Part shown: positions 1-58,927 of the stretch, in pieces
Layout of the letters: the number at the start of each line of letters is the position of its first letter
Position numbering within the stretch: position 1 is the stretch's first letter
Assembly (NCBI RefSeq): GCF_011065895.1
Contig: NZ_JAALCR010000032.1
Coordinates: 1 to 58,927 of the forward strand
DNA: 58,927 nt
From: Paludisphaera rhizosphaerae
GTDB lineage: Bacteria > Planctomycetota > Planctomycetia > Isosphaerales > Isosphaeraceae
Direction: 5' to 3'
Translations under genes and position numbers: made by a program
Notes under the pieces: model-generated
Seen by the model: the letters and a program-made list of their open reading frames with translations, nothing else
Database searches by the model: none
Told to the model about the DNA's origin: nothing

Positions 1-10
1 CATAATAAAT

Positions 11-47
11 AACGCCCTCGATCGTATGATCGAGGGCGTTATTTTTT
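11..47 (+). terminator. Rho-independent terminator at the left edge
   Basis: A perfect 13-bp inverted repeat (AACGCCCTCGATC, loop GTAT, then its complement) is followed directly by ATTTTTT. This is a textbook intrinsic terminator reading rightward, so it probably ends a plus-strand gene lying just outside the window. The other side is only AT-rich (AATAAAT), so termination in the leftward direction would be weaker. Confidence 0.85.
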
Positions 48-552
48 GCGCCGAGCTTCTCGCCAGCTTGACTTTCGGCGTGTGTTAACACGCTCGAACT
101 CGGGCGTGGGCGCATGAGTGATTGGTGTCATCTAAATAATTGGTACTGATGAGAATCGAGCGGATTCGATTTGAGAATCGCGATTCGTGTTTCCGGGCTT
201 TCGCCAGAGAATGCTTAAGTGTTGCGGAAATGCCTCAAGATTGGGTTTAGTTGTGAATTATTGTGAATCGGGGGCAGCCGAAACTAGACGCCGTTCGGTT
301 CGTCGTGATAAATCGGTGTCTGATGATCGGCGGCCACGCTGGTCTCGTCGTGCGACTCAGAATCAACAGAAGATGTCCAGGAAGGGCGCGGCGAGGCTTT
401 GCCGGGCCCATGTGCAGGACGCACGATTGGGGCGGCGGCGCCCAGGATGACGGGGGCGAAGGAATCGGACCACGTCGGGCAGTGTCAGGACCAATCCAGG
501 CGGTGGTTGGAGGCGTGGAAGCGTCTTCGCCACATGAGCATGCGAGGGTCGG
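48..552. other. Non-coding stretch upstream of the first sigma factor
   Basis: I see no convincing gene here; the open frames are arginine- and proline-rich on both strands, as expected for frames without coding constraint. Two small palindromes are visible, GTGTTAACAC at 82-91 and GAATCGCGATTC at 175-186, with another GAATCG copy at 153-158. They could be operator sites for the downstream sigma factor gene, but nothing here tests that. Confidence 0.4.
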
Positions 553-1104
553 ATGCGTCACGCGGAGCCGATGGAGCCCGAGTTGGAACGACTCATCTCC
601 CAGTGCCTGAAGGGGGACGAGTCGGCCTGGGATCTCATGTTCGAGCGTTACCAGCCGCATCTCCTCTCGTACATCCTGTATCTGCTACGGGGCGAGGGGG
701 GCGTTGAGCTGGCTGAAGAGATCGCGGCCGCCGTGTGGTGCTCGCTGTGCAGCGACTCGTTCGTCCGGCTTCGGCGGTTCGATCCGGCGATCGGGGGCTT
801 TCTCCGCTACCTTGGACTGCTGGCCCGAGGCGAGATCTGGCGGCGGAAGCGGGCGGATCGCAGCCGAGCGTCGCGCGAGAGCCGCGTGGCGCGGAAGGAG
901 TCGACGGTTCCCGACTGCGAGCGCGGCCTCGTCATCCAGGAGTTCCTGGACACCCTCACCCCTCGCGAACGTGAATTTTGCCTTGCCTACCTGCTGAACG
1001 AGTTTGAACCCTCCTCTCGCCGCAACTTCAGCGCGGCCAACGGCTGGCAGCTTCGCTGCCGCGTCTTCAAGAAGTTCCGGACCTACTACGGTCGGAACTC
1101 CTGA
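553..1104 (+). CDS. Sigma-70 family (ECF-like) RNA polymerase sigma factor
   Basis: A 183-residue protein built like a small group 4 (ECF) sigma factor, which would direct RNA polymerase to a specific promoter set. Residues about 7-70 resemble region 2 (ISQCLKGDESAWDLMFERYQ, then a hydrophobic helix and an acidic segment). Residues about 130-180 resemble region 4, beginning TPREREF and ending in a basic helix. The ATG at 553 has GAGG five bases upstream; an in-frame ATG at 571 is an alternative. No anti-sigma gene adjoins it, and the next gene encodes a large surface protein. Region 4 is atypical, so promoter recognition is uncertain. Confidence 0.75.
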   Translation: MRHAEPMEPELERLISQCLKGDESAWDLMFERYQPHLLSYILYLLRGEGGVELAEEIAAAVWCSLCSDSFVRLRRFDPAIGGFLRYLGLLARGEIWRRKRADRSRASRESRVARKESTVPDCERGLVIQEFLDTLTPREREFCLAYLLNEFEPSSRRNFSAANGWQLRCRVFKKFRTYYGRNS

Positions 1105-1360
1105 GCGCAGGATTGTCAGGAAACGTGATTGAGTGGGGCACTTTGTTATGTCCGGAGCGGGAAGCCTGGTGTGAGGCCTCCCGACCCGGACGAAGGGTCC
1201 CCGGCGAGAGACGCGAGTGAGCGCGTCCCCGCAGGGATCGCACGTGATCGCCCCTACTCCTCGGCGCCTCGATTCAGGCCGTCCCCCCAGGCGAGGGGGG
1301 ATCGGGTGAACCGTCGCGCCGTCGTCACGACCGAGCCGCTGGATTCAGGAGCCACCGACC

Positions 1361-3844
1361 ATGACTTGGCTTAGCCGTCTCCTCCCGCAGAGCAAGGGCC
1401 ACCACCTCAACACGACCGACTTCAACCGCCGGATCAAGTCGCGCCGCCGGCGCATGACCCTTGAGAATTTGGAGGACCGCGTGGTCCTCAGCAACGTGCT
1501 GGTCACCTTCGATCAGCCCAGCGGCATCCTCACCATCACCCCCGACCAGTTCAACAACCAGTTCAAAATCACCGAACAGAGCACGGCGGCGGGCGGCAAA
1601 GTCGTCGTCGAAGCCCTCCCCGTCCTGCCCGGCGTCTTCCAAACCACCATCAACAGCACGGCCGTCCCCTTCACGTCGTGGGAAGCCGTGACGAAGATCG
1701 TGGTCAATTTCCAGGGCGGCAACGACACTGACGTCGTCCAGCTCGTCGGCCCTGGCGCCGCGGTGAATACAACTGTTCGCGACGTCCAGTACAACTTCAT
1801 CCCGGTGACCGGGACGACAAGCCTGGGCTCGACGGTCCTGCCGGCGCAGGCCTCCTCGATCACCGGCGTCAACAACGCCGGCGGCCTCACGATCGGCTCG
1901 ACGTCCGGCGGCCTTGGCACGGCGGCGACGCCCTTCTCGATCACCAACAGCTCCTTCCAGAGCATGTCGATCACCCAGGCGGGCTCGGGCGCCTCGAACG
2001 TGTCGATGAGCGGCGTTACGGTCGCCGGCAACGTCAGCGTGGCACTGGGGACCACCGCGACCAGCACCCTCGCGATCACCGGGGCCACCTTCGGCCCGAC
2101 CACCTTGACCCAGACCGGCGCCGGCAACGGCGACAGCATCAGCGTCAAGAACTCGACGCTGCAGAATCTGGCGATCGGCCAGGGGAACGGGACCGGCGAC
2201 ATTGTCACGGTGGACACCGTCGCGCTGAGCGACACGGGCAACGGGCTCCGCGTGCAGCAGGGCACTGGAAGCAGCAACACGATCACCGTCACCAAGGTCA
2301 CGACGCCCAGCCTGGCGCCGCCGACGACGATTCCGCCGCTCTCCTCGATCCCGAGCATCATCATCATGCAGGGCGTCGGCGGCAGCGGCATCGGGACGAC
2401 GGCCACGGTCGACCAGTCGGTCGTCGAGGGCGACATCCGGATCAGCCAGGGCAATGGCTACAACGACGTGGCCAGGATCACCAACAGCAGCGGCGGCTTC
2501 GTCGTCGCGGCCAACCCGCCGGTCATCCCGGTGCCGGTCGCCGTTCTGGGCACCGCCTTCATCTCGCAGGGCAACGGCACTAACCTGACGGCCCTGGTCA
2601 GCGGCGGGTCGTTCAACAGCGTGAGTGTCACGCAGGGAACCGCCACCGTGGTTCCGCCAGCGCCGGCCACGCCTCTCCCCAACACGGCGACGGTCACCGG
2701 CTTGACGTTCATCTACGGCGGCATCTCGATCGCCCAGAATAACTCGAACGCCGCCAGCCCGACCGGCGCCACCACGGCGACGATCAGCGGCAACGCCACC
2801 AGCCCGACCGGCAGCCACTCCATCACCCAGGGGGCGACCGCGGGCATGGTCGCCACGATCACGACCAGCTCGGTCACCGCCGGAACCGCGTCGATCACGC
2901 AGGGCAACGGCACCGGTGACAAGGCGACGATCTCGAGCATGACCGCCGGCCTCGGGTTCACCATCGGCCAGGGCAGCGGCACCGGCGACACCGCCACGGT
3001 GACCAGCGTTATTGTGACCGGCGGCAGCGGCCTGGTGAATCAGGCCGGCACTGGTGCGACCGCAACCCTCACCACCGTCACGGTGACCGGCGGCAACGTC
3101 ACGGTCAACCAGGCCGGCGGCACTGCGACTCTGACCACCGTCACGGTGAACAACCCCTCGATTCTGGCGGGCATCGGCAACGTCGTGATCAACCAGACCG
3201 GCGGCGGGACCGCCACCCTGACCGGCATCACGGCCCTGTTCGGCGACCTGTCGATTATCCAGGGCGGCACCGGCGCCAGCACGGCCAGCCTGAAGACCAG
3301 CACGATCGGGTCGACGATCCCGTACGGTCCGTACGCGTTGCCGGTCCGGGGCGCCGTGACCATCAGCCAGAACGGCGGCGGCAGCAGCGCCACGGTCGGC
3401 GCGGCCGGCGGGACGGTTGCGGTCAACGAACTGACGATCTCTCAGGACGCCGCCAGCGCCGGCGGCGGCACGGCGACCGTCGATGGCACGAACGTCGTTG
3501 ACAACCTGACCATCACTCAGGGCGGCAGCGGCGGCAACTACGCGATGTACCTCGCCACCAACGCGAGCGTCACCGTCGGCAACCAGACGAATCTCACCCA
3601 GGGCGGCGCTAACAACGCCATCTTCTTCGCGGCCGTCCTCGGCAACGCGACGACCTTCCTCACCTACGGCCTCCAGGTCCTCGCCGGCACGACGGGCGGC
3701 GCCCTGGTGGCGGCCAAGAACCTCATCGTGCTCGACTTCTTCGGCGGCTACATCGACGCCGGCGGGACGGGCAACACCTTCTTCGACGGCGGCGGCAACG
3801 TGGGCATCATCGTCTCGCCGAACTTCGCCGTCTTCTCGTTCTGA
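1361..3844 (+). CDS. Large repetitive extracellular protein with planctomycete LExLExR N-terminal motif
   Basis: An 827-residue protein low in charge and rich in Gly, Thr, Ser, Asn, Val and Ile. Residues 23-44 are basic (RRIKSRRRR) followed by LENLEDRVVLS at 34-44, the motif found at the N terminus of many large planctomycete secreted proteins. The rest is made of degenerate repeats of about 18-25 residues of the form xxITQGNGTGDTATVTS, most regular from about residue 490 to 700. Such repeats usually form a parallel beta-helix, as in adhesins and autotransporters. CAGGAG lies 9 bases before the ATG. No enzymatic motif is seen; a surface or matrix role is inferred. Two hairpins follow the stop. 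Confidence 0.8.
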   Translation: MTWLSRLLPQSKGHHLNTTDFNRRIKSRRRRMTLENLEDRVVLSNVLVTFDQPSGILTITPDQFNNQFKITEQSTAAGGKVVVEALPVLPGVFQTTINSTAVPFTSWEAVTKIVVNFQGGNDTDVVQLVGPGAAVNTTVRDVQYNFIPVTGTTSLGSTVLPAQASSITGVNNAGGLTIGSTSGGLGTAATPFSITNSSFQSMSITQAGSGASNVSMSGVTVAGNVSVALGTTATSTLAITGATFGPTTLTQTGAGNGDSISVKNSTLQNLAIGQGNGTGDIVTVDTVALSDTGNGLRVQQGTGSSNTITVTKVTTPSLAPPTTIPPLSSIPSIIIMQGVGGSGIGTTATVDQSVVEGDIRISQGNGYNDVARITNSSGGFVVAANPPVIPVPVAVLGTAFISQGNGTNLTALVSGGSFNSVSVTQGTATVVPPAPATPLPNTATVTGLTFIYGGISIAQNNSNAASPTGATTATISGNATSPTGSHSITQGATAGMVATITTSSVTAGTASITQGNGTGDKATISSMTAGLGFTIGQGSGTGDTATVTSVIVTGGSGLVNQAGTGATATLTTVTVTGGNVTVNQAGGTATLTTVTVNNPSILAGIGNVVINQTGGGTATLTGITALFGDLSIIQGGTGASTASLKTSTIGSTIPYGPYALPVRGAVTISQNGGGSSATVGAAGGTVAVNELTISQDAASAGGGTATVDGTNVVDNLTITQGGSGGNYAMYLATNASVTVGNQTNLTQGGANNAIFFAAVLGNATTFLTYGLQVLAGTTGGALVAAKNLIVLDFFGGYIDAGGTGNTFFDGGGNVGIIVSPNFAVFSF

Positions 3845-3866
3845 CGACCCATACAGGTCGCACAGA

Positions 3867-3891
3867 GCCCCCCAGCCTTGGGCTGGGGGGC
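3867..3891 (+). terminator. Hairpin after the repetitive surface protein
   Basis: A perfect 11-bp stem (GCCCCCCAGCC, loop TTG, then its complement) begins 23 bp after the stop codon. It has no T-run of its own but sits just before a second hairpin, so the two probably form one strong transcription end. Confidence 0.65.
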
Positions 3892-3893
3892 GA

Positions 3894-3925
3894 CCGACAG
3901 GCCGGGCGATCGCCCGGCCTGTCGG
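3894..3925 (+). terminator. Second hairpin (terminator-like palindrome)
   Basis: A perfect 15-bp inverted repeat (CCGACAGGCCGGGCG, loop AT, then its complement) lies 2 bp after the first hairpin and is followed by CGTTATTGATTGG, a weak T-rich tail. The tandem arrangement suggests very tight termination of the surface-protein transcript, or 3'-end stabilisation. Confidence 0.65.
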
Positions 3926-4586
3926 CGTTATTGATTGGTTCTCCCCACCTCCGGCCCTTGCAGTGGTCGCAAGCTTCCCCTCCCTACTCCCTCTGTCGGC
4001 TTCCAGCCCGTCCGCGTTCGCCGTTCGATCCTAGGTGTGATCATCCGCAAATGTGTGCATGTGCACGTGCAACGGAGTCGGCATGTAGTGCCATGTCGAT
4101 ATTCGCCGGACACAGACGACGCTTCGACGAATGAGAGAATTGTTCGGTTACGATGTTGTTATGCATCGGCTTTATTACAAATCGAAGAATCCTGATGGCG
4201 AGAACGTCCCGAGGCGGCCGCTCGTCGGTCGTCGTTTCAGGGGAGCCATGGCCTCGCCCCTCTCGATGCGGCGGCGATGGCGCATCGTGTTTGTTTGAAA
4301 TGGGTTGCGGCGATTCTTGGCCGGGCTGAGTGGGGGCTGGTCGATTGAAGCTGCTCGGTGGAGGGGGCGGAGACGGCTGAGGTGCATTTTTTCAATGCTT
4401 GGAGGGTAATGATTAAAAAAAGCCACGCGGATTCAGGTTGAGCGTGCAATCAGCGTCTCGGTTTGACTATGATCGCTCAGTTGTCATTGTGAACCACATT
4501 TAGACCGAGGGCGGTCTAAAACGGCCTGCGAGGCGTGCCTGCTATCAGGCTGTGGCGAAAACAGGGACTTCACGGCGATCACAAGC
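3926..4586. other. Long intergenic region upstream of the PEP-CTERM gene
   Basis: About 660 bp with no convincing gene. It is noticeably richer in A/T than its neighbours, especially 4080-4190 and 4390-4500, as expected for promoter DNA. A TTGACT at 4463-4468 could be a -35 element, but no good -10 follows. The clearest element is the inverted repeat at 4499-4520. Confidence 0.45.
4499..4520. promoter_or_regulatory. 9-bp inverted repeat upstream of the PEP-CTERM gene
   Basis: TTTAGACCG and CGGTCTAAA form a perfect 9-bp inverted repeat around a 4-base spacer (AGGG), 66 bp before the PEP-CTERM start. There is no following T-run and it sits upstream of a gene, so a dimeric-repressor operator or a 5'-UTR hairpin is more likely than a terminator. 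The function is inferred. Confidence 0.4.
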
Positions 4587-5318
4587 ATGAGCCCGAGTCT
4601 TGGCGACTGGAAAACCCGCCTTCTCGCTGCTCCGGCGGCCGTATCGAAATTCGCGCCCTGGGTGATGTGGGCGGCCTACGCAGGGAAGGCGACGCTGGGG
4701 GCTTCGATCATTCTGCCGCCGGACGTTGAGACGGGGGGAACGTTCCAACTCGCATTCGTCACGAGCGGGACGTACCGTCCGACGGCCAGCAGCATCGCCA
4801 CCTACAACGCCTATGTCACGGCCGCAGCCAAGGCGGCCGGGTTGGACGTGATTAACGGCCAGCAAATCACGTGGTCGGCCATCGTTTCCACGGGTACGGT
4901 CGACGCCCGTGACAACGCCGTCCAGATGGCCCCGGTCTACAACCTGAATCAGGAGCTGGTGACGCCTGACGCGGGTGGGCTATGGGATAGCTTTACCCAC
5001 ATTCTCCAGAATCCCATCGACGTGACGGAAAAGGGCGACGAACTTTTCTACGAATTCGTCTGGACGGGAACCGACCAGAACGGGAAGGCGCTGCCGTATT
5101 ACGCCATGGGCAGTCCGTTCCTCGTCGGTTTCGGCGAAGCTTCGGGCCAGTTCACCAACTGGGTCTCGGCCGGTTCCTATCCTGGCACGTTTCCACTGCA
5201 CCTTTACGCTCTATCCAGCCCCATCATCGCGGCCGTCGTCCCTGAACCCACCTCGCTTGTGGTTCTTTTCTCCGGAACCATTCTCACCGCCGTGGTTTAT
5301 CGACTCCGGAAGAATTGA
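4587..5318 (+). CDS. PEP-CTERM sorting domain protein
   Basis: A 243-residue protein ending in a clear PEP-CTERM signal: VPEPTSL at about 218-224, a hydrophobic segment, then a basic tail (YRLRKN). In known systems this tail is processed by an exosortase and the protein goes to the surface or exopolysaccharide matrix; no exosortase gene is in this window. The body (about residues 50-210) has no motif I recognise. The N terminus has no textbook signal peptide, only a moderately hydrophobic stretch at about 13-45, and the ATG has no Shine-Dalgarno, so the start may be wrong or an upstream frameshift may exist. Confidence 0.75.
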   Translation: MSPSLGDWKTRLLAAPAAVSKFAPWVMWAAYAGKATLGASIILPPDVETGGTFQLAFVTSGTYRPTASSIATYNAYVTAAAKAAGLDVINGQQITWSAIVSTGTVDARDNAVQMAPVYNLNQELVTPDAGGLWDSFTHILQNPIDVTEKGDELFYEFVWTGTDQNGKALPYYAMGSPFLVGFGEASGQFTNWVSAGSYPGTFPLHLYALSSPIIAAVVPEPTSLVVLFSGTILTAVVYRLRKN

Positions 5319-5635
5319 TCGTCCCGTCCCGTGCGGTCGTTTTCGACGATCGCAATTTCTTTCGATGGAGTATTCGGCGGCACCGCGGCCTGGGCTGCGT
5401 CTTGGTTGCTGGCCGACGTCGAGTGATCAGCCACCGGTTCCGGCTCGGTACCCAGATCAGGGAGCGGGCCCGATCCGATCGCGGCTCCTGAATTCCCAGA
5501 GGAGGGGCGGCGGGAACTCATCAGGGGGACTGATTTGGGTTGAATTCGAGTGAACCCGAGTACAATTCCCGGTGACTATACCCGCCGAGCGAGGTTGGGG
5601 ATCAGTCGAGGACGCACCGGGGAGGGCGGGTAGAG
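5319..5635. other. Intergenic region between the PEP-CTERM and AAA ATPase genes
   Basis: A 317-bp gap with no gene I can support and no clear terminator hairpin. It presumably carries the promoter of the ATPase gene; the bases just before the start (GGGAGGGCGGGTAGAG) are purine-rich. Confidence 0.35.
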
Positions 5636-6961
5636 ATGTTTGAGGCCTTGAATCAGAACCCCGTCTTCTCGGGCGGGATCTGGCTGATGGTCGTGGGCGC
5701 GGCGGCGGCCATGCTGCGGAATGCGCCTGGGCGGATCTGGGCGTTCGTGCAGCGACGATTCTCGATCGCCGTCGAGGTGCCCGACCGCGACCCGGCCTTC
5801 CGCTGGCTCCAGGTCTGGCTGGCCTCGCAGCCGTACGCCGGCCGGGCTCGCGACCTGAGCCTGGCGACGACCTGGGTGCCCGCCGACGCCGAGCCCGGAT
5901 CGGAAGGGGCGGTGTCGTTCGACCAGGATGAGAGCGCGTCGCGCGGCGGCGGGACCAAGGTGAAGTTCCTGCTCTCGCCTGCGCCGGGCGTCCACTGGAT
6001 GTTCTACCAGAATCGGTTCGTGATCCTGAACCGGAGCCGTCGCGACCTCCAGGCGGGGAATGCGCGGACGTTCCAGGAAACGCTGTCGCTCCAGGTGCTC
6101 GGCGGCTCGCGTCAACTGATCGAGGATCTGCTGGAGGAGGCCCGCGCGCTGGCCTGCCCGAAGTCGCCGGGGGTGAGCATTCTGACCAGCCGGTATGAGT
6201 CGTGGGAGGCCACGTCGTGGCAGCCGCGACGTCCCTTGGCGTCGCTGGTGCTGAGCGACGGCGTGCTCGAAGAGGTGATGGAAGACCTCCGCGAGTTCAG
6301 CCGGTCGCGAACGTGGTACGTCGAGCGCGGGGTGCCGTATCGTCGCGGATACCTGCTGCACGGGCCGCCGGGCAACGGCAAGACGACGCTGGTGCTGGCC
6401 GCAGCCGGCGAGTTGAACCTGTCGGTCGCCGTCCTCAGCCTGAGCAACCGGATCCTCTCCGACGACTCGCTGCGTGCGATGGTCGACGCGCTTCCCCCCT
6501 CCACGATCCTGCTGATCGAGGACGTCGACTGCGCCTTCAAGACCGAGCGGACGACGGGCGACCAGACCGGCGTGACGCTCAGCGGCCTGCTCAACGCGCT
6601 CGACGGCGTCAGCTCGCGCGAGGGGCGGATCCTGTTCCTGACCACGAACCACCCGGAGCGGCTCGATCCTGCGCTCGTGCGGCCGGGGCGCGTCGATAAG
6701 CGGGTAACGCTGTGCAACGCCACCCGAAGCCAGGCGCGGCGGCTTTACCGCTGGTTCTACCGCGGCTGCGGCGTGACCGACGCCCGCCTCGACGAACTGG
6801 CCAATCTGTTCGCCGAGCAGGTTCCCGAGGGCGAGATCTGCATGGCCGCCGTGCAGGAACACTTCCTCCGGCACCGGAATTCGCCCGAGGCCGCGGCCCA
6901 CGAGGTCGAGTTCGAAACGACCGCGGCCGAAGAGCCGGAGCCCTCGGCCGCGGAACTCTGA
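5636..6961 (+). CDS. BCS1-like AAA ATPase
   Basis: A 441-residue AAA ATPase of the BCS1 type, named after the mitochondrial chaperone that translocates the Rieske protein. A single hydrophobic segment at about 13-27 could anchor it to a membrane, and residues about 40-200 correspond to the BCS1-specific N-terminal region. The AAA core has Walker A GPPGNGKTT at 243-251, Walker B ILLIEDVD at 291-298, sensor-1 TTNHPERLDPAL at about 336-347 and the RPGR motif at 349-352. Bacterial members are of unknown function; membrane-protein remodelling is inferred. It converges with the next gene (15 bp between stops). Confidence 0.85.
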   Translation: MFEALNQNPVFSGGIWLMVVGAAAAMLRNAPGRIWAFVQRRFSIAVEVPDRDPAFRWLQVWLASQPYAGRARDLSLATTWVPADAEPGSEGAVSFDQDESASRGGGTKVKFLLSPAPGVHWMFYQNRFVILNRSRRDLQAGNARTFQETLSLQVLGGSRQLIEDLLEEARALACPKSPGVSILTSRYESWEATSWQPRRPLASLVLSDGVLEEVMEDLREFSRSRTWYVERGVPYRRGYLLHGPPGNGKTTLVLAAAGELNLSVAVLSLSNRILSDDSLRAMVDALPPSTILLIEDVDCAFKTERTTGDQTGVTLSGLLNALDGVSSREGRILFLTTNHPERLDPALVRPGRVDKRVTLCNATRSQARRLYRWFYRGCGVTDARLDELANLFAEQVPEGEICMAAVQEHFLRHRNSPEAAAHEVEFETTAAEEPEPSAAEL

Positions 6962-6976
6962 TTGCGCCGGCGACCG

Positions 6977-8995
6977 TCAGGGCCGCCCCTCGGCGCGGGG
7001 CTTCCAGGCCTCGTCGAAGAACCCCGCCTGGACGACCTTCCCCGGCGTCCGCGAGGTCGGCGGCGAGGCGACGTCGACCACGGCGAAGTCCGGCAGCTTG
7101 GGCGACTGCCGGGCGTTGTTGAGGTCGTCGACCTCGCGGTAGGTGAAGCCGCTGTTGAGCACGATGTATCGCTTCGGGTTCAACGGATTGGGGTAGATGA
7201 GGATCGGGGCGGACGTGGCCGCGTCGTGCGATTGGCCGGCAATCTCGACGCGGTCATTCGTCCACTTCACGGGCAGGCGGTCGAGGATCTTGGCGAGGAC
7301 CGCGTTGCTCCCCGGGTCTCCCCAGAGGACCAGGTTTGAGGAGGCGATGTCGGCCTCGGAGACGTCCTTGTCGTCCTTGACGCGCGCCTGGCCGCGGAAC
7401 TGCTTTCGCCAACGGTCGACCGCGTGGGACATCTCGGCCGAGGCCCAGGCGCCGACCTTCTCATGGGCCGCTGCGCCGGTCGGTCGGACCATCAGGAAGC
7501 TTTCGAAGAAGGCGTCGTCGATTGGTCCCTGAAGGCCGTGGCGTTTGGCGAGGGTCGTCCCGTCGTCGGGGCCGGCGAGCGTCCAACGGCCGTCGACCTT
7601 GCGGAAGCTCGCGGTCCACGAGCAGTCCGAACCGGGCTTGGGGGCGTCGATCTCGGCGTCGTCGATGCGGACCTTCACCGGCCGGCGGATGTCGAACGGG
7701 GAGCGGCCGGAGGGGATGGTCAGGGTCAGGGCCGTAACGTTGGAGGTCTTGAGGGCGGGGCCGCCGTGCGGGGCCTGAAGCTCGGCGTCGACGCGGGCCT
7801 TCTCCCAGTGCTTCGCCAGGCCGTCGAGCTGGACCCAGTTCGACTGGTTGTAGCGCAGGGTGTAGGTCGTGAAGACGACGTGGGAGGGGAGGGGGTCGCG
7901 GCCGATCCGGGCGATGGCGTCGAGGCGGCGGTCGACTTCGACCTTGGCCTCGGGCGTGTACTTGTGGCCGGCCCCGGCGCCGATGACGTGGACCATGTCG
8001 ATCCCCTCGTCGGCCAGGGCGCGGGCCATGAAGTCGGCGGCCTGCTTCTGGCCGTCCTTCTCGCCGCTGTAGGCGACCGTCGGCACGTTGAACAGGTTGG
8101 CCGCGTAGTCGGTGCTGTTGTAGAGCCGCCAGAGCGTTTGCTCATACGAGGGCGGGGGGGCCGGATCGCGGGCGAGCTTGAGGAAGTCGAACGCCTCCAC
8201 GAACCCCGCGCCGGGGGATGTCGCGGCCCAGAGCCCGGGATGGTGGGTCGCGTACTGCCAGCAAGCGGCGCCTCCCATCGAGAAGCCTCGCATGACGAGT
8301 CGATCGTCGTCGATGGGATAGTGGGAGCGGACGTCGTCGAGGGCCTCGAACAGGTCCACCTCGCCGGCGAATCGGTTGGCGTTGCAGAACCGCCCGTAGG
8401 GGTGCAGCACGAAGGCGTTCGCCGGGGCGAACTCGCCGACGGAGTTCATCCGCTGGCGGAGGAAGTTAACCTCGCTGAGGGTCTCGCCCCGGCCGTGACA
8501 CCAGACGTCGAGCCGGAACTCATGGGGTGAATCCGCCCGGAACGACTTCGGCACGACCAGCCCGTAAGGCTGCACCGACCCGTCGATCTTCGAGACGTAA
8601 CCTCGGACGACCAGGCCGGTCGCCGAATCCCACGGCGCCTCGCCGCGGCCGAGGGCCTCTGCGCGGGCCTCACCCTCCTTCAGGAGAGCCTTCGCCCCCG
8701 GCACTTCCTTCACGTCGAAGAACTCCCCATACCGCAGGGCCGAGTCCACGGCGATCTGGAAAATCTGGACGTCGGGCAGGAGCGCCAGCAGTTTGGGACG
8801 ATCCTTGAGCGAGCCGCGGAGGCCGTCGATCTTCTTCGCGAGTGCATCCGCCCCGGCCTGGAGCGCGGCGCGGTCGGCGTCGGGGATCGCGACGCCCGGC
8901 GGGGGGATCGGCCGCAGCTTTTCCCCGGGGGCCTGGGCCCAAGCCGGGGGGCCGGTGAGGATCAAGAGACAGAGCGTCGCCCATCGATTCGACAT
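6977..8995 (-). CDS. Secreted alpha/beta hydrolase (prolyl oligopeptidase/esterase-like)
   Basis: A 672-residue exported serine hydrolase. Residues 1-21 are a signal peptide (MSNRWATLCLLILTG..AWAQA), which is why the ATG at 8995 is preferred to a longer reading frame starting at 9208. The nucleophile elbow GFSMGG at 237-242 gives Ser239; candidate acid and base lie near SGEKDGQ and GAGHKYTP further along. The fold resembles the PHB-depolymerase/S9-like hydrolases common in planctomycetes. The C-terminal ~300 residues form a separate beta-rich region of unknown role. The substrate cannot be told from sequence; an ester or peptide is likely. Confidence 0.8.
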   Translation of the reverse strand: MSNRWATLCLLILTGPPAWAQAPGEKLRPIPPPGVAIPDADRAALQAGADALAKKIDGLRGSLKDRPKLLALLPDVQIFQIAVDSALRYGEFFDVKEVPGAKALLKEGEARAEALGRGEAPWDSATGLVVRGYVSKIDGSVQPYGLVVPKSFRADSPHEFRLDVWCHGRGETLSEVNFLRQRMNSVGEFAPANAFVLHPYGRFCNANRFAGEVDLFEALDDVRSHYPIDDDRLVMRGFSMGGAACWQYATHHPGLWAATSPGAGFVEAFDFLKLARDPAPPPSYEQTLWRLYNSTDYAANLFNVPTVAYSGEKDGQKQAADFMARALADEGIDMVHVIGAGAGHKYTPEAKVEVDRRLDAIARIGRDPLPSHVVFTTYTLRYNQSNWVQLDGLAKHWEKARVDAELQAPHGGPALKTSNVTALTLTIPSGRSPFDIRRPVKVRIDDAEIDAPKPGSDCSWTASFRKVDGRWTLAGPDDGTTLAKRHGLQGPIDDAFFESFLMVRPTGAAAHEKVGAWASAEMSHAVDRWRKQFRGQARVKDDKDVSEADIASSNLVLWGDPGSNAVLAKILDRLPVKWTNDRVEIAGQSHDAATSAPILIYPNPLNPKRYIVLNSGFTYREVDDLNNARQSPKLPDFAVVDVASPPTSRTPGKVVQAGFFDEAWKPRAEGRP

Positions 8996-9152
8996 GGCTG
9001 TTGTTCCTGCTCGGGGGATTCGCGCGATTGCGCTCCGATGATACGGCCCGGAACCGTCGTCGTCATCGGGGAGGCGGCTTCCGGCTTGATGGCGGTGCGG
9101 CGATAATCCAGTCGTCCCGCCGTGGGGCGGTTCTTCGGGGAGGCTTGCGACG

Positions 9153-9887
9153 ATGATGGCCCGATCAGCCTCGTTCGGAAGGTCCTTGCCGACTCTCTTC
9201 GTCGTCATGACCCTGGCACTGGCGGGCGTTCCATGGTTCGTGGTTCGGTATCGGGAGGCCTGGGAGGCCGCTCGCGACGCCGACTGTCGTGGGCAGTTGT
9301 ATCAGTACGGGTTCGCACTGCGAAACTACTACGACGCTCACGGTTCGTTTCCCCTGGTCGTTACGGTCGACGATCAGGGACGTCCCATGTTCAGTTGGAG
9401 GGCGGCCGCGTTTCAGGAATGGACCGGGCATCCGCTGAACGGGGTCTATCGCTTCGACGTCCCTTGGGATGATCCCGCTAATGCGGCCATGTCGTCGTAT
9501 GACACGTCGGGTTTTTTCTATTGGTGTCCCAGCGGCAACGGACGGCAGACGAAGGCGACGGATTACGTCGCGGTGATCGGCCCGCACACGGCCTGGCCGG
9601 AGGGACGCGGGCTGAGGCTCGACGAGATCACGGACGGGCCGGAGAATACGATCCTCGTCGTCGAGGTGGACGACTCCGGGATTCTCTGGATGGAGTCTCG
9701 GGATTTCAGCATGGAGGAAATTCTTGACCGCGGCGGCAGCCGTCGGCATGCCGGCTGGTTCAACGCCCTTTTCGCGGACGGCCGGGTGCGGAAGATCCGT
9801 CAGGACGTGGACCGGCAGACTTTGAAGGCGCTGCTGACCATCGACGGCGGCGAATCGGTCGATCCCCGATCCTGGGAACATCCCTGA
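9153..9887 (+). CDS. Divergent DUF1559-type protein with H-X9-DG motif but no prepilin leader
   Basis: A 244-residue protein with a hydrophobic N-terminal anchor (about 10-30) but without the [10 protein letters not shown] prepilin segment of canonical DUF1559 proteins. The rest matches that family: QLYQYGFALRNYYDAHGSFP at about 48-67, a central ITDGPENTILVVEV, and H-X9-DG (HAGWFNALFADG) near residue 205. It is likely an exported membrane-anchored relative of the pseudopilins that no longer needs the prepilin peptidase. GGGGAGG lies 9 bases before the ATG. The gene stands alone between the hydrolase (divergent) and the sigma factor. Its role is unknown. Confidence 0.75.
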   Translation: MMARSASFGRSLPTLFVVMTLALAGVPWFVVRYREAWEAARDADCRGQLYQYGFALRNYYDAHGSFPLVVTVDDQGRPMFSWRAAAFQEWTGHPLNGVYRFDVPWDDPANAAMSSYDTSGFFYWCPSGNGRQTKATDYVAVIGPHTAWPEGRGLRLDEITDGPENTILVVEVDDSGILWMESRDFSMEEILDRGGSRRHAGWFNALFADGRVRKIRQDVDRQTLKALLTIDGGESVDPRSWEHP

Positions 9888-9968
9888 TTTCGTTCTCGGC
9901 GCGGTGTAAGAAATCCCGAGGCTTCGTCGACTATCCTCTGTGGGCGGGTCGACGCCCGGGAGGGACGC

Positions 9969-10481
9969 ATGCCGGAGTGGGAGGAGATCCTGGCCCGGGA
10001 CGGACCGGCCGTCTGGCGGACGGCGTTCCGGATCATCGGCGATCGCGCGGATGCGGACGAGTGTTTCCAGGAAGCGTTCCTCGCCGCCTGGGAGGTCGCG
10101 CGTCGAGGACCCGTGCGGAACTGGCGAGCCCTGTTGCAGCGGCTAGCCGCGGCGCGAGCCGTGGACCGGCTGCGGCGGCGGGTTCGTCGGGGAGGTCGCG
10201 AGGAGGCCGTGGACTGGGACGCCCTGAGCGGGTCGAGTCCCCTGCCTTCGCAGCCCGTCGAGGACGCCGAACTCTCGTCGGAGCTTCGCGAGGCCCTCGC
10301 GGAACTCCCGGCGAAGCAGGCGGAGGCTTTCTGCCTTCAGGCCCTTGAGGACTGGAGCTACGCCGAGATCGCCGAGCACCTGGAGGAGACGACCGACGCC
10401 GTCGGCGTTCTGCTGCATCGGGCGCGGAAGCGCCTGCGCTCGCTCCTCGCCCGTCCCCAGGCCGCGGAGGACCCCTCATGA
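9969..10481 (+). CDS. ECF RNA polymerase sigma factor
   Basis: A 170-residue ECF sigma factor. Region 2 is at about 1-75 (AFRIIGDRADADECFQEAFL matches the region 2.2 core-binding helix). Region 4 is at about 100-160 (ELPAKQAEAFCLQALEDWSY, then AEIAEHLEETTDAVGVLLHR as the helix-turn-helix). The ATG follows GGGAGGGACGC, a strong Shine-Dalgarno. The stop overlaps the next gene's start (ATGA), so it is translationally coupled to a membrane protein that looks like its anti-sigma partner. Confidence 0.92.
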   Translation: MPEWEEILARDGPAVWRTAFRIIGDRADADECFQEAFLAAWEVARRGPVRNWRALLQRLAAARAVDRLRRRVRRGGREEAVDWDALSGSSPLPSQPVEDAELSSELREALAELPAKQAEAFCLQALEDWSYAEIAEHLEETTDAVGVLLHRARKRLRSLLARPQAAEDPS

Positions 10482-11704
10482 ACCCGATCGAGCCGACCCC
10501 CGACCCCCTCGACCGCCTGGCGCGGGCCGAGGCCGCCCTGAAGGGATCGCCCTCGCCGGAGGGGCCCTCGGCCGAACTCGTCGCCCGGACTCTCGCCGCG
10601 CTCCGCGACGCGGATGCGCGGCCCGCGCCCGATCCTCGCATACGGAGAAACCCCATGTTTGCGATGTTCAAGGTCGCCGCCGCGGCCGTGCTGGCTCTCA
10701 CGGCCGGCGTCGCCTATCTCATCTCGCCTCGCGTGGAGGCGACCACGGCGTTCACCGAGGCCGCAGCGAAGCTGCGGGACGCCCGGACGCTCTCCTATGT
10801 CGGCAAGATGCAAATGCGGCAGGCCGGCCAGGAGCGACCGACCGACGTGCACATGGCCTTCTACTTCAAAGACCCCGGCCTGAGCCGGATCGAGACCGGC
10901 GATCCGCTGATGGGCGTAAACGTCCTGGACGCCTCCCAGGGGCGAATCCTGGCGCTCGACGTCGTCAACAAGACTGCGTTGGTCCAGGACTGGAAGGTCC
11001 CGAACAACACGAAAGAGAAACTGGCACGTGAAGCGGTCGGCGGCGCGGAACAGATTCGGTCGTTCGCCGGCAAGGACGGTCAGCCCCTGGGCCGTCGCAA
11101 GATCGGCGACGTCGAGGCCGAGGGCTTCCGAGTCGAGGACTCCGGCTTCACCTGGGCCGTCTGGGTCGACCCCGCGCGGAAGTTACCCTTGCTCGTGGAG
11201 ACAACGGTCCGCATCGAAGGTATGGATGTAGCACTAGCACTCAGCGATTTCCGCATCGACCCGCCGCTCGATGACTCCCTGTTCCAGCTCGCTCCTCCCG
11301 ACGGTTATCGAGTGCGGAAGCTCGATACTCCCCTGACGGGCAACCTTGAGGAGTCGCTCGTCTTCCTCCTGCGCACCTACGCCGAGGCGGCCGACGGCTC
11401 GTTCCCCGCGAAGCTCGACGATTCGAAGGCGATCCACCAGAAGATTTCCAAGGAGAAATGGGCGGGGCCAGACGATCCGAAGATGATCCGATTCGCCCAG
11501 TCGGTCGCTAGCAGCGTCGTCTTCATCCAGTTCGTTCTCAAGGACGCGTATGGATACGCCCCCGACAAGGTCAAGCTCGGCGAGCCCGACAAGATCCTGT
11601 TCTGGTACCGGCCGAAGGGGGGCCAGGCCTACCGGGCGATCTTCGGCGACCTCCACGCCGAGGACGTCCCCGTCGAACGTCTGCCGGAGAAACCGAAGTT
11701 CTGA
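10478..11704 (+). CDS. Membrane anti-sigma-like protein with LolA/DUF2092-like extracytoplasmic domain
   Basis: A 408-residue protein encoded in an ATGA overlap with the ECF sigma gene. Residues 1-60 would be cytoplasmic and could bind the sigma factor, although no zinc-binding HxxxCxxC motif is present. Residues about 62-83 are one transmembrane helix. The outer part (about 88-290) resembles LolA/DUF2092 lipoprotein-sorting-like beta folds (LRDARTLSYVGKMQMRQ; FYFKDPGLSRIETG). A C-terminal segment of about 120 residues is of unknown type. The context suggests that it holds the sigma factor at the membrane and senses an envelope signal; this is inferred. Confidence 0.75.
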   Translation: MNPIEPTPDPLDRLARAEAALKGSPSPEGPSAELVARTLAALRDADARPAPDPRIRRNPMFAMFKVAAAAVLALTAGVAYLISPRVEATTAFTEAAAKLRDARTLSYVGKMQMRQAGQERPTDVHMAFYFKDPGLSRIETGDPLMGVNVLDASQGRILALDVVNKTALVQDWKVPNNTKEKLAREAVGGAEQIRSFAGKDGQPLGRRKIGDVEAEGFRVEDSGFTWAVWVDPARKLPLLVETTVRIEGMDVALALSDFRIDPPLDDSLFQLAPPDGYRVRKLDTPLTGNLEESLVFLLRTYAEAADGSFPAKLDDSKAIHQKISKEKWAGPDDPKMIRFAQSVASSVVFIQFVLKDAYGYAPDKVKLGEPDKILFWYRPKGGQAYRAIFGDLHAEDVPVERLPEKPKF

Positions 11705-11827
11705 GGGTTCGATGACCGCCGTCCGTTCGGTTTGGGGAAAACTGGCGGAGGCGGCCGATTCTGCCGATATCGATGGGTGGTGACGCCTCTTCGGCGTCGA
11801 TTCCGCCAGGCCGAGGAGCGACCACCC

Positions 11828-13462
11828 ATGCGACTCGGCCGGGTATTGCCATTGGGGAGGAACCTGGCGATCGCGCTCGCCTGGTTTGGGGCGTCCGTAT
11901 TCGCCCAGTCCCCCTCGCCGGCTGACGTCGAAGAACGGTTTCGCCGACTGGAACGGCTGGTGGCCGACCAGGCGGATCAGATCCGCGAGCTATCGGCGGA
12001 GAACCGCAGGCTCTCCGAGCGCCTCTCGGGCGATCTCCAGACGCCGGACCCGCCCGCGACGAGTCTCCCCGCCATCATCGACGATGACTGGGAGGCGGGC
12101 GACGCCGCGACGCCCTCGCCGACGAGTCCGACCGTCGCGAGCGACGAAGCGCCGGGGATCGTCGGGGCGGGCGGCTGGAGGCAAGAGCGCGAGGCGCTCT
12201 CCGCCTTGATGGACGCCGGCGACGCCTCGATCGTCGAGCCGGATCTGTCGGCTGCGTCTCGGTCGTACATCACGGGGCTTTACGATAAGGGGTACGTCCT
12301 GGTCGCCCCGTCGGACAAGCAGCGCACGCCGTTCTCGCTCAAGCTGAACGTGACGACCCAGGTCCGTTACACCGGGTTCGCCCGCTCGGTCGAGACCTGG
12401 ACTGACTCCGCAGGGAATGTGCTGCCGGTGCGGAATCGCAGCGTCTTCACGCTCAACCGCAATTGGTTCAGCTTCACCGGCTTCGCCTTCTCGCCCCGGC
12501 TCCGATTCACCGCCACGGTGTTCAGCACCTCAGCGACCAACCAGACGATCGCCACGGGGCTGATCGGGTACGAATTCAGCAAGGCGCTCATCGTCAACGG
12601 CGGATACTACAAGGTGCCGGGAACGCGCGAGTGGATTGAGTCCGCGCGCTATCCGCTGGGCGTCGATCGGACCATGTCCAACACGTTTTTCCGCCCAGGC
12701 ATCAGCTCGGGCGTCTGGGCCCAGGGCGAGCCCCTGCGGAACGTCTATTACTACGAGGGGATCTTCGACGACCTCAACTCCATCGTCAACAGCGCGAGCC
12801 GCGTGAACACCAACATGACCTACGCGGCCAACGGCTGGTGGGAACCCCTTGGGTCGTTCGGCCCCGGGTTCGCCGACGAGGAATTCCACCAGAGCCCTGC
12901 CGTCCGCCTGGGGGCGAGCGTCACCTACAACCGCAGCCGTCGCGAACCCGACCTCGAACTCGGCCAGACCAACCCCGAGAACACCATCCTGCGCCTCTCC
13001 GACGGCACGCCGTTGTACCAGGCGAACGCCCTCGCGCAGGGCGTCACTCTCCAGGCGGCCCACGTCCTGCTCGCGTCTTACGACGTCGGCTTGAAATACC
13101 GGGGGATGAGCCTCAGCAGCGAAGTCTATACGCGGTGGATCTACGACCTGGACCCCGGCGCGGGGGGGCCGCGGCGGTCGTTCGGGGACATCTTCGACAC
13201 GGGTGGTTTCGCCCAGGCATCGTACGCGCTGGTCCCCCGGCGGTTAGAGCTGTTCACCCGGGCGTCGGGCGTCTTTGGGCCGTTCGGCGACGGCTCGGAA
13301 TACGGCGGCGGCGGGAACTGGTACTTCTTCGACAACCGCAACGTCCGGGCTACCTTCGAGGCCAAGCGGATCAACCATTCGCCCGCCAACAACGTGTTGT
13401 ACGGCTACTTCACAGGCCAGAGCGGCATGCTTTTCCAGTTGCAGCTTCTCACTGACTTCTGA
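11828..13462 (+). CDS. Phosphate-selective porin-like (OprO/OprP type) outer membrane protein
   Basis: A 544-residue exported protein: signal peptide at 1-27 ending SVFAQS, then a coiled coil at about 34-66 (RLERLVADQADQIRELSAEN), a low-complexity linker, and from about 150 a long amphipathic beta-strand region typical of 16-strand OprP/OprO porins. The chain ends in a hydrophobic strand with aromatic terminus (QLQLLTDF), as usual for outer-membrane barrels. The coiled coil could tether the barrel to the cell wall, as in planctomycete and deinococcal SLH/coiled-coil porins. The ATG at 11828 follows GAGGAG and starts the signal peptide. The substrate is not determined. Confidence 0.75.
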   Translation: MRLGRVLPLGRNLAIALAWFGASVFAQSPSPADVEERFRRLERLVADQADQIRELSAENRRLSERLSGDLQTPDPPATSLPAIIDDDWEAGDAATPSPTSPTVASDEAPGIVGAGGWRQEREALSALMDAGDASIVEPDLSAASRSYITGLYDKGYVLVAPSDKQRTPFSLKLNVTTQVRYTGFARSVETWTDSAGNVLPVRNRSVFTLNRNWFSFTGFAFSPRLRFTATVFSTSATNQTIATGLIGYEFSKALIVNGGYYKVPGTREWIESARYPLGVDRTMSNTFFRPGISSGVWAQGEPLRNVYYYEGIFDDLNSIVNSASRVNTNMTYAANGWWEPLGSFGPGFADEEFHQSPAVRLGASVTYNRSRREPDLELGQTNPENTILRLSDGTPLYQANALAQGVTLQAAHVLLASYDVGLKYRGMSLSSEVYTRWIYDLDPGAGGPRRSFGDIFDTGGFAQASYALVPRRLELFTRASGVFGPFGDGSEYGGGGNWYFFDNRNVRATFEAKRINHSPANNVLYGYFTGQSGMLFQLQLLTDF

Positions 13463-13558
13463 GGTCGGGACGCTCGCGATCGGCGTCGGAGCTGATAGGA
13501 TGGACGGGGCAAACCGGCCTTCTTTCCCCCTCCCTCGGTTGTCGGAATCCCTCGGTTC

Positions 13559-14218
13559 ATGGTCGAGCAATACGGCGCTCATATGATGATGGCCGGCTTC
13601 GCCTTGATGGCGATCGGTTGGCTCTGGCTGGTGGTTTCGGCGTTTCGGGACAGGGTCGGCTGGGGGGTGGCGATCCTGCTGTTCCCCCCGCTGGCGCCGG
13701 TGTACGTTCTGATGAGGGGCGGCGCGGTCTGGGCGCCGGCCGCCGTGCTGGCTCTGGGATTGGTGCTGACCGCCTTCCCGCCGCTCTACACAAACCTGGC
13801 GCCGATCGACCTCGGCCCGCGCGAGACCATCGTCGAGGGCGAACGACACCTCACTCTGACGGGGTGGGACCGCAAGGACTACGCCTTCCTGGGTTCCAAG
13901 TCCGACGCCGTGGTCGTCCAGATAGCGAACCCGGACGTCGACGACGCGACGTTGAACAACCTGAAGGGCTTCGACAAGCTTCGCGAACTGGATCTGTCCG
14001 ATACGAAGGTCACCGACGAAGGGCTGAAGATTCTCAAGGACCTTCCCGCGCTGACGACCCTGAGGCTCGCCAACACCAAGATCACCGACGCCGGCTTCAA
14101 GGCGGCGCTGGCCGACAAGGAGTCGCTCCAGCGTCTCGACCTGACGGGGACGGCGGTCTCGTCCGAGACCGTCGACGCCTGGAAGGCCGCGAAACCGGGG
14201 CGGCGGGCTATGCAGTAG
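13559..14218 (+). CDS. Membrane protein with leucine-rich repeats
   Basis: A 219-residue protein with two or three hydrophobic helices in residues about 5-80, followed by a small leucine-rich-repeat domain of about 100 residues. The repeats read LDLSDTKVTDEGLKIL, LRLANTKITDAGFKAAL and LDLTGTAVSSETVDAW, the internalin-like/RI-type repeat widespread in planctomycetes. LRR domains usually mediate protein binding; the partner is unknown. It lies between the porin and lipase genes without obvious coupling. Confidence 0.75.
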   Translation: MVEQYGAHMMMAGFALMAIGWLWLVVSAFRDRVGWGVAILLFPPLAPVYVLMRGGAVWAPAAVLALGLVLTAFPPLYTNLAPIDLGPRETIVEGERHLTLTGWDRKDYAFLGSKSDAVVVQIANPDVDDATLNNLKGFDKLRELDLSDTKVTDEGLKILKDLPALTTLRLANTKITDAGFKAALADKESLQRLDLTGTAVSSETVDAWKAAKPGRRAMQ

Positions 14219-14277
14219 CCTACAATCACCAATAGAAGTCGGATCGGACGACAAGGCCTCATCGAGGGTGCAAGACG

Positions 14278-15144
14278 GTGGCTGACAAGCTCGACGTGAC
14301 GCGCCACGGCGACCCGAGGAATGCGCTGTTGCTGGGCCGGGCCTGTGCATTGGCCTACCTGAACGAGGCCGAGGGGGCGAAAGGCTTCCTTGAGCAGTTG
14401 GGGCTGGAAGCCCGCCTGATCTCCGTCGACAACACCCAGGCCTACGTGGCGCAGAGCCCGGAGGTCGTGCTGGTGGCGTTCCGAGGGTCGGAGTGTCCGA
14501 CGAGCCTCGACGGCTTCAAGGACTGGCTGCTGACGAACGCCAACAACTACCTGATCCTCCCTGAAGGCCGCATCGGCACCGACTTCGCCGCAGCGGGGGT
14601 CGGGGCGCGGTTCCACCGGGGCTTCATGACGGCCCTCGACGCGATCTGGACGCCCCTCCACACGGCCGTTGAAGAGGCGATGCAGAAGGCCGAACGCCCG
14701 CTCTGGATCACCGGCCACAGCCTGGGCGGGGCGCTCGCGCTGCTCTCCGCCTGGCGGTTCGAGCGGACTTTTCTCCCGGTCGACGAGATCGTCACCTTCG
14801 GCGCCCCGATGATCGGCAACCAGACGGCGGCCGACGCGTTCGAGAAGAAGTTCGCGAAGAAGATCTCGCGCTACGTGAACTTCGAGGACCCCGTTCCGCT
14901 GCTGCCGACGGTGAGCCTCTTCGCCAATACCTACGTCCACTGCCCGACTGAGGTCTCGCTGCGCGACGCCGCCGCCGCCTCGGCTCTCGACGCCCTCAAG
15001 CAGAAGGCCGGCGTCGCCGCCGACGCCGTGCTCAATGCCAGCGTCATCGACGACGTCTGGAGCGCCGTGCAAGGCCGGATCTCCGCCCACTTCATCGACC
15101 ACTACCTGGAGCGGGTGGAGAAGAGGATCGAGGAGACGGCCTGA
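14278..15144 (+). CDS. Class 3 lipase family protein
   Basis: A 288-residue lipase_3-type alpha/beta hydrolase with no signal peptide. The nucleophile motif GHSLGG at 146-151 gives Ser148; FEDPVPLLP at 202-210 supplies the likely Asp204; His271 or His275 in AHFIDHYL is the probable base, completing a triad. VLVAFRGSE at 64-72 matches the conserved oxyanion-side strand. It starts at GTG, with GAGGGTG upstream. It ends 13 bp before the convergent phosphatase/cytochrome gene. Triacylglycerol or other esters are possible substrates. Confidence 0.88.
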   Translation: MADKLDVTRHGDPRNALLLGRACALAYLNEAEGAKGFLEQLGLEARLISVDNTQAYVAQSPEVVLVAFRGSECPTSLDGFKDWLLTNANNYLILPEGRIGTDFAAAGVGARFHRGFMTALDAIWTPLHTAVEEAMQKAERPLWITGHSLGGALALLSAWRFERTFLPVDEIVTFGAPMIGNQTAADAFEKKFAKKISRYVNFEDPVPLLPTVSLFANTYVHCPTEVSLRDAAAASALDALKQKAGVAADAVLNASVIDDVWSAVQGRISAHFIDHYLERVEKRIEETA

Positions 15145-15157
15145 TCGGGCTGTACGT

Positions 15158-16108
15158 TCAGTTGTCGCGATGGCGTGCGTGGCAGGTCGTGCAGGACTTC
15201 TCGACGGTGGTGAAGGCCGCCTCGATTTTCTCGCGAGAGCCCAGGGCGCGGGTCTTGAGCGAGGCGTGAAGTGCGTCGGCCTTCCGCTCCGCATCCGCCA
15301 GGCCCTGGAGGAAGGCGTCGCCTCGGCTGCGGGCTTCGTCGAGCCGGGCGGCTTCTCGGAAGAACTCGACGACCTGGATCGCGTCGTGCGCCGGGTCGTT
15401 TTCCAGGTGATCGGAAGACGTTGTGAACCCGGCCTTGCGGGCGGCTTTCAAGCGATCCCAGGAGCCGTCGAGTTTCACCATCAGGTCGACGAGGGCCGGA
15501 ACGGGGGAACGTTCGGGGAACTCGTCGCCGACCCGCTTGCGCTCCTCGTCGGTCAGCGGAGTGAACGAGCGGGCCGACTCGTAAAGGCCGCGGTAGTCGG
15601 ACGAGGCTCCGGCCTGTTTCATCCAGTCGACGGCCTGCTCGACGGTCCAACGCTCGGTGGCCATGCCGCAGATCGCCGCGACGGCCGGACCGCGATGCTT
15701 GCCGTGGTGGCAGTGGATGAACACGGGGCCGGGCTGCGTCTCGATGGCCCGGACGATCCGGATCGCCTGCTCGCGGGGCACGCCGTCGTAGCCGATGGGG
15801 AGGTGAACGTAGCGGATGCCCGCCTTGCGCGCCGCCTCAACGTCGGGGATGGATCCGTCCACGCTGATGATCGTCCGGATCGCCATCCGCTTGAGGGCGG
15901 CCATGTCGGCGTCCCCGCGCGGCTCGCCGCCGCTGTAGAGTCGGCGGCTGAGACGGAAGACGTTCTCGATCCCGGGGACGTCATCGGGCTCGGGGCCGGG
16001 CGCGGCCTGGCGTTGATCCCAGGCCGACTCGTACCAGAGCTCGCCGCATTCCACGGCCGACATGATGAGGACGACCGCGACGAGGGCCGCTGCAACTCGC
16101 AGATCCAC
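15158..16108 (-). CDS. Exported tyrosine/dual-specificity phosphatase domain fused to a cytochrome c'-like domain
   Basis: A 316-residue protein with two unrelated domains. A hydrophobic N terminus (1-20) suggests export. Residues about 45-165 form a cysteine phosphatase of the tyrosine/dual-specificity class: the P-loop HCHHGKHR (132-139, Cys133 and Arg139) matches HCxxGxxR, and ISVDGSIPD (81-89) may be the general-acid region. The C-terminal ~140 residues are helical and end with CTTCH (306-310), one c-type heme site next to the C terminus, as in cytochrome c'/c556 four-helix bundles. Export fits heme attachment outside the cytoplasm. Redox or gas sensing coupled to dephosphorylation is an inference. 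Confidence 0.8.
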   Translation of the reverse strand: MDLRVAAALVAVVLIMSAVECGELWYESAWDQRQAAPGPEPDDVPGIENVFRLSRRLYSGGEPRGDADMAALKRMAIRTIISVDGSIPDVEAARKAGIRYVHLPIGYDGVPREQAIRIVRAIETQPGPVFIHCHHGKHRGPAVAAICGMATERWTVEQAVDWMKQAGASSDYRGLYESARSFTPLTDEERKRVGDEFPERSPVPALVDLMVKLDGSWDRLKAARKAGFTTSSDHLENDPAHDAIQVVEFFREAARLDEARSRGDAFLQGLADAERKADALHASLKTRALGSREKIEAAFTTVEKSCTTCHARHRDN

Positions 16109-16148
16109 GATGGCTGCAACTCCCTCCGTCGCGGTCGACGTTCAACTC

Positions 16149-19100
16149 TTACTTCGCATCGGTTGCCGCAACGGCCATGTTCGGCGGGGTCGTCGGCAGG
16201 CCGTGGAGCCGCACGCGGTGGCCCAGGCCGTGGAGGCATTCGTCGATCCAGAGCTTGGTCAGCTTCTCCTGGACCGTGTTCTGCGAGAGCCGGCTGCGGA
16301 GGCCGTCGAAGGCGACGTGGTCCAGCGGCTGGTCCTGGTTGAAGCAGGAGAAGATGACCGTCTCCTTGCCCGTCGCGGGGTCGCGATGGGTCTGGAGGCA
16401 CTGGGCGCAGATCTCCTTCATCATGCACTGCATCGGCGAGTTGATGCTGCCGATGGCGTGGTGGCCCGGCTTGAGGAACGGGGCGAGGACCGTGTGTCTC
16501 GCCTGCTGCACCCCGCGCATCATGCCGTCGGAGCCGATGACGACCAGGCGGTCGACCTCATCGAGGGGGATCTCGATCTCGCCCAGATCGCCGGTGGCGT
16601 AGGCGGCCATCGCTTGCACGATGTTGCCGACGAACGAGCGGTCCTGGACCCGCCCGGGCGTGAACCCGGGGGCCTCGTCCGAGCACCAGACGACGACGGC
16701 TGCCGCGGCCTCGATCTCCTCGACCTTGTAACGGTCGATCAGCTTCTTGTAGCCGGCGAAGTAGAGCACCCGCGAGCCCGCCGCCCGCAGCGCCTGGCCG
16801 ATCGAGAAGAGCACCGCGTTCCCCAGGCCGCCGCCGGCCAGTAGGACCGTCTCCTGGCCGGGCGTCTCGGTCGGCGAGCCGGTGGGGCCCATCAGGCAGA
16901 TGGGCTCGCCCGGCTGGAGCAGGGCGCAGAGGTCCGACGAGCCCCCCATCTCCAGCACGATCGTCGACAGCAACCCGCGCTCGCGGTCGACTGACGCCCC
17001 GGTCAACGCCAGGGCCTCCATCGCCAGGATCGTGGCGCCGTCGCGGCCGGCGAGCGTCTCGAAGTTCTGGAGCCGGTAGAACTGACCGGGCTGGAACGCG
17101 CGCGCGGCGATCGGCGCCCGGACGACGATCTCGACGATGTTGGGGGTGAGGCGAATCACCTCGTGGACGACCGTCCGCAGCTCGTCGTTCAGCTTCGCGA
17201 CCAGGTCGCCCGGGGCGGGTTCGGTCGCGGGCGTCTTGGCGAGGGCTCGCGAGACGACCGGGTAGCCCTGCTTGGCGCTCGCCATCGCCTTGACGACGTT
17301 CCCCGCGAACGAGGGGTGCAGGTCGCCGAAGAAGCTCATCGAGCGGCCGTCGGGGCGCATCGACATCAGCACCCGGACGTCGGTCGGCTTGGAGACGGCC
17401 TCGGGCTTGGCGGGGTTCCCTTCCTCGTCGAGCGCCTGGAAGTAGCGGCCGTCGACGCGGACGTTGTGCGCGTCCTCGCGGGCGAGGACCGTGTTCGGCT
17501 GGGTGCCGGCGGCGACCAGGATCGTCCGGGCCGGGAGCGTCACCTCGCCGGCCGAGGTCAGCGTCCCCGCCTCGGCGTCGAACGCCTGGCGGCGGCACTT
17601 CAAGGCGCGGGCCGCGCCCTGGGAGTCCACCTCCACCTCCTCGGGGACGAGCAGCTCGGCGAAGCGGATCCCTTCCTCGAACGCCTTGGCGACTTCCTCA
17701 TGGTTGAGCGTGTAGCTCGGCGCGTCGACCAGTCGGCGACGGTAGGCGATCGTCACGCCTCCCCACGAGTCGAGCAGCTCGATCAGTCGGGGCTGGCGAC
17801 CCTCAGCCGCCGCGGCCTTGCGCTCGGCACGGATGGCGCGGCCGTGCTCCAGGAACTCGGCGGCGACCTCGGCCTCATCGCCGACCCATCGCGAGCGGAC
17901 GTGGTCCTCGCCGTGGGCCTTGACCAACTCCTCGTAGCGCTTGAGGAACTTCTCGACCTGGACGATGTAATAGGCCAGCGATTCCGTGGCTGTGTCGACG
18001 GCCGTCAGGCCGCCGCCGATGACGACGATCGGCATCCGGACCTGGAGGTTCGCCAGCGAGGCGGCCTTCGCCGCGCCGGTGAGCTGCAGAGCCATGAGGA
18101 AGTCGGACGCCTGCCGGACGCCCCGGGCCAGGCCGTTCTTCATCGGGATGACGGTCGGCCGGCCGGCCCCCATGCAGAGGGCGATGTGGTCGAAGCCCAT
18201 GTCGAAGGCGTCGTCCACGGTCAGCGTGCCGCCAAACCGGACGCCGCCGAACATCGCGAACTCGGCCCGACGTTCCAGTACGAGCCGGATCAGCTTGAGG
18301 AAGTTCTTGTTCCAGCGGACTGTGATGCCGTACTCGGCCACGCCGCCGAAACCGGCCATCACGCGGCGGTCGAGCAGCTCATAGAGCTTCGTCACGTCCC
18401 GGATCGGCTCGAAGGGCGTCCGCTGACCGAAGGCGTCGACGCCCGAGATCGTCTCGTCGAGCGGCTCGATCTTGAGCCCATCGACCGCGACGACCGAATG
18501 GCCGTCGTTCATCAGGTGGTGAGCCAGGGTGAACCCCGCAGGCCCCAGACCGACCACGAGCACCTTCCGCCCGGTGGCCTCGCGCGGGTACGGCCGGGCG
18601 AAGTTCAGCGGGTTCCAGCGCGTGAGGAGGCTGTAGATCTCAAACCCCCAGGGCAGCTCCAGCACGTCCTTGAGCGACCGCGTCTCCGCCTGGGGGATGT
18701 CGACGGGATCCTGCTTCTGGTAGATGCATGACTTCATGCAGTCGTTGCAGATGCGGTGGCCCGTCGCGGCGCACATGGGGTTGTCGATGGTGACGACGGC
18801 CACGGCGGCGATGGGGTGGCCGTCCCCCTTGAGCTCGTTCATCTCGGAGATCTTCTCGCCGAGCGGGCAGCCGGCGAGGGTCACGCCGAAGAGGCTCTTC
18901 TTGAAGGCCCCGGTTTTCTCGCGGAGGCCCGTCGAGCAGGAGTCCTTCCCCTGGTGGTGGCACTTGATGCAGTAGCCGACCTCGTCGAGCGCGCCGGCGA
19001 GATCCGTGCCGGCGTCGGTGAGGTGGAAGCCGTCGCGGTGCCGGGTGTGGCCGATCTTGGCGACGAACTGGGTCGTGCCGTCGGTCTCGCGCTCGTCGTA

Positions 19101-19796
19101 TTCGACGAGGTGGAGGAAGTCCAGCTTGTGGGGGTTGCCGAAGACGACCTTCGAGGGGTGCTTGGCCTTTCCCTCGGGGGAGAGCACGGCCCAGACGGCG
19201 TAGTCGGCGGCGAGCTTGAGCTGCTCCTCGTGCGCGGGTTCGTCTTCCATCCACTTCAGGACGTGCTCGGCGAAGCTCGCCTCGGTGATCGGGCCGAGCA
19301 TGAAGGCTTCCAGCTCGGCGGTCACGGCGGCGGAGTCGATCGCCATGGCGTGTTCGGCCGTCTTGCCCGTGAGCCTCCGCTGGACGAACTTCCGCTTCAC
19401 GGTCCGGAGCGGGGCCAGCTCGTCATGCCGGAGGCGCAGGGCGTTCAGCTCGGCCTCGACATGAAACAGCCGACCGATGAAGTCCTCAACATACGGAGCG
19501 ACGCCGACGATCAGCTCGGACGCCGCCTTGGAGGCCAGGGCCGTTGGGTTCTCGCGAGCCGCGAGCAGCCCGGCGTGGAGTTCCGGGGAACAGGCGAGCA
19601 GATCCGAGAGGAAGGCCGCGTCCAGCCGGACCAGCCCATCGCGAGAGTAGAGGTCTTGGAAGGAGAATCCAAATCCCAGGCGGCTACCGTCGTGGTCAGC
19701 GTGCATGTCACTCGGGGGCGGAGGAGGTACGTACAGTCGTCGTTTCGTCGAGGTCGGTTTCATTATAGCGTCGGCCGATAGCGTCGGCCGCGCCAC
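16149..19796 (-). CDS. Giant FAD/NAD(P)H oxidoreductase: Fe-S rich N domain + GltD-like + PyrK-like module
   Basis: A 1215-residue fusion. Residues 1-400 are a unique domain with a Cys cluster (C276, C279, C287, C310, C342, C350, C353, C357) that may hold iron-sulfur centres. Residues about 408-850 resemble the glutamate synthase small subunit/adrenodoxin-reductase fold: FAD motif GLGPAG at 416-421 and NAD(P) motif GGGLTAVD at 594-601. Residues about 870-1160 resemble the PyrK/FNR electron-transfer subunit, with GGGLGNA at 988-994 and a [2Fe-2S] set C1124, C1130, C1133, C1151. An electron-bifurcating or transfer role is inferred. GTG 19796 has GAGG 9 bases upstream; ATG 19763 is an alternative start. 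Confidence 0.8.
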   Translation of the reverse strand: MARPTLSADAIMKPTSTKRRLYVPPPPPSDMHADHDGSRLGFGFSFQDLYSRDGLVRLDAAFLSDLLACSPELHAGLLAARENPTALASKAASELIVGVAPYVEDFIGRLFHVEAELNALRLRHDELAPLRTVKRKFVQRRLTGKTAEHAMAIDSAAVTAELEAFMLGPITEASFAEHVLKWMEDEPAHEEQLKLAADYAVWAVLSPEGKAKHPSKVVFGNPHKLDFLHLVEYDERETDGTTQFVAKIGHTRHRDGFHLTDAGTDLAGALDEVGYCIKCHHQGKDSCSTGLREKTGAFKKSLFGVTLAGCPLGEKISEMNELKGDGHPIAAVAVVTIDNPMCAATGHRICNDCMKSCIYQKQDPVDIPQAETRSLKDVLELPWGFEIYSLLTRWNPLNFARPYPREATGRKVLVVGLGPAGFTLAHHLMNDGHSVVAVDGLKIEPLDETISGVDAFGQRTPFEPIRDVTKLYELLDRRVMAGFGGVAEYGITVRWNKNFLKLIRLVLERRAEFAMFGGVRFGGTLTVDDAFDMGFDHIALCMGAGRPTVIPMKNGLARGVRQASDFLMALQLTGAAKAASLANLQVRMPIVVIGGGLTAVDTATESLAYYIVQVEKFLKRYEELVKAHGEDHVRSRWVGDEAEVAAEFLEHGRAIRAERKAAAAEGRQPRLIELLDSWGGVTIAYRRRLVDAPSYTLNHEEVAKAFEEGIRFAELLVPEEVEVDSQGAARALKCRRQAFDAEAGTLTSAGEVTLPARTILVAAGTQPNTVLAREDAHNVRVDGRYFQALDEEGNPAKPEAVSKPTDVRVLMSMRPDGRSMSFFGDLHPSFAGNVVKAMASAKQGYPVVSRALAKTPATEPAPGDLVAKLNDELRTVVHEVIRLTPNIVEIVVRAPIAARAFQPGQFYRLQNFETLAGRDGATILAMEALALTGASVDRERGLLSTIVLEMGGSSDLCALLQPGEPICLMGPTGSPTETPGQETVLLAGGGLGNAVLFSIGQALRAAGSRVLYFAGYKKLIDRYKVEEIEAAAAVVVWCSDEAPGFTPGRVQDRSFVGNIVQAMAAYATGDLGEIEIPLDEVDRLVVIGSDGMMRGVQQARHTVLAPFLKPGHHAIGSINSPMQCMMKEICAQCLQTHRDPATGKETVIFSCFNQDQPLDHVAFDGLRSRLSQNTVQEKLTKLWIDECLHGLGHRVRLHGLPTTPPNMAVAATDAK
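19765..19790. repeat. Perfect 13-bp tandem duplication at the oxidoreductase gene start
   Basis: ATAGCGTCGGCCG occurs twice in a row with no mismatch, between the Shine-Dalgarno/GTG (19796) and the in-frame ATG (19763). Thirteen is not a multiple of three, so gain or loss of one copy would shift the frame from GTG but not from ATG. It could be a direct-repeat operator or a slippage site. Confidence 0.6.
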
Positions 19797-19847
19797 TTGG
19801 CTTGACCTCGAGCGACGGGTCCACGCGCCGGGATCGGCCAGTCATCG

Positions 19848-20420
19848 TCAGTCGTGGACCTCCTGCCACTCGCCGCGACGACTGTCGTAGACGATCATGC
19901 TGAAGACGCCCGAAGGATCACTGAAGTCGAACATGTAGTCGTCGGCCTGGGCGTGGTAGAAAGCATGGCCTCTCAGGAGCCGGGGCAGCGAGGCGTTGGG
20001 CAGGATCCCAGGAGGGCGGTCGGGGTATCGGCCGGTCTCGGTCCGGTGTCGATCGATCGCGGGTTGGAGACTTTCGCAATACGCCTTCGCGTTGTGGATG
20101 TCGTACTGAAGCAGGGCCACGCCGAACGGCAGCGAAAAGACGGCGCTCCCCGCCACGAGACCCACGAGGACGACGCCGGTCGTCGATCGCCGCAGGATCG
20201 GCGAAGCCCATTCGACGACGGCGCCGATCGCCGGTTGCTGCCGTGCCGGCGAGATCCGCGCGACGACGAACATGCAGGCGGCGAGCCCGAAGCAGAAGAC
20301 CATGACCCAGAAGGCCAGGATGAGGAGGATGAACTGTTCCATCGATCCGCGGAAGTGGCACGCGAGCGCGAGATTCATCGCGACCGAGGCGGCCAGGGCC
20401 AATCCGAAATCTCTGCGCAT
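19848..20420 (-). CDS. Uncharacterised membrane protein
   Basis: A 190-residue protein with hydrophobic segments at about 7-20, 28-52 and 80-105, then a soluble C-terminal part of about 85 residues. That tail (YCESLQPAIDRHRTETGRYPD) resembles a motif found after the transmembrane helix in pseudopilin-like and other planctomycete periplasmic proteins, where an alpha-helix meets a small beta-sheet. AGGAGG lies 6 bases before the ATG, which fixes the start. No enzymatic motif is seen and I do not recognise the family. Confidence 0.65.
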   Translation of the reverse strand: MRRDFGLALAASVAMNLALACHFRGSMEQFILLILAFWVMVFCFGLAACMFVVARISPARQQPAIGAVVEWASPILRRSTTGVVLVGLVAGSAVFSLPFGVALLQYDIHNAKAYCESLQPAIDRHRTETGRYPDRPPGILPNASLPRLLRGHAFYHAQADDYMFDFSDPSGVFSMIVYDSRRGEWQEVHD

Positions 20421-20500
20421 GAGTGCCTCCTGTCCTTTTCCGCATCATACGGGAGAAGGAGGCTGCGATTGGAGGAGCCGGTAACGCTGGCGGGGATCGA

Positions 20501-21601
20501 TTACTCCGGGGCCACCACGAAGATCGCCTCATCCGGCAGCGAGGCGATCCGACGGCCCTCGGCTTCCAGTTGCTCGTGGGGCAGGTTCATGATCGAACGG
20601 ACGAATTCGGGTTTGAGGGTGAAGACGAGGCCGTGGTTGGTCTTGCGGTCGCGGACCACGGTCTTGAGGGCGTCGGCGGAGGCTTCCTCCAGCTTCAGGT
20701 TGAGCTTTCCCGCGCTGACGCCGGTCGCGGCCTGAAGTCCGTCGGCCATGCACGAGTACTGGACCTCGGCCGGACTGCGGTGGACGACCAGCAGGTTGAA
20801 GCTGTGGCGGGGGAGGCTCAGCTCCTTCAACGCGCGCTCACCCATCCGATAGCCCGCGACGGCCCAGGGGCCGGTTGCGCCGTGGACCTCCTTAACGCGC
20901 GCGAGACACTCAGCGACGGCCGGGCCGTAGGCGGCCTCGGGGCTGATCGCGAGCGTGGCCTTCCAGCGGGTCTCCGAAAACTTGCGGCCGTCGCGCTCGC
21001 CGGGGACGCCGTCGATGTACTGGAGGTAGAGCGTCCAGGGGCCTTCGCGAAGGTCGGGGCAGGGGGCCTGGCCCTGGGCGTTGGTGCGAATCTCGGCCGG
21101 TTCCTCGGTCCCGTGGAAGACCTTCACCACGGCGTCGGCGACCGGACGGCCCTTCCAGGTCGCTTTCAGAACCGGCGGGCCGCCCGCGTCGGCGACCAGC
21201 AGGAGGCGAAGCTGGTCGTCTCCCAGGCCGAGGTTCGCCGCGCCGGCGGCGTCGACGGCCCGGGTCTGGGCGTAGGCGGCGAGCTGGATGACGAACGTCT
21301 TGCCCTGGTAATCGATCACGCCCCGATCGGCGTAGGCGCTTAGGAGGGCGGGGCCCGGTTGGGGGAGCCTGGCCTCCAGGCCGTCCGGCAGGCGGACGAC
21401 GTCCAGGGGCTTGCCGTCCGCCCAGACCTTGGTGCTGGCGATCTCCGCCACGCGTTCGGCCTCGCCGGGGGCGGGCGTGTCGCCGAAGGTCATCCGCGCG
21501 GAGTCAGGGGCGTCCAGATGGAACCAGAGTTCATGGGCTCCTGCCTGAGCCGCCCCGAGGGTCAGGATCCCCGCCGCGACGGCGAAGCGGAAGCTTTGCA
21601 T
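20501..21601 (-). CDS. DUF4198-like domain fused to an FmdE-like domain, exported
   Basis: A 366-residue protein with a signal peptide (1-22, ending AGAHELWF, the start typical of DUF4198 proteins). Residues 23-215 follow the DUF4198 plan: beta-rich and carboxypeptidase-regulatory-like. Residues about 228-345 match FmdE of the molybdenum formylmethanofuran dehydrogenase operon (HGATGPWAVAGYRMGERAL; SCMADGLQAATG). The first conserved Cys (C284) is present, but the usual second Cys (TGCT) is Val (TGVS), so metal binding may differ. Planctomycetes carry archaeal-type C1 genes, but periplasmic location argues against a direct role. GAGGAG lies 8 bases upstream, 25 bp after the DUF1559 gene. Confidence 0.75.
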   Translation of the reverse strand: MQSFRFAVAAGILTLGAAQAGAHELWFHLDAPDSARMTFGDTPAPGEAERVAEIASTKVWADGKPLDVVRLPDGLEARLPQPGPALLSAYADRGVIDYQGKTFVIQLAAYAQTRAVDAAGAANLGLGDDQLRLLLVADAGGPPVLKATWKGRPVADAVVKVFHGTEEPAEIRTNAQGQAPCPDLREGPWTLYLQYIDGVPGERDGRKFSETRWKATLAISPEAAYGPAVAECLARVKEVHGATGPWAVAGYRMGERALKELSLPRHSFNLLVVHRSPAEVQYSCMADGLQAATGVSAGKLNLKLEEASADALKTVVRDRKTNHGLVFTLKPEFVRSIMNLPHEQLEAEGRRIASLPDEAIFVVAPE

Positions 21602-21626
21602 CGTATCGATCTCCTCGAAGGAAGGC

Positions 21627-22643
21627 TCAATAAGCGTCGGCGCTGACGACCTCGCCGCCCGCCACGGTGGCGACGGCCTGCCAGGCCGTGACGTTGACGG
21701 AGTCCTTGAAGAACCGGACGCTGCCGTCGCACATCAGGACGTTGACCCCGCCGGAATGCCGGCTGCGGGCGGTCCGCCAGCCGTGCTGCGGTCCGCGGAG
21801 ACAGTCGTAGATCTTGCTGTTCGGTCCCATGTAATGATCGTACATGGTGTGGCGATAGTCGCCGTCGATCCAGTTGGTGTGCCGATCGTAGCGGTAGTTC
21901 GTCGACGCCTGGCAATCAGTCGGCACGAGCGGCTGATAGTTGAAGATGTCCGCCGGGGTGGAGAGGCTGAGCGTGAGCTGGACCATCACCTCCTGCGGGT
22001 TCGGCGAGGTAGTGGCGTTCGGGCCGACGAGGCTCTCGCTCATCATCGCGGTCTGGCTCGTGCCGTCGATGACGGTCGCCATGCTGGTGGTCGAGTTGAG
22101 GTAGAGGACGCCGTTCGGCTTGCCCCCCGTCCAGGGAAGGCCGTCGCCTCCGGGCAGACCGTCTCCCGAGCACGAGGCGTAATTGCAGGGCGCCTCGTTT
22201 CCGTTCCTCGCGCTCCGGACGTCGCTCGGGCAGAGGAACGAGGTGACCTGCATCTGGTAGACGGTCGTGTTCTGGGGCATGTCCACGCCGTTGATGTCGT
22301 ACAGCGGGAGCATGAAGTTCATCGCGTTGGACGCGGCCCCTTGCTCCAGGTAGGGCAGAAGTTGGAGCAGGGACGAGTAGCGGAAATGCCCCGGGGCGGT
22401 CAGGTTCTGGGCCACCCACCAGTTATTCATCGGGGCGACCCAACCGGCCGAGGGGAAGGCTCCGATGGACGAGTGGTAGTTGTGAAGCGAGAGCCCGAGC
22501 TGCTTCAGGTTGTTGGTGCACTGAATCCGCCTGGCCGCCTCCCGCGCCGCCTGCACGGCCGGCAGCAAAAGCGCGATCAGGACCGCGATGATCGCGATCA
22601 CGACCAACAGCTCGATCAGCGTGAATCCACGCCGAGTCTTCAT
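21627..22643 (-). CDS. DUF1559 pseudopilin (prepilin-like N terminus, H-X9-DG)
   Basis: A 338-residue protein. Residues 1-7 (MKTRRGF) are the prepilin leader, and [16 protein letters not shown] is the type IV pilin hydrophobic helix, to be cut after Gly6 by a prepilin peptidase. AREAARRIQCTNNLKQLGLS and LHNYH follow as in all DUF1559 proteins. The C terminus has HSGGVNVLMCDG (H-X9-DG) and ends GGEVVSADAY. Hundreds of paralogues occur in planctomycete genomes; they are thought to be pseudopilins or envelope proteins of unknown function. The DUF4198/FmdE gene follows by 25 bp and is probably co-transcribed. Confidence 0.92.
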   Translation of the reverse strand: MKTRRGFTLIELLVVIAIIAVLIALLLPAVQAAREAARRIQCTNNLKQLGLSLHNYHSSIGAFPSAGWVAPMNNWWVAQNLTAPGHFRYSSLLQLLPYLEQGAASNAMNFMLPLYDINGVDMPQNTTVYQMQVTSFLCPSDVRSARNGNEAPCNYASCSGDGLPGGDGLPWTGGKPNGVLYLNSTTSMATVIDGTSQTAMMSESLVGPNATTSPNPQEVMVQLTLSLSTPADIFNYQPLVPTDCQASTNYRYDRHTNWIDGDYRHTMYDHYMGPNSKIYDCLRGPQHGWRTARSRHSGGVNVLMCDGSVRFFKDSVNVTAWQAVATVAGGEVVSADAY

Positions 22644-22903
22644 GGGCCCCCCTCCCCACCGGTGTTGTCGACGACTGTTCGTTGCGTATTACGAAATACG
22701 AAATCGTCATACTGATCGACGGCCATCGTATTCACGCCCCGAGGTGAAAGCCAGGGCCAAGCTTTGGATTTTCTCAGTCGTCGTGCTGGAGGAGCCCTCA
22801 CCGTGTTGGAACGGGTTTTGCGTTTCTCTTTCACCCGTAACGGAGGCTGAGAGCGCGCTCGGCCCTTCCATCGATCGATGACTCAACGACGGAGAACGAA
22901 CCG

Positions 22904-23110
22904 ATGAAGCTCTCGAACGTGAAGCTCGCCGCCCTGGGATTCCTGCTCTCGCCGCTGCTGGGGCTGGCGACCGGCTGCGCTCCGGAAGGACCGGCTGAGA
23001 AGGCCGGCAAGAGCGTCGATCAGGCGGTGGAGAACGCCAAGGACGCCGTCAACCCGCCCGGCCCCGTCGAGAAGGCCGGCCGAGAGGTCGACAAGGCCGT
23101 GAATCCCTGA
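22904..23110 (+). CDS. Small lipoprotein with repeated amphipathic helix
   Basis: A 68-residue protein with a lipoprotein signal: a hydrophobic segment of about 15 residues, then the lipobox LATGC, with Cys at about 25 as the lipidated residue. The mature part is highly charged and contains two related blocks, AEKAGKSVDQAVENA and VEKAGREVDKAVNP, likely amphipathic helices. GGAG lies 9 bases before the ATG. Such small lipoproteins are common in planctomycetes, and a stabilising or stress role is only a guess. It is divergent from the DUF1559 gene and convergent with the lyase-like gene. Confidence 0.75.
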   Translation: MKLSNVKLAALGFLLSPLLGLATGCAPEGPAEKAGKSVDQAVENAKDAVNPPGPVEKAGREVDKAVNP

Positions 23111-23243
23111 CGACCGGGTGGACTTGTACCTCCCCTCGGGCTTTTCGCTCGCATGTGGACGAGGCGATTCCAGGGGGCGAACGTGCTGGCGCCCGCGGTG
23201 AGATCCGCCGATTCGAAGGCGGAAGCCGTTGGGTGCCGGCTGC

Positions 23244-24497
23244 TTATCGACCTGGGCCGGTGGATTCCGGGACCTCGGATTCAAAGTCGATGATTTTGCC
23301 GCCGCCAGAGTTGGCCTCGTCAATCAGTCGTCGATCGGTGGCGTCGCGATCCCAGGCGCGCGCCCCGGCGTTGGCGAGGACCCAGACGCTCGTCTCGGCG
23401 GCGGAAAGGGCCTTGAGTCGGGGAGGCCAAAACATGGGCTCCTCGGCGATGCGCGGTTCCCGAGGCGTGCTGGGCGACGTGGGCGCGGGAGCAGGCGTGA
23501 CGTCGGTGAAAACCGGCGCGGTAGGTAATTCTCCGCCCTTCTTGTCGAAGTACAGGTTGTCCTTGAGATAGACGTCGCACGGTCCTCGACCATCCAGGAA
23601 AACCGTCTTCGATGATGTGCTGGGGCCCTTTTTCGCCACGTTGCCCACGATCACAATCGCGCCCCGCTGCCAATCATGGCCGCTCCATTCGCCGGGGTTG
23701 AGCGCGTACTGCATCACGCGACCGCCGGGGTTGTGGATCAGGTTATTCACCACCGCACCCCGGGCTCCCCCCTTGAAGAGCGGGTTGCGATCGTCGTTGC
23801 TGATGTACAGGTTGCCGATGATCGCGATCTCGGTGGCGTTGTCATGCACGAGCGAGCCCTTCGAATGCTTTCCCTTGGCATGGGTCGAGTTGTGAAGACC
23901 CTCGCCGATGATGCAATGGCTGAACGTGACGCGGTGCGATGTGTTCTTTCGCCATTCGTCGGGGTTCGCTCCGTCGAACCGAGGGCCGGAGGCGTTCAGG
24001 TTTTCGTCGGTCGCCCAGGTGAGGGAACAGTGGTCGACGATGACGTCGTGCGCGCCGTCGGCCGTGGTGAGTCCATCCACTTCCCATCCGCTCTTTCGCT
24101 CACGGGCGCTGGCGCCCGGACGAATCCGGAGGTGACGGACGATAACGTCGTGGGTGGTAATCCCCATGCCGCCGTCGGTGATCGTGATGCCTGGCGTCGG
24201 CGCCGTCTCCCCCGCGATCGTAACGAACGGCCGCGCAACCTTGAGCGAGCGCCCTCCCATCTCGATCTTTCCGCCGACCGCGAACTCGATCACCCGAGGG
24301 CCGTCGGCCGCCAACGCCTCCGCGAGCGAACCCGGCCCCCCCGCGGCGAGCGTGGTTACGCGGATCACCTTTCCGTCGCCGCCGCCTCGCGTGTCGGTCC
24401 AGCCGGGAGGCGTCTCCCAGTCGACCTGAGCTGCCACGGCCCGCGACCCGATCAGGACAAGCGAAGCAACCAGAAATCCGATTGATGCCGACTTCAT
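23244..24497 (-). CDS. Secreted pectate lyase-like right-handed beta-helix protein
   Basis: A 417-residue exported protein. The ATG at 24497 has GAGG 7 bases upstream and opens the signal peptide (1-23, ending AVAAQ). The mature part reads as a pectate lyase/PL1-like beta-helix: VTTLAAGGPGSLAEAL, HDVIVRHLRIRPG, HDVIVDHCSLTWATDENL and NRNPLFKGG-type turns. In the family, acidic residues on such turns bind Ca2+ and an Arg acts as base; I cannot assign them firmly here. The substrate is probably a polysaccharide such as pectin. The C terminus carries a proline-rich linker and a short tail. Confidence 0.8.
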   Translation of the reverse strand: MKSASIGFLVASLVLIGSRAVAAQVDWETPPGWTDTRGGGDGKVIRVTTLAAGGPGSLAEALAADGPRVIEFAVGGKIEMGGRSLKVARPFVTIAGETAPTPGITITDGGMGITTHDVIVRHLRIRPGASARERKSGWEVDGLTTADGAHDVIVDHCSLTWATDENLNASGPRFDGANPDEWRKNTSHRVTFSHCIIGEGLHNSTHAKGKHSKGSLVHDNATEIAIIGNLYISNDDRNPLFKGGARGAVVNNLIHNPGGRVMQYALNPGEWSGHDWQRGAIVIVGNVAKKGPSTSSKTVFLDGRGPCDVYLKDNLYFDKKGGELPTAPVFTDVTPAPAPTSPSTPREPRIAEEPMFWPPRLKALSAAETSVWVLANAGARAWDRDATDRRLIDEANSGGGKIIDFESEVPESTGPGR

Positions 24498-24642
24498 GAG
24501 AGCCCTCGCGGGGTGGAGTGGGGAAGGACTCGGGAGCAGGCCAGGCAGGCGGAACCCGCGGTTCCGCGCCATTCACTTTACTGTCGACCGCAGCGCGAAA
24601 GGGCGAGGTCAGGATTCGCAAAGTCAAAAAATGCTGTCAAAC

Positions 24643-24987
24643 TTAGTCGAGGAGCGGCGTGGCGGTTGGCTTGGGGCTCCAACTGGTCTCGACCTTGGAG
24701 GTCCAGAGGCTCGTTGGGAAGCCGCGAATGCGCACCCAGGTCTCGAAGGGATTCCCCTTCGCGTCGCGACCGGTGAGGAAGTAGACGTAGTCCTCTCGCC
24801 TGGAGGTCCACGTGTAAGGACCGCGGAGAAATCTTGGCGCCCGCCTGCTCAGGATGGTCAGGCCCGACTCCTCGGCCCATCGGCGGAGTCGACGCTCGGC
24901 GACGTAGGCGTCCCCGCACACGAGGGCGCAAGCGGCCAGAAGGCTCCCAGCGGTAATCGCGATCGTTACGGCGTCGTAGCCGAACAT
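24643..24987 (-). CDS. Small single-pass membrane protein of unknown function
   Basis: A 114-residue protein with one hydrophobic segment at about 8-25 and a soluble C-terminal domain containing LRRWAEESGLTILSRRAPRF, followed by a beta-rich stretch (VYFLTGRDAKGNPFETWVRI). The pattern of a TM helix, then an RWAxxxGL helix and a beta-sheet, recurs in planctomycete small proteins, but I do not know its function. GTGGAG lies 7 bases before ATG 24987, which is better than the in-frame ATG at 25014. Confidence 0.65.
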   Translation of the reverse strand: MFGYDAVTIAITAGSLLAACALVCGDAYVAERRLRRWAEESGLTILSRRAPRFLRGPYTWTSRREDYVYFLTGRDAKGNPFETWVRIRGFPTSLWTSKVETSWSPKPTATPLLD

Positions 24988-25279
24988 TTCGTTCTCCACC
25001 CGGATTCGTCGCACCGGGCGTGGAACTCTCCTTGAGTTGGGATGGATCGATGGAGTCCATCCCCAGATAGTCCTTTCGGATTCCTCGTCGACTTCTTACG
25101 TGGGCGGCTCCGAAAAGATGGAGAAGCCCAAGCGAATGGGTCGCGTGCCCCAGGTGCGCGGAAAGCCCTGAGAAGGTGGCCCGCAATCATGGTACCTTTT
25201 CCTGGAGCCCTGCGGGTGCGTTCGCCCTGATGAATGCGAGCCCTGGCCAGGTCTCGGCGTCCGGTTGTCGGGAGTCGCC

Positions 25280-26860
25280 ATGCCTGGACCGATCCTCCTC
25301 GTCTTGATCCTGGCGGCCGCGGTGTATCTGGGCGTGATCGTTCATGAGGCCGGTCACGCCCTGATCGGTAGGGCGGTTGGTTTCGTGGTCACCTCGGTAG
25401 GGCTCGGCATCGCGGGGCCGTTTCTCGTCCTGCCGATGGGCGGCACGCGGTTGTATCTCGGCTTGACCAGGCCCTTTCAAGGCATCACCTTCGCTTTTCT
25501 CCCACGCGTCTACCCCGACCGGAAGCGCATGGCGGCTTTCGTGTCCGGGGGGATCGCCGCGAATGCACTTTGCGCCGCATTGGCGATCGGTCTTGCCTTA
25601 TGCCTGCCGACCGGCCGACTCAAGACCACGTCCGCCATGTTCGCCGCGATCAACGCTATGCTTGCGACGTCCAGCCTCATCCCCGTCAGCTTTCGCGTGG
25701 GCGGGGCGATGTTGCGCAGCGATGGCAGGTTGCTCCTGGACGTCCTCCGCGTCGGCTCTCTGAGGCAGCCGCCAGCGGATGTCATCCAGAACGCGCAGGG
25801 ATGCCGTCGGCTGTGGCAAGCAGTCGGCGATCGGCTGATGGATCGCCTCTACACGTTGAACGCTGCTTTATCGTGGATCGATCTGGGAGCTACGGCAAAA
25901 GCCGAATCGGTCTTTGCCGAGGCGGTCGCCATCGACGTCGCGCACCCGTACATCGATTGGCTGGAGGAAGTCGCACGAACCAACCTGGCACTCGCCAAGG
26001 GCGATCCGGCCGAGGCGAGCGCCGCCCTATCGCGGGCGGAGAGCTTTGGCGAGACGTTCGGAGAGGAAGGGGGATACTTGCTCGCCTTGCTGCGAGCCGG
26101 CCTGCTGCTGATCGAAGACAGGCAAGGCGAGGCGATGGCGGCGTTGGAGAGGCTGCCGGCCGACCCGGTGGGCCGGACTCGCCCGGAGTTCGGCCTGTCG
26201 GCGCTGACCGTTCACCTTCGCGTCGCCTGCGTCGCCGGCGACCAGGCTGCCGTTTCCGAACTGCAATCCCGCTACGAGGCTGAGCGACTGAGACATCTCT
26301 CGGACGTGCGCGATTTGCAGGTCTACCGTGCCTTGGCCCACTTCGCCGCGTCGCGCGGCGACGACGCCCGCGACGACTACCGCCGCGCGTTAAAGGCCAT
26401 GGCACCGCTCGCCGCGGCGTGGCGCGACCCCCATGACAAGGCCGCCTTCGTCGACGCGCATCGCAGCCTGATCGAGGAGGCCATGGAAGCTCTCGGCGTC
26501 GAAGACGTGGCGCCTCTCATCGCGGCCGTCGAGACGCAGGAGCCAGACCCCGCCATTCTGGCTCGAGAACAATCGAGGCGACGGTGGGCGCTCCGCTTGA
26601 TGTTGATCAACGCGGGTTTATTCGTCCCGTTGTGGCTCGCGGCTCTCTCCATACGGCCGCGCGGGGCGCCTATCATTTTCCTGGCGGTGGTGCTGGGGCT
26701 CTTCACGGTGCTGGGCGCGATCGGCGTGCTCCTCGATCTGGCCGTTCGCAGGCTCCTCCCCTCGTTGAGGCGACTCTCCGGCGCGATCCTTCTCACCGTG
26801 GCCCTGATGCCCTGGCTCGTTGAGTTGATTTTTTGTGTCGTCACCACGTTAACGCCGTGA
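25280..26860 (+). CDS. M50 (site-2 protease) family membrane metallopeptidase with a long soluble domain
   Basis: A 526-residue membrane protein. VHEAGHAL at 21-28 holds the HExxH zinc site inside the first transmembrane helix, and SDGRLLLD at about 151-158 is the third zinc ligand in the site-2 protease style. AFVSGGIAANALCAAL matches the family's GxxxN helix. After the membrane core comes a soluble region of about 260 residues that looks like TPR-type helical pairs, then two or three C-terminal transmembrane helices. Intramembrane proteolysis of an unknown substrate is expected. GGGAG lies 7 bases before the ATG; a TTG 15 bp earlier is less likely. Confidence 0.85.
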   Translation: MPGPILLVLILAAAVYLGVIVHEAGHALIGRAVGFVVTSVGLGIAGPFLVLPMGGTRLYLGLTRPFQGITFAFLPRVYPDRKRMAAFVSGGIAANALCAALAIGLALCLPTGRLKTTSAMFAAINAMLATSSLIPVSFRVGGAMLRSDGRLLLDVLRVGSLRQPPADVIQNAQGCRRLWQAVGDRLMDRLYTLNAALSWIDLGATAKAESVFAEAVAIDVAHPYIDWLEEVARTNLALAKGDPAEASAALSRAESFGETFGEEGGYLLALLRAGLLLIEDRQGEAMAALERLPADPVGRTRPEFGLSALTVHLRVACVAGDQAAVSELQSRYEAERLRHLSDVRDLQVYRALAHFAASRGDDARDDYRRALKAMAPLAAAWRDPHDKAAFVDAHRSLIEEAMEALGVEDVAPLIAAVETQEPDPAILAREQSRRRWALRLMLINAGLFVPLWLAALSIRPRGAPIIFLAVVLGLFTVLGAIGVLLDLAVRRLLPSLRRLSGAILLTVALMPWLVELIFCVVTTLTP

Positions 26861-26867
26861 CGGCGTT

Positions 26868-27107
26868 TCAGAGATCTCGATCGGGCCTGGAACTCGGCGA
26901 GCCGATCAAAGGCCGATCCGCCGTGCTGTCCCACACGGATTCGACCATCGACTCCAAACCGGCCTCGAACATCAAACCCTGACGTGAGGCGAGGACGCTC
27001 GCCCTGGGGAGAATCTGGCGAAGGGAGGGGGCGTCGATCTCGGACTTCAGCGCGCGAAATAATGGCCGATCGCAGGCGAATTCACGAAGAGCCTCGATCC
27101 CGGTCAT
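26868..27107 (-). CDS. Possible Nif11-like small protein
   Basis: A 79-residue reading frame convergent with the M50 gene (7 bp between stops). Residues 1-57 follow the Nif11/NHLP leader pattern: IEALREFACDRPLFRALKSE at 4-23, then LASRQGLMFEAGLESMVES. The spacing of F, D, L, A, G and F fits the Nif11 consensus. Nif11-type domains serve as leader peptides of ribosomally made peptides or occur alone. No double-Gly cleavage site or modification gene lies nearby. No Shine-Dalgarno is visible, and a longer in-frame start at 27650 would overlap another gene. The call is tentative. Confidence 0.4.
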   Translation of the reverse strand: MTGIEALREFACDRPLFRALKSEIDAPSLRQILPRASVLASRQGLMFEAGLESMVESVWDSTADRPLIGSPSSRPDRDL

Positions 27108-27188
27108 CGCCAGGGGTAGCCTGAGAGCAGCATTGTGTTGGTGAGGCAGACACGTAGGAATGCCAAGTCTCTCTCGATGGAGATGTCG

Positions 27189-27620
27189 ATGACGCGCATC
27201 GTTTGCATCGCGATCGGTCTGGCGGCGTTGTCCGGAGCCGCCCTCGCCGACGAGAAACTCGCGACGATCGAGGGAGCCTGGAGGCAGGTCGAGAGCAAGA
27301 ACGGCGCTGCGAAGGAATACGAAAAGCTTCCCGATGGCGTGGAAATGACCGACTACATCGTCGGCGGAAGGTTCATCTGGACGATCGTCCAGAATGGGAA
27401 GATCCTCGGCGCCGCCGGCGGCCGCTACAAATTGGAGAAGGACAAGTTCACCGAGATCATCGAGTTTGTGAGCGGCGATGGAGTCCCCGACTCGTTCGTA
27501 GGGAGCACGTTTGAGTTCACAGTCAAGCTTGAGGGAGACGTCATGACCAAGGTCGGGACGATCCAGTTGGGCGGGCGGGACTCGAAGATCGACGAAAAAT
27601 GGGTGCGGTGCAAACCTTGA
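27189..27620 (+). CDS. Small exported lipocalin-like protein
   Basis: A 143-residue protein with a signal peptide (MTRIVCIAIGLAALSGAALADE, cleaved near 20). The mature part contains IEGAWRQVESKNG, then beta-strands with alternating residues (DYIVGGRFIWTIVQNGKILG; GRYKLEKDKFTEIIEF) and ends with KWVRC. This is the lipocalin-like pattern found in many small bacterial periplasmic proteins. GGAG precedes the ATG at 27189 by 6 bases; in-frame ATGs at 27177 and 27183 are less likely. Ligand and role are unknown. Confidence 0.7.
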   Translation: MTRIVCIAIGLAALSGAALADEKLATIEGAWRQVESKNGAAKEYEKLPDGVEMTDYIVGGRFIWTIVQNGKILGAAGGRYKLEKDKFTEIIEFVSGDGVPDSFVGSTFEFTVKLEGDVMTKVGTIQLGGRDSKIDEKWVRCKP

Positions 27621-27673
27621 GAGCCGACCAGGGGGCGTCGGCAGTTTCACTCAAGGGGCGCCACGGGAGAGCC

Positions 27674-27946
27674 ATGACCATGCCTGAGCCGACACCGTTT
27701 CAGTTCCGGATCTCGACGATCTCCCTCCTTACGGCTGTGGCGGCGCTCACGATCTCGCTCTTCCTGCTCACCGCACGCCACAACGCTCAGCTCATGGAGA
27801 TGACGCAGAGGCACAACGCCGAGATCGCCTCTTTAACGCGGCGGCACAACATCGAACTGCTTGAGATGACGGCTCGCCACACCACCCAACTCGTCGAGTC
27901 CGCCCGCTCGATGATTCAGGTCCAACAGAAGGCGAACGTGCCCTGA
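27674..27946 (+). CDS. Single-pass membrane protein with four 11-residue coiled-coil repeats
   Basis: A 90-residue protein: a short N-terminal cytoplasmic part, a transmembrane helix at about 17-35 (ISLLTAVAALTISLFLLTA), then four tandem 11-residue units, TARHNAQLMEM, TQRHNAEIASL, TRRHNIELLEM and TARHTTQLVES. Hendecad spacing predicts a right-handed or near-straight coiled coil, probably oligomeric, outside the membrane. His at the same place in every unit is striking and could bind metal. The ATG at 27674 or 27680 follows GGGAGA. It may be co-transcribed with the lipocalin-like gene 53 bp upstream. The function is unknown. Confidence 0.65.
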   Translation: MTMPEPTPFQFRISTISLLTAVAALTISLFLLTARHNAQLMEMTQRHNAEIASLTRRHNIELLEMTARHTTQLVESARSMIQVQQKANVP

Positions 27947-28659
27947 GGGGGGGCGGTCGGCGATCGTCCAATTCTTCGTCCACCCGATCGGCAGCGCCTC
28001 CGATCGGCGCAGGTCTTCGGCCGGTCGACATGCGGCGAAATCGTTAGGACCAGCAAGCCTGGTCGTTGCGCCGACCAGGGGGGCTCCGCCTGGGCGAGAG
28101 GTTGGGAAGTCGGCGGCTGGGGTGGTTGTGGCGATTGCGCCGCTGGTCTTCCTTGGCGGTTTCTCGTCCCGCGAGTGCGTTCTTGCGCCACCCTATTTTA
28201 CGGAGGGCGATCCTTGGCAGCGTGGTTCTCTACGTCGTGCAATTGGGACGACCACGGAGAGTCTGGTGAGAAAAGCGGACGATCGAACCCGCCGTAAAGG
28301 TGAGAATGTCTGAGGAAAACATGTTTGTGGTTATTGGTTTGCGTCGATTCCGGCCGAGCGGCGTCCGGTGCGAAGGAAGCCAATCGGAGCCAAACTCCGG
28401 ACCGGCTCTGATCGAGGTTGGCGACCAGGATTGCAGACCGCCGCAGTTCGTCTCCGATTGTCGCGGCCCCTCGTTCGTTCCTTCGGGGGGGCCTGCTCCC
28501 ATTTGAGGAAGGAGTGAGGTCGTCGAGGCTTGGGGGCCTTCTGAGGTTGTGCAACTTCAGGGCGAACCGCTGTAAGCTAAACTGGTGAATGATCGAAAGG
28601 GCTGATCGTCGGGGCGGCCCCACGATGTCGAACACTTGCGCCGGGGCGGGATCCGTTTC
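27947..28659. other. Long intergenic region upstream of the HerA-like ATPase
   Basis: About 710 bp with no gene that I can support; open frames on both strands have low-complexity, Arg/Pro-rich translations and no good start signal. A hairpin (CCTGGTCG and its complement at 28058-28079) has no T-run. The last 150 bp probably hold the ATPase promoter. A small RNA or a degraded gene is possible but not shown. Confidence 0.4.
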
Positions 28660-31185
28660 ATGAAGAACGAGGATTTCGAGAAGCTCGGGGTCTTTTATCT
28701 GGGCAAGGAGTACGACCTCGGGGAGCGGGCGACGACGCCGAATCTGCTCCTGTACGACTCAAAGCAACTGACGACGCACGCGGTCTGCGTGGGGATGACG
28801 GGGAGCGGCAAGACGGGGCTCTGCATCGCCATGCTGGAGGAGGCGGCGATCGACGGCATCCCCGTCATCGCGGTCGACCCCAAGGGGGACATCGGCAACC
28901 TCCTGCTCGACTTCCCCCAGCTTCGCGGCCAGGACTTCCTCCCCTGGGTCGACCCCGATGAGGCGTCGCGCCAGGGGATGACCGCGGAGGCCTTCGCCGA
29001 CAAAACGGCCGAGACCTGGAAGGACGGCCTGGCCAAATGGGGTCAGGACGGCGCGCGGATCCAGCGGCTGATGGACTCGGCCGATATGGCCATCTACACG
29101 CCGGGCAGTTCCGCTGGGCTGCCGCTGACCGTGCTGCGATCGTTCTCCGCCCCCTCGGCCGCCCTGCGAGAGCAGGGGGAGGCTTATCGTGAGCGGATCT
29201 CCTCGGCCGTCTCGGGGCTGCTGGCACTCCTTGGGATCGACTCCGACCCCATGACCGGCCGCGAGCACATCCTGCTCTCCAGCCTGCTCGACCGCTCCTG
29301 GCGCGACGGCCGCGACCTCGATCTGACCGACCTGATCCACGCCATCCAGTCGCCGTCCTTCGACAAGGTCGGCGTCATCGACCTGGAGACGTTCTACCCG
29401 GCCAAGGAACGCTTCGCCCTGGCGCTTCGGTTGAACAACCTGCTGGCCTCGCCGGGCTTCGCCGCCTGGATGGAAGGGGACGCCCTCGACGTCGGCGGCC
29501 TGCTCTACACGCCCGAGGGGAAACCGAGGATCTCGGTCCTTTCGATCGCCCACCTGAGCGACGCCGAGCGGATGTTCTTCGTCACGATCCTGCTGAACGA
29601 GGTCCTCTCGTGGGTCCGCGCTCAGCCGGGGACGTCGAGCCTGCGGGCGATCCTCTACATGGACGAGATCTACGGCTACTTCCCCCCCTCGGCCAACCCG
29701 CCCACCAAGAAGCCGATGCTGACCCTGCTGAAGCAGGCGCGGGCCTTCGGCGTCGGCGTCGTGCTGGCCACGCAGAACCCCGTCGACCTGGACTACAAAG
29801 GGCTGTCCAACTGCGGCACCTGGTTCCTCGGCCGGCTCCAGACCAAGCGGGACAAGGATCGCGTGCTGGAGGGCCTGGAAGGGGCTTCCAATGCCGCCGG
29901 TGCGAGCTTCGATCGGGCCGAGATGGACAAGACCCTCTCCTCGCTGGGCAAGCGGGTCTTCCTGCTCAACAACGTCCACGAGGATCACCCGATCGTCTTC
30001 GAGAGTCGCTGGGCCCTGAGCTACCTGAGAGGCCCGCTCAACCGCGACCAGATCCAGACCTTAATGGCCCCGAAGAAGAAGGCGAAGTCGGCCCCCGCTA
30101 AGGATCCCGCCGGGGAGACGATCCCAGCCCGGCCCGCGGCCGTCGCCCCAGCCGACGAGACCGGAGACGACGACCCGCCGGCGGCTTCCAAACCGAAGCC
30201 CGCGCCCGCCGAGCCCGAGCCTCGTGCGGTTACGGCCGCGAAGACGGCAGTCGGACGCCGCCCCGTCATGCCGCCCGACGTCCCCGAGTTCTTCGTCGTC
30301 GACAACGTTCCGTCGGGAAGCCCGCCGACCTACCGGCCCTCGCTGCTGGGGGTGGCTCGGCTGCATTACATCGACAAGAAGTCGAGCGTCGATTACTGGG
30401 AGACCCTGGCGGTCCAGCGGCCGGTCGGCGACGAGATGCCGGCCGACGTCTGGGAGGGGGGCAAGCACCTGACCAGCCGGATCCCTGTGCTGGACAAGAC
30501 CCCCGAGACCGGCGCGACGTTCGCCGACCTCCCCTCGGCGATGGCCCGGGCCAAGAACTACGCGGAGTGGACCAAGGACCTGAAGGCGTATCTCTACCGA
30601 GACCGTCGACTCACCATCTGGACCTGCCCCGAGTTGAAGGCGTACGGCCGTCCCGAGGAGACCGCCCGCGACTTCCGGGCGCGGCTCGCCCAGGCCGCGC
30701 GAGAGAAGCGCGACGCCGAGGTCGAGAAGCTCCGGGCCGCGTTCGGCCCCCGCCGCGCCGACCTGGAGAAGAAGCTCAAGGCCGCCCACGAGGCGCTGGA
30801 GAAGGAGCAGGCCAAGGCGTCGAAGTCGGGCTGGGACGCCGCCGTTTCGTTCGGGACCTCAGTCCTGGACGCCTTCACCGGCCGCAAGACCTGGACGAAG
30901 ACCAACGTGACCAAGGTCGGCAGCGCCGCCAAGGCCGCGAGCAAGGCCATGCGCGAGCGCGGTCAGGTCGGCTCGGCCCAGGACCGGGTCGACGACCTGA
31001 ACTCGCAGTACGTCGAGCTGGAGACCGAGTTCCAGACCGAGCTTGAGCACATCAAGACCACCCGCAGCCCGGAACTGCTCAAGCTCGTCCCGCTGGAACT
31101 CACGCCGCGCAAGTCGGACGTCACCATCGACCAGGTGGTCCTCGCCTGGACGGCCGGCCCGCTGCCGGAGGACGGCGAGGCGTGA
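28660..31185 (+). CDS. HerA/VirB4-like P-loop ATPase with C-terminal extension
   Basis: An 841-residue ATPase of the HerA-FtsK superfamily. Walker A GMTGSGKT is at 45-52 and Walker B ILYMDEIYGYF at 331-341; the region about 365-395 (VLATQNPVDLDYKG, then GRLQTKRDKDRV) matches the sensor and arginine-finger segment of HerA-type pumps. A disordered, Pro/Ala-rich linker follows (about 465-550). A C-terminal part contains a coiled coil at about 672-720 (EKRDAEVEKLRAA) and a basic region. These enzymes translocate DNA or drive export; no partner nuclease is adjacent. The ATG at 28660 is used; a TTG 24 bp earlier is possible. Confidence 0.85.
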   Translation: MKNEDFEKLGVFYLGKEYDLGERATTPNLLLYDSKQLTTHAVCVGMTGSGKTGLCIAMLEEAAIDGIPVIAVDPKGDIGNLLLDFPQLRGQDFLPWVDPDEASRQGMTAEAFADKTAETWKDGLAKWGQDGARIQRLMDSADMAIYTPGSSAGLPLTVLRSFSAPSAALREQGEAYRERISSAVSGLLALLGIDSDPMTGREHILLSSLLDRSWRDGRDLDLTDLIHAIQSPSFDKVGVIDLETFYPAKERFALALRLNNLLASPGFAAWMEGDALDVGGLLYTPEGKPRISVLSIAHLSDAERMFFVTILLNEVLSWVRAQPGTSSLRAILYMDEIYGYFPPSANPPTKKPMLTLLKQARAFGVGVVLATQNPVDLDYKGLSNCGTWFLGRLQTKRDKDRVLEGLEGASNAAGASFDRAEMDKTLSSLGKRVFLLNNVHEDHPIVFESRWALSYLRGPLNRDQIQTLMAPKKKAKSAPAKDPAGETIPARPAAVAPADETGDDDPPAASKPKPAPAEPEPRAVTAAKTAVGRRPVMPPDVPEFFVVDNVPSGSPPTYRPSLLGVARLHYIDKKSSVDYWETLAVQRPVGDEMPADVWEGGKHLTSRIPVLDKTPETGATFADLPSAMARAKNYAEWTKDLKAYLYRDRRLTIWTCPELKAYGRPEETARDFRARLAQAAREKRDAEVEKLRAAFGPRRADLEKKLKAAHEALEKEQAKASKSGWDAAVSFGTSVLDAFTGRKTWTKTNVTKVGSAAKAASKAMRERGQVGSAQDRVDDLNSQYVELETEFQTELEHIKTTRSPELLKLVPLELTPRKSDVTIDQVVLAWTAGPLPEDGEA

Positions 31186-31205
31186 CCACCGCGGCTCTTC
31201 CGATC

Positions 31206-32321
31206 TCACGCCTTCGCCGAAACGGCCGTCGTCGCCTCGTCCCCGACCATGATATGGGGACGGGGAACGACCGGACGCTGAGCGACGGCCGGCTTGAGGC
31301 GGAGCTTCATGAACGGCCGTTCGATCAACCGCAGGCTGACGCCGGCGAAGACCAGCGCAACGGCCCACGAGATCAGGAAGTGCGTCACCACGTTGAGGTG
31401 CGGCCGGAACGCCACCATGATCATCAACTGGATCGGGTACGCGTACAGGTACAGGCCGTACGAATAGTCGCCGGTCCAGTTCAGCTTCGCCGCCCGGGCG
31501 CCTGGCCGGAACGCGGCGAAGAGCAGGGCGTAAGCCCCGAAGACGGGGAAGGCCAGATTCATCACCCGGTACGGCCAGGTCTGGTAGGAGACCATCGCTC
31601 CGCCGAGCCAGGCGAGGGCCGCGAACGAGACGGCCATCCAGCCCCAGGAGACCCGGATCTTGTCTCGGAGGGCGTAGGCTACCGTCCCCGACAGGAAGCA
31701 GGTCAGAAGCCTGGGGTGCTGCCCTTCGATGCCCGCCTGGACCCCCAGGGTGATCGAGGCGATGTAGACCCCCCACGCGGCCAGCCACATCGCCGCCACG
31801 GACCAGCGTCGGCGGAGCAGGCCGGCCGCTCCGACCATGCCGATAAACAGGTAGTAATAGAAGTCGTAGCGAATCGTCCAGAGCGAGCCGTTCACACCCA
31901 GTTCGCGAAAGTCGAGCCAGAGGGCCGGAATCGCCAGGCCTGCGAACGTGGCTTCGGGCGGTCGCCTGATCCCTCGGGCCGCGAGCCAAGGCGCTGCGAC
32001 CAGGCTGGTGAAGGCGACCGCCGCGAAGAAGGCCGGATAGATCCGAGTCGCCCGGCGTGTCAGGAAGTCCCCCCACCCGCGCGACCCCGCCCAACTCGCC
32101 GCGACCAGGAAGCCGCTCAGGACGAAGAACGCATCGACCGCCATCCCACCCATCGTGTACTGGCCGGAGGTCAACTTGATCATCGGGTCGTGGCTGATCG
32201 AGAGGCCGTGCATGCGCAGGGAGTGCGACAGGACGACCGTCGACGTCAGTACGAATCGCAACAGCCCCACCGCGTTGTCGCGGTCGCCCCGCGGCCGTTC
32301 CAGCGTTGTATATGTTTTCAT
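31206..32321 (-). CDS. Acyltransferase 3 family integral membrane protein
   Basis: A 371-residue membrane protein of the OafA/YrhL acyltransferase 3 family, which moves acyl groups onto sugars of exopolysaccharide, peptidoglycan or lipids at the membrane. The start LLRFVLTSTVVLSHSLRMHG (about 20-39) holds the conserved R and H of the family, and AFFVLSGFLVAAS follows at about 59-71. About ten hydrophobic segments are visible. ATG 32321 is chosen over a longer frame because the extra N terminus is Arg/Pro-rich and unlike the family. The acceptor is unknown. It converges with the HerA-like ATPase (20 bp). Confidence 0.85.
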   Translation of the reverse strand: MKTYTTLERPRGDRDNAVGLLRFVLTSTVVLSHSLRMHGLSISHDPMIKLTSGQYTMGGMAVDAFFVLSGFLVAASWAGSRGWGDFLTRRATRIYPAFFAAVAFTSLVAAPWLAARGIRRPPEATFAGLAIPALWLDFRELGVNGSLWTIRYDFYYYLFIGMVGAAGLLRRRWSVAAMWLAAWGVYIASITLGVQAGIEGQHPRLLTCFLSGTVAYALRDKIRVSWGWMAVSFAALAWLGGAMVSYQTWPYRVMNLAFPVFGAYALLFAAFRPGARAAKLNWTGDYSYGLYLYAYPIQLMIMVAFRPHLNVVTHFLISWAVALVFAGVSLRLIERPFMKLRLKPAVAQRPVVPRPHIMVGDEATTAVSAKA

Positions 32322-32535
32322 GAGAATTCGCGAAGGCCGGCGGGCCGACGCGCTTCGGGGTGGTTTGGGGCGTCGCAGGTCCGAAGGCGGCGTGGGGCGA
32401 AGCCGGATGCGGGGCGCAGTCTGGCACGTCGCCCGGCGCTTGAGCCGCGCGGACATCCAGAGCCGAAGGTTCGGTTTGATTATCGGGCAAATTGTGCTCT
32501 CGACTTGATCTTCCGAGAGCGCCTGTCTTGCCTAT

Positions 32536-33441
32536 TCAGCCTTTTTCATCTTCGAGTTGCTTGCGGGCTGCTTCGATCGCCTCGAGTTTCTCAGGGCTGA
32601 CTTCGGGGTATTTGGGGTCAAGCTCCTGAACGGCCCTGGCGATCGTGTGGGCGACGATGGCGCGGGCGGCCCACTTGTGGTCGGCGGGAACCACGTGCCA
32701 CGGCGCCCACTTGGTGCTGGTCGCGTCGATGGCTTCTTCATAGGCCTTCATGTAATCGTCCCAGTAGCCGCGCTCAGAGATGTCCGAGGGGGAGAACTTC
32801 CAGTGCTTCGACGGATCTTCGAGCCGCTGGAGGAATCGCTTGCGTTGTTCCTTCTTGGAGACGTTCAGGAAGAACTTGAGCACCTTGGTCCCGTTGCGGG
32901 TCAGGTGCCGCTCCAGGTTGTTGATGTCCTCGAATCGGTCGGTCCAGAACGAGCCGTCGATCTCGGCGTCGGGGATGCGTTCGGCCTGGGCCAGCTCGGG
33001 ATGGACGCGGACGACGAGGACTTCCTCATAGTACGACCTGTTGAAGATGCCGATGCGTCCGCGCTCGGGGAGGGCCTTCCAGTAGCGCCAGAGGTAGTTG
33101 TGGTCGAGTTCCTCGGAGGACGGCTGCTTGAAGCTGAAGACCTGGCATCCCTGGGGATTGACGCCCGACATCACGTGCTTGATCGTGCCGTCCTTGCCGG
33201 CCGCGTCCATGGCCTGAAGGACGACGAGAACCGACCAGGTGTCCGAGGCGTACAGCCGATCCTGGGCCTCGGCCAGTTCGGCGACGCTTGTGGCCAGGAT
33301 CTTCTCGGCGAACTTCTTCCGCTCGGCCTTGGGCACGTCCTTGTCGCCGGCCCAGTCGGGTTCATAGTCCTTGAGCCGGAACTTCTTGTCGTGTGGGACG
33401 CGGAACTTCGCGGCGATCTCTTCCAACTTCGGCGTCGGCAT
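32536..33441 (-). CDS. ppk2: Polyphosphate kinase 2 family protein (PPK2)
   Basis: A 301-residue PPK2 enzyme, which transfers phosphate between polyphosphate and nucleotides. The Walker A-like MDAAGKDGT at 78-86 and the lid-side FNRSYYEEVLVVRVHPE at 133-149 are characteristic; this form of the second motif (FNRSxYExxLVVRVH) resembles class III/poly(P):AMP/ADP phosphotransferase types. FSPSDISERGYWDDYMKAYE and WHVVPADHKWAAR further along complete the active-site region. Length is normal. The Shine-Dalgarno AGGAG lies 7 bases before the ATG. Whether AMP, ADP or both are substrates needs a test. Confidence 0.92.
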   Translation of the reverse strand: MPTPKLEEIAAKFRVPHDKKFRLKDYEPDWAGDKDVPKAERKKFAEKILATSVAELAEAQDRLYASDTWSVLVVLQAMDAAGKDGTIKHVMSGVNPQGCQVFSFKQPSSEELDHNYLWRYWKALPERGRIGIFNRSYYEEVLVVRVHPELAQAERIPDAEIDGSFWTDRFEDINNLERHLTRNGTKVLKFFLNVSKKEQRKRFLQRLEDPSKHWKFSPSDISERGYWDDYMKAYEEAIDATSTKWAPWHVVPADHKWAARAIVAHTIARAVQELDPKYPEVSPEKLEAIEAARKQLEDEKG

Positions 33442-33478
33442 CGCGGAACTCCTGGTGTGAGCCGGGGGAACTTCCCTT

Positions 33479-34150
33479 TTACGACCTCCCGAGGATCGCG
33501 TCGATCACCCAGCAGCCGCGTGAATGACCTTCAGGCGACTCGCAGTGAGCGAGCACTTCAGCGTCGTCGCATCCGGCGGCTCGAAGAGCCGCGCCTAGTT
33601 CGGGCATGCGGCCGAAGTCTCGTTCCTCGTAGATTCGTCGGGCGAGGTTCTCCACTTCACTGGTTCGCCAGGCGGGATCGAATGGCGTGGGATGATCTCG
33701 CTCGCCGAAGACATCGTGGGCCGCGCGCAGGACGTGTCGATGCCAGGACAAGACCCATTTGTCGTATGTCGGATCTCCGATCGTGCAGTCGGAATAGTCC
33801 TCCGCTTGTTCGAGGAGGTTTTTCGTGAAGTAAGTGTGAAGGTCTTCCGCCGCCGCCCCAACCGCATCCAGAAGGGGATTTCCCATCTCGGGCCCATCGT
33901 TCCGGGTCGCCGCCTCGTAGGCCGCATCGGCGGCCGGTTGCAACTCGGATGCGTCCGCATCGCCGTCGGCGAAGCGCTCGGCCGTATCGATAGCCGCGAA
34001 AGCCTCGGGCTCTTCACTCTCGCGGGCGAGATAGAGGAAACGTCTCACGCACGCGCAAGCAAACAGCCTGGACTTGCGCTCGTTTGCATTCGCAAGCACC
34101 CATTTGATCCAGGACACTGAATCGGCGCCGACGCTCTGATCATCACTCAT
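33479..34150 (-). CDS. Planctomycete-specific family protein (RLFACAC-type)
   Basis: A 223-residue protein of a family that is highly expanded in Gemmata/Isosphaera relatives, recognised by KSRLFACACVRRFLYL near residue 26-41 and by the C-terminal LARRIYEERDFGRMPELGAALRAAGC, then DDAEVLAHC and HSRGCWVIDAILGR. Many relatives carry this module alone or fused to other domains. No catalytic motif or signal peptide is seen, and the function is unknown. Two conserved Cys in the RLFACAC core could be structural. It lies between the PPK2 and TPR genes on the same strand. Confidence 0.75.
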   Translation of the reverse strand: MSDDQSVGADSVSWIKWVLANANERKSRLFACACVRRFLYLARESEEPEAFAAIDTAERFADGDADASELQPAADAAYEAATRNDGPEMGNPLLDAVGAAAEDLHTYFTKNLLEQAEDYSDCTIGDPTYDKWVLSWHRHVLRAAHDVFGERDHPTPFDPAWRTSEVENLARRIYEERDFGRMPELGAALRAAGCDDAEVLAHCESPEGHSRGCWVIDAILGRS

Positions 34151-34171
34151 GGTGCGCTCCCCCGATCGGGG

Positions 34172-36142
34172 TCAAGGCTTGCGAGCGACCTGCTCGGCCT
34201 GGTCCAGCCGGACGAGCGTCGCGCGGGCCAGGTCGGCGGCGACGGAGCCGGCGACGGGGTGGTCGCGGACCCATCCCAGGTGTTCGCGGGCCTCGGCGGT
34301 CTTGCCTCGTCGCAGGAGGCCGACGGCGAGGATCGTGTGGGCCTCGGCTCGCTGGAGGTCGTTGGCGGCGGCTTCAAGAAGCGCAGGCTCGGCGAGGTCG
34401 CCGTCCAGGTGGAGCAGGAGGGGGCGCGGCCAGGCGGAGTTTGGCGGGAGCTTCGCGCGGGCCTCTTCGAGGAACGCGTACGCGGCCGGATCGCGGCCAA
34501 CTCGTCGTTCGGCCAGCGCACCGAGGATCGCCATATAGGCCGAAGCGGGGTCGCTCCAGCCCTTGAGGTTCAGGAACGCGCGGGCGTCCGTCTCGGCCCC
34601 GTCGACGTCGGCGCAGAGGCGAGTCCAGCCGCGGGCGATGTACGATTCGGCGCGTTGCGGATCGGCGGCGACGGCGCGGTCGAAGGCGGCGACGGCGGCA
34701 GGCCAGTCGCCAGCGGCCTGGAGCGATCGCCCTTCCTTCAGGGCGAGTTCGGCCTCGCTATCGGGTTCAGGACGAGGAGCGGGCGTCCGCACGGCCATCC
34801 GTTCGCGGGTCATCTCGGCGAGGACTTTCGCCGGGCCGCCGTACGACGCGAGCAGCCGTGGGTCGGCCTTCTCGACGGCCTGGTAATCGGCCAATGCCAG
34901 CTCGGTGAACCCGAGTTTGGCATAGACGTTCCCTCGGTTGAAGTGGACGATCGCGTTGTTCGGCGCGAGCTTGACCGCTTCGCCCAGGTCCTCCATGGAC
35001 CGTTCGTATTCGCCCAACATGAACAGGGCGAGGCCGCAGTTGGTCCGTGCGCCGGCGTTCTGAGGGTCGAGCTTGATCGCGCGGTCGAGGTCGGCGACAG
35101 CCGCCACGTAGCGGCCGAGGTTGTTGTACGCGGCCCCTCGGTTCTGATAGGCCTTGGCGTTGTTCGGGTCGATCTCGATCGCGCGATCGAGCGTGACGAG
35201 CGCCTCCTCATTGCGGCCCATGCGGACGAGGACGCCGCCGCGGTCCTTGAGGTTCTCCGAGTCGTCGGGACGAAGGTTTGCGACGGACTCGAAGTCGGCC
35301 AGGGCCGCGGTGTTGCGGCCCAGCTTCGACCGCAGCGCCCCGCGCAGCCGGTAGCCGAAGACGTCGTTCGGGTCGACGGCGATCGCCTGCGTGTAGGCGG
35401 CTTCGGCCTGTTCGTTCTGCTTCATGTCTTCCAGCAGGCGTCCGCGATTTGCGTGGGCGCGGGCATAATTCGGGCCCAGCCGGACGGCCTCGTCCAGATC
35501 GGCGAGGGCTCCGTTGTTGTCGCCCATGACTCGGCGGACGTCGCTGCGGCCGATGTAGCTGTTCGGGTCGGAGGGGTAGAGGCGGATCGCCTCGTTGTAT
35601 TCGTCGATCGCCTCGGCGTTGCGATTCAGGCGGTAGTAGACCTGCCCCAGGCCCGCGTGCGGCGTCGCGCGCTCACGCTTCGCCTCGGGCGATCGGACGT
35701 CGAAGGAGGGGCCGCCTCCGCCGAGGGCCCCGCCGTCGGCCATGTTGATCAGCGATGGAGCAGGGGCCTGCGACGCGCGGATCGCCCGCGTGAAGGAAGC
35801 CTCGGCTTCGCTGAGCCTCCCCAGCATCACCAGGGCGACGCCGCGATCGCTCCAGGCGGAGACGTAGAGCGGCTGGGCCTGGATGGCCCGGTCGAAGTCC
35901 TCCAGCCCCTTCGACGGTCTCCCCATCATCAGGTGGACGTTGCCGCGTCGGGCGAGCGTCTGGATGTCGCGGGGATGATGCGAGAGAACGGCGTCGAACC
36001 GTTGCAGGGCCTCCGCGTAGCGGCCGGCCTGGGCCAGCGCGGCCCCTTCGACGCGAAGGTCGTTGTCCGAGGCGCGCGAGGCGACATCGCCTCTCCAGGC
36101 CAGCAGCGCGCAGGCTGCGATCAGGAGCTTCTTCACCGTCAT
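34172..36142 (-). CDS. Exported tetratricopeptide-repeat protein
   Basis: A 656-residue protein with a signal peptide (MTVKKLLIAACALLAWRGDV, residues 1-22) followed by a long array of TPR units; I count about ten or more. Examples are AEALQRFDAVLSHHPRDIQT, GLEDFDRAIQAQPLYVSAWS, YTQAIAVDPNDVFGYRLRGA and FDRAVAADPQRAESYIARGW. The array is interrupted by a glycine-rich segment around 125-140. TPRs are protein-binding scaffolds; the partner is unknown. The gene runs close behind the RLFACAC-family gene (21 bp from its start), so the two may be co-transcribed. Confidence 0.85.
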   Translation of the reverse strand: MTVKKLLIAACALLAWRGDVASRASDNDLRVEGAALAQAGRYAEALQRFDAVLSHHPRDIQTLARRGNVHLMMGRPSKGLEDFDRAIQAQPLYVSAWSDRGVALVMLGRLSEAEASFTRAIRASQAPAPSLINMADGGALGGGGPSFDVRSPEAKRERATPHAGLGQVYYRLNRNAEAIDEYNEAIRLYPSDPNSYIGRSDVRRVMGDNNGALADLDEAVRLGPNYARAHANRGRLLEDMKQNEQAEAAYTQAIAVDPNDVFGYRLRGALRSKLGRNTAALADFESVANLRPDDSENLKDRGGVLVRMGRNEEALVTLDRAIEIDPNNAKAYQNRGAAYNNLGRYVAAVADLDRAIKLDPQNAGARTNCGLALFMLGEYERSMEDLGEAVKLAPNNAIVHFNRGNVYAKLGFTELALADYQAVEKADPRLLASYGGPAKVLAEMTRERMAVRTPAPRPEPDSEAELALKEGRSLQAAGDWPAAVAAFDRAVAADPQRAESYIARGWTRLCADVDGAETDARAFLNLKGWSDPASAYMAILGALAERRVGRDPAAYAFLEEARAKLPPNSAWPRPLLLHLDGDLAEPALLEAAANDLQRAEAHTILAVGLLRRGKTAEAREHLGWVRDHPVAGSVAADLARATLVRLDQAEQVARKP

Positions 36143-36405
36143 GCGAACGACCGTCCTTGGTCAGGCGTCGTCGTCGATCGGGGCCGATTCCACCTCTTTC
36201 CTCATCGGTCCGATGGCGACCCGGCGCACGCCCTCGCGGGCCCGGGAAATCGCCCGTGCGTCGGGTTGTCGCGGGGCTGCCGGCCTTCGCAAAGAGGCTC
36301 GTTCGCACGAGGATTCCTGGCGTCGCGAAGGTCGGCCCTGTCCGGGATGCGCCGGGGGCGCCGCGCGGTCAGCGCTTGACGATCGCGACGGCGGACCCAC
36401 GGACC

Positions 36406-36642
36406 TCATTTCAGGTCCGCGACCGACCTCGCGAGGCTCGATGAGAATTGGCTCATCGTTTTGCTGAGGGCCGCCGCCGTACTTGTGGCACGGTTTATCT
36501 GCTGCTGAAGGCTGATCAGGTCGAGTTGATAGGACGATTCGGAGAATTGGAAACTCAGGCCGAGTCCGCTCTGGGACAGGCGGTTCTCCAGTCCTTCGAC
36601 GACGAGGCGGCGGGAACGGCGGGCAGGCGACGAGTGGAACAT
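36406..36642 (-). CDS. Small protein with planctomycete LExLExR-like N-terminal motif
   Basis: A 78-residue protein: a basic N terminus (MFHSSPARRSRR), then VVEGLENRLSQSG at 14-26, a version of the LENLEDRVVLS motif seen on the giant surface protein. The remainder is a Ser/Gln-rich amphipathic segment (LDLISLQQQINRATSTAAA, then SKTMSQFSSSLARSVADL). GGGAG lies 8 bases before the ATG, supporting translation. The rest of the protein is tiny for this motif, so it may be a small secreted protein or a truncated remnant. No function can be assigned. Confidence 0.6.
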   Translation of the reverse strand: MFHSSPARRSRRLVVEGLENRLSQSGLGLSFQFSESSYQLDLISLQQQINRATSTAAALSKTMSQFSSSLARSVADLK

Positions 36643-36743
36643 GGACGGTCTCCCGACGATCAGGGATGATCTCCGGCGGAGCCTCGCCCCGCCTGACTAT
36701 CCTGAACGTCGGGCGTGTGACACGATCTTTTCGACGGCGATTC

Positions 36744-37175
36744 CTACTCAGTCTCTTCAATCGAACGGACGACCTCGCGGACCTGATCGGGAAGCTCCGC
36801 GTCGCCCATGTCGGACCACTGGCCCAGAACCAGAATCGTCCGCCGGGGGGTGCGGAAGCAGCGGATCGACGCGGCGTTGGTCATGTCGAGCGTGACGAAC
36901 TCCAGGTCATGGCCGGTCGCCGCATGGTCGTTGATCGTTTCCAGCACGGGTTGGGCGTCCAACTCGGGGTAATCGTCGCGCATCGCCTGGAGCGCAGCGT
37001 CGGCGATCTCGGCTGGGTCGGGTCGCGAGTCGTCGGTCTGGATCACGGCGAAGCCCAGGCCGTCCGGCGCCTGCACGGCCACCGTCCGCACGGATCCGTC
37101 CTCGGTCTCTTCAAGCACCCAGTCGGGAGGGTACTCGAAGCGGAGACCCTGCTCGTCGTACGTCTGGATCGACAC
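36744..37175 (-). CDS. Small soluble protein, PsbP/DcrB-like fold suspected
   Basis: A 143-residue protein without signal peptide or membrane segment. It reads as a single alpha/beta domain: YDEQGLRFEYPPDWVLEE, an aliphatic strand (VAVQAPDGLGFAVIQTDDS), helices (PAEIADAALQAMRDDYPEL) and RTILVLGQWSD near the end. This layout resembles PsbP/DcrB-like domains. I choose GTG 37175, which has a perfect AAGGAGG 6 bases upstream, over the in-frame ATG at 37190, whose second to fourth codons contain that Shine-Dalgarno. Function unknown. Confidence 0.65.
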   Translation of the reverse strand: MSIQTYDEQGLRFEYPPDWVLEETEDGSVRTVAVQAPDGLGFAVIQTDDSRPDPAEIADAALQAMRDDYPELDAQPVLETINDHAATGHDLEFVTLDMTNAASIRCFRTPRRTILVLGQWSDMGDAELPDQVREVVRSIEETE

Positions 37176-37378
37176 GCGCGCCTCCTTCATCGTCGGGAAA
37201 CCGTCACGACCGGGACGGCTGCCGCATTCCCGATTTTTGCGAAGATCGGGACGACGATCGTACCGCGCGACGGCTCCGCCGCCAATCGGAGCCGCCTCCC
37301 ATCCTTGACCTTCGGCGGAAGCGTCTCCTATAGTCTCGGTCTCACTGAGGTTTGTGACGACGCTGAAGGGAGGGAGCG

Positions 37379-38812
37379 ATGCGAGCGATCACGGCGGGGG
37401 TTTTGGCGGTCCTCATACTCGGCGGTGTCGCCTCGGCGGCTGACCGCAAGCCGAACGTGGTGTTCATCCTGGCGGACGACCTTGGGTATACGGACGTCGC
37501 CTGCTACGGCAGCCGGTTCTACCGGACTCCCAACATCGACCACATGGCGACCGAGGGGCTCCGGCTTACCGACGGTTACACCTGCGGCCCCAACTGCCAG
37601 CCGACGCGGGCGACCCTGATGAGCGGCCAGTACGGGCCCCGGACGGGTGTCTATACCGTGGGCTCCATCGAGCGGTTCGCCTGGCGGACTCGCCCCCTCC
37701 GCCCGGCGGACAACGTCCAGAAACTCCCCCTGGAGACGTACACGCTCGCCCAGGCGATGAAGGACGCCGGTTATGCGACGGCTCACTTCGGCAAGTGGCA
37801 TCTCGGTCAGGACGACGCCCACCACCCGCTGAAACGAGGCTTCGACGAGTCGATCGTCTCGATGGGCAAGCACTTCGACTTCGAGACGATCCCCAAGGTC
37901 GACTACCCCTCCGGCGAGTATCTGGCCGACTTCCTGACCGATAAGGCCGTCGATTTCATCGCCCGCAACAAGGAGCGGCCGTTCTTCCTGGCGCTGCACC
38001 ACTTCGCGGTTCACGCACCCCACAACGCCAAGCCCGAGGTCATCGCCCGGTTCGTGGGCACGAAGCCGGAGGGGGGCCATCACGACCCAACCTACGCGGC
38101 GATGATCGCCAGCGTGGACGAGAGCGTCGGCCGGATCATCAAGACGATTGACGACCTGGGCCTGGGCAAGGACACGCTCGTCGTCTTCACCAGCGACAAC
38201 GGCGGCGTCGGCGGCTATTCCCGAGAGGGGATCCCCGCTGGTAAGGAGATCACCGACAACGCGCCCCTCCGCGGCGGGAAAGGGATGCTGTACGAAGGCG
38301 GGATCCGCGTCCCCTACGTCTTCCGATGGACCGGGAAGATCCCCGCCGGGACGACCAGCGACCGGCCGATCAACAGCGTCGACCTGTACCCGACCCTGCT
38401 GGAACTCGGCGGCGGCCAGGCGAAGTCGAAGCTCGACGGATCCAGCTATCTGCCGTTGCTCCTCAGCGGCGGTCGCGAACGACCCGACCGCGACCCGATG
38501 TACTGGCACTTCCCCGGCTACCTGGGAGCCTCTCGCGGCCACTGGCGGACCACCCCCGCGGGCGCGATCCGCGACGGAGATTGGAAGGTCGTCGAGTTCT
38601 TCGAGACCAACAAGGTCGAGTTGTACAACCTCCGCGACGACCCCGGCGAGAAGCACGACCTGGCCGCCGAGCAGCCCGACAAGACCAAGGCATTGCACGC
38701 AAAGCTTGTCGCCTGGCGGAAGGCCGTGAACGCCCCCATGCCGACCCCGCACAAGCCCGACCCGAACGCCGTGGCGAAGAAGAAGGGCGGGGGAGAAGAC
38801 GGCGACGAGTGA
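37379..38812 (+). CDS. Sulfatase (formylglycine type), exported
   Basis: A 477-residue sulfatase. A signal peptide (1-20, ending VASA) exports it. The motif CQPTR at 73-77 holds Cys73, which would be converted to formylglycine by a sulfatase-maturating enzyme, followed by ATLMSGQYGPRTG. Metal and active-site residues include the N-terminal Asp pair (LADD, 31-34) and TSDNGG in the second half. Many paralogues occur in planctomycetes and act on sulfated polysaccharides; the substrate here is not known. No maturase gene is in the window. The C-terminal tail is Lys-rich. It ends 13 bp before the convergent DUF gene. Confidence 0.92.
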   Translation: MRAITAGVLAVLILGGVASAADRKPNVVFILADDLGYTDVACYGSRFYRTPNIDHMATEGLRLTDGYTCGPNCQPTRATLMSGQYGPRTGVYTVGSIERFAWRTRPLRPADNVQKLPLETYTLAQAMKDAGYATAHFGKWHLGQDDAHHPLKRGFDESIVSMGKHFDFETIPKVDYPSGEYLADFLTDKAVDFIARNKERPFFLALHHFAVHAPHNAKPEVIARFVGTKPEGGHHDPTYAAMIASVDESVGRIIKTIDDLGLGKDTLVVFTSDNGGVGGYSREGIPAGKEITDNAPLRGGKGMLYEGGIRVPYVFRWTGKIPAGTTSDRPINSVDLYPTLLELGGGQAKSKLDGSSYLPLLLSGGRERPDRDPMYWHFPGYLGASRGHWRTTPAGAIRDGDWKVVEFFETNKVELYNLRDDPGEKHDLAAEQPDKTKALHAKLVAWRKAVNAPMPTPHKPDPNAVAKKKGGGEDGDE

Positions 38813-38825
38813 CCCGGTCCGTCGA

Positions 38826-39674
38826 TCATTCGACCAGGGATTTCAGGGCCTCGATGAGTCGCACCGACATCGTGGCACGTCGGCGCTGGGCGTCGTGAAA
38901 GCGGCGCCACTCGCGGACGTCCTCGGGGCGAACCTGCACGCGGACGTCCGGGCCCACTGCGCGGCCGTTGCCGCCGGCTTCCTTGCTGTAGACGCAGACG
39001 ACCTGGGCGGTGTAAACCCCCGTGGGAGGATCGACCCGCGGGTGGAGGTAAGACCAACCGTCGCCGTTCCAGATCGATACGTTGCGAACGATGGATTCGC
39101 CGGCCTTCAGAACTGGCGGGGCCGGCGGGCCCGCGGGAGCATCGTCCACCAGGCCCAAGGTCTTTAGGCTGTTGGTCGCCGGTCCCGAGAAAGGGGGGAG
39201 CAGGGGAAAGCCCGATTCCTCCACCAGCCTGACGCCGACTCCGATGCACTGGTCGAGCTTCACGCCGTACGGGCCGGCGGCCAGGTCCTGACTCGAAGTA
39301 TTGCGAATGGTGACTTGAAGGCGACCGGCGAGGAGGGGATTCGATACGGCCCCTGCAGGGAAACCGCCGGGTTTCTGCCGGCGATCGTCTGGAGCATCGG
39401 GACGATCGTGGACCTCGGCCGGATCGAGGACTTTCACTTCGACGACGAGGCCGTCTTCGTTGGGCTGAACCGGGCGAGCGAGAACGCGGAGGTCGAGCGG
39501 CCCGCGCTCCTTGGAGATCATGAACATGGCTGCGACGGTGGCGAGCGTCGTCGCGATGAGCACGCCCGCCAGTCGCCATCGTCTCAAGGGTATGTTCAAC
39601 GCTTCATGGGATTCAGGATTTTGGCCCGGCCGCGCGGAAAGCGCGGCCGGACCAAAATCCAGTCGCATGTTCAA
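38826..39674 (-). CDS. Membrane-anchored protein of unknown function downstream of a DUF1559 gene
   Basis: Up to 282 residues, with one hydrophobic segment (RLAGVLIATTLATVAAMFMIS, about 34-54) that probably anchors it outside the cytoplasm. The outer part is beta-rich (VEVKVLDPAEVH; LQVTIRNTSSQDL; YTAQVVCVYS), like an Ig/Big-type fold, and ends with a basic region. The open frame from 39674 begins inside the hairpin at 39616-39660, so translation may instead start at TTG 39599. It is third in a minus-strand row after the lipoprotein and DUF1559 genes. Confidence 0.6.
   Translation of the reverse strand: MNMRLDFGPAALSARPGQNPESHEALNIPLRRWRLAGVLIATTLATVAAMFMISKERGPLDLRVLARPVQPNEDGLVVEVKVLDPAEVHDRPDAPDDRRQKPGGFPAGAVSNPLLAGRLQVTIRNTSSQDLAAGPYGVKLDQCIGVGVRLVEESGFPLLPPFSGPATNSLKTLGLVDDAPAGPPAPPVLKAGESIVRNVSIWNGDGWSYLHPRVDPPTGVYTAQVVCVYSKEAGGNGRAVGPDVRVQVRPEDVREWRRFHDAQRRRATMSVRLIEALKSLVE
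39616..39660 (-). terminator. 20-bp hairpin between the DUF1559 and downstream genes
   Basis: Two 20-base arms (GGATTTTGG...CCGCGC and its complement) flank a 5-base loop with one imperfect pair. In RNA from the minus strand that pair is a tolerated G-U; from the plus strand it would be a C-A clash, so the hairpin was probably selected for minus-strand transcripts. It lies 27 bp after the DUF1559 stop. No T-run follows, so it may act as a partial terminator or RNA stabiliser. Confidence 0.6.
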
Positions 39675-39686
39675 GGCAAGGTCAAA

Positions 39687-40733
39687 TCAATAGGCGTCGG
39701 AGCTGATGACCTCGCCGCCTCGCGACGACGCGATGGCCTGGTAGGTGGGCACGCTGACGGAGTTCTTGATGAACTTCACGCTGCCGTCGCAGAAGCCGAC
39801 GTTGGCGCCGCCGGAGTGGTTGCTACGGGCGGCGATGATCACCAGGCCGTTGGTTCCGCCGATGCACGGCGGGTTCTTCTGGAACGGATAGTTGCAGTAC
39901 CCAGAGCTCTGCATCCAGTCGGGCTTCGACGAGTTCGGCGGCAGGTAACCGGAGAAGTTGGCCGCGTACGCCCAGTGCGAGAACCCGCGGAGGTCCCAAC
40001 TGGCCCCCGATTGGCCGACGAGGACCTCGGACGTCATCATCGTGTTGCTCAGGCCGTCGCTGATCGACGAGAACCGGATGGCGCCGTTCGTCGCCCCCTG
40101 GCCGCCGCCGGTGCTGATGTCGGCCAACGGGGCGCCCATGTCGCCGAATGGAGCGCCGAGGAACGAGTAGGTGACGCCGTTGTCGACGAAATACGGCTGG
40201 AACGTGCTCCCCACCACGCTCCCCTGCTGCATGGTGATGTTGCCGAAGTTGACGACGTAGTTCTGCGAGGTCACGTTCATGCCCAGGGCGGCGATCCCCA
40301 CGGTCGCGGTGTTGCCGCCGTCAGAGGGACACATGTACGCGTTGACGCGAGTGGAAGTGACCGTGATGTTGCAGACGCCGGCGTAGCGGAAGTTGCCCTC
40401 GGTCGCGTAACTGGCCGTCAGGGCCGAGTTGTTGTTCCCGGAAGCGTTCCACGAGTTGAACAGGGCGGACTGTTCCACGAACGGCAGCACCGGGATCAGC
40501 CAGGAACCCCAGCAGCAGCCGCGCATGCCCTGCGGAAGCACGCTGTTGGCGCTCTCGTAGTTGTGCATCGCGAGGCCGATTTGCTTGAGGTTGTTCACGC
40601 ACTGGGCGCGGCGGGCGGCCTCGCGCGCCGCCTGGACGGCGGGGAGCAACAGGGCGATGAGCACGGCGATGATCGCGATCACCACCAGCAACTCGATCAG
40701 GGTGAAACCGGAAGACCGACGCGAATCGTTCAT
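39687..40733 (-). CDS. DUF1559 pseudopilin
   Basis: A 348-residue DUF1559 protein. ATG 40733 gives the leader MNDSRRSSG followed by [16 protein letters not shown], the prepilin helix cut after Gly9. [20 protein letters not shown] and HNYESAN follow, and the end has [12 protein letters not shown] (H-X9-DG) and [15 protein letters not shown] lies about 10 bases upstream. A small lipoprotein gene lies 81 bp upstream on the same strand, and a membrane protein gene lies downstream past a hairpin; the pattern of a DUF1559 gene next to a lipoprotein recurs elsewhere in the window. Confidence 0.92.
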
Positions 40734-40814
40734 CAGGGAAAATCCTTGGATGTGATGATGCGGCGAGCGGCACGCGGACGTCGGCGTGCACAAGACTGCT
40801 TGCGGTTGGGAGGC

Positions 40815-41273
40815 TTACTTGCTCGTCAACGCGAAGTCGGCTGTCGTGGAACCACTTGACCTGACTTCCGCCCTAAGCGTGGAGGCTGTGTTGTATTGCT
40901 TGGGAATGGGGTCGGGCTTGGGTTTCTTGGGAGGCATCCCGGGCGCAGACTTCTCAAGCGCGCCCTCGGGCCCCGAGCCGGCCGACCGGATCGAGACCTT
41001 GTACTTCCCGGGCGTCGGCCCAGTCTCCGAGTCGATCGAATAAGAGCCGTCAGTGACGACGCCGCCGGCCGGAACGGCTCCCGCAGAGCCATCCGCCGGG
41101 TCGAACGAGATCATCCCCTTGGCCAGGGGCGTCCCGTCGAGAGTCACCTTCCCGTACACGGCCTTGCGGTCCAAACCGTCCGGCGATCCACCCCCACAGC
41201 CCAATCCCAACAACGACGCAACGAACGCAACCGACCAGCCGGCCGTTCGAAGCGTGCACGCTACATGGCGAAT
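40815..41273 (-). CDS. Small lipoprotein with carboxypeptidase-regulatory-like domain, probable ATT start
   Basis: A 153-residue lipoprotein. The N terminus reads IRHVACTLR, a hydrophobic stretch, then the lipobox LLGLGC with Cys26 as the lipidated residue. The mature part (GKVTLDGTPLAKGMISFDPAD; DGSYSIDSETGPTPGKYKVSI) is a transthyretin-like/carboxypeptidase-regulatory fold typical of planctomycete lipoproteins. No ATG, GTG or TTG lies at the right place. AGGAGG is followed, 6 bases on, by ATT (41271-41273), which would start the protein at the right distance from the signal peptide. An upstream frame to ATG 41363 adds an Arg-rich, unlike segment. Confidence 0.65.
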   Translation of the reverse strand: MRHVACTLRTAGWSVAFVASLLGLGCGGGSPDGLDRKAVYGKVTLDGTPLAKGMISFDPADGSAGAVPAGGVVTDGSYSIDSETGPTPGKYKVSIRSAGSGPEGALEKSAPGMPPKKPKPDPIPKQYNTASTLRAEVRSSGSTTADFALTSK

Positions 41274-41686
41274 GACGCACCTCCTCAGAAATCCAGGACG
41301 GTCGAAGCGGTCTGCTCGAGGCGCAGGCCGACCCAGGCAGCGGAGTCGGTCGACGCCGTACACAGGTGCAATGGTGGAGCTACGAAGGGATCGTTCGAGA
41401 CTCTGGACGCCTGTGGGAAAGGTCGGTCCAGCGAAAGACTGCGAGAACGAATGCAGCTATGGATTCGGATATCAGGGGAGAGTTACTAGTTAATTATCGC
41501 CCGGCTTCGACGGAGTCAAAGAATTTCATCGCGATCATGCCTTTTTTTTCACGAAGGATTTCGTTGATGGCGCTCCGGGTACGTCTCCACTAATGCGGCC
41601 CACATGGCCGTGTGCGGCACATGGTGGTAAATTGGAGGAGGGCGGGCGCGCGATCGGAAGTCGCGGCCGCCGTCGAGGAGGAAGTG
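41274..41686. other. Divergent promoter region between the lipoprotein gene and trpS
   Basis: A 413-bp region separating two genes that point away from each other, so it should hold both promoters. The stretch 41480-41580 is AT-richer than its surroundings (for example TTACTAGTTAATTATC), a plausible promoter area for trpS. No coding frame or clear hairpin is convincing. Nothing else is visible. Confidence 0.4.
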
Positions 41687-42658
41687 ATGAGGATTTTGTC
41701 GGGGATTCAGCCTTCGGGCGCGCTGCACATCGGCAATTACCTGGGCGCCATCCGCCAGTACGTCGCGCTTCAGGAGGGTAATGACGCCTATTACTTCGTG
41801 GCCGATTATCACGCTCTGACGAGCGTCCGGGATCCCGCCCTGCTGCGGAAGTACGTCTCCGACGTCCTGATCGATTTGCTTTCACTCGGGTTGGATCCCG
41901 ATCGTGTTGTGCTGTTTGTGCAGTCTGACGTGCCTGAAACGGTTGAGCTGTCCTGGTTGTTGACGTCGGTGACGCCGATGGGCTGGTTGGAGAAGTGCGT
42001 CAGCTATAAGGACAAGGTGCAGCAGGGGCTCCCCGCCGAGCACGGCCTCTTCGCGTACCCCGTCCTTCAGGCCGCCGATATTCTTCTATATGACGCCGAC
42101 CTCGTCCCCGTGGGCCAGGACCAGAAACAGCATCTTGAGATCACCCGCGACGTCGCGGAGCGGTTCAACAACGTCTACGGCAAGAAGAAGGAAGTCTTCC
42201 GGCTGCCCGAACCCTACATCCTGGACAGCGTAGCCGTCGTTCCCGGGTTGGACGGTCGGAAGATGTCCAAGAGCTACAACAACACGATCGAGATCTTCGA
42301 CGAGCCGGCCGTCATCCGGAAGAAGGTCAAGAAGTTCGTCACCGACAGTACGCCCGTGGAGGCTCCCAAGAACCCCGACACGGATCCGCTCTTCGGTCTC
42401 TTCAAGCTGTTCGCCAAGCCTGAGGACCGCGACGAGGTCGAGCGCCGGTATCGCGAGGGGGGGATCGGCTACGGCGAGGTCAAGATCCGGCTCGGCGAGG
42501 CTCTGGTCGAAACCTTCGCGGCCGCTCGCGAACGTCGGGCCGAATGGGTCGCCCACCCCGAACGCGTCGCCGAGGTCCGCGCCGCCGGCGCCGCCAAGGC
42601 CCGCGCCACCGCCCGCAAGGTCCTCGACCGCGCCCGCTCCGCTTGCGGTCTCGGTTGA
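41687..42658 (+). CDS. trpS: Tryptophan-tRNA ligase
   Basis: A 323-residue class I aminoacyl-tRNA synthetase that charges tRNA-Trp with tryptophan. SGIQPSGALHIGNYLG at 5-20 contains the HIGH-like signature HIGN, and GRKMSKSYNN at 190-199 contains KMSKS. AYYFVADYHALTS, DADLVPVGQDQ and EITRDVAERFN match TrpS family blocks in order. The length is normal. GAGGAGGAAGTG directly before ATG 41687 is a very strong ribosome binding site, so this start is preferred to a longer frame from 41612. It is a single-copy-type essential gene here, unlinked to trp biosynthesis genes. Confidence 0.97.
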   Translation: MRILSGIQPSGALHIGNYLGAIRQYVALQEGNDAYYFVADYHALTSVRDPALLRKYVSDVLIDLLSLGLDPDRVVLFVQSDVPETVELSWLLTSVTPMGWLEKCVSYKDKVQQGLPAEHGLFAYPVLQAADILLYDADLVPVGQDQKQHLEITRDVAERFNNVYGKKKEVFRLPEPYILDSVAVVPGLDGRKMSKSYNNTIEIFDEPAVIRKKVKKFVTDSTPVEAPKNPDTDPLFGLFKLFAKPEDRDEVERRYREGGIGYGEVKIRLGEALVETFAAARERRAEWVAHPERVAEVRAAGAAKARATARKVLDRARSACGLG

Positions 42659-42700
42659 GGGCGGATGCTCCCCCTTCCTATCAATTCATCGGAGACTCAT

Positions 42701-42958
42701 ATGGGCATGCTCTTTTCCTTGGTCTGGTTCCTGCTCATCGGACTGGCCGCAGGCTGGCTCGCCGGCCAGATGACGAAGGGGCGTGATTTCGGCGCGGTGA
42801 ACAACATGATCGTCGGCGTTCTGGGCGCGATCCTCGGCGGTTTCCTGTTCGGGATCCTAGGCCTGGGGGCGACGAACATCATCGGCCAGTTGCTGACCGC
42901 GACGGTCGGCGCCGTCGTCGTGCTGTTCCTTCTGAATCGGTTCGGAAAGCGACTTTGA
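42701..42958 (+). CDS. GlsB/YeaQ/YmgE family membrane protein
   Basis: An 85-residue membrane protein of the transglycosylase-associated (Asp23-partner) family, annotated in other bacteria as a stress-response envelope protein. Three hydrophobic segments are visible (LVWFLLIGLAAGWLAGQ at about 5-21; NNMIVGVLGAILGGFLFGIL; LLTATVGAVVVLFLLN), with a Gly-rich middle segment that the family keeps. GGAG lies 6 bases before the ATG. It follows trpS by 42 bp and could be co-transcribed with it. Confidence 0.88.
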   Translation: MGMLFSLVWFLLIGLAAGWLAGQMTKGRDFGAVNNMIVGVLGAILGGFLFGILGLGATNIIGQLLTATVGAVVVLFLLNRFGKRL

Positions 42959-43175
42959 CGAGAATCGTCGCGTGACCGAAATTTAGAATTCGAATGCCGA
43001 TAGTTGCCTTGTTCTCGCGACTCCGAATCCCTTAGAATTCCCGCCGGGCTCCGGAGCAACTCTCTTTCTGGAGCCTGGCTGGAAATTATCGACACGTCGT
43101 TGTGTCCTCGGGGGTCCTCTCCTCCCCGGTGATGTCGTGGGTTTAGTCTGCGCCGTTCGGTAGAGGAGTTTTTGA

Positions 43176-44186
43176 ATGCGGGTTAATGTTCGAGGCGGAG
43201 CTGCGCGCGCTGCGGCGTTTACACTGATCGAGCTCCTGGTGGTAATCGCCATCATCGCCGTGTTGATCGCCCTGCTGCTGCCGGCTGTGCAGTCGGCGCG
43301 TGAGGCCGCCCGTCGCGCTCAGTGCGTGAATAATTTGAAGCAGATGGGCATCGCTCTGCATAACTATCATGATGTGAATGGAGCATACCCTCCTCCGCGA
43401 TTGATGACGGGGAGCTGCACTTCGAAGAACCTGCCGAACGGACCGACGCCGGGTCTGGTGTTGAACACGACGGGCTTCGCTCTGATTTTGAATCAGGTTG
43501 AGCAGTCGTCGATGTACAACGCATACAATTTCAGCCAGCCTTCGGCGAACGGCGTAGGGGTCAACGGCTCGCCGAATACCACGCTGCTGGGGTCCTGCTA
43601 CGCGAATTCGACGGTCGTCGGCGCGAAGATCTCGAGCTATCAGTGCCCCTCGGATGAGGAGATGCCTGTCGAGACCGACACCACGACGAACTTCTTCCGC
43701 GTCAACGCGCGGAGGAGCAATTACAAGTTCTGCACTTCTCAGTACACGGATTCCTACTGCGCTGCTTCGGCCTCGCCGAGCAATTCGATCCGCGGGATCT
43801 TCTACAGCGACCTTGCCACGAACGTCGCCGCCGTCACCGACGGCACCAGCAACACCGCGGCTGTCGCCGAGGCCCCCCAGCGGACCTACTCGACGAACTG
43901 GGGGACCTGGTGGGGCGCAGGCAGCCACACCTCGGTTCACGGCATCGCTTTCCCGCCCTCGGTCGCCGGTTACACGCGGTATCTGCCGAACGGCAAGTAC
44001 GACAACGCCGCCAACACCCAGAAGCTGCTCTACGCCTGGACTCTGGGAAGCAAGCACCCCGGCGGCCTGAACATGCTCCTCGGAGACGGCAGCGTCCGGT
44101 TCATCAAGGATTCGATCAACCCCTCGACCTGGTACTCCCTGCACACCATGGCGGGCGACGAGATCATCAGCGCCGATTCGCTCTGA
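43176..44186 (+). CDS. DUF1559 pseudopilin
   Basis: A 336-residue DUF1559 protein. The N-terminal basic segment ([14 protein letters not shown]) leads into [16 protein letters not shown], the prepilin helix; the residue before the cleavage site is Ala instead of the usual Gly, which may affect peptidase cutting. [17 protein letters not shown] and [11 protein letters not shown] follow; the end has [12 protein letters not shown] (H-X9-DG) and [16 protein letters not shown] lies 7 bases before the ATG. A lipoprotein gene follows on the same strand about 150 bp on, with a hairpin between them. Confidence 0.9.
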
Positions 44187-44250
44187 TCGGGCTTTTGCCG
44201 ACAAGGGGCCTTTTCGGAGGCCCGCCACGATCGGCCTGGATTTTAACGGG

Positions 44251-44295
44251 CCCCGACCGACCGCAGGCGATGACGCTCTGCGGCTTCGGTCGGGG
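44251..44295 (+). other. Hairpin between a DUF1559 gene and its partner lipoprotein gene
   Basis: CCCCGACCGA-CCGCAG (44251-44266) pairs imperfectly with CTGCGG-CTTCGGTCGGGG (44278-44295). The stem has about 16 bp with a small bulge and an 11-base loop, but no T-run follows, so it is not a typical terminator. It may lower expression of the lipoprotein relative to the pseudopilin or protect an RNA end. A similar stem-loop lies beside the DUF1559 gene at 39.7 kb. Confidence 0.45.
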
Positions 44296-44336
44296 TCGCT
44301 ACGCCTTAATTAACTGATCTAGGACAGAAGACGATC

Positions 44337-44807
44337 ATGCTAGTTAGATCATCGCGCAGGGCTTTGGTCCTGCTGGCGGCGGGGCTCGTGGGTTGCAGCG
44401 GCGGCGAGGCTCCCCGGCATTCCGTGCAGGGGACCGTAACGCTGAATGGAAAGCCCTATCCTGGCGTCGCCGTCCAGTTCGTTCCGGAACCGACGAACCT
44501 GGCGCTCGCGGAAGCCGAAGACGTGACCGGTCCGGAAGGGAACTACAAGCTGATCAACAATGGACGGGCCGGGCTTCCGACCGGAAAGTACAAGGTGATC
44601 GTCGTCGCTCGTCCGTCGGCGGAGGAAGCAGCGGCCGATCAGGCTAAGTTCGAGGACGAAGAGCAACGTCGCATGGCGATGATGTCTCTGGGAATCGATC
44701 CAGCCAAGAAGGCCGCGAAGGCCGGCAAGCCCGGTGGAGAGTTCCCTGCTGAAGTGACGCCCGGCGAGAACCAACTCGACTTCGACGTGAAAGGAAAGAC
44801 GAAGTAG
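44337..44807 (+). CDS. Small lipoprotein with carboxypeptidase-regulatory-like domain
   Basis: A 156-residue lipoprotein. The signal peptide LVRSSRRALVLLAAGLVGC ends in a lipobox, with Cys20 lipidated. The mature part begins GTVTLNGKPYPGVAVQFVPE, a transthyretin-like/carboxypeptidase-regulatory block, and then an Ala/Glu-rich alpha-helical segment (EEAAADQAKFEDEEQRR) and a short C-terminal strand. It is a companion of the DUF1559 gene upstream, as in the other cassettes. Function unknown; an envelope location is clear. Confidence 0.8.
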   Translation: MLVRSSRRALVLLAAGLVGCSGGEAPRHSVQGTVTLNGKPYPGVAVQFVPEPTNLALAEAEDVTGPEGNYKLINNGRAGLPTGKYKVIVVARPSAEEAAADQAKFEDEEQRRMAMMSLGIDPAKKAAKAGKPGGEFPAEVTPGENQLDFDVKGKTK

Positions 44808-44931
44808 GTTGATGCGATCCGGTGCAACGGGAGGGGTGGGACGAATCGCCTTGGAATCAGGGCGAACGTAGGTTACCGTCAAGGGTGACCCTTTCACCAC
44901 TCCTCTCGCACGCACCGAAAGGACGCATCGC

Positions 44932-46158
44932 ATGTTCGTTCGCCGTTCGCGACGCGCCGTCCTGTGTTTTGTGGTTTTGCTCGCGGCTCTCCCGTCCGTC
45001 CGCGCGGGGAGCCGGACGATCGCCCGCTGCGGCGAGGGTTTTCTTGAGGATGTGGACGGGTATCGGGTGCTCCACGTCAAGGGAACGCCCTACCAGATGG
45101 GCTTTCAGCAGGGGACGCTCCTTCGCGAGGACATCCGCGAGAACGTCCGCTACCTCTTCGACGTGAAGGGGAAGGAGCTGAAGGTCGAAGTCGCCGGACT
45201 CAACCTGCTCAATCCCAGGCGGGTCATCGGCGGGATCGCCGCTCGGCAGAAGAAGTACGTTCCGGAGCGGTTTTTCGAGGAGATGCAGGGGGTCGCCGAC
45301 GGCGCGGGGCTGCCCGTGCAGGAGGTGATCGACGCCAACTTCATTCCCGAATTGTTCCATTGCTCCGGATTCGCCCTAGGACGCTCGACGACGAAGGACG
45401 GCCGGGTCTACCACGGCCGGGTCCTCGACTACGGTTGCGACTGGCGGCTCCAGGAACACGCGATTCTGACCGTCGCCGAACCGGAAGGTCGGACGCCGTT
45501 TGTGAACGTGACGTACGCCGGCTTCGTCGGCTCGGTCACGGGGATGAACGCGGAGAAGGTTTCGATCGGCGAGATGGGGGGCAAGGGCCTGGGCCACTGG
45601 GACGGCGTGCCGATGTCGTTCCTGATGCGCATGGTTCTGGAGGATGCGAAGTCGCTGGACGACGCCGTGGCGATCTTCCGCGACAATCCTCGGACGTGTG
45701 AATATTACTTCGTCGTCGCCGACGGCGAGACGGGGAAGGCCGTTGGGATGGAGGCGTCCTGGGACGCCTTCACCCTGATCGCGATGGGCGAGTCGCATCC
45801 CAAGCTGCCCGAGCCGATCGCCGACGCCGTCGTCCTCTCGGCGGGGGACCGTTACGTCGAACTGGCGAAGCGTGTGAAGGAGGGCCGGGGAGGCTTCGAT
45901 GCGGACTCGGCCCGCAAACTGATGGATCGCCCCGTGGCGATGAAGTCGAACCTCCACAACGTCCTCTTCGAGACGGATACCGGCCGATTCTGGGTGGCGA
46001 ACGCCGCCAAGGACGGCAGTCCCGCAGCCGAGCAGCCATACCATGCGTTCGACCTGCGTTCTCTGCTGTCGAACCGACCCGACGCTTCGGCGCCGGCCCT
46101 TGAAGCGCCCCGTCGGGCCGCCCGCGCTGCCGAGCGCGAGCCCGCCGAGGTGCGATGA
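44932..46158 (+). CDS. Exported C45-family (isopenicillin-N acyltransferase-like) autoproteolytic hydrolase
   Basis: A 408-residue exported protein. The signal peptide (1-25, ending VRAG) is followed by the Ntn-hydrolase of peptidase family C45, which cuts itself before a nucleophilic Cys. The FHCSGFALG motif gives Cys144 as the expected N-terminal nucleophile of the beta chain; GFVGSVTGMNAEKVSIGEMGG matches the family's strand-and-loop after it. Family members hydrolyse acyl amides, including acyl-CoA:6-aminopenicillanic acid acyltransferases. The substrate is not known here. The start follows AAAGGA. The next gene overlaps by 4 bp (ATGA). Confidence 0.85.
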   Translation: MFVRRSRRAVLCFVVLLAALPSVRAGSRTIARCGEGFLEDVDGYRVLHVKGTPYQMGFQQGTLLREDIRENVRYLFDVKGKELKVEVAGLNLLNPRRVIGGIAARQKKYVPERFFEEMQGVADGAGLPVQEVIDANFIPELFHCSGFALGRSTTKDGRVYHGRVLDYGCDWRLQEHAILTVAEPEGRTPFVNVTYAGFVGSVTGMNAEKVSIGEMGGKGLGHWDGVPMSFLMRMVLEDAKSLDDAVAIFRDNPRTCEYYFVVADGETGKAVGMEASWDAFTLIAMGESHPKLPEPIADAVVLSAGDRYVELAKRVKEGRGGFDADSARKLMDRPVAMKSNLHNVLFETDTGRFWVANAAKDGSPAAEQPYHAFDLRSLLSNRPDASAPALEAPRRAARAAEREPAEVR

Positions 46159-46529
46159 CGCCTCCCCCCGGCCAGCGCGATTACAGCGGCGTGCGGCTGT
46201 CGCGGCACGCCCTGGAGCGCTTCGTCGAGCGGTTCGGCGTCGAACCCGAGGCCGCCGAGGAACGATTGCGGGGGGCCCTGCGTCGGACCCGGCGACTCGG
46301 CCGCAACCCGGCCAACAGTGCGATCGCCGTCGTGGCGTTGCACGAGGCCCGCACTCTGGTCGCCATTCTTCAGGAAGGGGCGTGTCTGACCGTTCTGACC
46401 TGGAACCAGTTCGAGCCTCGGCTTTCGGAGTTCGGCCGGGCCCGCGTTCCCCGGAAGTGGGGCCGAGCCCTCGGCCGACTGGCCGCGCCCATCGAGCCTC
46501 CTCGTCCCGAAGCCGAGCCCGACGTCTGA
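46155..46529 (+). CDS. Small basic protein, DUF4258/RelE-toxin-like fold suspected
   Basis: A 124-residue protein translated in an ATGA overlap with the C45 hydrolase gene, so it should be co-expressed. VRLSRHALERFVERFG near 13-28 resembles the SxHAxxRxxxR start of DUF4258/RelE-type endonuclease folds, and IAVVALHEARTLVAILQEGACLTVLTW gives the beta-strands. A basic C terminus (RKWGRALGRL) follows. No antitoxin gene is adjacent, so a toxin role is not supported by context. The identity is uncertain. Confidence 0.6.
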   Translation: MTPPPGQRDYSGVRLSRHALERFVERFGVEPEAAEERLRGALRRTRRLGRNPANSAIAVVALHEARTLVAILQEGACLTVLTWNQFEPRLSEFGRARVPRKWGRALGRLAAPIEPPRPEAEPDV

Positions 46530-46555
46530 CGCCGGGGCCGGTCGGTCTTCAATCG

Positions 46556-46918
46556 TCAGTCCATCAAGCCCTCTTCGACGGGCTTCTCGTATCCGAGGCT
46601 GCGGAGGACTTCCAGGACCTCGCTCCACGTTGGGAACATCCGGCCGCTTCGTTGCTTGTAGGCGTTCATGGCGAGCATGAATTCCATCTCGGCCTCGCTG
46701 TAGTCGCGCTCGCAGGTGGTCGGGTCCACGAACCGCCGCCGGCCGCTGGCGTGACGGGCGACGGCCGCACGAGTGGCTTGCTCGCTGGCCCGGCGGTTCA
46801 GCCACTCAGCACCACCCTCGGGGGGGGGCGTCGGATCCTTCGGCTTGGGCTGGGTCATGATGGGGCTCTTCGTCGCCGCAGTGGGGGTCGCCTGGGGTCG
46901 TCCGGTGGGCTCGTACAT
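46556..46918 (-). CDS. Planctomycete conserved small protein
   Basis: A 120-residue protein with a Pro-rich, probably disordered N terminus and an ordered C-terminal module of about 45 residues: [20 protein letters not shown], then [26 protein letters not shown]. This module recurs as a short planctomycete protein of unknown function. Several in-frame starts (46858, 46918, 46936, 46972) are possible; I use 46918, with GGAG 10 bases upstream, but 46858 is equally plausible. It converges with the small basic gene (26 bp between stops). Confidence 0.6.
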
Positions 46919-47077
46919 TCCTGGGTCGCTCCTCATGGTTCGTGGCCGTGCGGGGCTTGCCGCGGGCGGCACATGGGGAATCTAAAGCGCCCGGAAGTCG
47001 AGTTGGTACAATCGATGTAGTTTTTTCAGGCCTCGCCGGCGTCTCGCGGGGAGGAAAATCCGCGAATCCGGCCTCGC

Positions 47078-47106
47078 GTCACAAGGTTCTGCGGTGTAGG
47101 TATAAA
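47078..47106 (+). promoter_or_regulatory. Sigma-70-type promoter before the kinase gene
   Basis: GTCACA (4 of 6 matches to the -35 consensus) and TATAAA (5 of 6 to the -10) are separated by an ideal 17 bp. Transcription would start near 47113, giving a short leader of about 27 bases before the kinase ATG at 47140. This is a match by eye only. Confidence 0.45.
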
Positions 47107-47139
47107 ATAGATCGGAGCGTCGCCGATTCCATCGGCATC

Positions 47140-48840
47140 ATGGATGACACCCTGCGCAAGGTCAGGAACTCTCTTATGCCGGAACTCGACGTCGAAACGA
47201 TCGTGGATCAGCTGACTCACATCGGTCTGATCAGCCGCGATCAGTTTATTGAAGCGCGGATGGAGGCCGAGGACGGCTCGCCCGAGGCCCTCGTCCGATA
47301 CTGCCTGCGCCGTAGCTGGATCACAAGCTGGCAGCTCGAACGGATGAAGAAGGGGGACGTCACCCATTTCTTCTTCGGCCCCTATCGAGCGCTCTTCCAT
47401 CTCGCGGAGGGGACGTTCGCGCGAGTCTACCGCGGCGAGCGGACGAACACGGGCGAGGCTGTCGCGATCAAGGTCTTGCGGGGCCGATTCGCCGCCGATC
47501 CGGAGGCAGTGGCCGCCTTCCGCAAAGAGGCTGAGGCCGGCATGCGGCTGCAGCACGACAATATCGTCCGCGTGCTCGACTACGGCGATCAGGACGACAA
47601 GCATTTCATCATCATGGAGTACGTGGAGGGGATGAACCTTCGCGAACTCCTGCGCCTCCGCCACAACCTGCGGGGCAAAGAGGCCCTGCCGTTGATGATC
47701 AACCTGGCCGCGGGGCTCGCCTACGCCCACGGCAACGGCGTCGGCCACCGCGACATCAAGGGGACCAACATCCTGGTCTCCAATTCGGGCGTCGCGAAGC
47801 TCGTGGACTTCGGTCTGGCGAACATCGACGAGGACGGCAAGGTCGGGCGGAGCCAGCGGACGATCGACTACTCGGCGCTGGAACGCTCGTGCGGCAGCCC
47901 GAAGGGGGATCATCGCTCCGACATTTACTTCCTGGGCTGCGTCTTCTATTACATGCTCACGGGGCAGGTCCCGCTGGAGGACTCTGAGAGCAAGGACCCG
48001 CTCAAGAAGATGCTCAAGCGGTCGTTCAGCATCATCCGTCCCATCTCCGAGCATCGCAACGCCCCTGATCCGGCGCTGGCGCAGATCGTCGAGAAGATGA
48101 TGAAGATGGACCTCCGCTCCCGTTACCAGACCATCAACCAGGTTCTCGCCGACCTGGAAGCCTTCCGCGACGGCAAGCTCGGGACTGACGCCCCCATCTC
48201 CGACGACGAGTTGGAGATCGATCCCGAGATCGGCAGCGCCCTCTTCCGCAATCCTTTCATCTCGACCGATCCCGAGGCTCCTGAGAACCGCGCCGCCGCC
48301 GAGGAAGCAGCCCTGGCCCTCGATCTTGAGCACTTCGAGTCGCAGCCCGACGAAGCCGATCTCGACGCTCTGCTGGGGACCCCGCCGGTCGAAGCCGAAC
48401 CTGAGCCCGTGGCGGTCGTCGAGCCTGCTCCCGCGCCCCCCGCTCCCGAGCCCCACGCGGCCGCCCCGCCGACGCTGCTCTGCGTTGAGCCTCTGACCGA
48501 GATTCAGGACGTCCTGCGGAAGAGCCTGACGCGCCGGGGCTATCGCATTCTCATGATCGCCGACGCGGAACGCGCGGCCGAGCGTTACGGTGAGGAGCCG
48601 GCGGACGCGGTGCTCTTCGACGTCGACGGCCTGGGCCCCCAGGCCCTGTCTCACCTGGAAGCGATGCGTGATCGGGCCAAGGCGGCCTCGGTGCCGTTCC
48701 GCGTCCTGGTCCTCCTGGGACCCCGGCAGGGCGCACTCCAGGAGAAGCTGCCGTCGGCCGATCAGCTAGCCGTCCTCTCCAAGCCTCTGAAGCTCAAGGA
48801 CGTCCTGGAGGCGCTCGACCGCCTCGCGCCGGTGGTCTGA
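47140..48840 (+). CDS. Serine/threonine protein kinase with C-terminal receiver-like domain
   Basis: A 566-residue kinase. Residues about 14-73 form a planctomycete helical N domain (LRRSWITSWQLERMKKGD). The kinase domain spans about 80-370: glycine loop LAEGTFARVY (88-97), catalytic lysine K111 in AVAIK, HRDIKGTN (203-210, Asp205) and DFG (223-225). The activation segment reads TIDYSALERS where most kinases have GTPxYMAPE. After an acidic, Pro-rich linker, residues about 443-564 look like a response-regulator receiver: phospho-acceptor Asp494 in VLFDVDG and K548 in LSKP; the acidic pair after strand 1 is replaced by CVE. A promoter match lies just upstream. Confidence 0.88.
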   Translation: MDDTLRKVRNSLMPELDVETIVDQLTHIGLISRDQFIEARMEAEDGSPEALVRYCLRRSWITSWQLERMKKGDVTHFFFGPYRALFHLAEGTFARVYRGERTNTGEAVAIKVLRGRFAADPEAVAAFRKEAEAGMRLQHDNIVRVLDYGDQDDKHFIIMEYVEGMNLRELLRLRHNLRGKEALPLMINLAAGLAYAHGNGVGHRDIKGTNILVSNSGVAKLVDFGLANIDEDGKVGRSQRTIDYSALERSCGSPKGDHRSDIYFLGCVFYYMLTGQVPLEDSESKDPLKKMLKRSFSIIRPISEHRNAPDPALAQIVEKMMKMDLRSRYQTINQVLADLEAFRDGKLGTDAPISDDELEIDPEIGSALFRNPFISTDPEAPENRAAAEEAALALDLEHFESQPDEADLDALLGTPPVEAEPEPVAVVEPAPAPPAPEPHAAAPPTLLCVEPLTEIQDVLRKSLTRRGYRILMIADAERAAERYGEEPADAVLFDVDGLGPQALSHLEAMRDRAKAASVPFRVLVLLGPRQGALQEKLPSADQLAVLSKPLKLKDVLEALDRLAPVV

Positions 48841-48990
48841 ATCGGCGATCAGGTCGATCCGGGAGAATCTCGCCGTCGTTCGGGCAGCCTCTGGCTTTGG
48901 GATCTTGCGCGCGCTATGGTGGGCCTCGTCGCCTGCCACGCCCCCACTCGGGGGCTCGCCCGCCGGTTTCACCCACCTGGAGACCCGCCG

Positions 48991-50373
48991 ATGTCGCAGC
49001 AGCCGGTCATGGATCGTCGCGCGTTCTTGTATGGGACCTCGCTCGCGGGGTTCGGGATCTTCTGTCAGGGCCGCAACGGCCGCGCGGCCGGCGTCGGGCC
49101 GAACGACGTGATCCAGGTCGCCGGCATCGGCGTCGGCGGTAAGGGGAGCAGCGATATCGACCACGCCGGCAACCACGGCAAGGTCGTCGCCATCTGCGAT
49201 GTCTCTGATAAGACGCTCAAGAGCAAGGCTGAGAAATTCAAGGAAGCCAAGACCTTCCACGACTTCCGCGAACTGCTGGCGACGATGGGCGACAAGATCG
49301 ACGCCGTGACCGTCTCCACGGCCGACCACGCCCACGCCCAGGCGTCTGTGGCCGCGATGCGGCTGGGCAAGCACGTCTACTGCCAGAAGCCCCTGACGCA
49401 CACCGTCTGGGAAGCCCGCCTGATGCGCGAGACCGCCAAGAAGTACGGCGTCTGCACCCAGATGGGCAACCAGGGAGGGGCCACCGAGGGCCTCCGACAG
49501 AGCGTCGAGATCCTTCAAGCCGGCGTGCTCGGCGACGTGACCGACGTCCACGTCTGGACCGACCGCCCCAGCAAGTACTGGAAGCAGGCCCCGGACATCA
49601 CCGCCCGTCCCCAGGGGTCGTTCGAGCCCCCCACCGGCTTGCACTGGGACCTCTTCCTCGCCGGCGCTCCGGAACGCCCCTTCGCCCCGGTCTACACCCC
49701 GATGCTCTGGCGCGGCTGGTGGGACTTCGGCACCGGCGTCATGGGGGACATGGGCTGCCACAACACCAACGTCCCGTTCCACGGCCTGGACCTCGGTCTC
49801 CCGGTGCGGGTCTCGGCCAAGAGCGGCGAAATCAACCCCGAGACCTTCCCCGCCTGGGCCACGGTCGTCTACGAGTTCCCCGCCCGCGGCAAACGGCCGC
49901 CGGTCAAGCTGACCTGGTATGAAGGCGCCAAGGACGGGAAGCCCAACCGGCCGTCCTCCGATCTGTTCCCTGAAGGGTACAAGATGGAGGACAACGGCTG
50001 GCTTTGCATCGGCTCGAACGGAACGATGTGTTCTGCCAGGGGCGAGTCGGTCGGTCGTCAACTGTGGCCCGTCGAGAAGTTCAAGGACTTCAAGGCCCCC
50101 GAGCCGTTCATTCCTCGCATCCAGGGAGCCGGCGCCAACAACGACGACAACCACAAGCTTGAGTGGTTCCAGGCCATCCGCGCCGGCAAGCCGGAGATGC
50201 CGTTCTCGAACTTCGCTTTCGCCGCCGTCCAGACCGAGGCTCTGCTGGTCGGCAACATCGCCATGCGGACCGGTGAAGCCGTCGACTACGATGGCGTCAG
50301 CGGCCGGATCACCAACAGCTCCGCCGCTCAGGAGCTTGTGAAGGGGACCTATCGCAAGGGCTGGGAACTCTGA
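48991..50373 (+). CDS. Tat-exported Gfo/Idh/MocA family oxidoreductase
   Basis: A 460-residue oxidoreductase with a twin-arginine signal (DRRAFLYGTSLAGFGIF near residues 8-24), so it would be folded with NAD(P) and exported to the periplasm. The Rossmann motif IGVGGKGSSDI is at about 47-57 and CDVSDKTLKSKAEKF follows. KHVYCQKPLTHTVWEARLM holds the conserved KP of the family (the Gfo/Idh/MocA EKP motif appears as QKP). The C-terminal domain binds sugars in relatives. GGAG lies 9 bases before ATG 48991. The sugar or inositol substrate is unknown. Many planctomycetes carry dozens of such exported paralogues. Confidence 0.88.
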   Translation: MSQQPVMDRRAFLYGTSLAGFGIFCQGRNGRAAGVGPNDVIQVAGIGVGGKGSSDIDHAGNHGKVVAICDVSDKTLKSKAEKFKEAKTFHDFRELLATMGDKIDAVTVSTADHAHAQASVAAMRLGKHVYCQKPLTHTVWEARLMRETAKKYGVCTQMGNQGGATEGLRQSVEILQAGVLGDVTDVHVWTDRPSKYWKQAPDITARPQGSFEPPTGLHWDLFLAGAPERPFAPVYTPMLWRGWWDFGTGVMGDMGCHNTNVPFHGLDLGLPVRVSAKSGEINPETFPAWATVVYEFPARGKRPPVKLTWYEGAKDGKPNRPSSDLFPEGYKMEDNGWLCIGSNGTMCSARGESVGRQLWPVEKFKDFKAPEPFIPRIQGAGANNDDNHKLEWFQAIRAGKPEMPFSNFAFAAVQTEALLVGNIAMRTGEAVDYDGVSGRITNSSAAQELVKGTYRKGWEL

Positions 50374-50455
50374 CGAGCGAACCGGTCGTGCGGCGCGGGT
50401 GTCGAATTCCAGAACGTTCTCGGTCGATCCGTCGCGCCGCACCCCGGAGACTCGC

Positions 50456-51274
50456 ATGTCCCTGGATGATTCCCTGGCTCTGGCGCGGTTCCCTCGCGCC
50501 TCAAGGTACAGCCCGGAATGGATGCTTGCCGGCTTCTCCGGCGCAGCCAACCCGCTCTGGCTGGCGGAGTGGCTGACGGAGGCTCTTGACCTCCGACCCG
50601 GCATGAGGGTGCTCGACCTGAGCTGTGGTCGGGCTCTCTCCTCGATCTTCCTGCATCGCGAGTTCGGCGTGCAGGTTTGGGCCGTCGACCTCTGGTTCAG
50701 CGCCTCGGAGAATCTCCGCCGAATCCAGGCGGCTGGCGCCGAGGACGCTGTGTTCCCGATCCACGCCGACGCCCGCAATCTGCCATTCGCCGCCGAGTTT
50801 TTCGATGCGATCGTGTCGATCGACTCGTTCTTCTATTACGGGACCGACGACCTCTACCTGAACGAGATCGCGCGGTTCGTGAAGCCTGGCGGGCCGCTGG
50901 CGATCGCGGGCGCCGGCCTGATGCACGAGTTCGACGACGGAACGCCCCCGGAACATCTCCGCGAATGGTGGGAGCAAGACAAGCCCTGGTGCCTCCACTC
51001 GGCCGCCTGGTGGCGTCGGCACTGGGGGCGGACCGGAATCCTCGATGTCGAAACGGCCGATGAGCTGGAGGGCGGCTGGCGATACTGGCGAGCCTGGGTC
51101 GAAGCCGTCGCGCCGGACAACGCAGTCGAACTGGCGGCGCTCGGCGCTGATCGGGGGCGAACGCTTGGCTACTTCCGAACCGTAGGCCGGCGTCGGGCGG
51201 ATGCGTTGCTCACCGAGCCGATCACGTCCGTTGCCATGCCCTACATCGAGAAACCGATGCTTCGTCGTTCGTGA
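50456..51274 (+). CDS. Class I SAM-dependent methyltransferase
   Basis: A 272-residue methyltransferase. Motif I VLDLSCGRA at 52-60 binds the cofactor's amino acid part; VWAVDLW at 74-80 is the acidic end of strand 2; AVFPIHADARNLPFAAEFFDAIVSID is motif II/III, and VKPGGPLAIAGAG is the strand 5 region. The C-terminal part (EHLREWWEQDKPWCLHSAAWWRRHW) is Trp-rich and may form the substrate pocket. GGAG lies 6 bases before ATG 50456. It is similar in layout to UbiE/methyltransferase 11 proteins; the substrate is unknown. It converges with hemC (10 bp). Confidence 0.85.
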   Translation: MSLDDSLALARFPRASRYSPEWMLAGFSGAANPLWLAEWLTEALDLRPGMRVLDLSCGRALSSIFLHREFGVQVWAVDLWFSASENLRRIQAAGAEDAVFPIHADARNLPFAAEFFDAIVSIDSFFYYGTDDLYLNEIARFVKPGGPLAIAGAGLMHEFDDGTPPEHLREWWEQDKPWCLHSAAWWRRHWGRTGILDVETADELEGGWRYWRAWVEAVAPDNAVELAALGADRGRTLGYFRTVGRRRADALLTEPITSVAMPYIEKPMLRRS

Positions 51275-51284
51275 TGAGCGTCGC

Positions 51285-52232
51285 TCACCTCCCCGCGCGG
51301 AAGGCGTTGAGGATCGCGTCGGCGCCCTGATCGCGAAGGGCCTGGGCGACGCGCCGGCCGAGTTCGTCGGCGGCGTTGGGATCACCCGAGAGCGAGGCCA
51401 GCAGGCGGGTTCGGCCGTCAGGGTCGAGGACGGCCGCGTCCAGATGCAACTGGCCGTCCTCAGCAATCCGTCCCCAGGCGGCCATCGGGATCATGCAGCC
51501 GCCTTCCAACTCGGCCAGAGCCCGACGCTCGGCGACGACGCCGCGATGAGCGTCCGGGTCGTCGAGCAGAGCGAGGAGGCCGCGCGTCGCCTGGTCGTCG
51601 GCTCGGCACTCGATCCCGAGCGCCCCCTGGCCGACGGCCGGCAGGATCGCGGGCGGTTCCAGCCGCTGGGTCGCGTGGTGGTGCAGGCCGAGCCGATGCA
51701 ACCCGGCCCAGGCGAGGACCACGGCGTCGAGTTCGCCTCCGAGCGCCAGGTTCAACCGGGTCTCGACATTCCCCCGGATCGACGTGACCACCAGGTCGGG
51801 CCTGGCGTTGAGGATCTGCGCCCGGCGTCGAATCGAGCCCGTGCCCACGCGAGAGCCGGCGGGGAGAGCCTCCAGCGTCTTGCGGGCCGGCGCGATCAGG
51901 GCGTCGGCCACATCCTCGCGAGGCGGCACCGCGGCCAGGACGAGTTCGGCGGGGCCCTGCGTGGGGAGGTCCTTGAGGCTGTGGACGGCGACGTCGACCG
52001 CACCGTCGAGCACGGCCCGCTGGATCTCCTTGGTGAACAGACCCGTGCCGCCGATGGCCGCCAGCGGCGAGTTGCGGTCGCGATCGCCCTGGGTTTTGAT
52101 CTCGACCAGTTCGACGGACAGGCCGGGGCTGCGGTTGCGAAGGGTATCGGCCACCCAGTCGGCCTGCCATCGCGCCAGGCGGCTGCCTCGGGTGCCGATG
52201 CGGATCGTTCGGGGGTTGGTGGGGGCGGTCAT
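51285..52232 (-). CDS. hemC: Porphobilinogen deaminase (hydroxymethylbilane synthase)
   Basis: A 315-residue enzyme that joins four porphobilinogens into hydroxymethylbilane in heme and other tetrapyrrole synthesis. IRIGTRGSRLARWQADWV at 10-27 and HSLKDLPT at 84-91 (Asp88, catalytic) are family blocks. GGCMIPMAAW has Cys246, the dipyrromethane-cofactor attachment site, and IRGNVETRLN holds substrate-binding arginines. The length is normal. It is the last gene of a minus-strand cluster after comF and a small membrane gene. No other hem gene is in the window. Confidence 0.96.
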   Translation of the reverse strand: MTAPTNPRTIRIGTRGSRLARWQADWVADTLRNRSPGLSVELVEIKTQGDRDRNSPLAAIGGTGLFTKEIQRAVLDGAVDVAVHSLKDLPTQGPAELVLAAVPPREDVADALIAPARKTLEALPAGSRVGTGSIRRRAQILNARPDLVVTSIRGNVETRLNLALGGELDAVVLAWAGLHRLGLHHHATQRLEPPAILPAVGQGALGIECRADDQATRGLLALLDDPDAHRGVVAERRALAELEGGCMIPMAAWGRIAEDGQLHLDAAVLDPDGRTRLLASLSGDPNAADELGRRVAQALRDQGADAILNAFRAGR

Positions 52233-52349
52233 GGCGGGGAAACTCAGGATCGAGGGCGAGAGGGGGCTCTCCCCGTAGGCTTAGTCGAGACCCAGCCTGG
52301 AGAGAGTGACGCTTTACGTGAACTGGGTTTGGACCCAGCCTACCGGAAC

Positions 52350-52568
52350 TCAAGGGGGTAAGTACGCCCCCATCGTCCAGAAAAACCAGGTCGTCGCACA
52401 CCCCACAATCATCAACACGAGCCCGGCAGCCACGGCGGGGGCGCCCTGAAGGGTGAGCTTGCGAGTCGCACGCACTTTTTTCCGCGCGATCGTGAGCAAT
52501 CCGTAGACGAACGTTCCGGGGCCGAAGGCCAGCATCAGGAGCAGGTAAATCAGGATGGCCTCGGCCAT
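52350..52568 (-). CDS. Small membrane protein of unknown function between comF and hemC
   Basis: A 72-residue protein with two hydrophobic helices (about 4-24, ILIYLLLMLAFGPGTFVYGLL, and about 46-66, AVAAGLVLMIVGCATTWFFW) joined by a basic loop (ARKKVRATRKLTL). The ATG is 10 bp after the comF stop, so it is very likely in the same operon. There is no known domain. The ends of the loop are Arg/Lys-rich, consistent with the positive-inside rule. The role is unknown. Confidence 0.65.
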   Translation of the reverse strand: MAEAILIYLLLMLAFGPGTFVYGLLTIARKKVRATRKLTLQGAPAVAAGLVLMIVGCATTWFFWTMGAYLPP

Positions 52569-52578
52569 CGGGCCCTCA

Positions 52579-53373
52579 TCAACGTTCGCGGGAAACGACG
52601 ACCGCCACGACGCGACGGGCTCCGGCCCGTTTCAGCGCTCGAGCGGCGGAGCCCAGGGTGGCTCCGGTGGTCAGGACGTCGTCGACGAGCAGGATGGTGC
52701 GGCCCTTCAGGAGCGAGGGGCCGACGCCGCGACGGGGGGCGAAGGCTCCTCGCATGACGAGGGCTCGCTCCTGTCGGCCTCGGCCGACCAGGTGGGGCGT
52801 CGGCTTGATTCTTCGCAGCAGGCGTCGGTGCTCGCGGCCGAGCGTCTCAGCCAGGGCGCCGGCCAGCGCGTCGGCCTGATTGTATCTCCGGGCCAGCCGG
52901 CGGAACCAGTGCTGCGGCACCGAGGCGACCAGGGCGTCGGCCGGAACGGCGTCGAACGTCTCGCGGCGGGACTCGGCCCAGAGAGCGGCCATCGCCGGCG
53001 CCAGGAACGCCCCACGCTCCTTCTTGAGGTTCAGGACGAACTCGCGCCAGGGGGAGTCGTGATCGTGTGCTCCGAGAGCAACCGCCGAGTCGAACCCCAG
53101 CGGCCGGCGTCGGCAGTGATGGCAGCCGCCGCGGAGGTCGGCGAACGGTCCGATCGGCAGGGCGCACCGGGGGCAGGAGAGGGCGGCGTAGCTTTCGGCG
53201 AGCTCCAGCAACTCGCCCCGACAGGTTGAGCAGAAAGGCCCGCGGACGGAAGGGCCGGACGCCTCGCAGAGCAGGCAGCGCCAGGGGAAGACGAGGTCGC
53301 CGACCGCCTCGCCGACGAGCCGCCAGGCCGTCGCGAGCCGTCCGACGGCGTTCGAGCCGCCGGCCGAGGCCAC
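52579..53373 (-). CDS. comF: ComF family protein (amidophosphoribosyltransferase-like)
   Basis: A 264-residue protein. The N-terminal zinc ribbons carry Cys pairs C33/C36/C48/C51 and C67/C70/C84/C87. The C-terminal phosphoribosyltransferase-like domain has ILLVDDVLTTGATL near residues 228-241, the PRPP-binding loop that defines this superfamily. In naturally competent bacteria ComF helps take up DNA; in many others its role is unclear. The GTG start lies 1 bp after the TGA of the sigma gene, so the two genes are coupled. Confidence 0.9.
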   Translation of the reverse strand: MASAGGSNAVGRLATAWRLVGEAVGDLVFPWRCLLCEASGPSVRGPFCSTCRGELLELAESYAALSCPRCALPIGPFADLRGGCHHCRRRPLGFDSAVALGAHDHDSPWREFVLNLKKERGAFLAPAMAALWAESRRETFDAVPADALVASVPQHWFRRLARRYNQADALAGALAETLGREHRRLLRRIKPTPHLVGRGRQERALVMRGAFAPRRGVGPSLLKGRTILLVDDVLTTGATLGSAARALKRAGARRVVAVVVSRER

Positions 53374-53374
53374 C

Positions 53375-54034
53375 TCAGCGCCCCTCGGCGCGGGGTCTTG
53401 GAACCGAGTCGTCCAGCTGGAGGTAGGGCTCCAGCCGCTCGCGAAGCTCGTTTCGCGCCCGGGCCAGCAGCGACTTCACGGCCGCCGGCGAGCGGTTCAT
53501 CACCTGGGCGATCTCGGCGTAGCTCATCTCCTCGAACTTGTTGAGGAGGACGGCCATCTTCTGGTCCTCGTTGAGCGACCCCATCGCCTCGCGGACGACC
53601 TCGGAAAGCTCCACCTGGCGCATCTGGGTCGACGCGGTTTTCTCGCGCCCGGGGACGGCCAGGGCGGGGGATTCGGCCCGCGATTCGTCGCCGGCCCCCC
53701 CCATCGGCCGAGAGGGATTGCGACCCTTCGTCCGCGCGTGGTTCATCGCCAGGTTGTTGGCGATGGTGAACAGCCAGGTCGAGAACTTCGCCTTGGGTCG
53801 ATATCCCTTGCGCGCCTTGTACACCCGAAGGAAGACGTCCTGCGAGAGATCCTCGGCCTCGTCCTGGTTGCCGACGATGTGGAAGAGGACGCCGACGAGC
53901 CGGTCTTGATACCGCGCGACCATCGCCTCGAACGCGCCGGGGACGTCGTCGCGGATCTGGAGCATGAGCCGCACGTCCGGATCGCGGGCTTCCAGTTGCC
54001 GTTCCAGCGCGTCGAGTTCTCCTCCTCGGCTCAA
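53375..54034 (-). CDS. ECF RNA polymerase sigma factor (RpoE-like)
   Basis: A 219-residue ECF sigma factor. Region 2 is at about 25-100 (HIVGNQDEAEDLSQDVFLRV, KFSTWLFTIANNLAMNHAR) and region 4 at about 140-200 (EDQKMAVLLNKFEEMSYAEI, AQVMNRSPAAVKSLLARARN). A linker with Ser/Pro lies between. The apparent start is TTG 54034, with AAGGAG 10 bases upstream; the next in-frame ATG at 53965 would cut region 2. It lies between rlmN (44 bp) and comF (1 bp). No anti-sigma gene is adjacent. The C-terminal tail (RPRAEGR) is basic. Confidence 0.93.
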   Translation of the reverse strand: MSRGGELDALERQLEARDPDVRLMLQIRDDVPGAFEAMVARYQDRLVGVLFHIVGNQDEAEDLSQDVFLRVYKARKGYRPKAKFSTWLFTIANNLAMNHARTKGRNPSRPMGGAGDESRAESPALAVPGREKTASTQMRQVELSEVVREAMGSLNEDQKMAVLLNKFEEMSYAEIAQVMNRSPAAVKSLLARARNELRERLEPYLQLDDSVPRPRAEGR

Positions 54035-54078
54035 GGGCGCTCGCTCCTTTCAGCGTCGAAAGTCGATGACGGGGAGGC

Positions 54079-55185
54079 TCACGGACGCGATCCGATGGCG
54101 ACGGGCTCCGACGGCGCCTCCAGGCGGCGACGGAGCTGGCCGCAGGCGGCGTCGATCTCTCGCCCCTTGGTACGACGGACCGTCACCGCCACGCCGAACC
54201 GCCGCACCGTCTCGACGAACCGTCGGACGTCGTCCGGTTCGGGACGCTGGAACGGCAGGCCGGCGACCGTGTTGTAGGGGATCAGATTGACGTGCGCCTT
54301 GCGGCCTTTCAAGAGCTTGCCCAGCGCTGTTGCGTGTTCACGGCGATCGTTGACGCCGCCGAGCAGGACGTACTCATACGTCACCTGGCGGCCGGTGATC
54401 TGGAAGTATTCATCGGCGGCGGCCATCACGGCGGCCAGGCCGACCTTCTCGTTGACCGGCACCAACTCGTCGCGGAGGGCTTCCGTCGGAGCGTGCAGCG
54501 AGACCGCCAGGTGGTACTGGCGGTCCATTCCGGCCAGCTTGCGGATCTTCGCGGGGAGGCCGACGGTCGAGATCGTCACCCTCCGCTGGCTCATGCCCAG
54601 GCCGTCCTCCGGCGAGCAGAATCGGTCGAGGGCGACGAGCAGGTTGTCCAGGTTCGCCAGGCTTTCGCCCATCCCCATCACGACGACGTGCGTGATCGAT
54701 TCGCCGGGCGGCAGGAGAGACTGGGCCTGCAGGACCTGGTCGAAGATCTCCGCGGAGGTCAGGTTGCGTTCGACCCCCTTCAACCCGCTGGCGCAGAAGA
54801 CGCAGCCCATGCCGCAGCCGACCTGCGTGCTGATGCAGACGGTCCGCCGGGGCGGGTCGGACATGGAGACGCACTCGATGTTCCGGCCGTCGCGACAGCG
54901 GAGGAGGAGCTTGTCCGTGCCGTCGTCGGCGATCCCCCGGTAGGCCAGCTCGGTGGCGAACAGCGTCCACTCGGCGTCGAGCTTCTTCCGCAGGTCGAGC
55001 GGAACGTCGGTCATGTCGGCGAACGTCTTGGCCCGCCGATGGAAGGCCCATTGCTGGATCTGCTTGGCCCGATAAGGCTTATGGCCCTGTTCGGCGATCC
55101 ATGCGCGCAGCTCGTCGGCCGACGCCCCGAACAGCGGGCGCTTCGAAGCGACCTCGATCCCCTGCGGCTCTCCGCCTTCTTGCAT
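54079..55185 (-). CDS. rlmN: 23S rRNA (adenine-2503-C2)-methyltransferase RlmN
   Basis: A 368-residue radical-SAM enzyme that methylates A2503 of 23S rRNA (and A37 of some tRNAs). The cluster motif CGMGCVFC at 124-131 gives Cys124, Cys128 and Cys131 for the [4Fe-4S] centre. Other family blocks are GMGESLANLDNL, RRVTISTVGLPAKI and AVSLHAPT. The C-terminal DAACGQLR supplies the Cys that accepts the methyl group in the RlmN mechanism. The length is normal. It is first in the cluster rlmN - sigma - comF - small membrane protein - hemC. Confidence 0.96.
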   Translation of the reverse strand: MQEGGEPQGIEVASKRPLFGASADELRAWIAEQGHKPYRAKQIQQWAFHRRAKTFADMTDVPLDLRKKLDAEWTLFATELAYRGIADDGTDKLLLRCRDGRNIECVSMSDPPRRTVCISTQVGCGMGCVFCASGLKGVERNLTSAEIFDQVLQAQSLLPPGESITHVVVMGMGESLANLDNLLVALDRFCSPEDGLGMSQRRVTISTVGLPAKIRKLAGMDRQYHLAVSLHAPTEALRDELVPVNEKVGLAAVMAAADEYFQITGRQVTYEYVLLGGVNDRREHATALGKLLKGRKAHVNLIPYNTVAGLPFQRPEPDDVRRFVETVRRFGVAVTVRRTKGREIDAACGQLRRRLEAPSEPVAIGSRP

Positions 55186-55425
55186 GCGCGCCCCGCGACC
55201 TCGACGTGACCCCGTCCCTCACGACCCACGCTACCATTGTAGAACCCCCGTTGCCGTCGGCCAAGCCGCGATTCTGGGCGAAGATGCGATGGGAAGCCGG
55301 ACCAAAAGAAAAGCCGGCGCTGAATCTTGTTCCAGCGCCGGCGTGAGTCGCGGGGGGAGTCGTGGATTGTTCGAGTTCGCCGCGGAGGTTGGATGGCGTC
55401 CGCGACGATCGGAGACGGGCTTCGC

Positions 55426-55875
55426 TCAGAGCTTCTTTTCGGCCGAGCTCGCGGCCTTGGGGGCGGCTTTGAATTCCTCGGGGGTCATCTTGGAGATGGT
55501 CCGGTCGAGGTGGAGGACGTAGCCTCCCTTTTCCGGAACGTCCTTGCCGTAGGCGAGGATCTCCGGCGACGAGGTATGGCCCGGCTCTTCCATGGTGTCG
55601 GGGAGGGAGGCCCCCCACTCGACGATGATATCGCCCTGGCGCGCCGACTCCACGGCCGGCGAGACCATGTTCTGCAAGGCCTTCATATCGTCGACCTTGC
55701 GAGGCGGTTGCTTCTTCTTGATCGTGTACATCCGATAGTCTTCGGCGAAGGTCTCAAGAAAGACCTTGTCGTCCGCGGCGCCAGCCGACTGCGATCCTTC
55801 GCCGCCGCAACCCGCCGCCAGGCTCAGGAGGACCGGAACCAGTCCCAGCCATCGCCTTCGATCCAATCCTCGCAT
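55426..55875 (-). CDS. Small lipoprotein downstream of a DUF1559 gene
   Basis: A 149-residue lipoprotein. The signal peptide MRGLDRRRWLGLVPVLLSLAA ends in a lipobox with AAGC, Cys23 as the lipidated residue. The mature part is alpha/beta: LETFAEDYRMYTIKKKQPPR, VDDMKALQNMVSPAVESAR and GGYVLHLDRTISKMTPEEF, ending in an Ala/Lys-rich tail. AAAGGGAA precedes the ATG. It follows the DUF1559 gene by 82 bp on the same strand and forms another DUF1559/lipoprotein cassette, but its body differs from the transthyretin-like lipoproteins at 41 and 44 kb. Confidence 0.8.
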   Translation of the reverse strand: MRGLDRRRWLGLVPVLLSLAAGCGGEGSQSAGAADDKVFLETFAEDYRMYTIKKKQPPRKVDDMKALQNMVSPAVESARQGDIIVEWGASLPDTMEEPGHTSSPEILAYGKDVPEKGGYVLHLDRTISKMTPEEFKAAPKAASSAEKKL

Positions 55876-55957
55876 CGACGAAGTTCCCTTTACTCGGTGC
55901 TCATTCCAAAAGACGGCCCGCCGTCGATCGCGATGGTCGACGGCGGGCGACGTTGGC

Positions 55958-57049
55958 TCAGTACGAGTCGGCGCTGACGATTTCGCCGCCGGCCTTGCTC
56001 CCCAGGGCCCGCCAGGTGGGCAGGCTGATGGAGTCCTTGATGAACCGGACGGAGCCGTCGCAGAAGGCCACGTTCACGCCGCCGGAGTGGTAGCTCCGGG
56101 CCGCGCCGTGAACCTGGGTGTAGGTGGGAAGGTCCGCACAATCCCACAGCTTGTAGTTGGGCGGGACAGTGTGGGAATAGGCGTAGGTCGAAGGAAGACT
56201 GCGGTAGTACATCTGACCGCGATAGCGGATCCGAGTCTGCGTGGCGCCGCTCGCGCAGTCCGCGGGCGGATCGATGGCCGTCGCCCCCGAGAACGAGGCC
56301 GCAGAGGTGTAAACGTTGATCTTGTCGGCGAAGAGGATCTCGGCCGTCGTGTTCTGGACGGCTCGCGACCGCTTCGTCTCTGAGAACAGGGCGGTGTTGC
56401 TCGTGCCGTCGGTGATCTCCGAGAGCTTCACCGGAACGCAGGCCAGGTAGTCGGTGTTCGGCATCGTCTTGGCCGCGTCGAGGAACGCCGAGCCCCCCGT
56501 CTTGAGACGGTAATTGAAGACGCCGGCCCGGCTGGAATCCGGTTCCTGGTTGGTCGCCGTGCCCAACTGCTGGGAGGGGGAGTTGCCCAGGCTGCACATG
56601 TAGTTGTTGTAGCCGAGACCGCCGGGGGCGTACTGGCTGAACTTGGCGGTCTCGCCGTCAGACGGGCAGACGTAGGCCGAGACGATCTGATAGCTGGCCG
56701 TGAGCTGCGCCGGAGCGCCGGTGTCGATCCCGTGCTGGAGGTTGAACGCCGAATAGGCCGCCGACTGCTCCAAATACGGCAGCAACATCGCCAGCGACGA
56801 CATCCGCGTCGTGTACGTGGTCGCGGTCGGGTAGGGCCCGATACCGGGCACCAGATTGCTGTAGGTCGACTCAAAGTTGGCGGCGGCCAGACCCATCTGC
56901 TTCAGGTTGTTGACGCACTGGGCGCGACGGGCGGCCTCGCGGGCGCTCTGTACGGCCGGCAGCAGCAGCGCGATCAGCACGGCGATGATGGCGATCACGA
57001 CGAGAAGTTCAATAAGCGTAAAGCCGCGAAGACGGCGAGTTCGACTCAT
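55958..57049 (-). CDS. DUF1559 pseudopilin
   Basis: A 363-residue DUF1559 protein. The leader MSRTRRLRG precedes [16 protein letters not shown], to be cleaved after Gly9. [20 protein letters not shown] and NFESTYSN follow, with a middle region rich in Thr/Ser/Tyr; the end has HSGGVNVAFCDG (H-X9-DG) and GGEIVSADSY. There is no Shine-Dalgarno, common in this genome for such genes. An upstream AT-rich region carries the likely promoter, and a lipoprotein gene follows 82 bp later. Confidence 0.92.
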   Translation of the reverse strand: MSRTRRLRGFTLIELLVVIAIIAVLIALLLPAVQSAREAARRAQCVNNLKQMGLAAANFESTYSNLVPGIGPYPTATTYTTRMSSLAMLLPYLEQSAAYSAFNLQHGIDTGAPAQLTASYQIVSAYVCPSDGETAKFSQYAPGGLGYNNYMCSLGNSPSQQLGTATNQEPDSSRAGVFNYRLKTGGSAFLDAAKTMPNTDYLACVPVKLSEITDGTSNTALFSETKRSRAVQNTTAEILFADKINVYTSAASFSGATAIDPPADCASGATQTRIRYRGQMYYRSLPSTYAYSHTVPPNYKLWDCADLPTYTQVHGAARSYHSGGVNVAFCDGSVRFIKDSISLPTWRALGSKAGGEIVSADSY

Positions 57050-57538
57050 GCTGATATCCCAGGATTCAGAGGTACGATCAGGGCAGTGGAGGGAGAAGGA
57101 CCGATTGTGGTTGGGTGGTTCACACTCGATCGCTTCTTAATACGATGCAGTAGCCATATCGTATCGTATGGATTTCTGCATTCGGCGTCGAGTAGCGGGG
57201 GCCAAGTCGCAAGGGGGGATGCCGACTGAGGTCGTCGTCGGTTCAACAGCGTGTTGCAAGCTATTTGTGTGCCAAAGCCCCGTGCGGTGAAGTCGTGGTG
57301 ATTTGCAAGTCGTGTTTTGGTAGAAGCTTGTGGTTCGACGAATAATTTCGTCGAGGATTGCGTCGCTTCAGCTCGCTGACATAACGAGCAGGCGTGCACA
57401 GCGACTGGGACGGGTTGATTAATTCTCTTTTATTATCCGCATTCGTGGATCAGGAGCATGCGACCCGGCGTTCGCGACCAGGCCGGAGGCCCCCGGAGCC
57501 CCGCCCTCCCACGAGCGTCTTGCAGGGTATCGGACGAA
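57050..57538. other. Intergenic region between the DUF1559 and sulfatase genes
   Basis: A 489-bp region; the part near 57120-57180 and 57240-57430 is clearly AT-richer than the surrounding genes (for example TTAATTCTCTTTTATTATCC at 57418-57437). It should hold the promoter of the minus-strand DUF1559 gene and the 3' region of the minus-strand sulfatase gene. No gene or clear hairpin is supported, and the short open frames look random. Confidence 0.4.
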
Positions 57539-58927
57539 TCAGGGGGTGATCGGAGTCGCCGGGAGGTTGTCGGCGAACTCCCCCTGGCGCTTGCGGAGGA
57601 GGGCCTTCATCCGGGCGGCGTCCTCGGTGTGCGCGGGGTCGCTGGAGAGGTCATGGGTTTCGTTCGGGTCGGCCTGAAGGTCGAAGAGTTGGACCTTGCC
57701 GACGCGGGGGTAGACGATCAGCTTCCATCTGTCGTCGCGGATGGCCCGCTGGACGTTTCGGTAGGCGGTGAAGACGTCGGAGCGCCGGGTCTTTTCGGTT
57801 CCTCGGAAGACTGGGACGAGGCTGAGGCCCTCGCTGCCTGAGGGAAGGGAGACGCCCGCGAGGTCGCCGAGCGTCGGGAAGAGGTCGAACAGGTAGGCGA
57901 AGGCGTCGATCTTGCGACCGGCCGGGATTCCCGGCCCAGCCAGGATCACCGGCGACCGCATCGAGTGCTCATAGAGGTTCTGCTTGCCGAAGAGCCCATG
58001 GCTGCCAATCGCCAGCCCGTGGTCTGAGGCGAAGACGACGAGAGTGTCGTCCTGCTGGCCGGCGTCGTGGAGCGCCGCGAGGATTCGGCCTACTTGAGCG
58101 TCGAGATACTCAATTGAGGCGTAATAATCGGCCAGGTGCTTGCGGACGATGTCGGGCGTGCGGGGATGAGGGGCGAGCAATTCGTCGCGGACTTTCAACT
58201 CGCCGTTGTCGAACGGGTGTTCGGGGAGAAAGTTGGCCGGCAGGGGCATGGCCTCGTCGCGATACTTTGCCCGGTAGTCGGCCGGGGCGGTTCGGGGGTC
58301 GTGGGGGAAGTTGAAGGCGACGTAGCAGAGGAACGGGGCGTCGCCCGGCTTGCGGCTCGTGATGAACTTCGAGGCCGCATCGGCGAACAGCTTGACGGAG
58401 TGCTCGCCGCTGTTTCGCTTGTTGATGAACGTCCCATCCGGCCCGAGATCCTGGAGCGGCAGGTTGTACGGGTCCCCCATGCCGCCGAAGAAGACGGCCT
58501 CGGCCTGCTGGAACGACTTCGGCAGTGAGGCCGGCCCGTTGTGCCACTTCCCCGTGACGAAGGTCGCGTAGCCGGACTTCGCGAACGCCGCAGGCCAGGT
58601 CTCCACGCCCTGGAGTTTCTCGTCCGTCCGGAACAGGCTGCGGCCGCTCAGGAGCATTGCCCGCGAGGGGACGCAGATCGCCCCCTGGAGGCCGCCGTTG
58701 CAGTAGGCCCGCGTCAGGAATGAGCCGCGCGCGGCGAGGGCGTCCAGGTTCGGCGTGCGGATGTCCGGATTGCCCATCGCGGCGATCGTGTCGGCCCGCT
58801 GGTCGTCGCTGTACAGGAACAGGACGTTGGGCCGCTTGGCACCCTGAGCCGTCGCGAGGACGGGGGCCGTCGCCAGAGCGGTGAACATCAAGAAAGCGAG
58901 TAGCGCCGAATGGCTGCCCTTTGACGT
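57539..58927 (-). CDS. Sulfatase (formylglycine type), 5' end beyond the window
   Basis: At least 463 residues. Counting from TTG 58891, CVPSR at 73-77 is the formylglycine motif (Cys73) followed by AMLLSGRS; FLYSDD near 25-30 and VFASDHGLAIGSHG hold the metal ligands. The frame remains open to the window edge: the bases upstream of 58891 read, in frame, SHSALLAFLMFTALATAP, which extends the hydrophobic stretch into a full signal peptide. The true ATG is therefore probably outside the window and the coordinates here are partial. The substrate is likely a sulfated polymer. Confidence 0.88.
   Translation of the reverse strand, partial: TSKGSHSALLAFLMFTALATAPVLATAQGAKRPNVLFLYSDDQRADTIAAMGNPDIRTPNLDALAARGSFLTRAYCNGGLQGAICVPSRAMLLSGRSLFRTDEKLQGVETWPAAFAKSGYATFVTGKWHNGPASLPKSFQQAEAVFFGGMGDPYNLPLQDLGPDGTFINKRNSGEHSVKLFADAASKFITSRKPGDAPFLCYVAFNFPHDPRTAPADYRAKYRDEAMPLPANFLPEHPFDNGELKVRDELLAPHPRTPDIVRKHLADYYASIEYLDAQVGRILAALHDAGQQDDTLVVFASDHGLAIGSHGLFGKQNLYEHSMRSPVILAGPGIPAGRKIDAFAYLFDLFPTLGDLAGVSLPSGSEGLSLVPVFRGTEKTRRSDVFTAYRNVQRAIRDDRWKLIVYPRVGKVQLFDLQADPNETHDLSSDPAHTEDAARMKALLRKRQGEFADNLPATPITP

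Follow-up and report, generated by a model that had tools for sequence, protein, structure and literature searches.

The reading frame at positions 15158–16108 of the window, by which we mean the whole 58,927-nucleotide stretch of DNA analysed here, raises the question of whether an exported cysteine phosphatase and a heme-binding cytochrome are really joined in one polypeptide and, if so, what the heme could do for the phosphatase. The initial annotation had given these coordinates correctly and had named no strand; the gene lies on the minus strand, as do all of its features described below, with a GTG start at 16108 and a stop codon at 15158–15160, and the 316-residue frame, described there as free of stops, indeed contains no internal stop on that strand. 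One plus-strand frame over the same interval is also open but translates to a different protein. The whole gene, a phosphatase/class II cytochrome c fusion with an export-type N terminus, gave full-length matches to itself and to its relatives. An AlphaFold model of the whole protein, for which 20 aligned sequences were used, contains two domains (pLDDT 90.2, pTM 0.81), and the pTM suggests that the predicted domains have a defined position relative to each other. Every one of the 66 aligned homologues has both the P-loop pattern HCHHGx(H/Y)R and a CxxCH motif at the C terminus, so the fusion is not due to chance; an artefact or frame error was rejected as an explanation, since the fusion recurs across many independent genomes. 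The combination of an exported PTP-type phosphatase and a heme domain in a single chain is real, and it is unusual.

Apart from the window itself, the 66 aligned rows come from the family (17 loci), from named loci (19) and from the phylum (29). Selection of rows required the letters HCHHG; every locus gave exactly one such frame and none was lost. Four loci were omitted: L012 and L016, whose genomes are already represented by L032 and L034; L051, which is partial; and L069, which is the window itself. Those phylum places that had not been fetched were omitted as well. A further 15 fused relatives, picked partly for low score or long frame, were considered beside them (L113, L115–L118, L122–L126, L132–L134, L136 and L137).

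An export signal or signal anchor occupies residues 1–28 (16025–16108), where an Arg is followed by a hydrophobic run at about residues 5–19 with a 12-residue mean hydropathy of 3.17, and the model has a helix at residues 3–28. The N-terminal export signal of the initial annotation is supported as an export-type N terminus, and the same crude test is passed by 56 of the 66 homologues, with a lipobox-like pattern in 15 of 66. Seven of the ten failures have a hydrophobic run with no Lys or Arg just ahead of it; the other three (L037, L042 and L047) show no hydrophobic run in the frame that was read.

Residues ~44–197 (15518–15979) form a predicted phosphatase domain of the PTP/DSP type. A single-sequence phmmer search of the PDB gave as its top match 2m3v (E = 2.7e-11), a 'putative uncharacterized protein' in the PDB that a passage of PMC4409338 identifies with TpbA, the periplasmic dual-specificity phosphatase of Pseudomonas aeruginosa. 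The whole model aligns with TpbA entry 4r0s over 155 residues (Z 18.2, rmsd 2.8; Foldseek E = 1.2e-8), and TpbA resembles the fusion in its PTP fold, its HC..G..R loop and its export; by contrast, the TpbA chain, 218 residues long in 4r0s, lacks a heme domain, and identity is ~25%. The catalytic P-loop, proposed in the initial annotation as an HCxxGxxR loop at residues 132–139, reads HCHHGKHR at that place (15692–15715; HCKHGNNR in TpbA, in the part of PMC4409338 that describes it). It is conserved and intact within a predicted PTP fold, with no sign of the broken active site that the initial annotation had also contemplated: H132, C133, H134, H135, G136 and R139 are each present in 66 of 66 aligned homologues, Cys133 being the candidate nucleophile. 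Asp108 (15785–15787), a candidate general acid, pairs in the phmmer alignment with Asp105 of TpbA, the general acid proposed in a passage of PMC4409338; an Asp is found here in 55 of 66 relatives and is missing in 11. The Pfam DSPc score of the window protein, 27.3 of 33.5 bits, lies below the curated cut-off, which is a model threshold and not a biochemical feature.

The inositol pyrophosphate phosphatases AtPFA-DSP1 and Siw14 share the fold as well (Z ~16). They differ from the fusion in being eukaryotic and without a heme domain, and an excerpt of PMC9038691 presents them as lacking a general-acid Asp, unlike the window protein with its candidate Asp108. The P-loop of AtPFA-DSP1 is, in the same excerpt, Cys-x-x-Gly-Lys-His-Arg (Cys150, Lys151, Arg152, Lys154, His155 and Arg156; PMC9038691), similar to that of the fusion, and a small-molecule substrate is possible because the loop of the fusion ends in the same GKHR (Lys154, His155 and Arg156 in that numbering). 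On both sequence and model, the domain would be expected to act as a phosphatase.

A different chemistry is suggested by some of the weaker matches, in which Cys133 would carry a persulfide, a role proposed for BLH/DUF442-type domains, with the electrons going to the heme. The NCBIfam 'sulfur transferase' model TIGR01244 matches with E = 8.5e-5 (22.6 of 85.85 bits, far under its cut-off), and the DUF442 structure 3gxg was matched in the profile search with E = 2.4e-6; however, TpbA, a proven phosphatase, scores better, and the phosphatase Arg is kept in 66 of 66 homologues and the general-acid Asp in 55 of 66. We regard sulfur chemistry as decidedly improbable. A protective role for the heme can be imagined too, since the cysteines of PTP enzymes are prone to oxidation: the heme domain would keep the catalytic Cys133 alive in an oxidising periplasm by delivering electrons to its oxidised form. 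The exported appearance of the protein suits such a role, but the PTP domain has no conserved cysteine other than Cys133 in the aligned relatives and we know of no close precedent for reduction of a sulfenate by a heme, which leaves this explanation the least probable of those considered here, and a very faint prospect.

The C-terminal domain (residues 200–316 plus the stop codon, 15158–15511) was modelled and searched separately, because PTP matches, from the larger domain, filled most of the VIA-align list obtained with the whole model. The separate model (pLDDT 92.4, pTM 0.85) has the four-helix arrangement that the initial annotation had proposed to look for by structure prediction, with helices at 6–26, 40–56 with 58–62, 65–86 and 92–114 in domain numbering. 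Its best fold match is NaxL (Kusta0087; 6r6m) with Z 14.0 and rmsd 2.3 over 105 residues, ahead of Shewanella cytochromes c' (Z 13.0–13.2; 6a3l 13.1), R. molischianum cytochrome c' (2ccy, 12.8) and cytochrome b562 (256b, 11.8), in a list where unrelated bundles and designed proteins also reach Z ~12, such values not being decisive alone for helical bundles. Foldseek gave zero matches under E 0.001 for this domain, its top ones (E 0.08–0.1) being cytochromes c' and NaxLS. A profile built from the 66 members matched cytochrome c' (7.2e-6), the engineered cytochrome b562 6wza (3.9e-5) and cytochrome c-556 1s05 (0.0027) in the PDB, and 61 of the 66 members match Pfam Cytochrom_C_2 (PF01322) singly at E up to 0.01. 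We identify the domain as a class II cytochrome c because these sequence profile and Pfam matches agree with the fold matches. The window protein itself scores 22.6 (whole) and 24.8 (domain alone) of the 26.5 bits of the curated Cytochrom_C_2 threshold, and is thus under it; since the Pfam cut-offs are narrowly missed for both domains, the fusion could escape automatic annotation.

The fusion has in common with the cytochrome c'/c556 family (PF01322) the four-helix bundle and a C-terminal motif of the CxxCHxx(F/Y)R type, and differs from it in sitting behind a phosphatase and in having an invariant Met in helix A. With NaxL of Kuenenia stuttgartiensis it shares the character of a planctomycete four-helix c-type cytochrome; in contrast to the fusion, NaxL is a separate small protein that forms a heterodimer with NaxS, and the two are 12% identical. 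The heme attachment motif CTTCHARHR (residues 306–314, 15167–15193) is intact and begins with the CTTCH that the initial annotation had read at 306–310. Cys306, Cys309, His310 and Arg314 are each present in 66 of 66 homologues, and the 15 further fused relatives all have CxxCH, followed by the Arg in 13, one of the two misses (L115) being cut by a contig end. Contig C3 of the same genome encodes proteins over the Pfam cut-offs for ResB (PF05140) and Cytochrom_C_asm (PF01578), ~1.6 kb apart; these cytochrome c maturation genes make it feasible for heme to be attached covalently outside the cytoplasm. The protein is presumably loaded with heme. The window's genome also encodes two further small class II cytochromes (L099 and L100), each with a Met in the first helix by eye; in a profile comparison of Met210 against these two, the alignment stops short of helix A.

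The identity of the sixth heme ligand bears most directly on what the heme could do. Met210 (15479–15481), the candidate, lies in helix A and is invariant in the 66 aligned homologues, with a counterpart in 15 of 15 further fused relatives. The alignment to 6r6m covers 105 residues (chain 26–130 against model 5–117) and, from these ranges, places Met210 on residue 32 of NaxL; because the aligned length equals the chain span, an ungapped alignment of helix A is very likely. Residue 32 is exchanged in entry 6r6o, and together with C101 in 6r6n, according to the PDB titles. In NaxL this position is Cys32, a heme ligand, where the fusion has Met210, and NaxL, an NO-binding relative, is six-coordinate at rest. 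For cytochrome b562, the ranges (model 5–115, chain 1–106) put Met210 on residue 7, the Met ligand of that protein, provided that there is no earlier gap; the profile alignment to b562 begins about one helix turn off relative to this structural placement. Because Met210 is invariant at the position of Cys32 in NaxL and, less surely, of Met7 in b562, a six-coordinate, c556-like His/Met heme is more likely than an open five-coordinate gas site, and axial ligation by His310 and Met210 is the likely arrangement, judging from alignments and model.

The initial annotation had proposed a cytochrome c'-like heme domain whose heme state or gas binding could gate the phosphatase, or whose heme could serve as a redox partner. 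The class II four-helix domain with its CxxCH is upheld by our analysis; the open gas site is less well supported, on account of the invariant Met210. A gas sensor, in which a five-coordinate cytochrome c' site would bind NO or CO and thereby gate the phosphatase, would agree with the presence of cytochromes c' among the best matches in both sequence and fold, and with the best fold match, NaxLS, being described as a nitric-oxide-binding cytochrome complex in a passage of PMC11897245. Set against this are the Met at the likely axial position and the comparison with NaxL itself, which has Cys32 there and is six-coordinate at rest. Met210 makes gas binding less likely, yet conceivable, because NaxLS is called NO-binding (PMC11897245, in the part cited above); we judge a simple gas sensor to be improbable. 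A heme ligated by His310 and Met210 would instead favour redox control, possibly with NO, or electron transfer.

Electron transfer provides the strongest of the rival explanations, although we still consider it unlikely. Here the heme would be a plain electron carrier, the two domains would serve one pathway and work independently, and the PTP part would dock or dephosphorylate a partner. Electron carriage is the usual role of low-spin class II cytochromes that have a Met ligand, the genome holds the two other small class II cytochromes mentioned above, and Met210 is invariant, more so than HCHHG. In a letter-by-letter reading of the 81 fused homologues, all 81 keep the catalytic Cys, the catalytic Arg, the helix-A Met and CxxCH, and 77 keep HCHHG; among the 15 further relatives alone, the catalytic Cys and Arg are kept in all 15 and HCHHG in 11. 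The heme side is kept at least as strictly as the phosphatase loop. Two observations speak against independent domains: no conserved redox partner gene adjoins the fusion, and genomes of the window's family carry the HCHHGxHR loop nowhere but in the fused gene, a restriction that suggests a shared mechanism.

This association between loop and heme domain is the best evidence that we found for joint working of the domains, as far as sequences can tell, and it is weaker phylum-wide. Searched as a DNA pattern, HCHHGxHR turns up in 19 of 45 family genomes, exactly once per genome and every time within the fused gene, and the twentieth family fusion (G004) has the loop HCHHGKYR. The stand-alone PTP relatives that were read in the family have HCARGTCR without CxxCH in 11 of 11 cases, and four short phosphatase-only relatives from the phylum are without the HH pair (HCHAGRHR, HCKNGKHR, HCAHGADR and HCQHGSDR). 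The exceptions are four of the 15 further relatives, which are fused and have other loops: HCFHGKHR (L124), HCFHGQHR (L125), HCHQGRHR (L117) and TCETGRDR (L116); to these are added L108 and L051, described below, which have the loop and no intact heme motif. It appears from these counts that the HCHHG loop type and the heme domain mostly co-occur, as expected if they work jointly, although the relationship is correlative.

Several individual loci illustrate how the two halves may come apart. In L116 (genome G314, frame match 386–659), the His before the catalytic Cys is lost from the TCETGRDR loop and the helix-A Met and a CTRCH motif are intact, so that the heme half seems here to outlast the usual catalytic loop. 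L051, a verrucomicrobial frame at 5677–6375 on the plus strand, keeps HCHHGKHR, has its middle missing and has CLACR in place of CxxCH; it is probably a decaying copy. In L108 (1082–2035, minus strand), the HCHHGKHR phosphatase domain is preceded by an unrelated N terminus and followed by a C-terminal stretch with weak similarity to a zinc-dehydrogenase domain; this is possibly a chimeric frame or an assembly artefact. L068 (6113–6496, minus strand) consists of the cytochrome half alone, 47% identical to that of the window, and its listed frame shows no signal peptide; its genome (G029) also carries the full fusion, and L068 is probably the remnant of a duplicate.

The full-length fusion is present in 20 of the 45 genomes of the window's family, where matches counted together with phosphatase-only relatives reach 43 of 45. 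In the phylum sample, 140 of 392 genomes match at E up to 1e-20 and few of these matches are phosphatase-only: 132 of 141 listed places extend to the end of the profile (at least to position 288 of its 293). Among the nine others, L111, L112 and L114 are cut by contig ends, L113 still has CxxCH, L106, L107, L109 and L110 are the short phosphatase-only relatives and L108 has its unrelated C terminus. A pattern scan of genome contigs, a method of low sensitivity, gave 20 loci whose titles are all those of planctomycetes, Verrucomicrobia or Lentisphaerae, that is, only PVC bacteria. Of 288 genomes sampled across the Verrucomicrobiota phylum, 2 matched: the genome at the centre of the sample and one other, both already among the pattern-scan loci. 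In a quick tree of 30 chosen rows, the window stands beside L003 from the same genus and the Verrucomicrobiota rows fall in more than one place, with weak deep supports; the tree is compatible with some lateral transfer.

Computation establishes the fusion, its two predicted folds, the intact motifs, their conservation, the export-type N termini and the maturation genes, and on these we base a tentative proposal, to which we give a little less than an even chance: that the protein is an exported TpbA-like phosphatase switched by the state of the class II heme domain joined to it. A TpbA-like cysteine phosphatase of the dual-specificity type would act outside the cytoplasm, with Cys133 as nucleophile, Arg139 binding the phosphate and Asp108 as the usual general acid. 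Cys306 and Cys309 would hold the heme covalently, and His310 and most likely Met210 would be its axial ligands; the redox state of this heme, possibly with NO displacing Met210, would be sensed and then passed to the phosphatase domain, switching the rate at which some periplasmic protein or small molecule is dephosphorylated. We infer both the control of the phosphatase by heme and the kind of substrate, and the conserved fusion also fits with a heme that serves as a mere electron carrier or as a protein anchor. The proposed switch also has to be weighed against a loop that is not strictly tied to the heme domain (the four other loops among 15 relatives, and L108 and L051), the missing Asp108 in 11 of 66 homologues, the stand-alone copy of the heme domain in L068, and the lack of a conserved neighbour that would name a substrate or partner. 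That a phylum-wide class of exported PTP-type enzymes exists, each with a covalent heme of its own whose redox or NO state switches it, is a more doubtful claim, which we consider possible and would not expect.

The surroundings of the gene were compared over 37 loci, using flanking frames of at least 90 residues and the 25 largest clusters, and no neighbour was found in more than 6 of the 37; those that come closest seem, by eye, to belong to large families (a protein kinase, and the family around L045 7831–9351). Two bigger clusters, of 23 and 7 loci, consist of frames antisense to the fusion gene itself, according to the examples shown. A conserved operon was rejected, given that this comparison shows no generally conserved neighbour. 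In the window, an upstream gene on the same strand (16149–19796) ends 40 bases before the start of the fusion. Its 1215-residue product is a pyridine-nucleotide oxidoreductase with PRK06567 (glutamate synthase beta-like) as its best model, at 728 of 1072 bits, and with matches of the dihydroorotate-dehydrogenase electron-transfer type at residues ~880–1050; being below the PRK06567 cut-off, it is a diverged or fused form, and it is absent from the 25 largest neighbour clusters of the 37 loci. Farther away, a 366-residue protein (20501–21601, minus strand) carries an FmdE domain at its C terminus, and its N terminus looks signal-like by eye.

Four long frames (L122, L128, L129 and L108) were given to Pfam. 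L108 looks chimeric, no Pfam domain was found upstream of the phosphatase in L128 and L129, and in L122 the additional domain is genuine, namely a nucleoside transporter: its frame (915–3275, plus strand) is a triple fusion of a Na+ nucleoside transporter (CNT), the phosphatase and the cytochrome, ending CDACHRQWRNPSGP. A similar transporter lies ~5 kb from the fusion gene in L133, which belongs to the same numbered family as L122. These transporters could hint at nucleotide salvage; we do not take them to name the substrate, because tblastn over the loci found the transporter only in L122 and L133.

Heme sensors drive kinases, cyclases and phosphodiesterases, and to our knowledge none is built into a phosphatase of the PTP type; each half of the fusion is of a known kind, and it is their conserved combination that is, as far as we know, new. 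No description of such a fusion was found in a search of open-licence PMC papers for planctomycete, phosphatase and cytochrome fusion. A single exportable protein, matched in 140 of 392 genomes of the phylum, offers a direct test of redox or NO control of a phosphatase, and it hints at an extracytoplasmic phosphorylation chemistry in planctomycetes that could be read by respiration or nitrogen oxides. The gene is also found on plasmids. Among the 15 of 20 tblastn matches to plasmids that were listed, two planctomycete plasmids have the whole protein and the other 13 have the phosphatase half or little more; when 24 kb of the window were compared with plasmids at near identity, there was no match. 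The two plasmids, of Aquisphaera giovannonii and Planctomyces sp. SH-PL62 (L130 and L131), both belong to replicon cluster 171. Current annotation hides the fusion, in that neither label names a cytochrome: the copy on A. giovannonii pOJF2_1 is annotated 'dual specificity protein phosphatase' and that on pPL62-1 of Planctomyces sp. SH-PL62 'hypothetical protein', with a cytochrome c oxidase gene cluster ~2 kb away from the latter.
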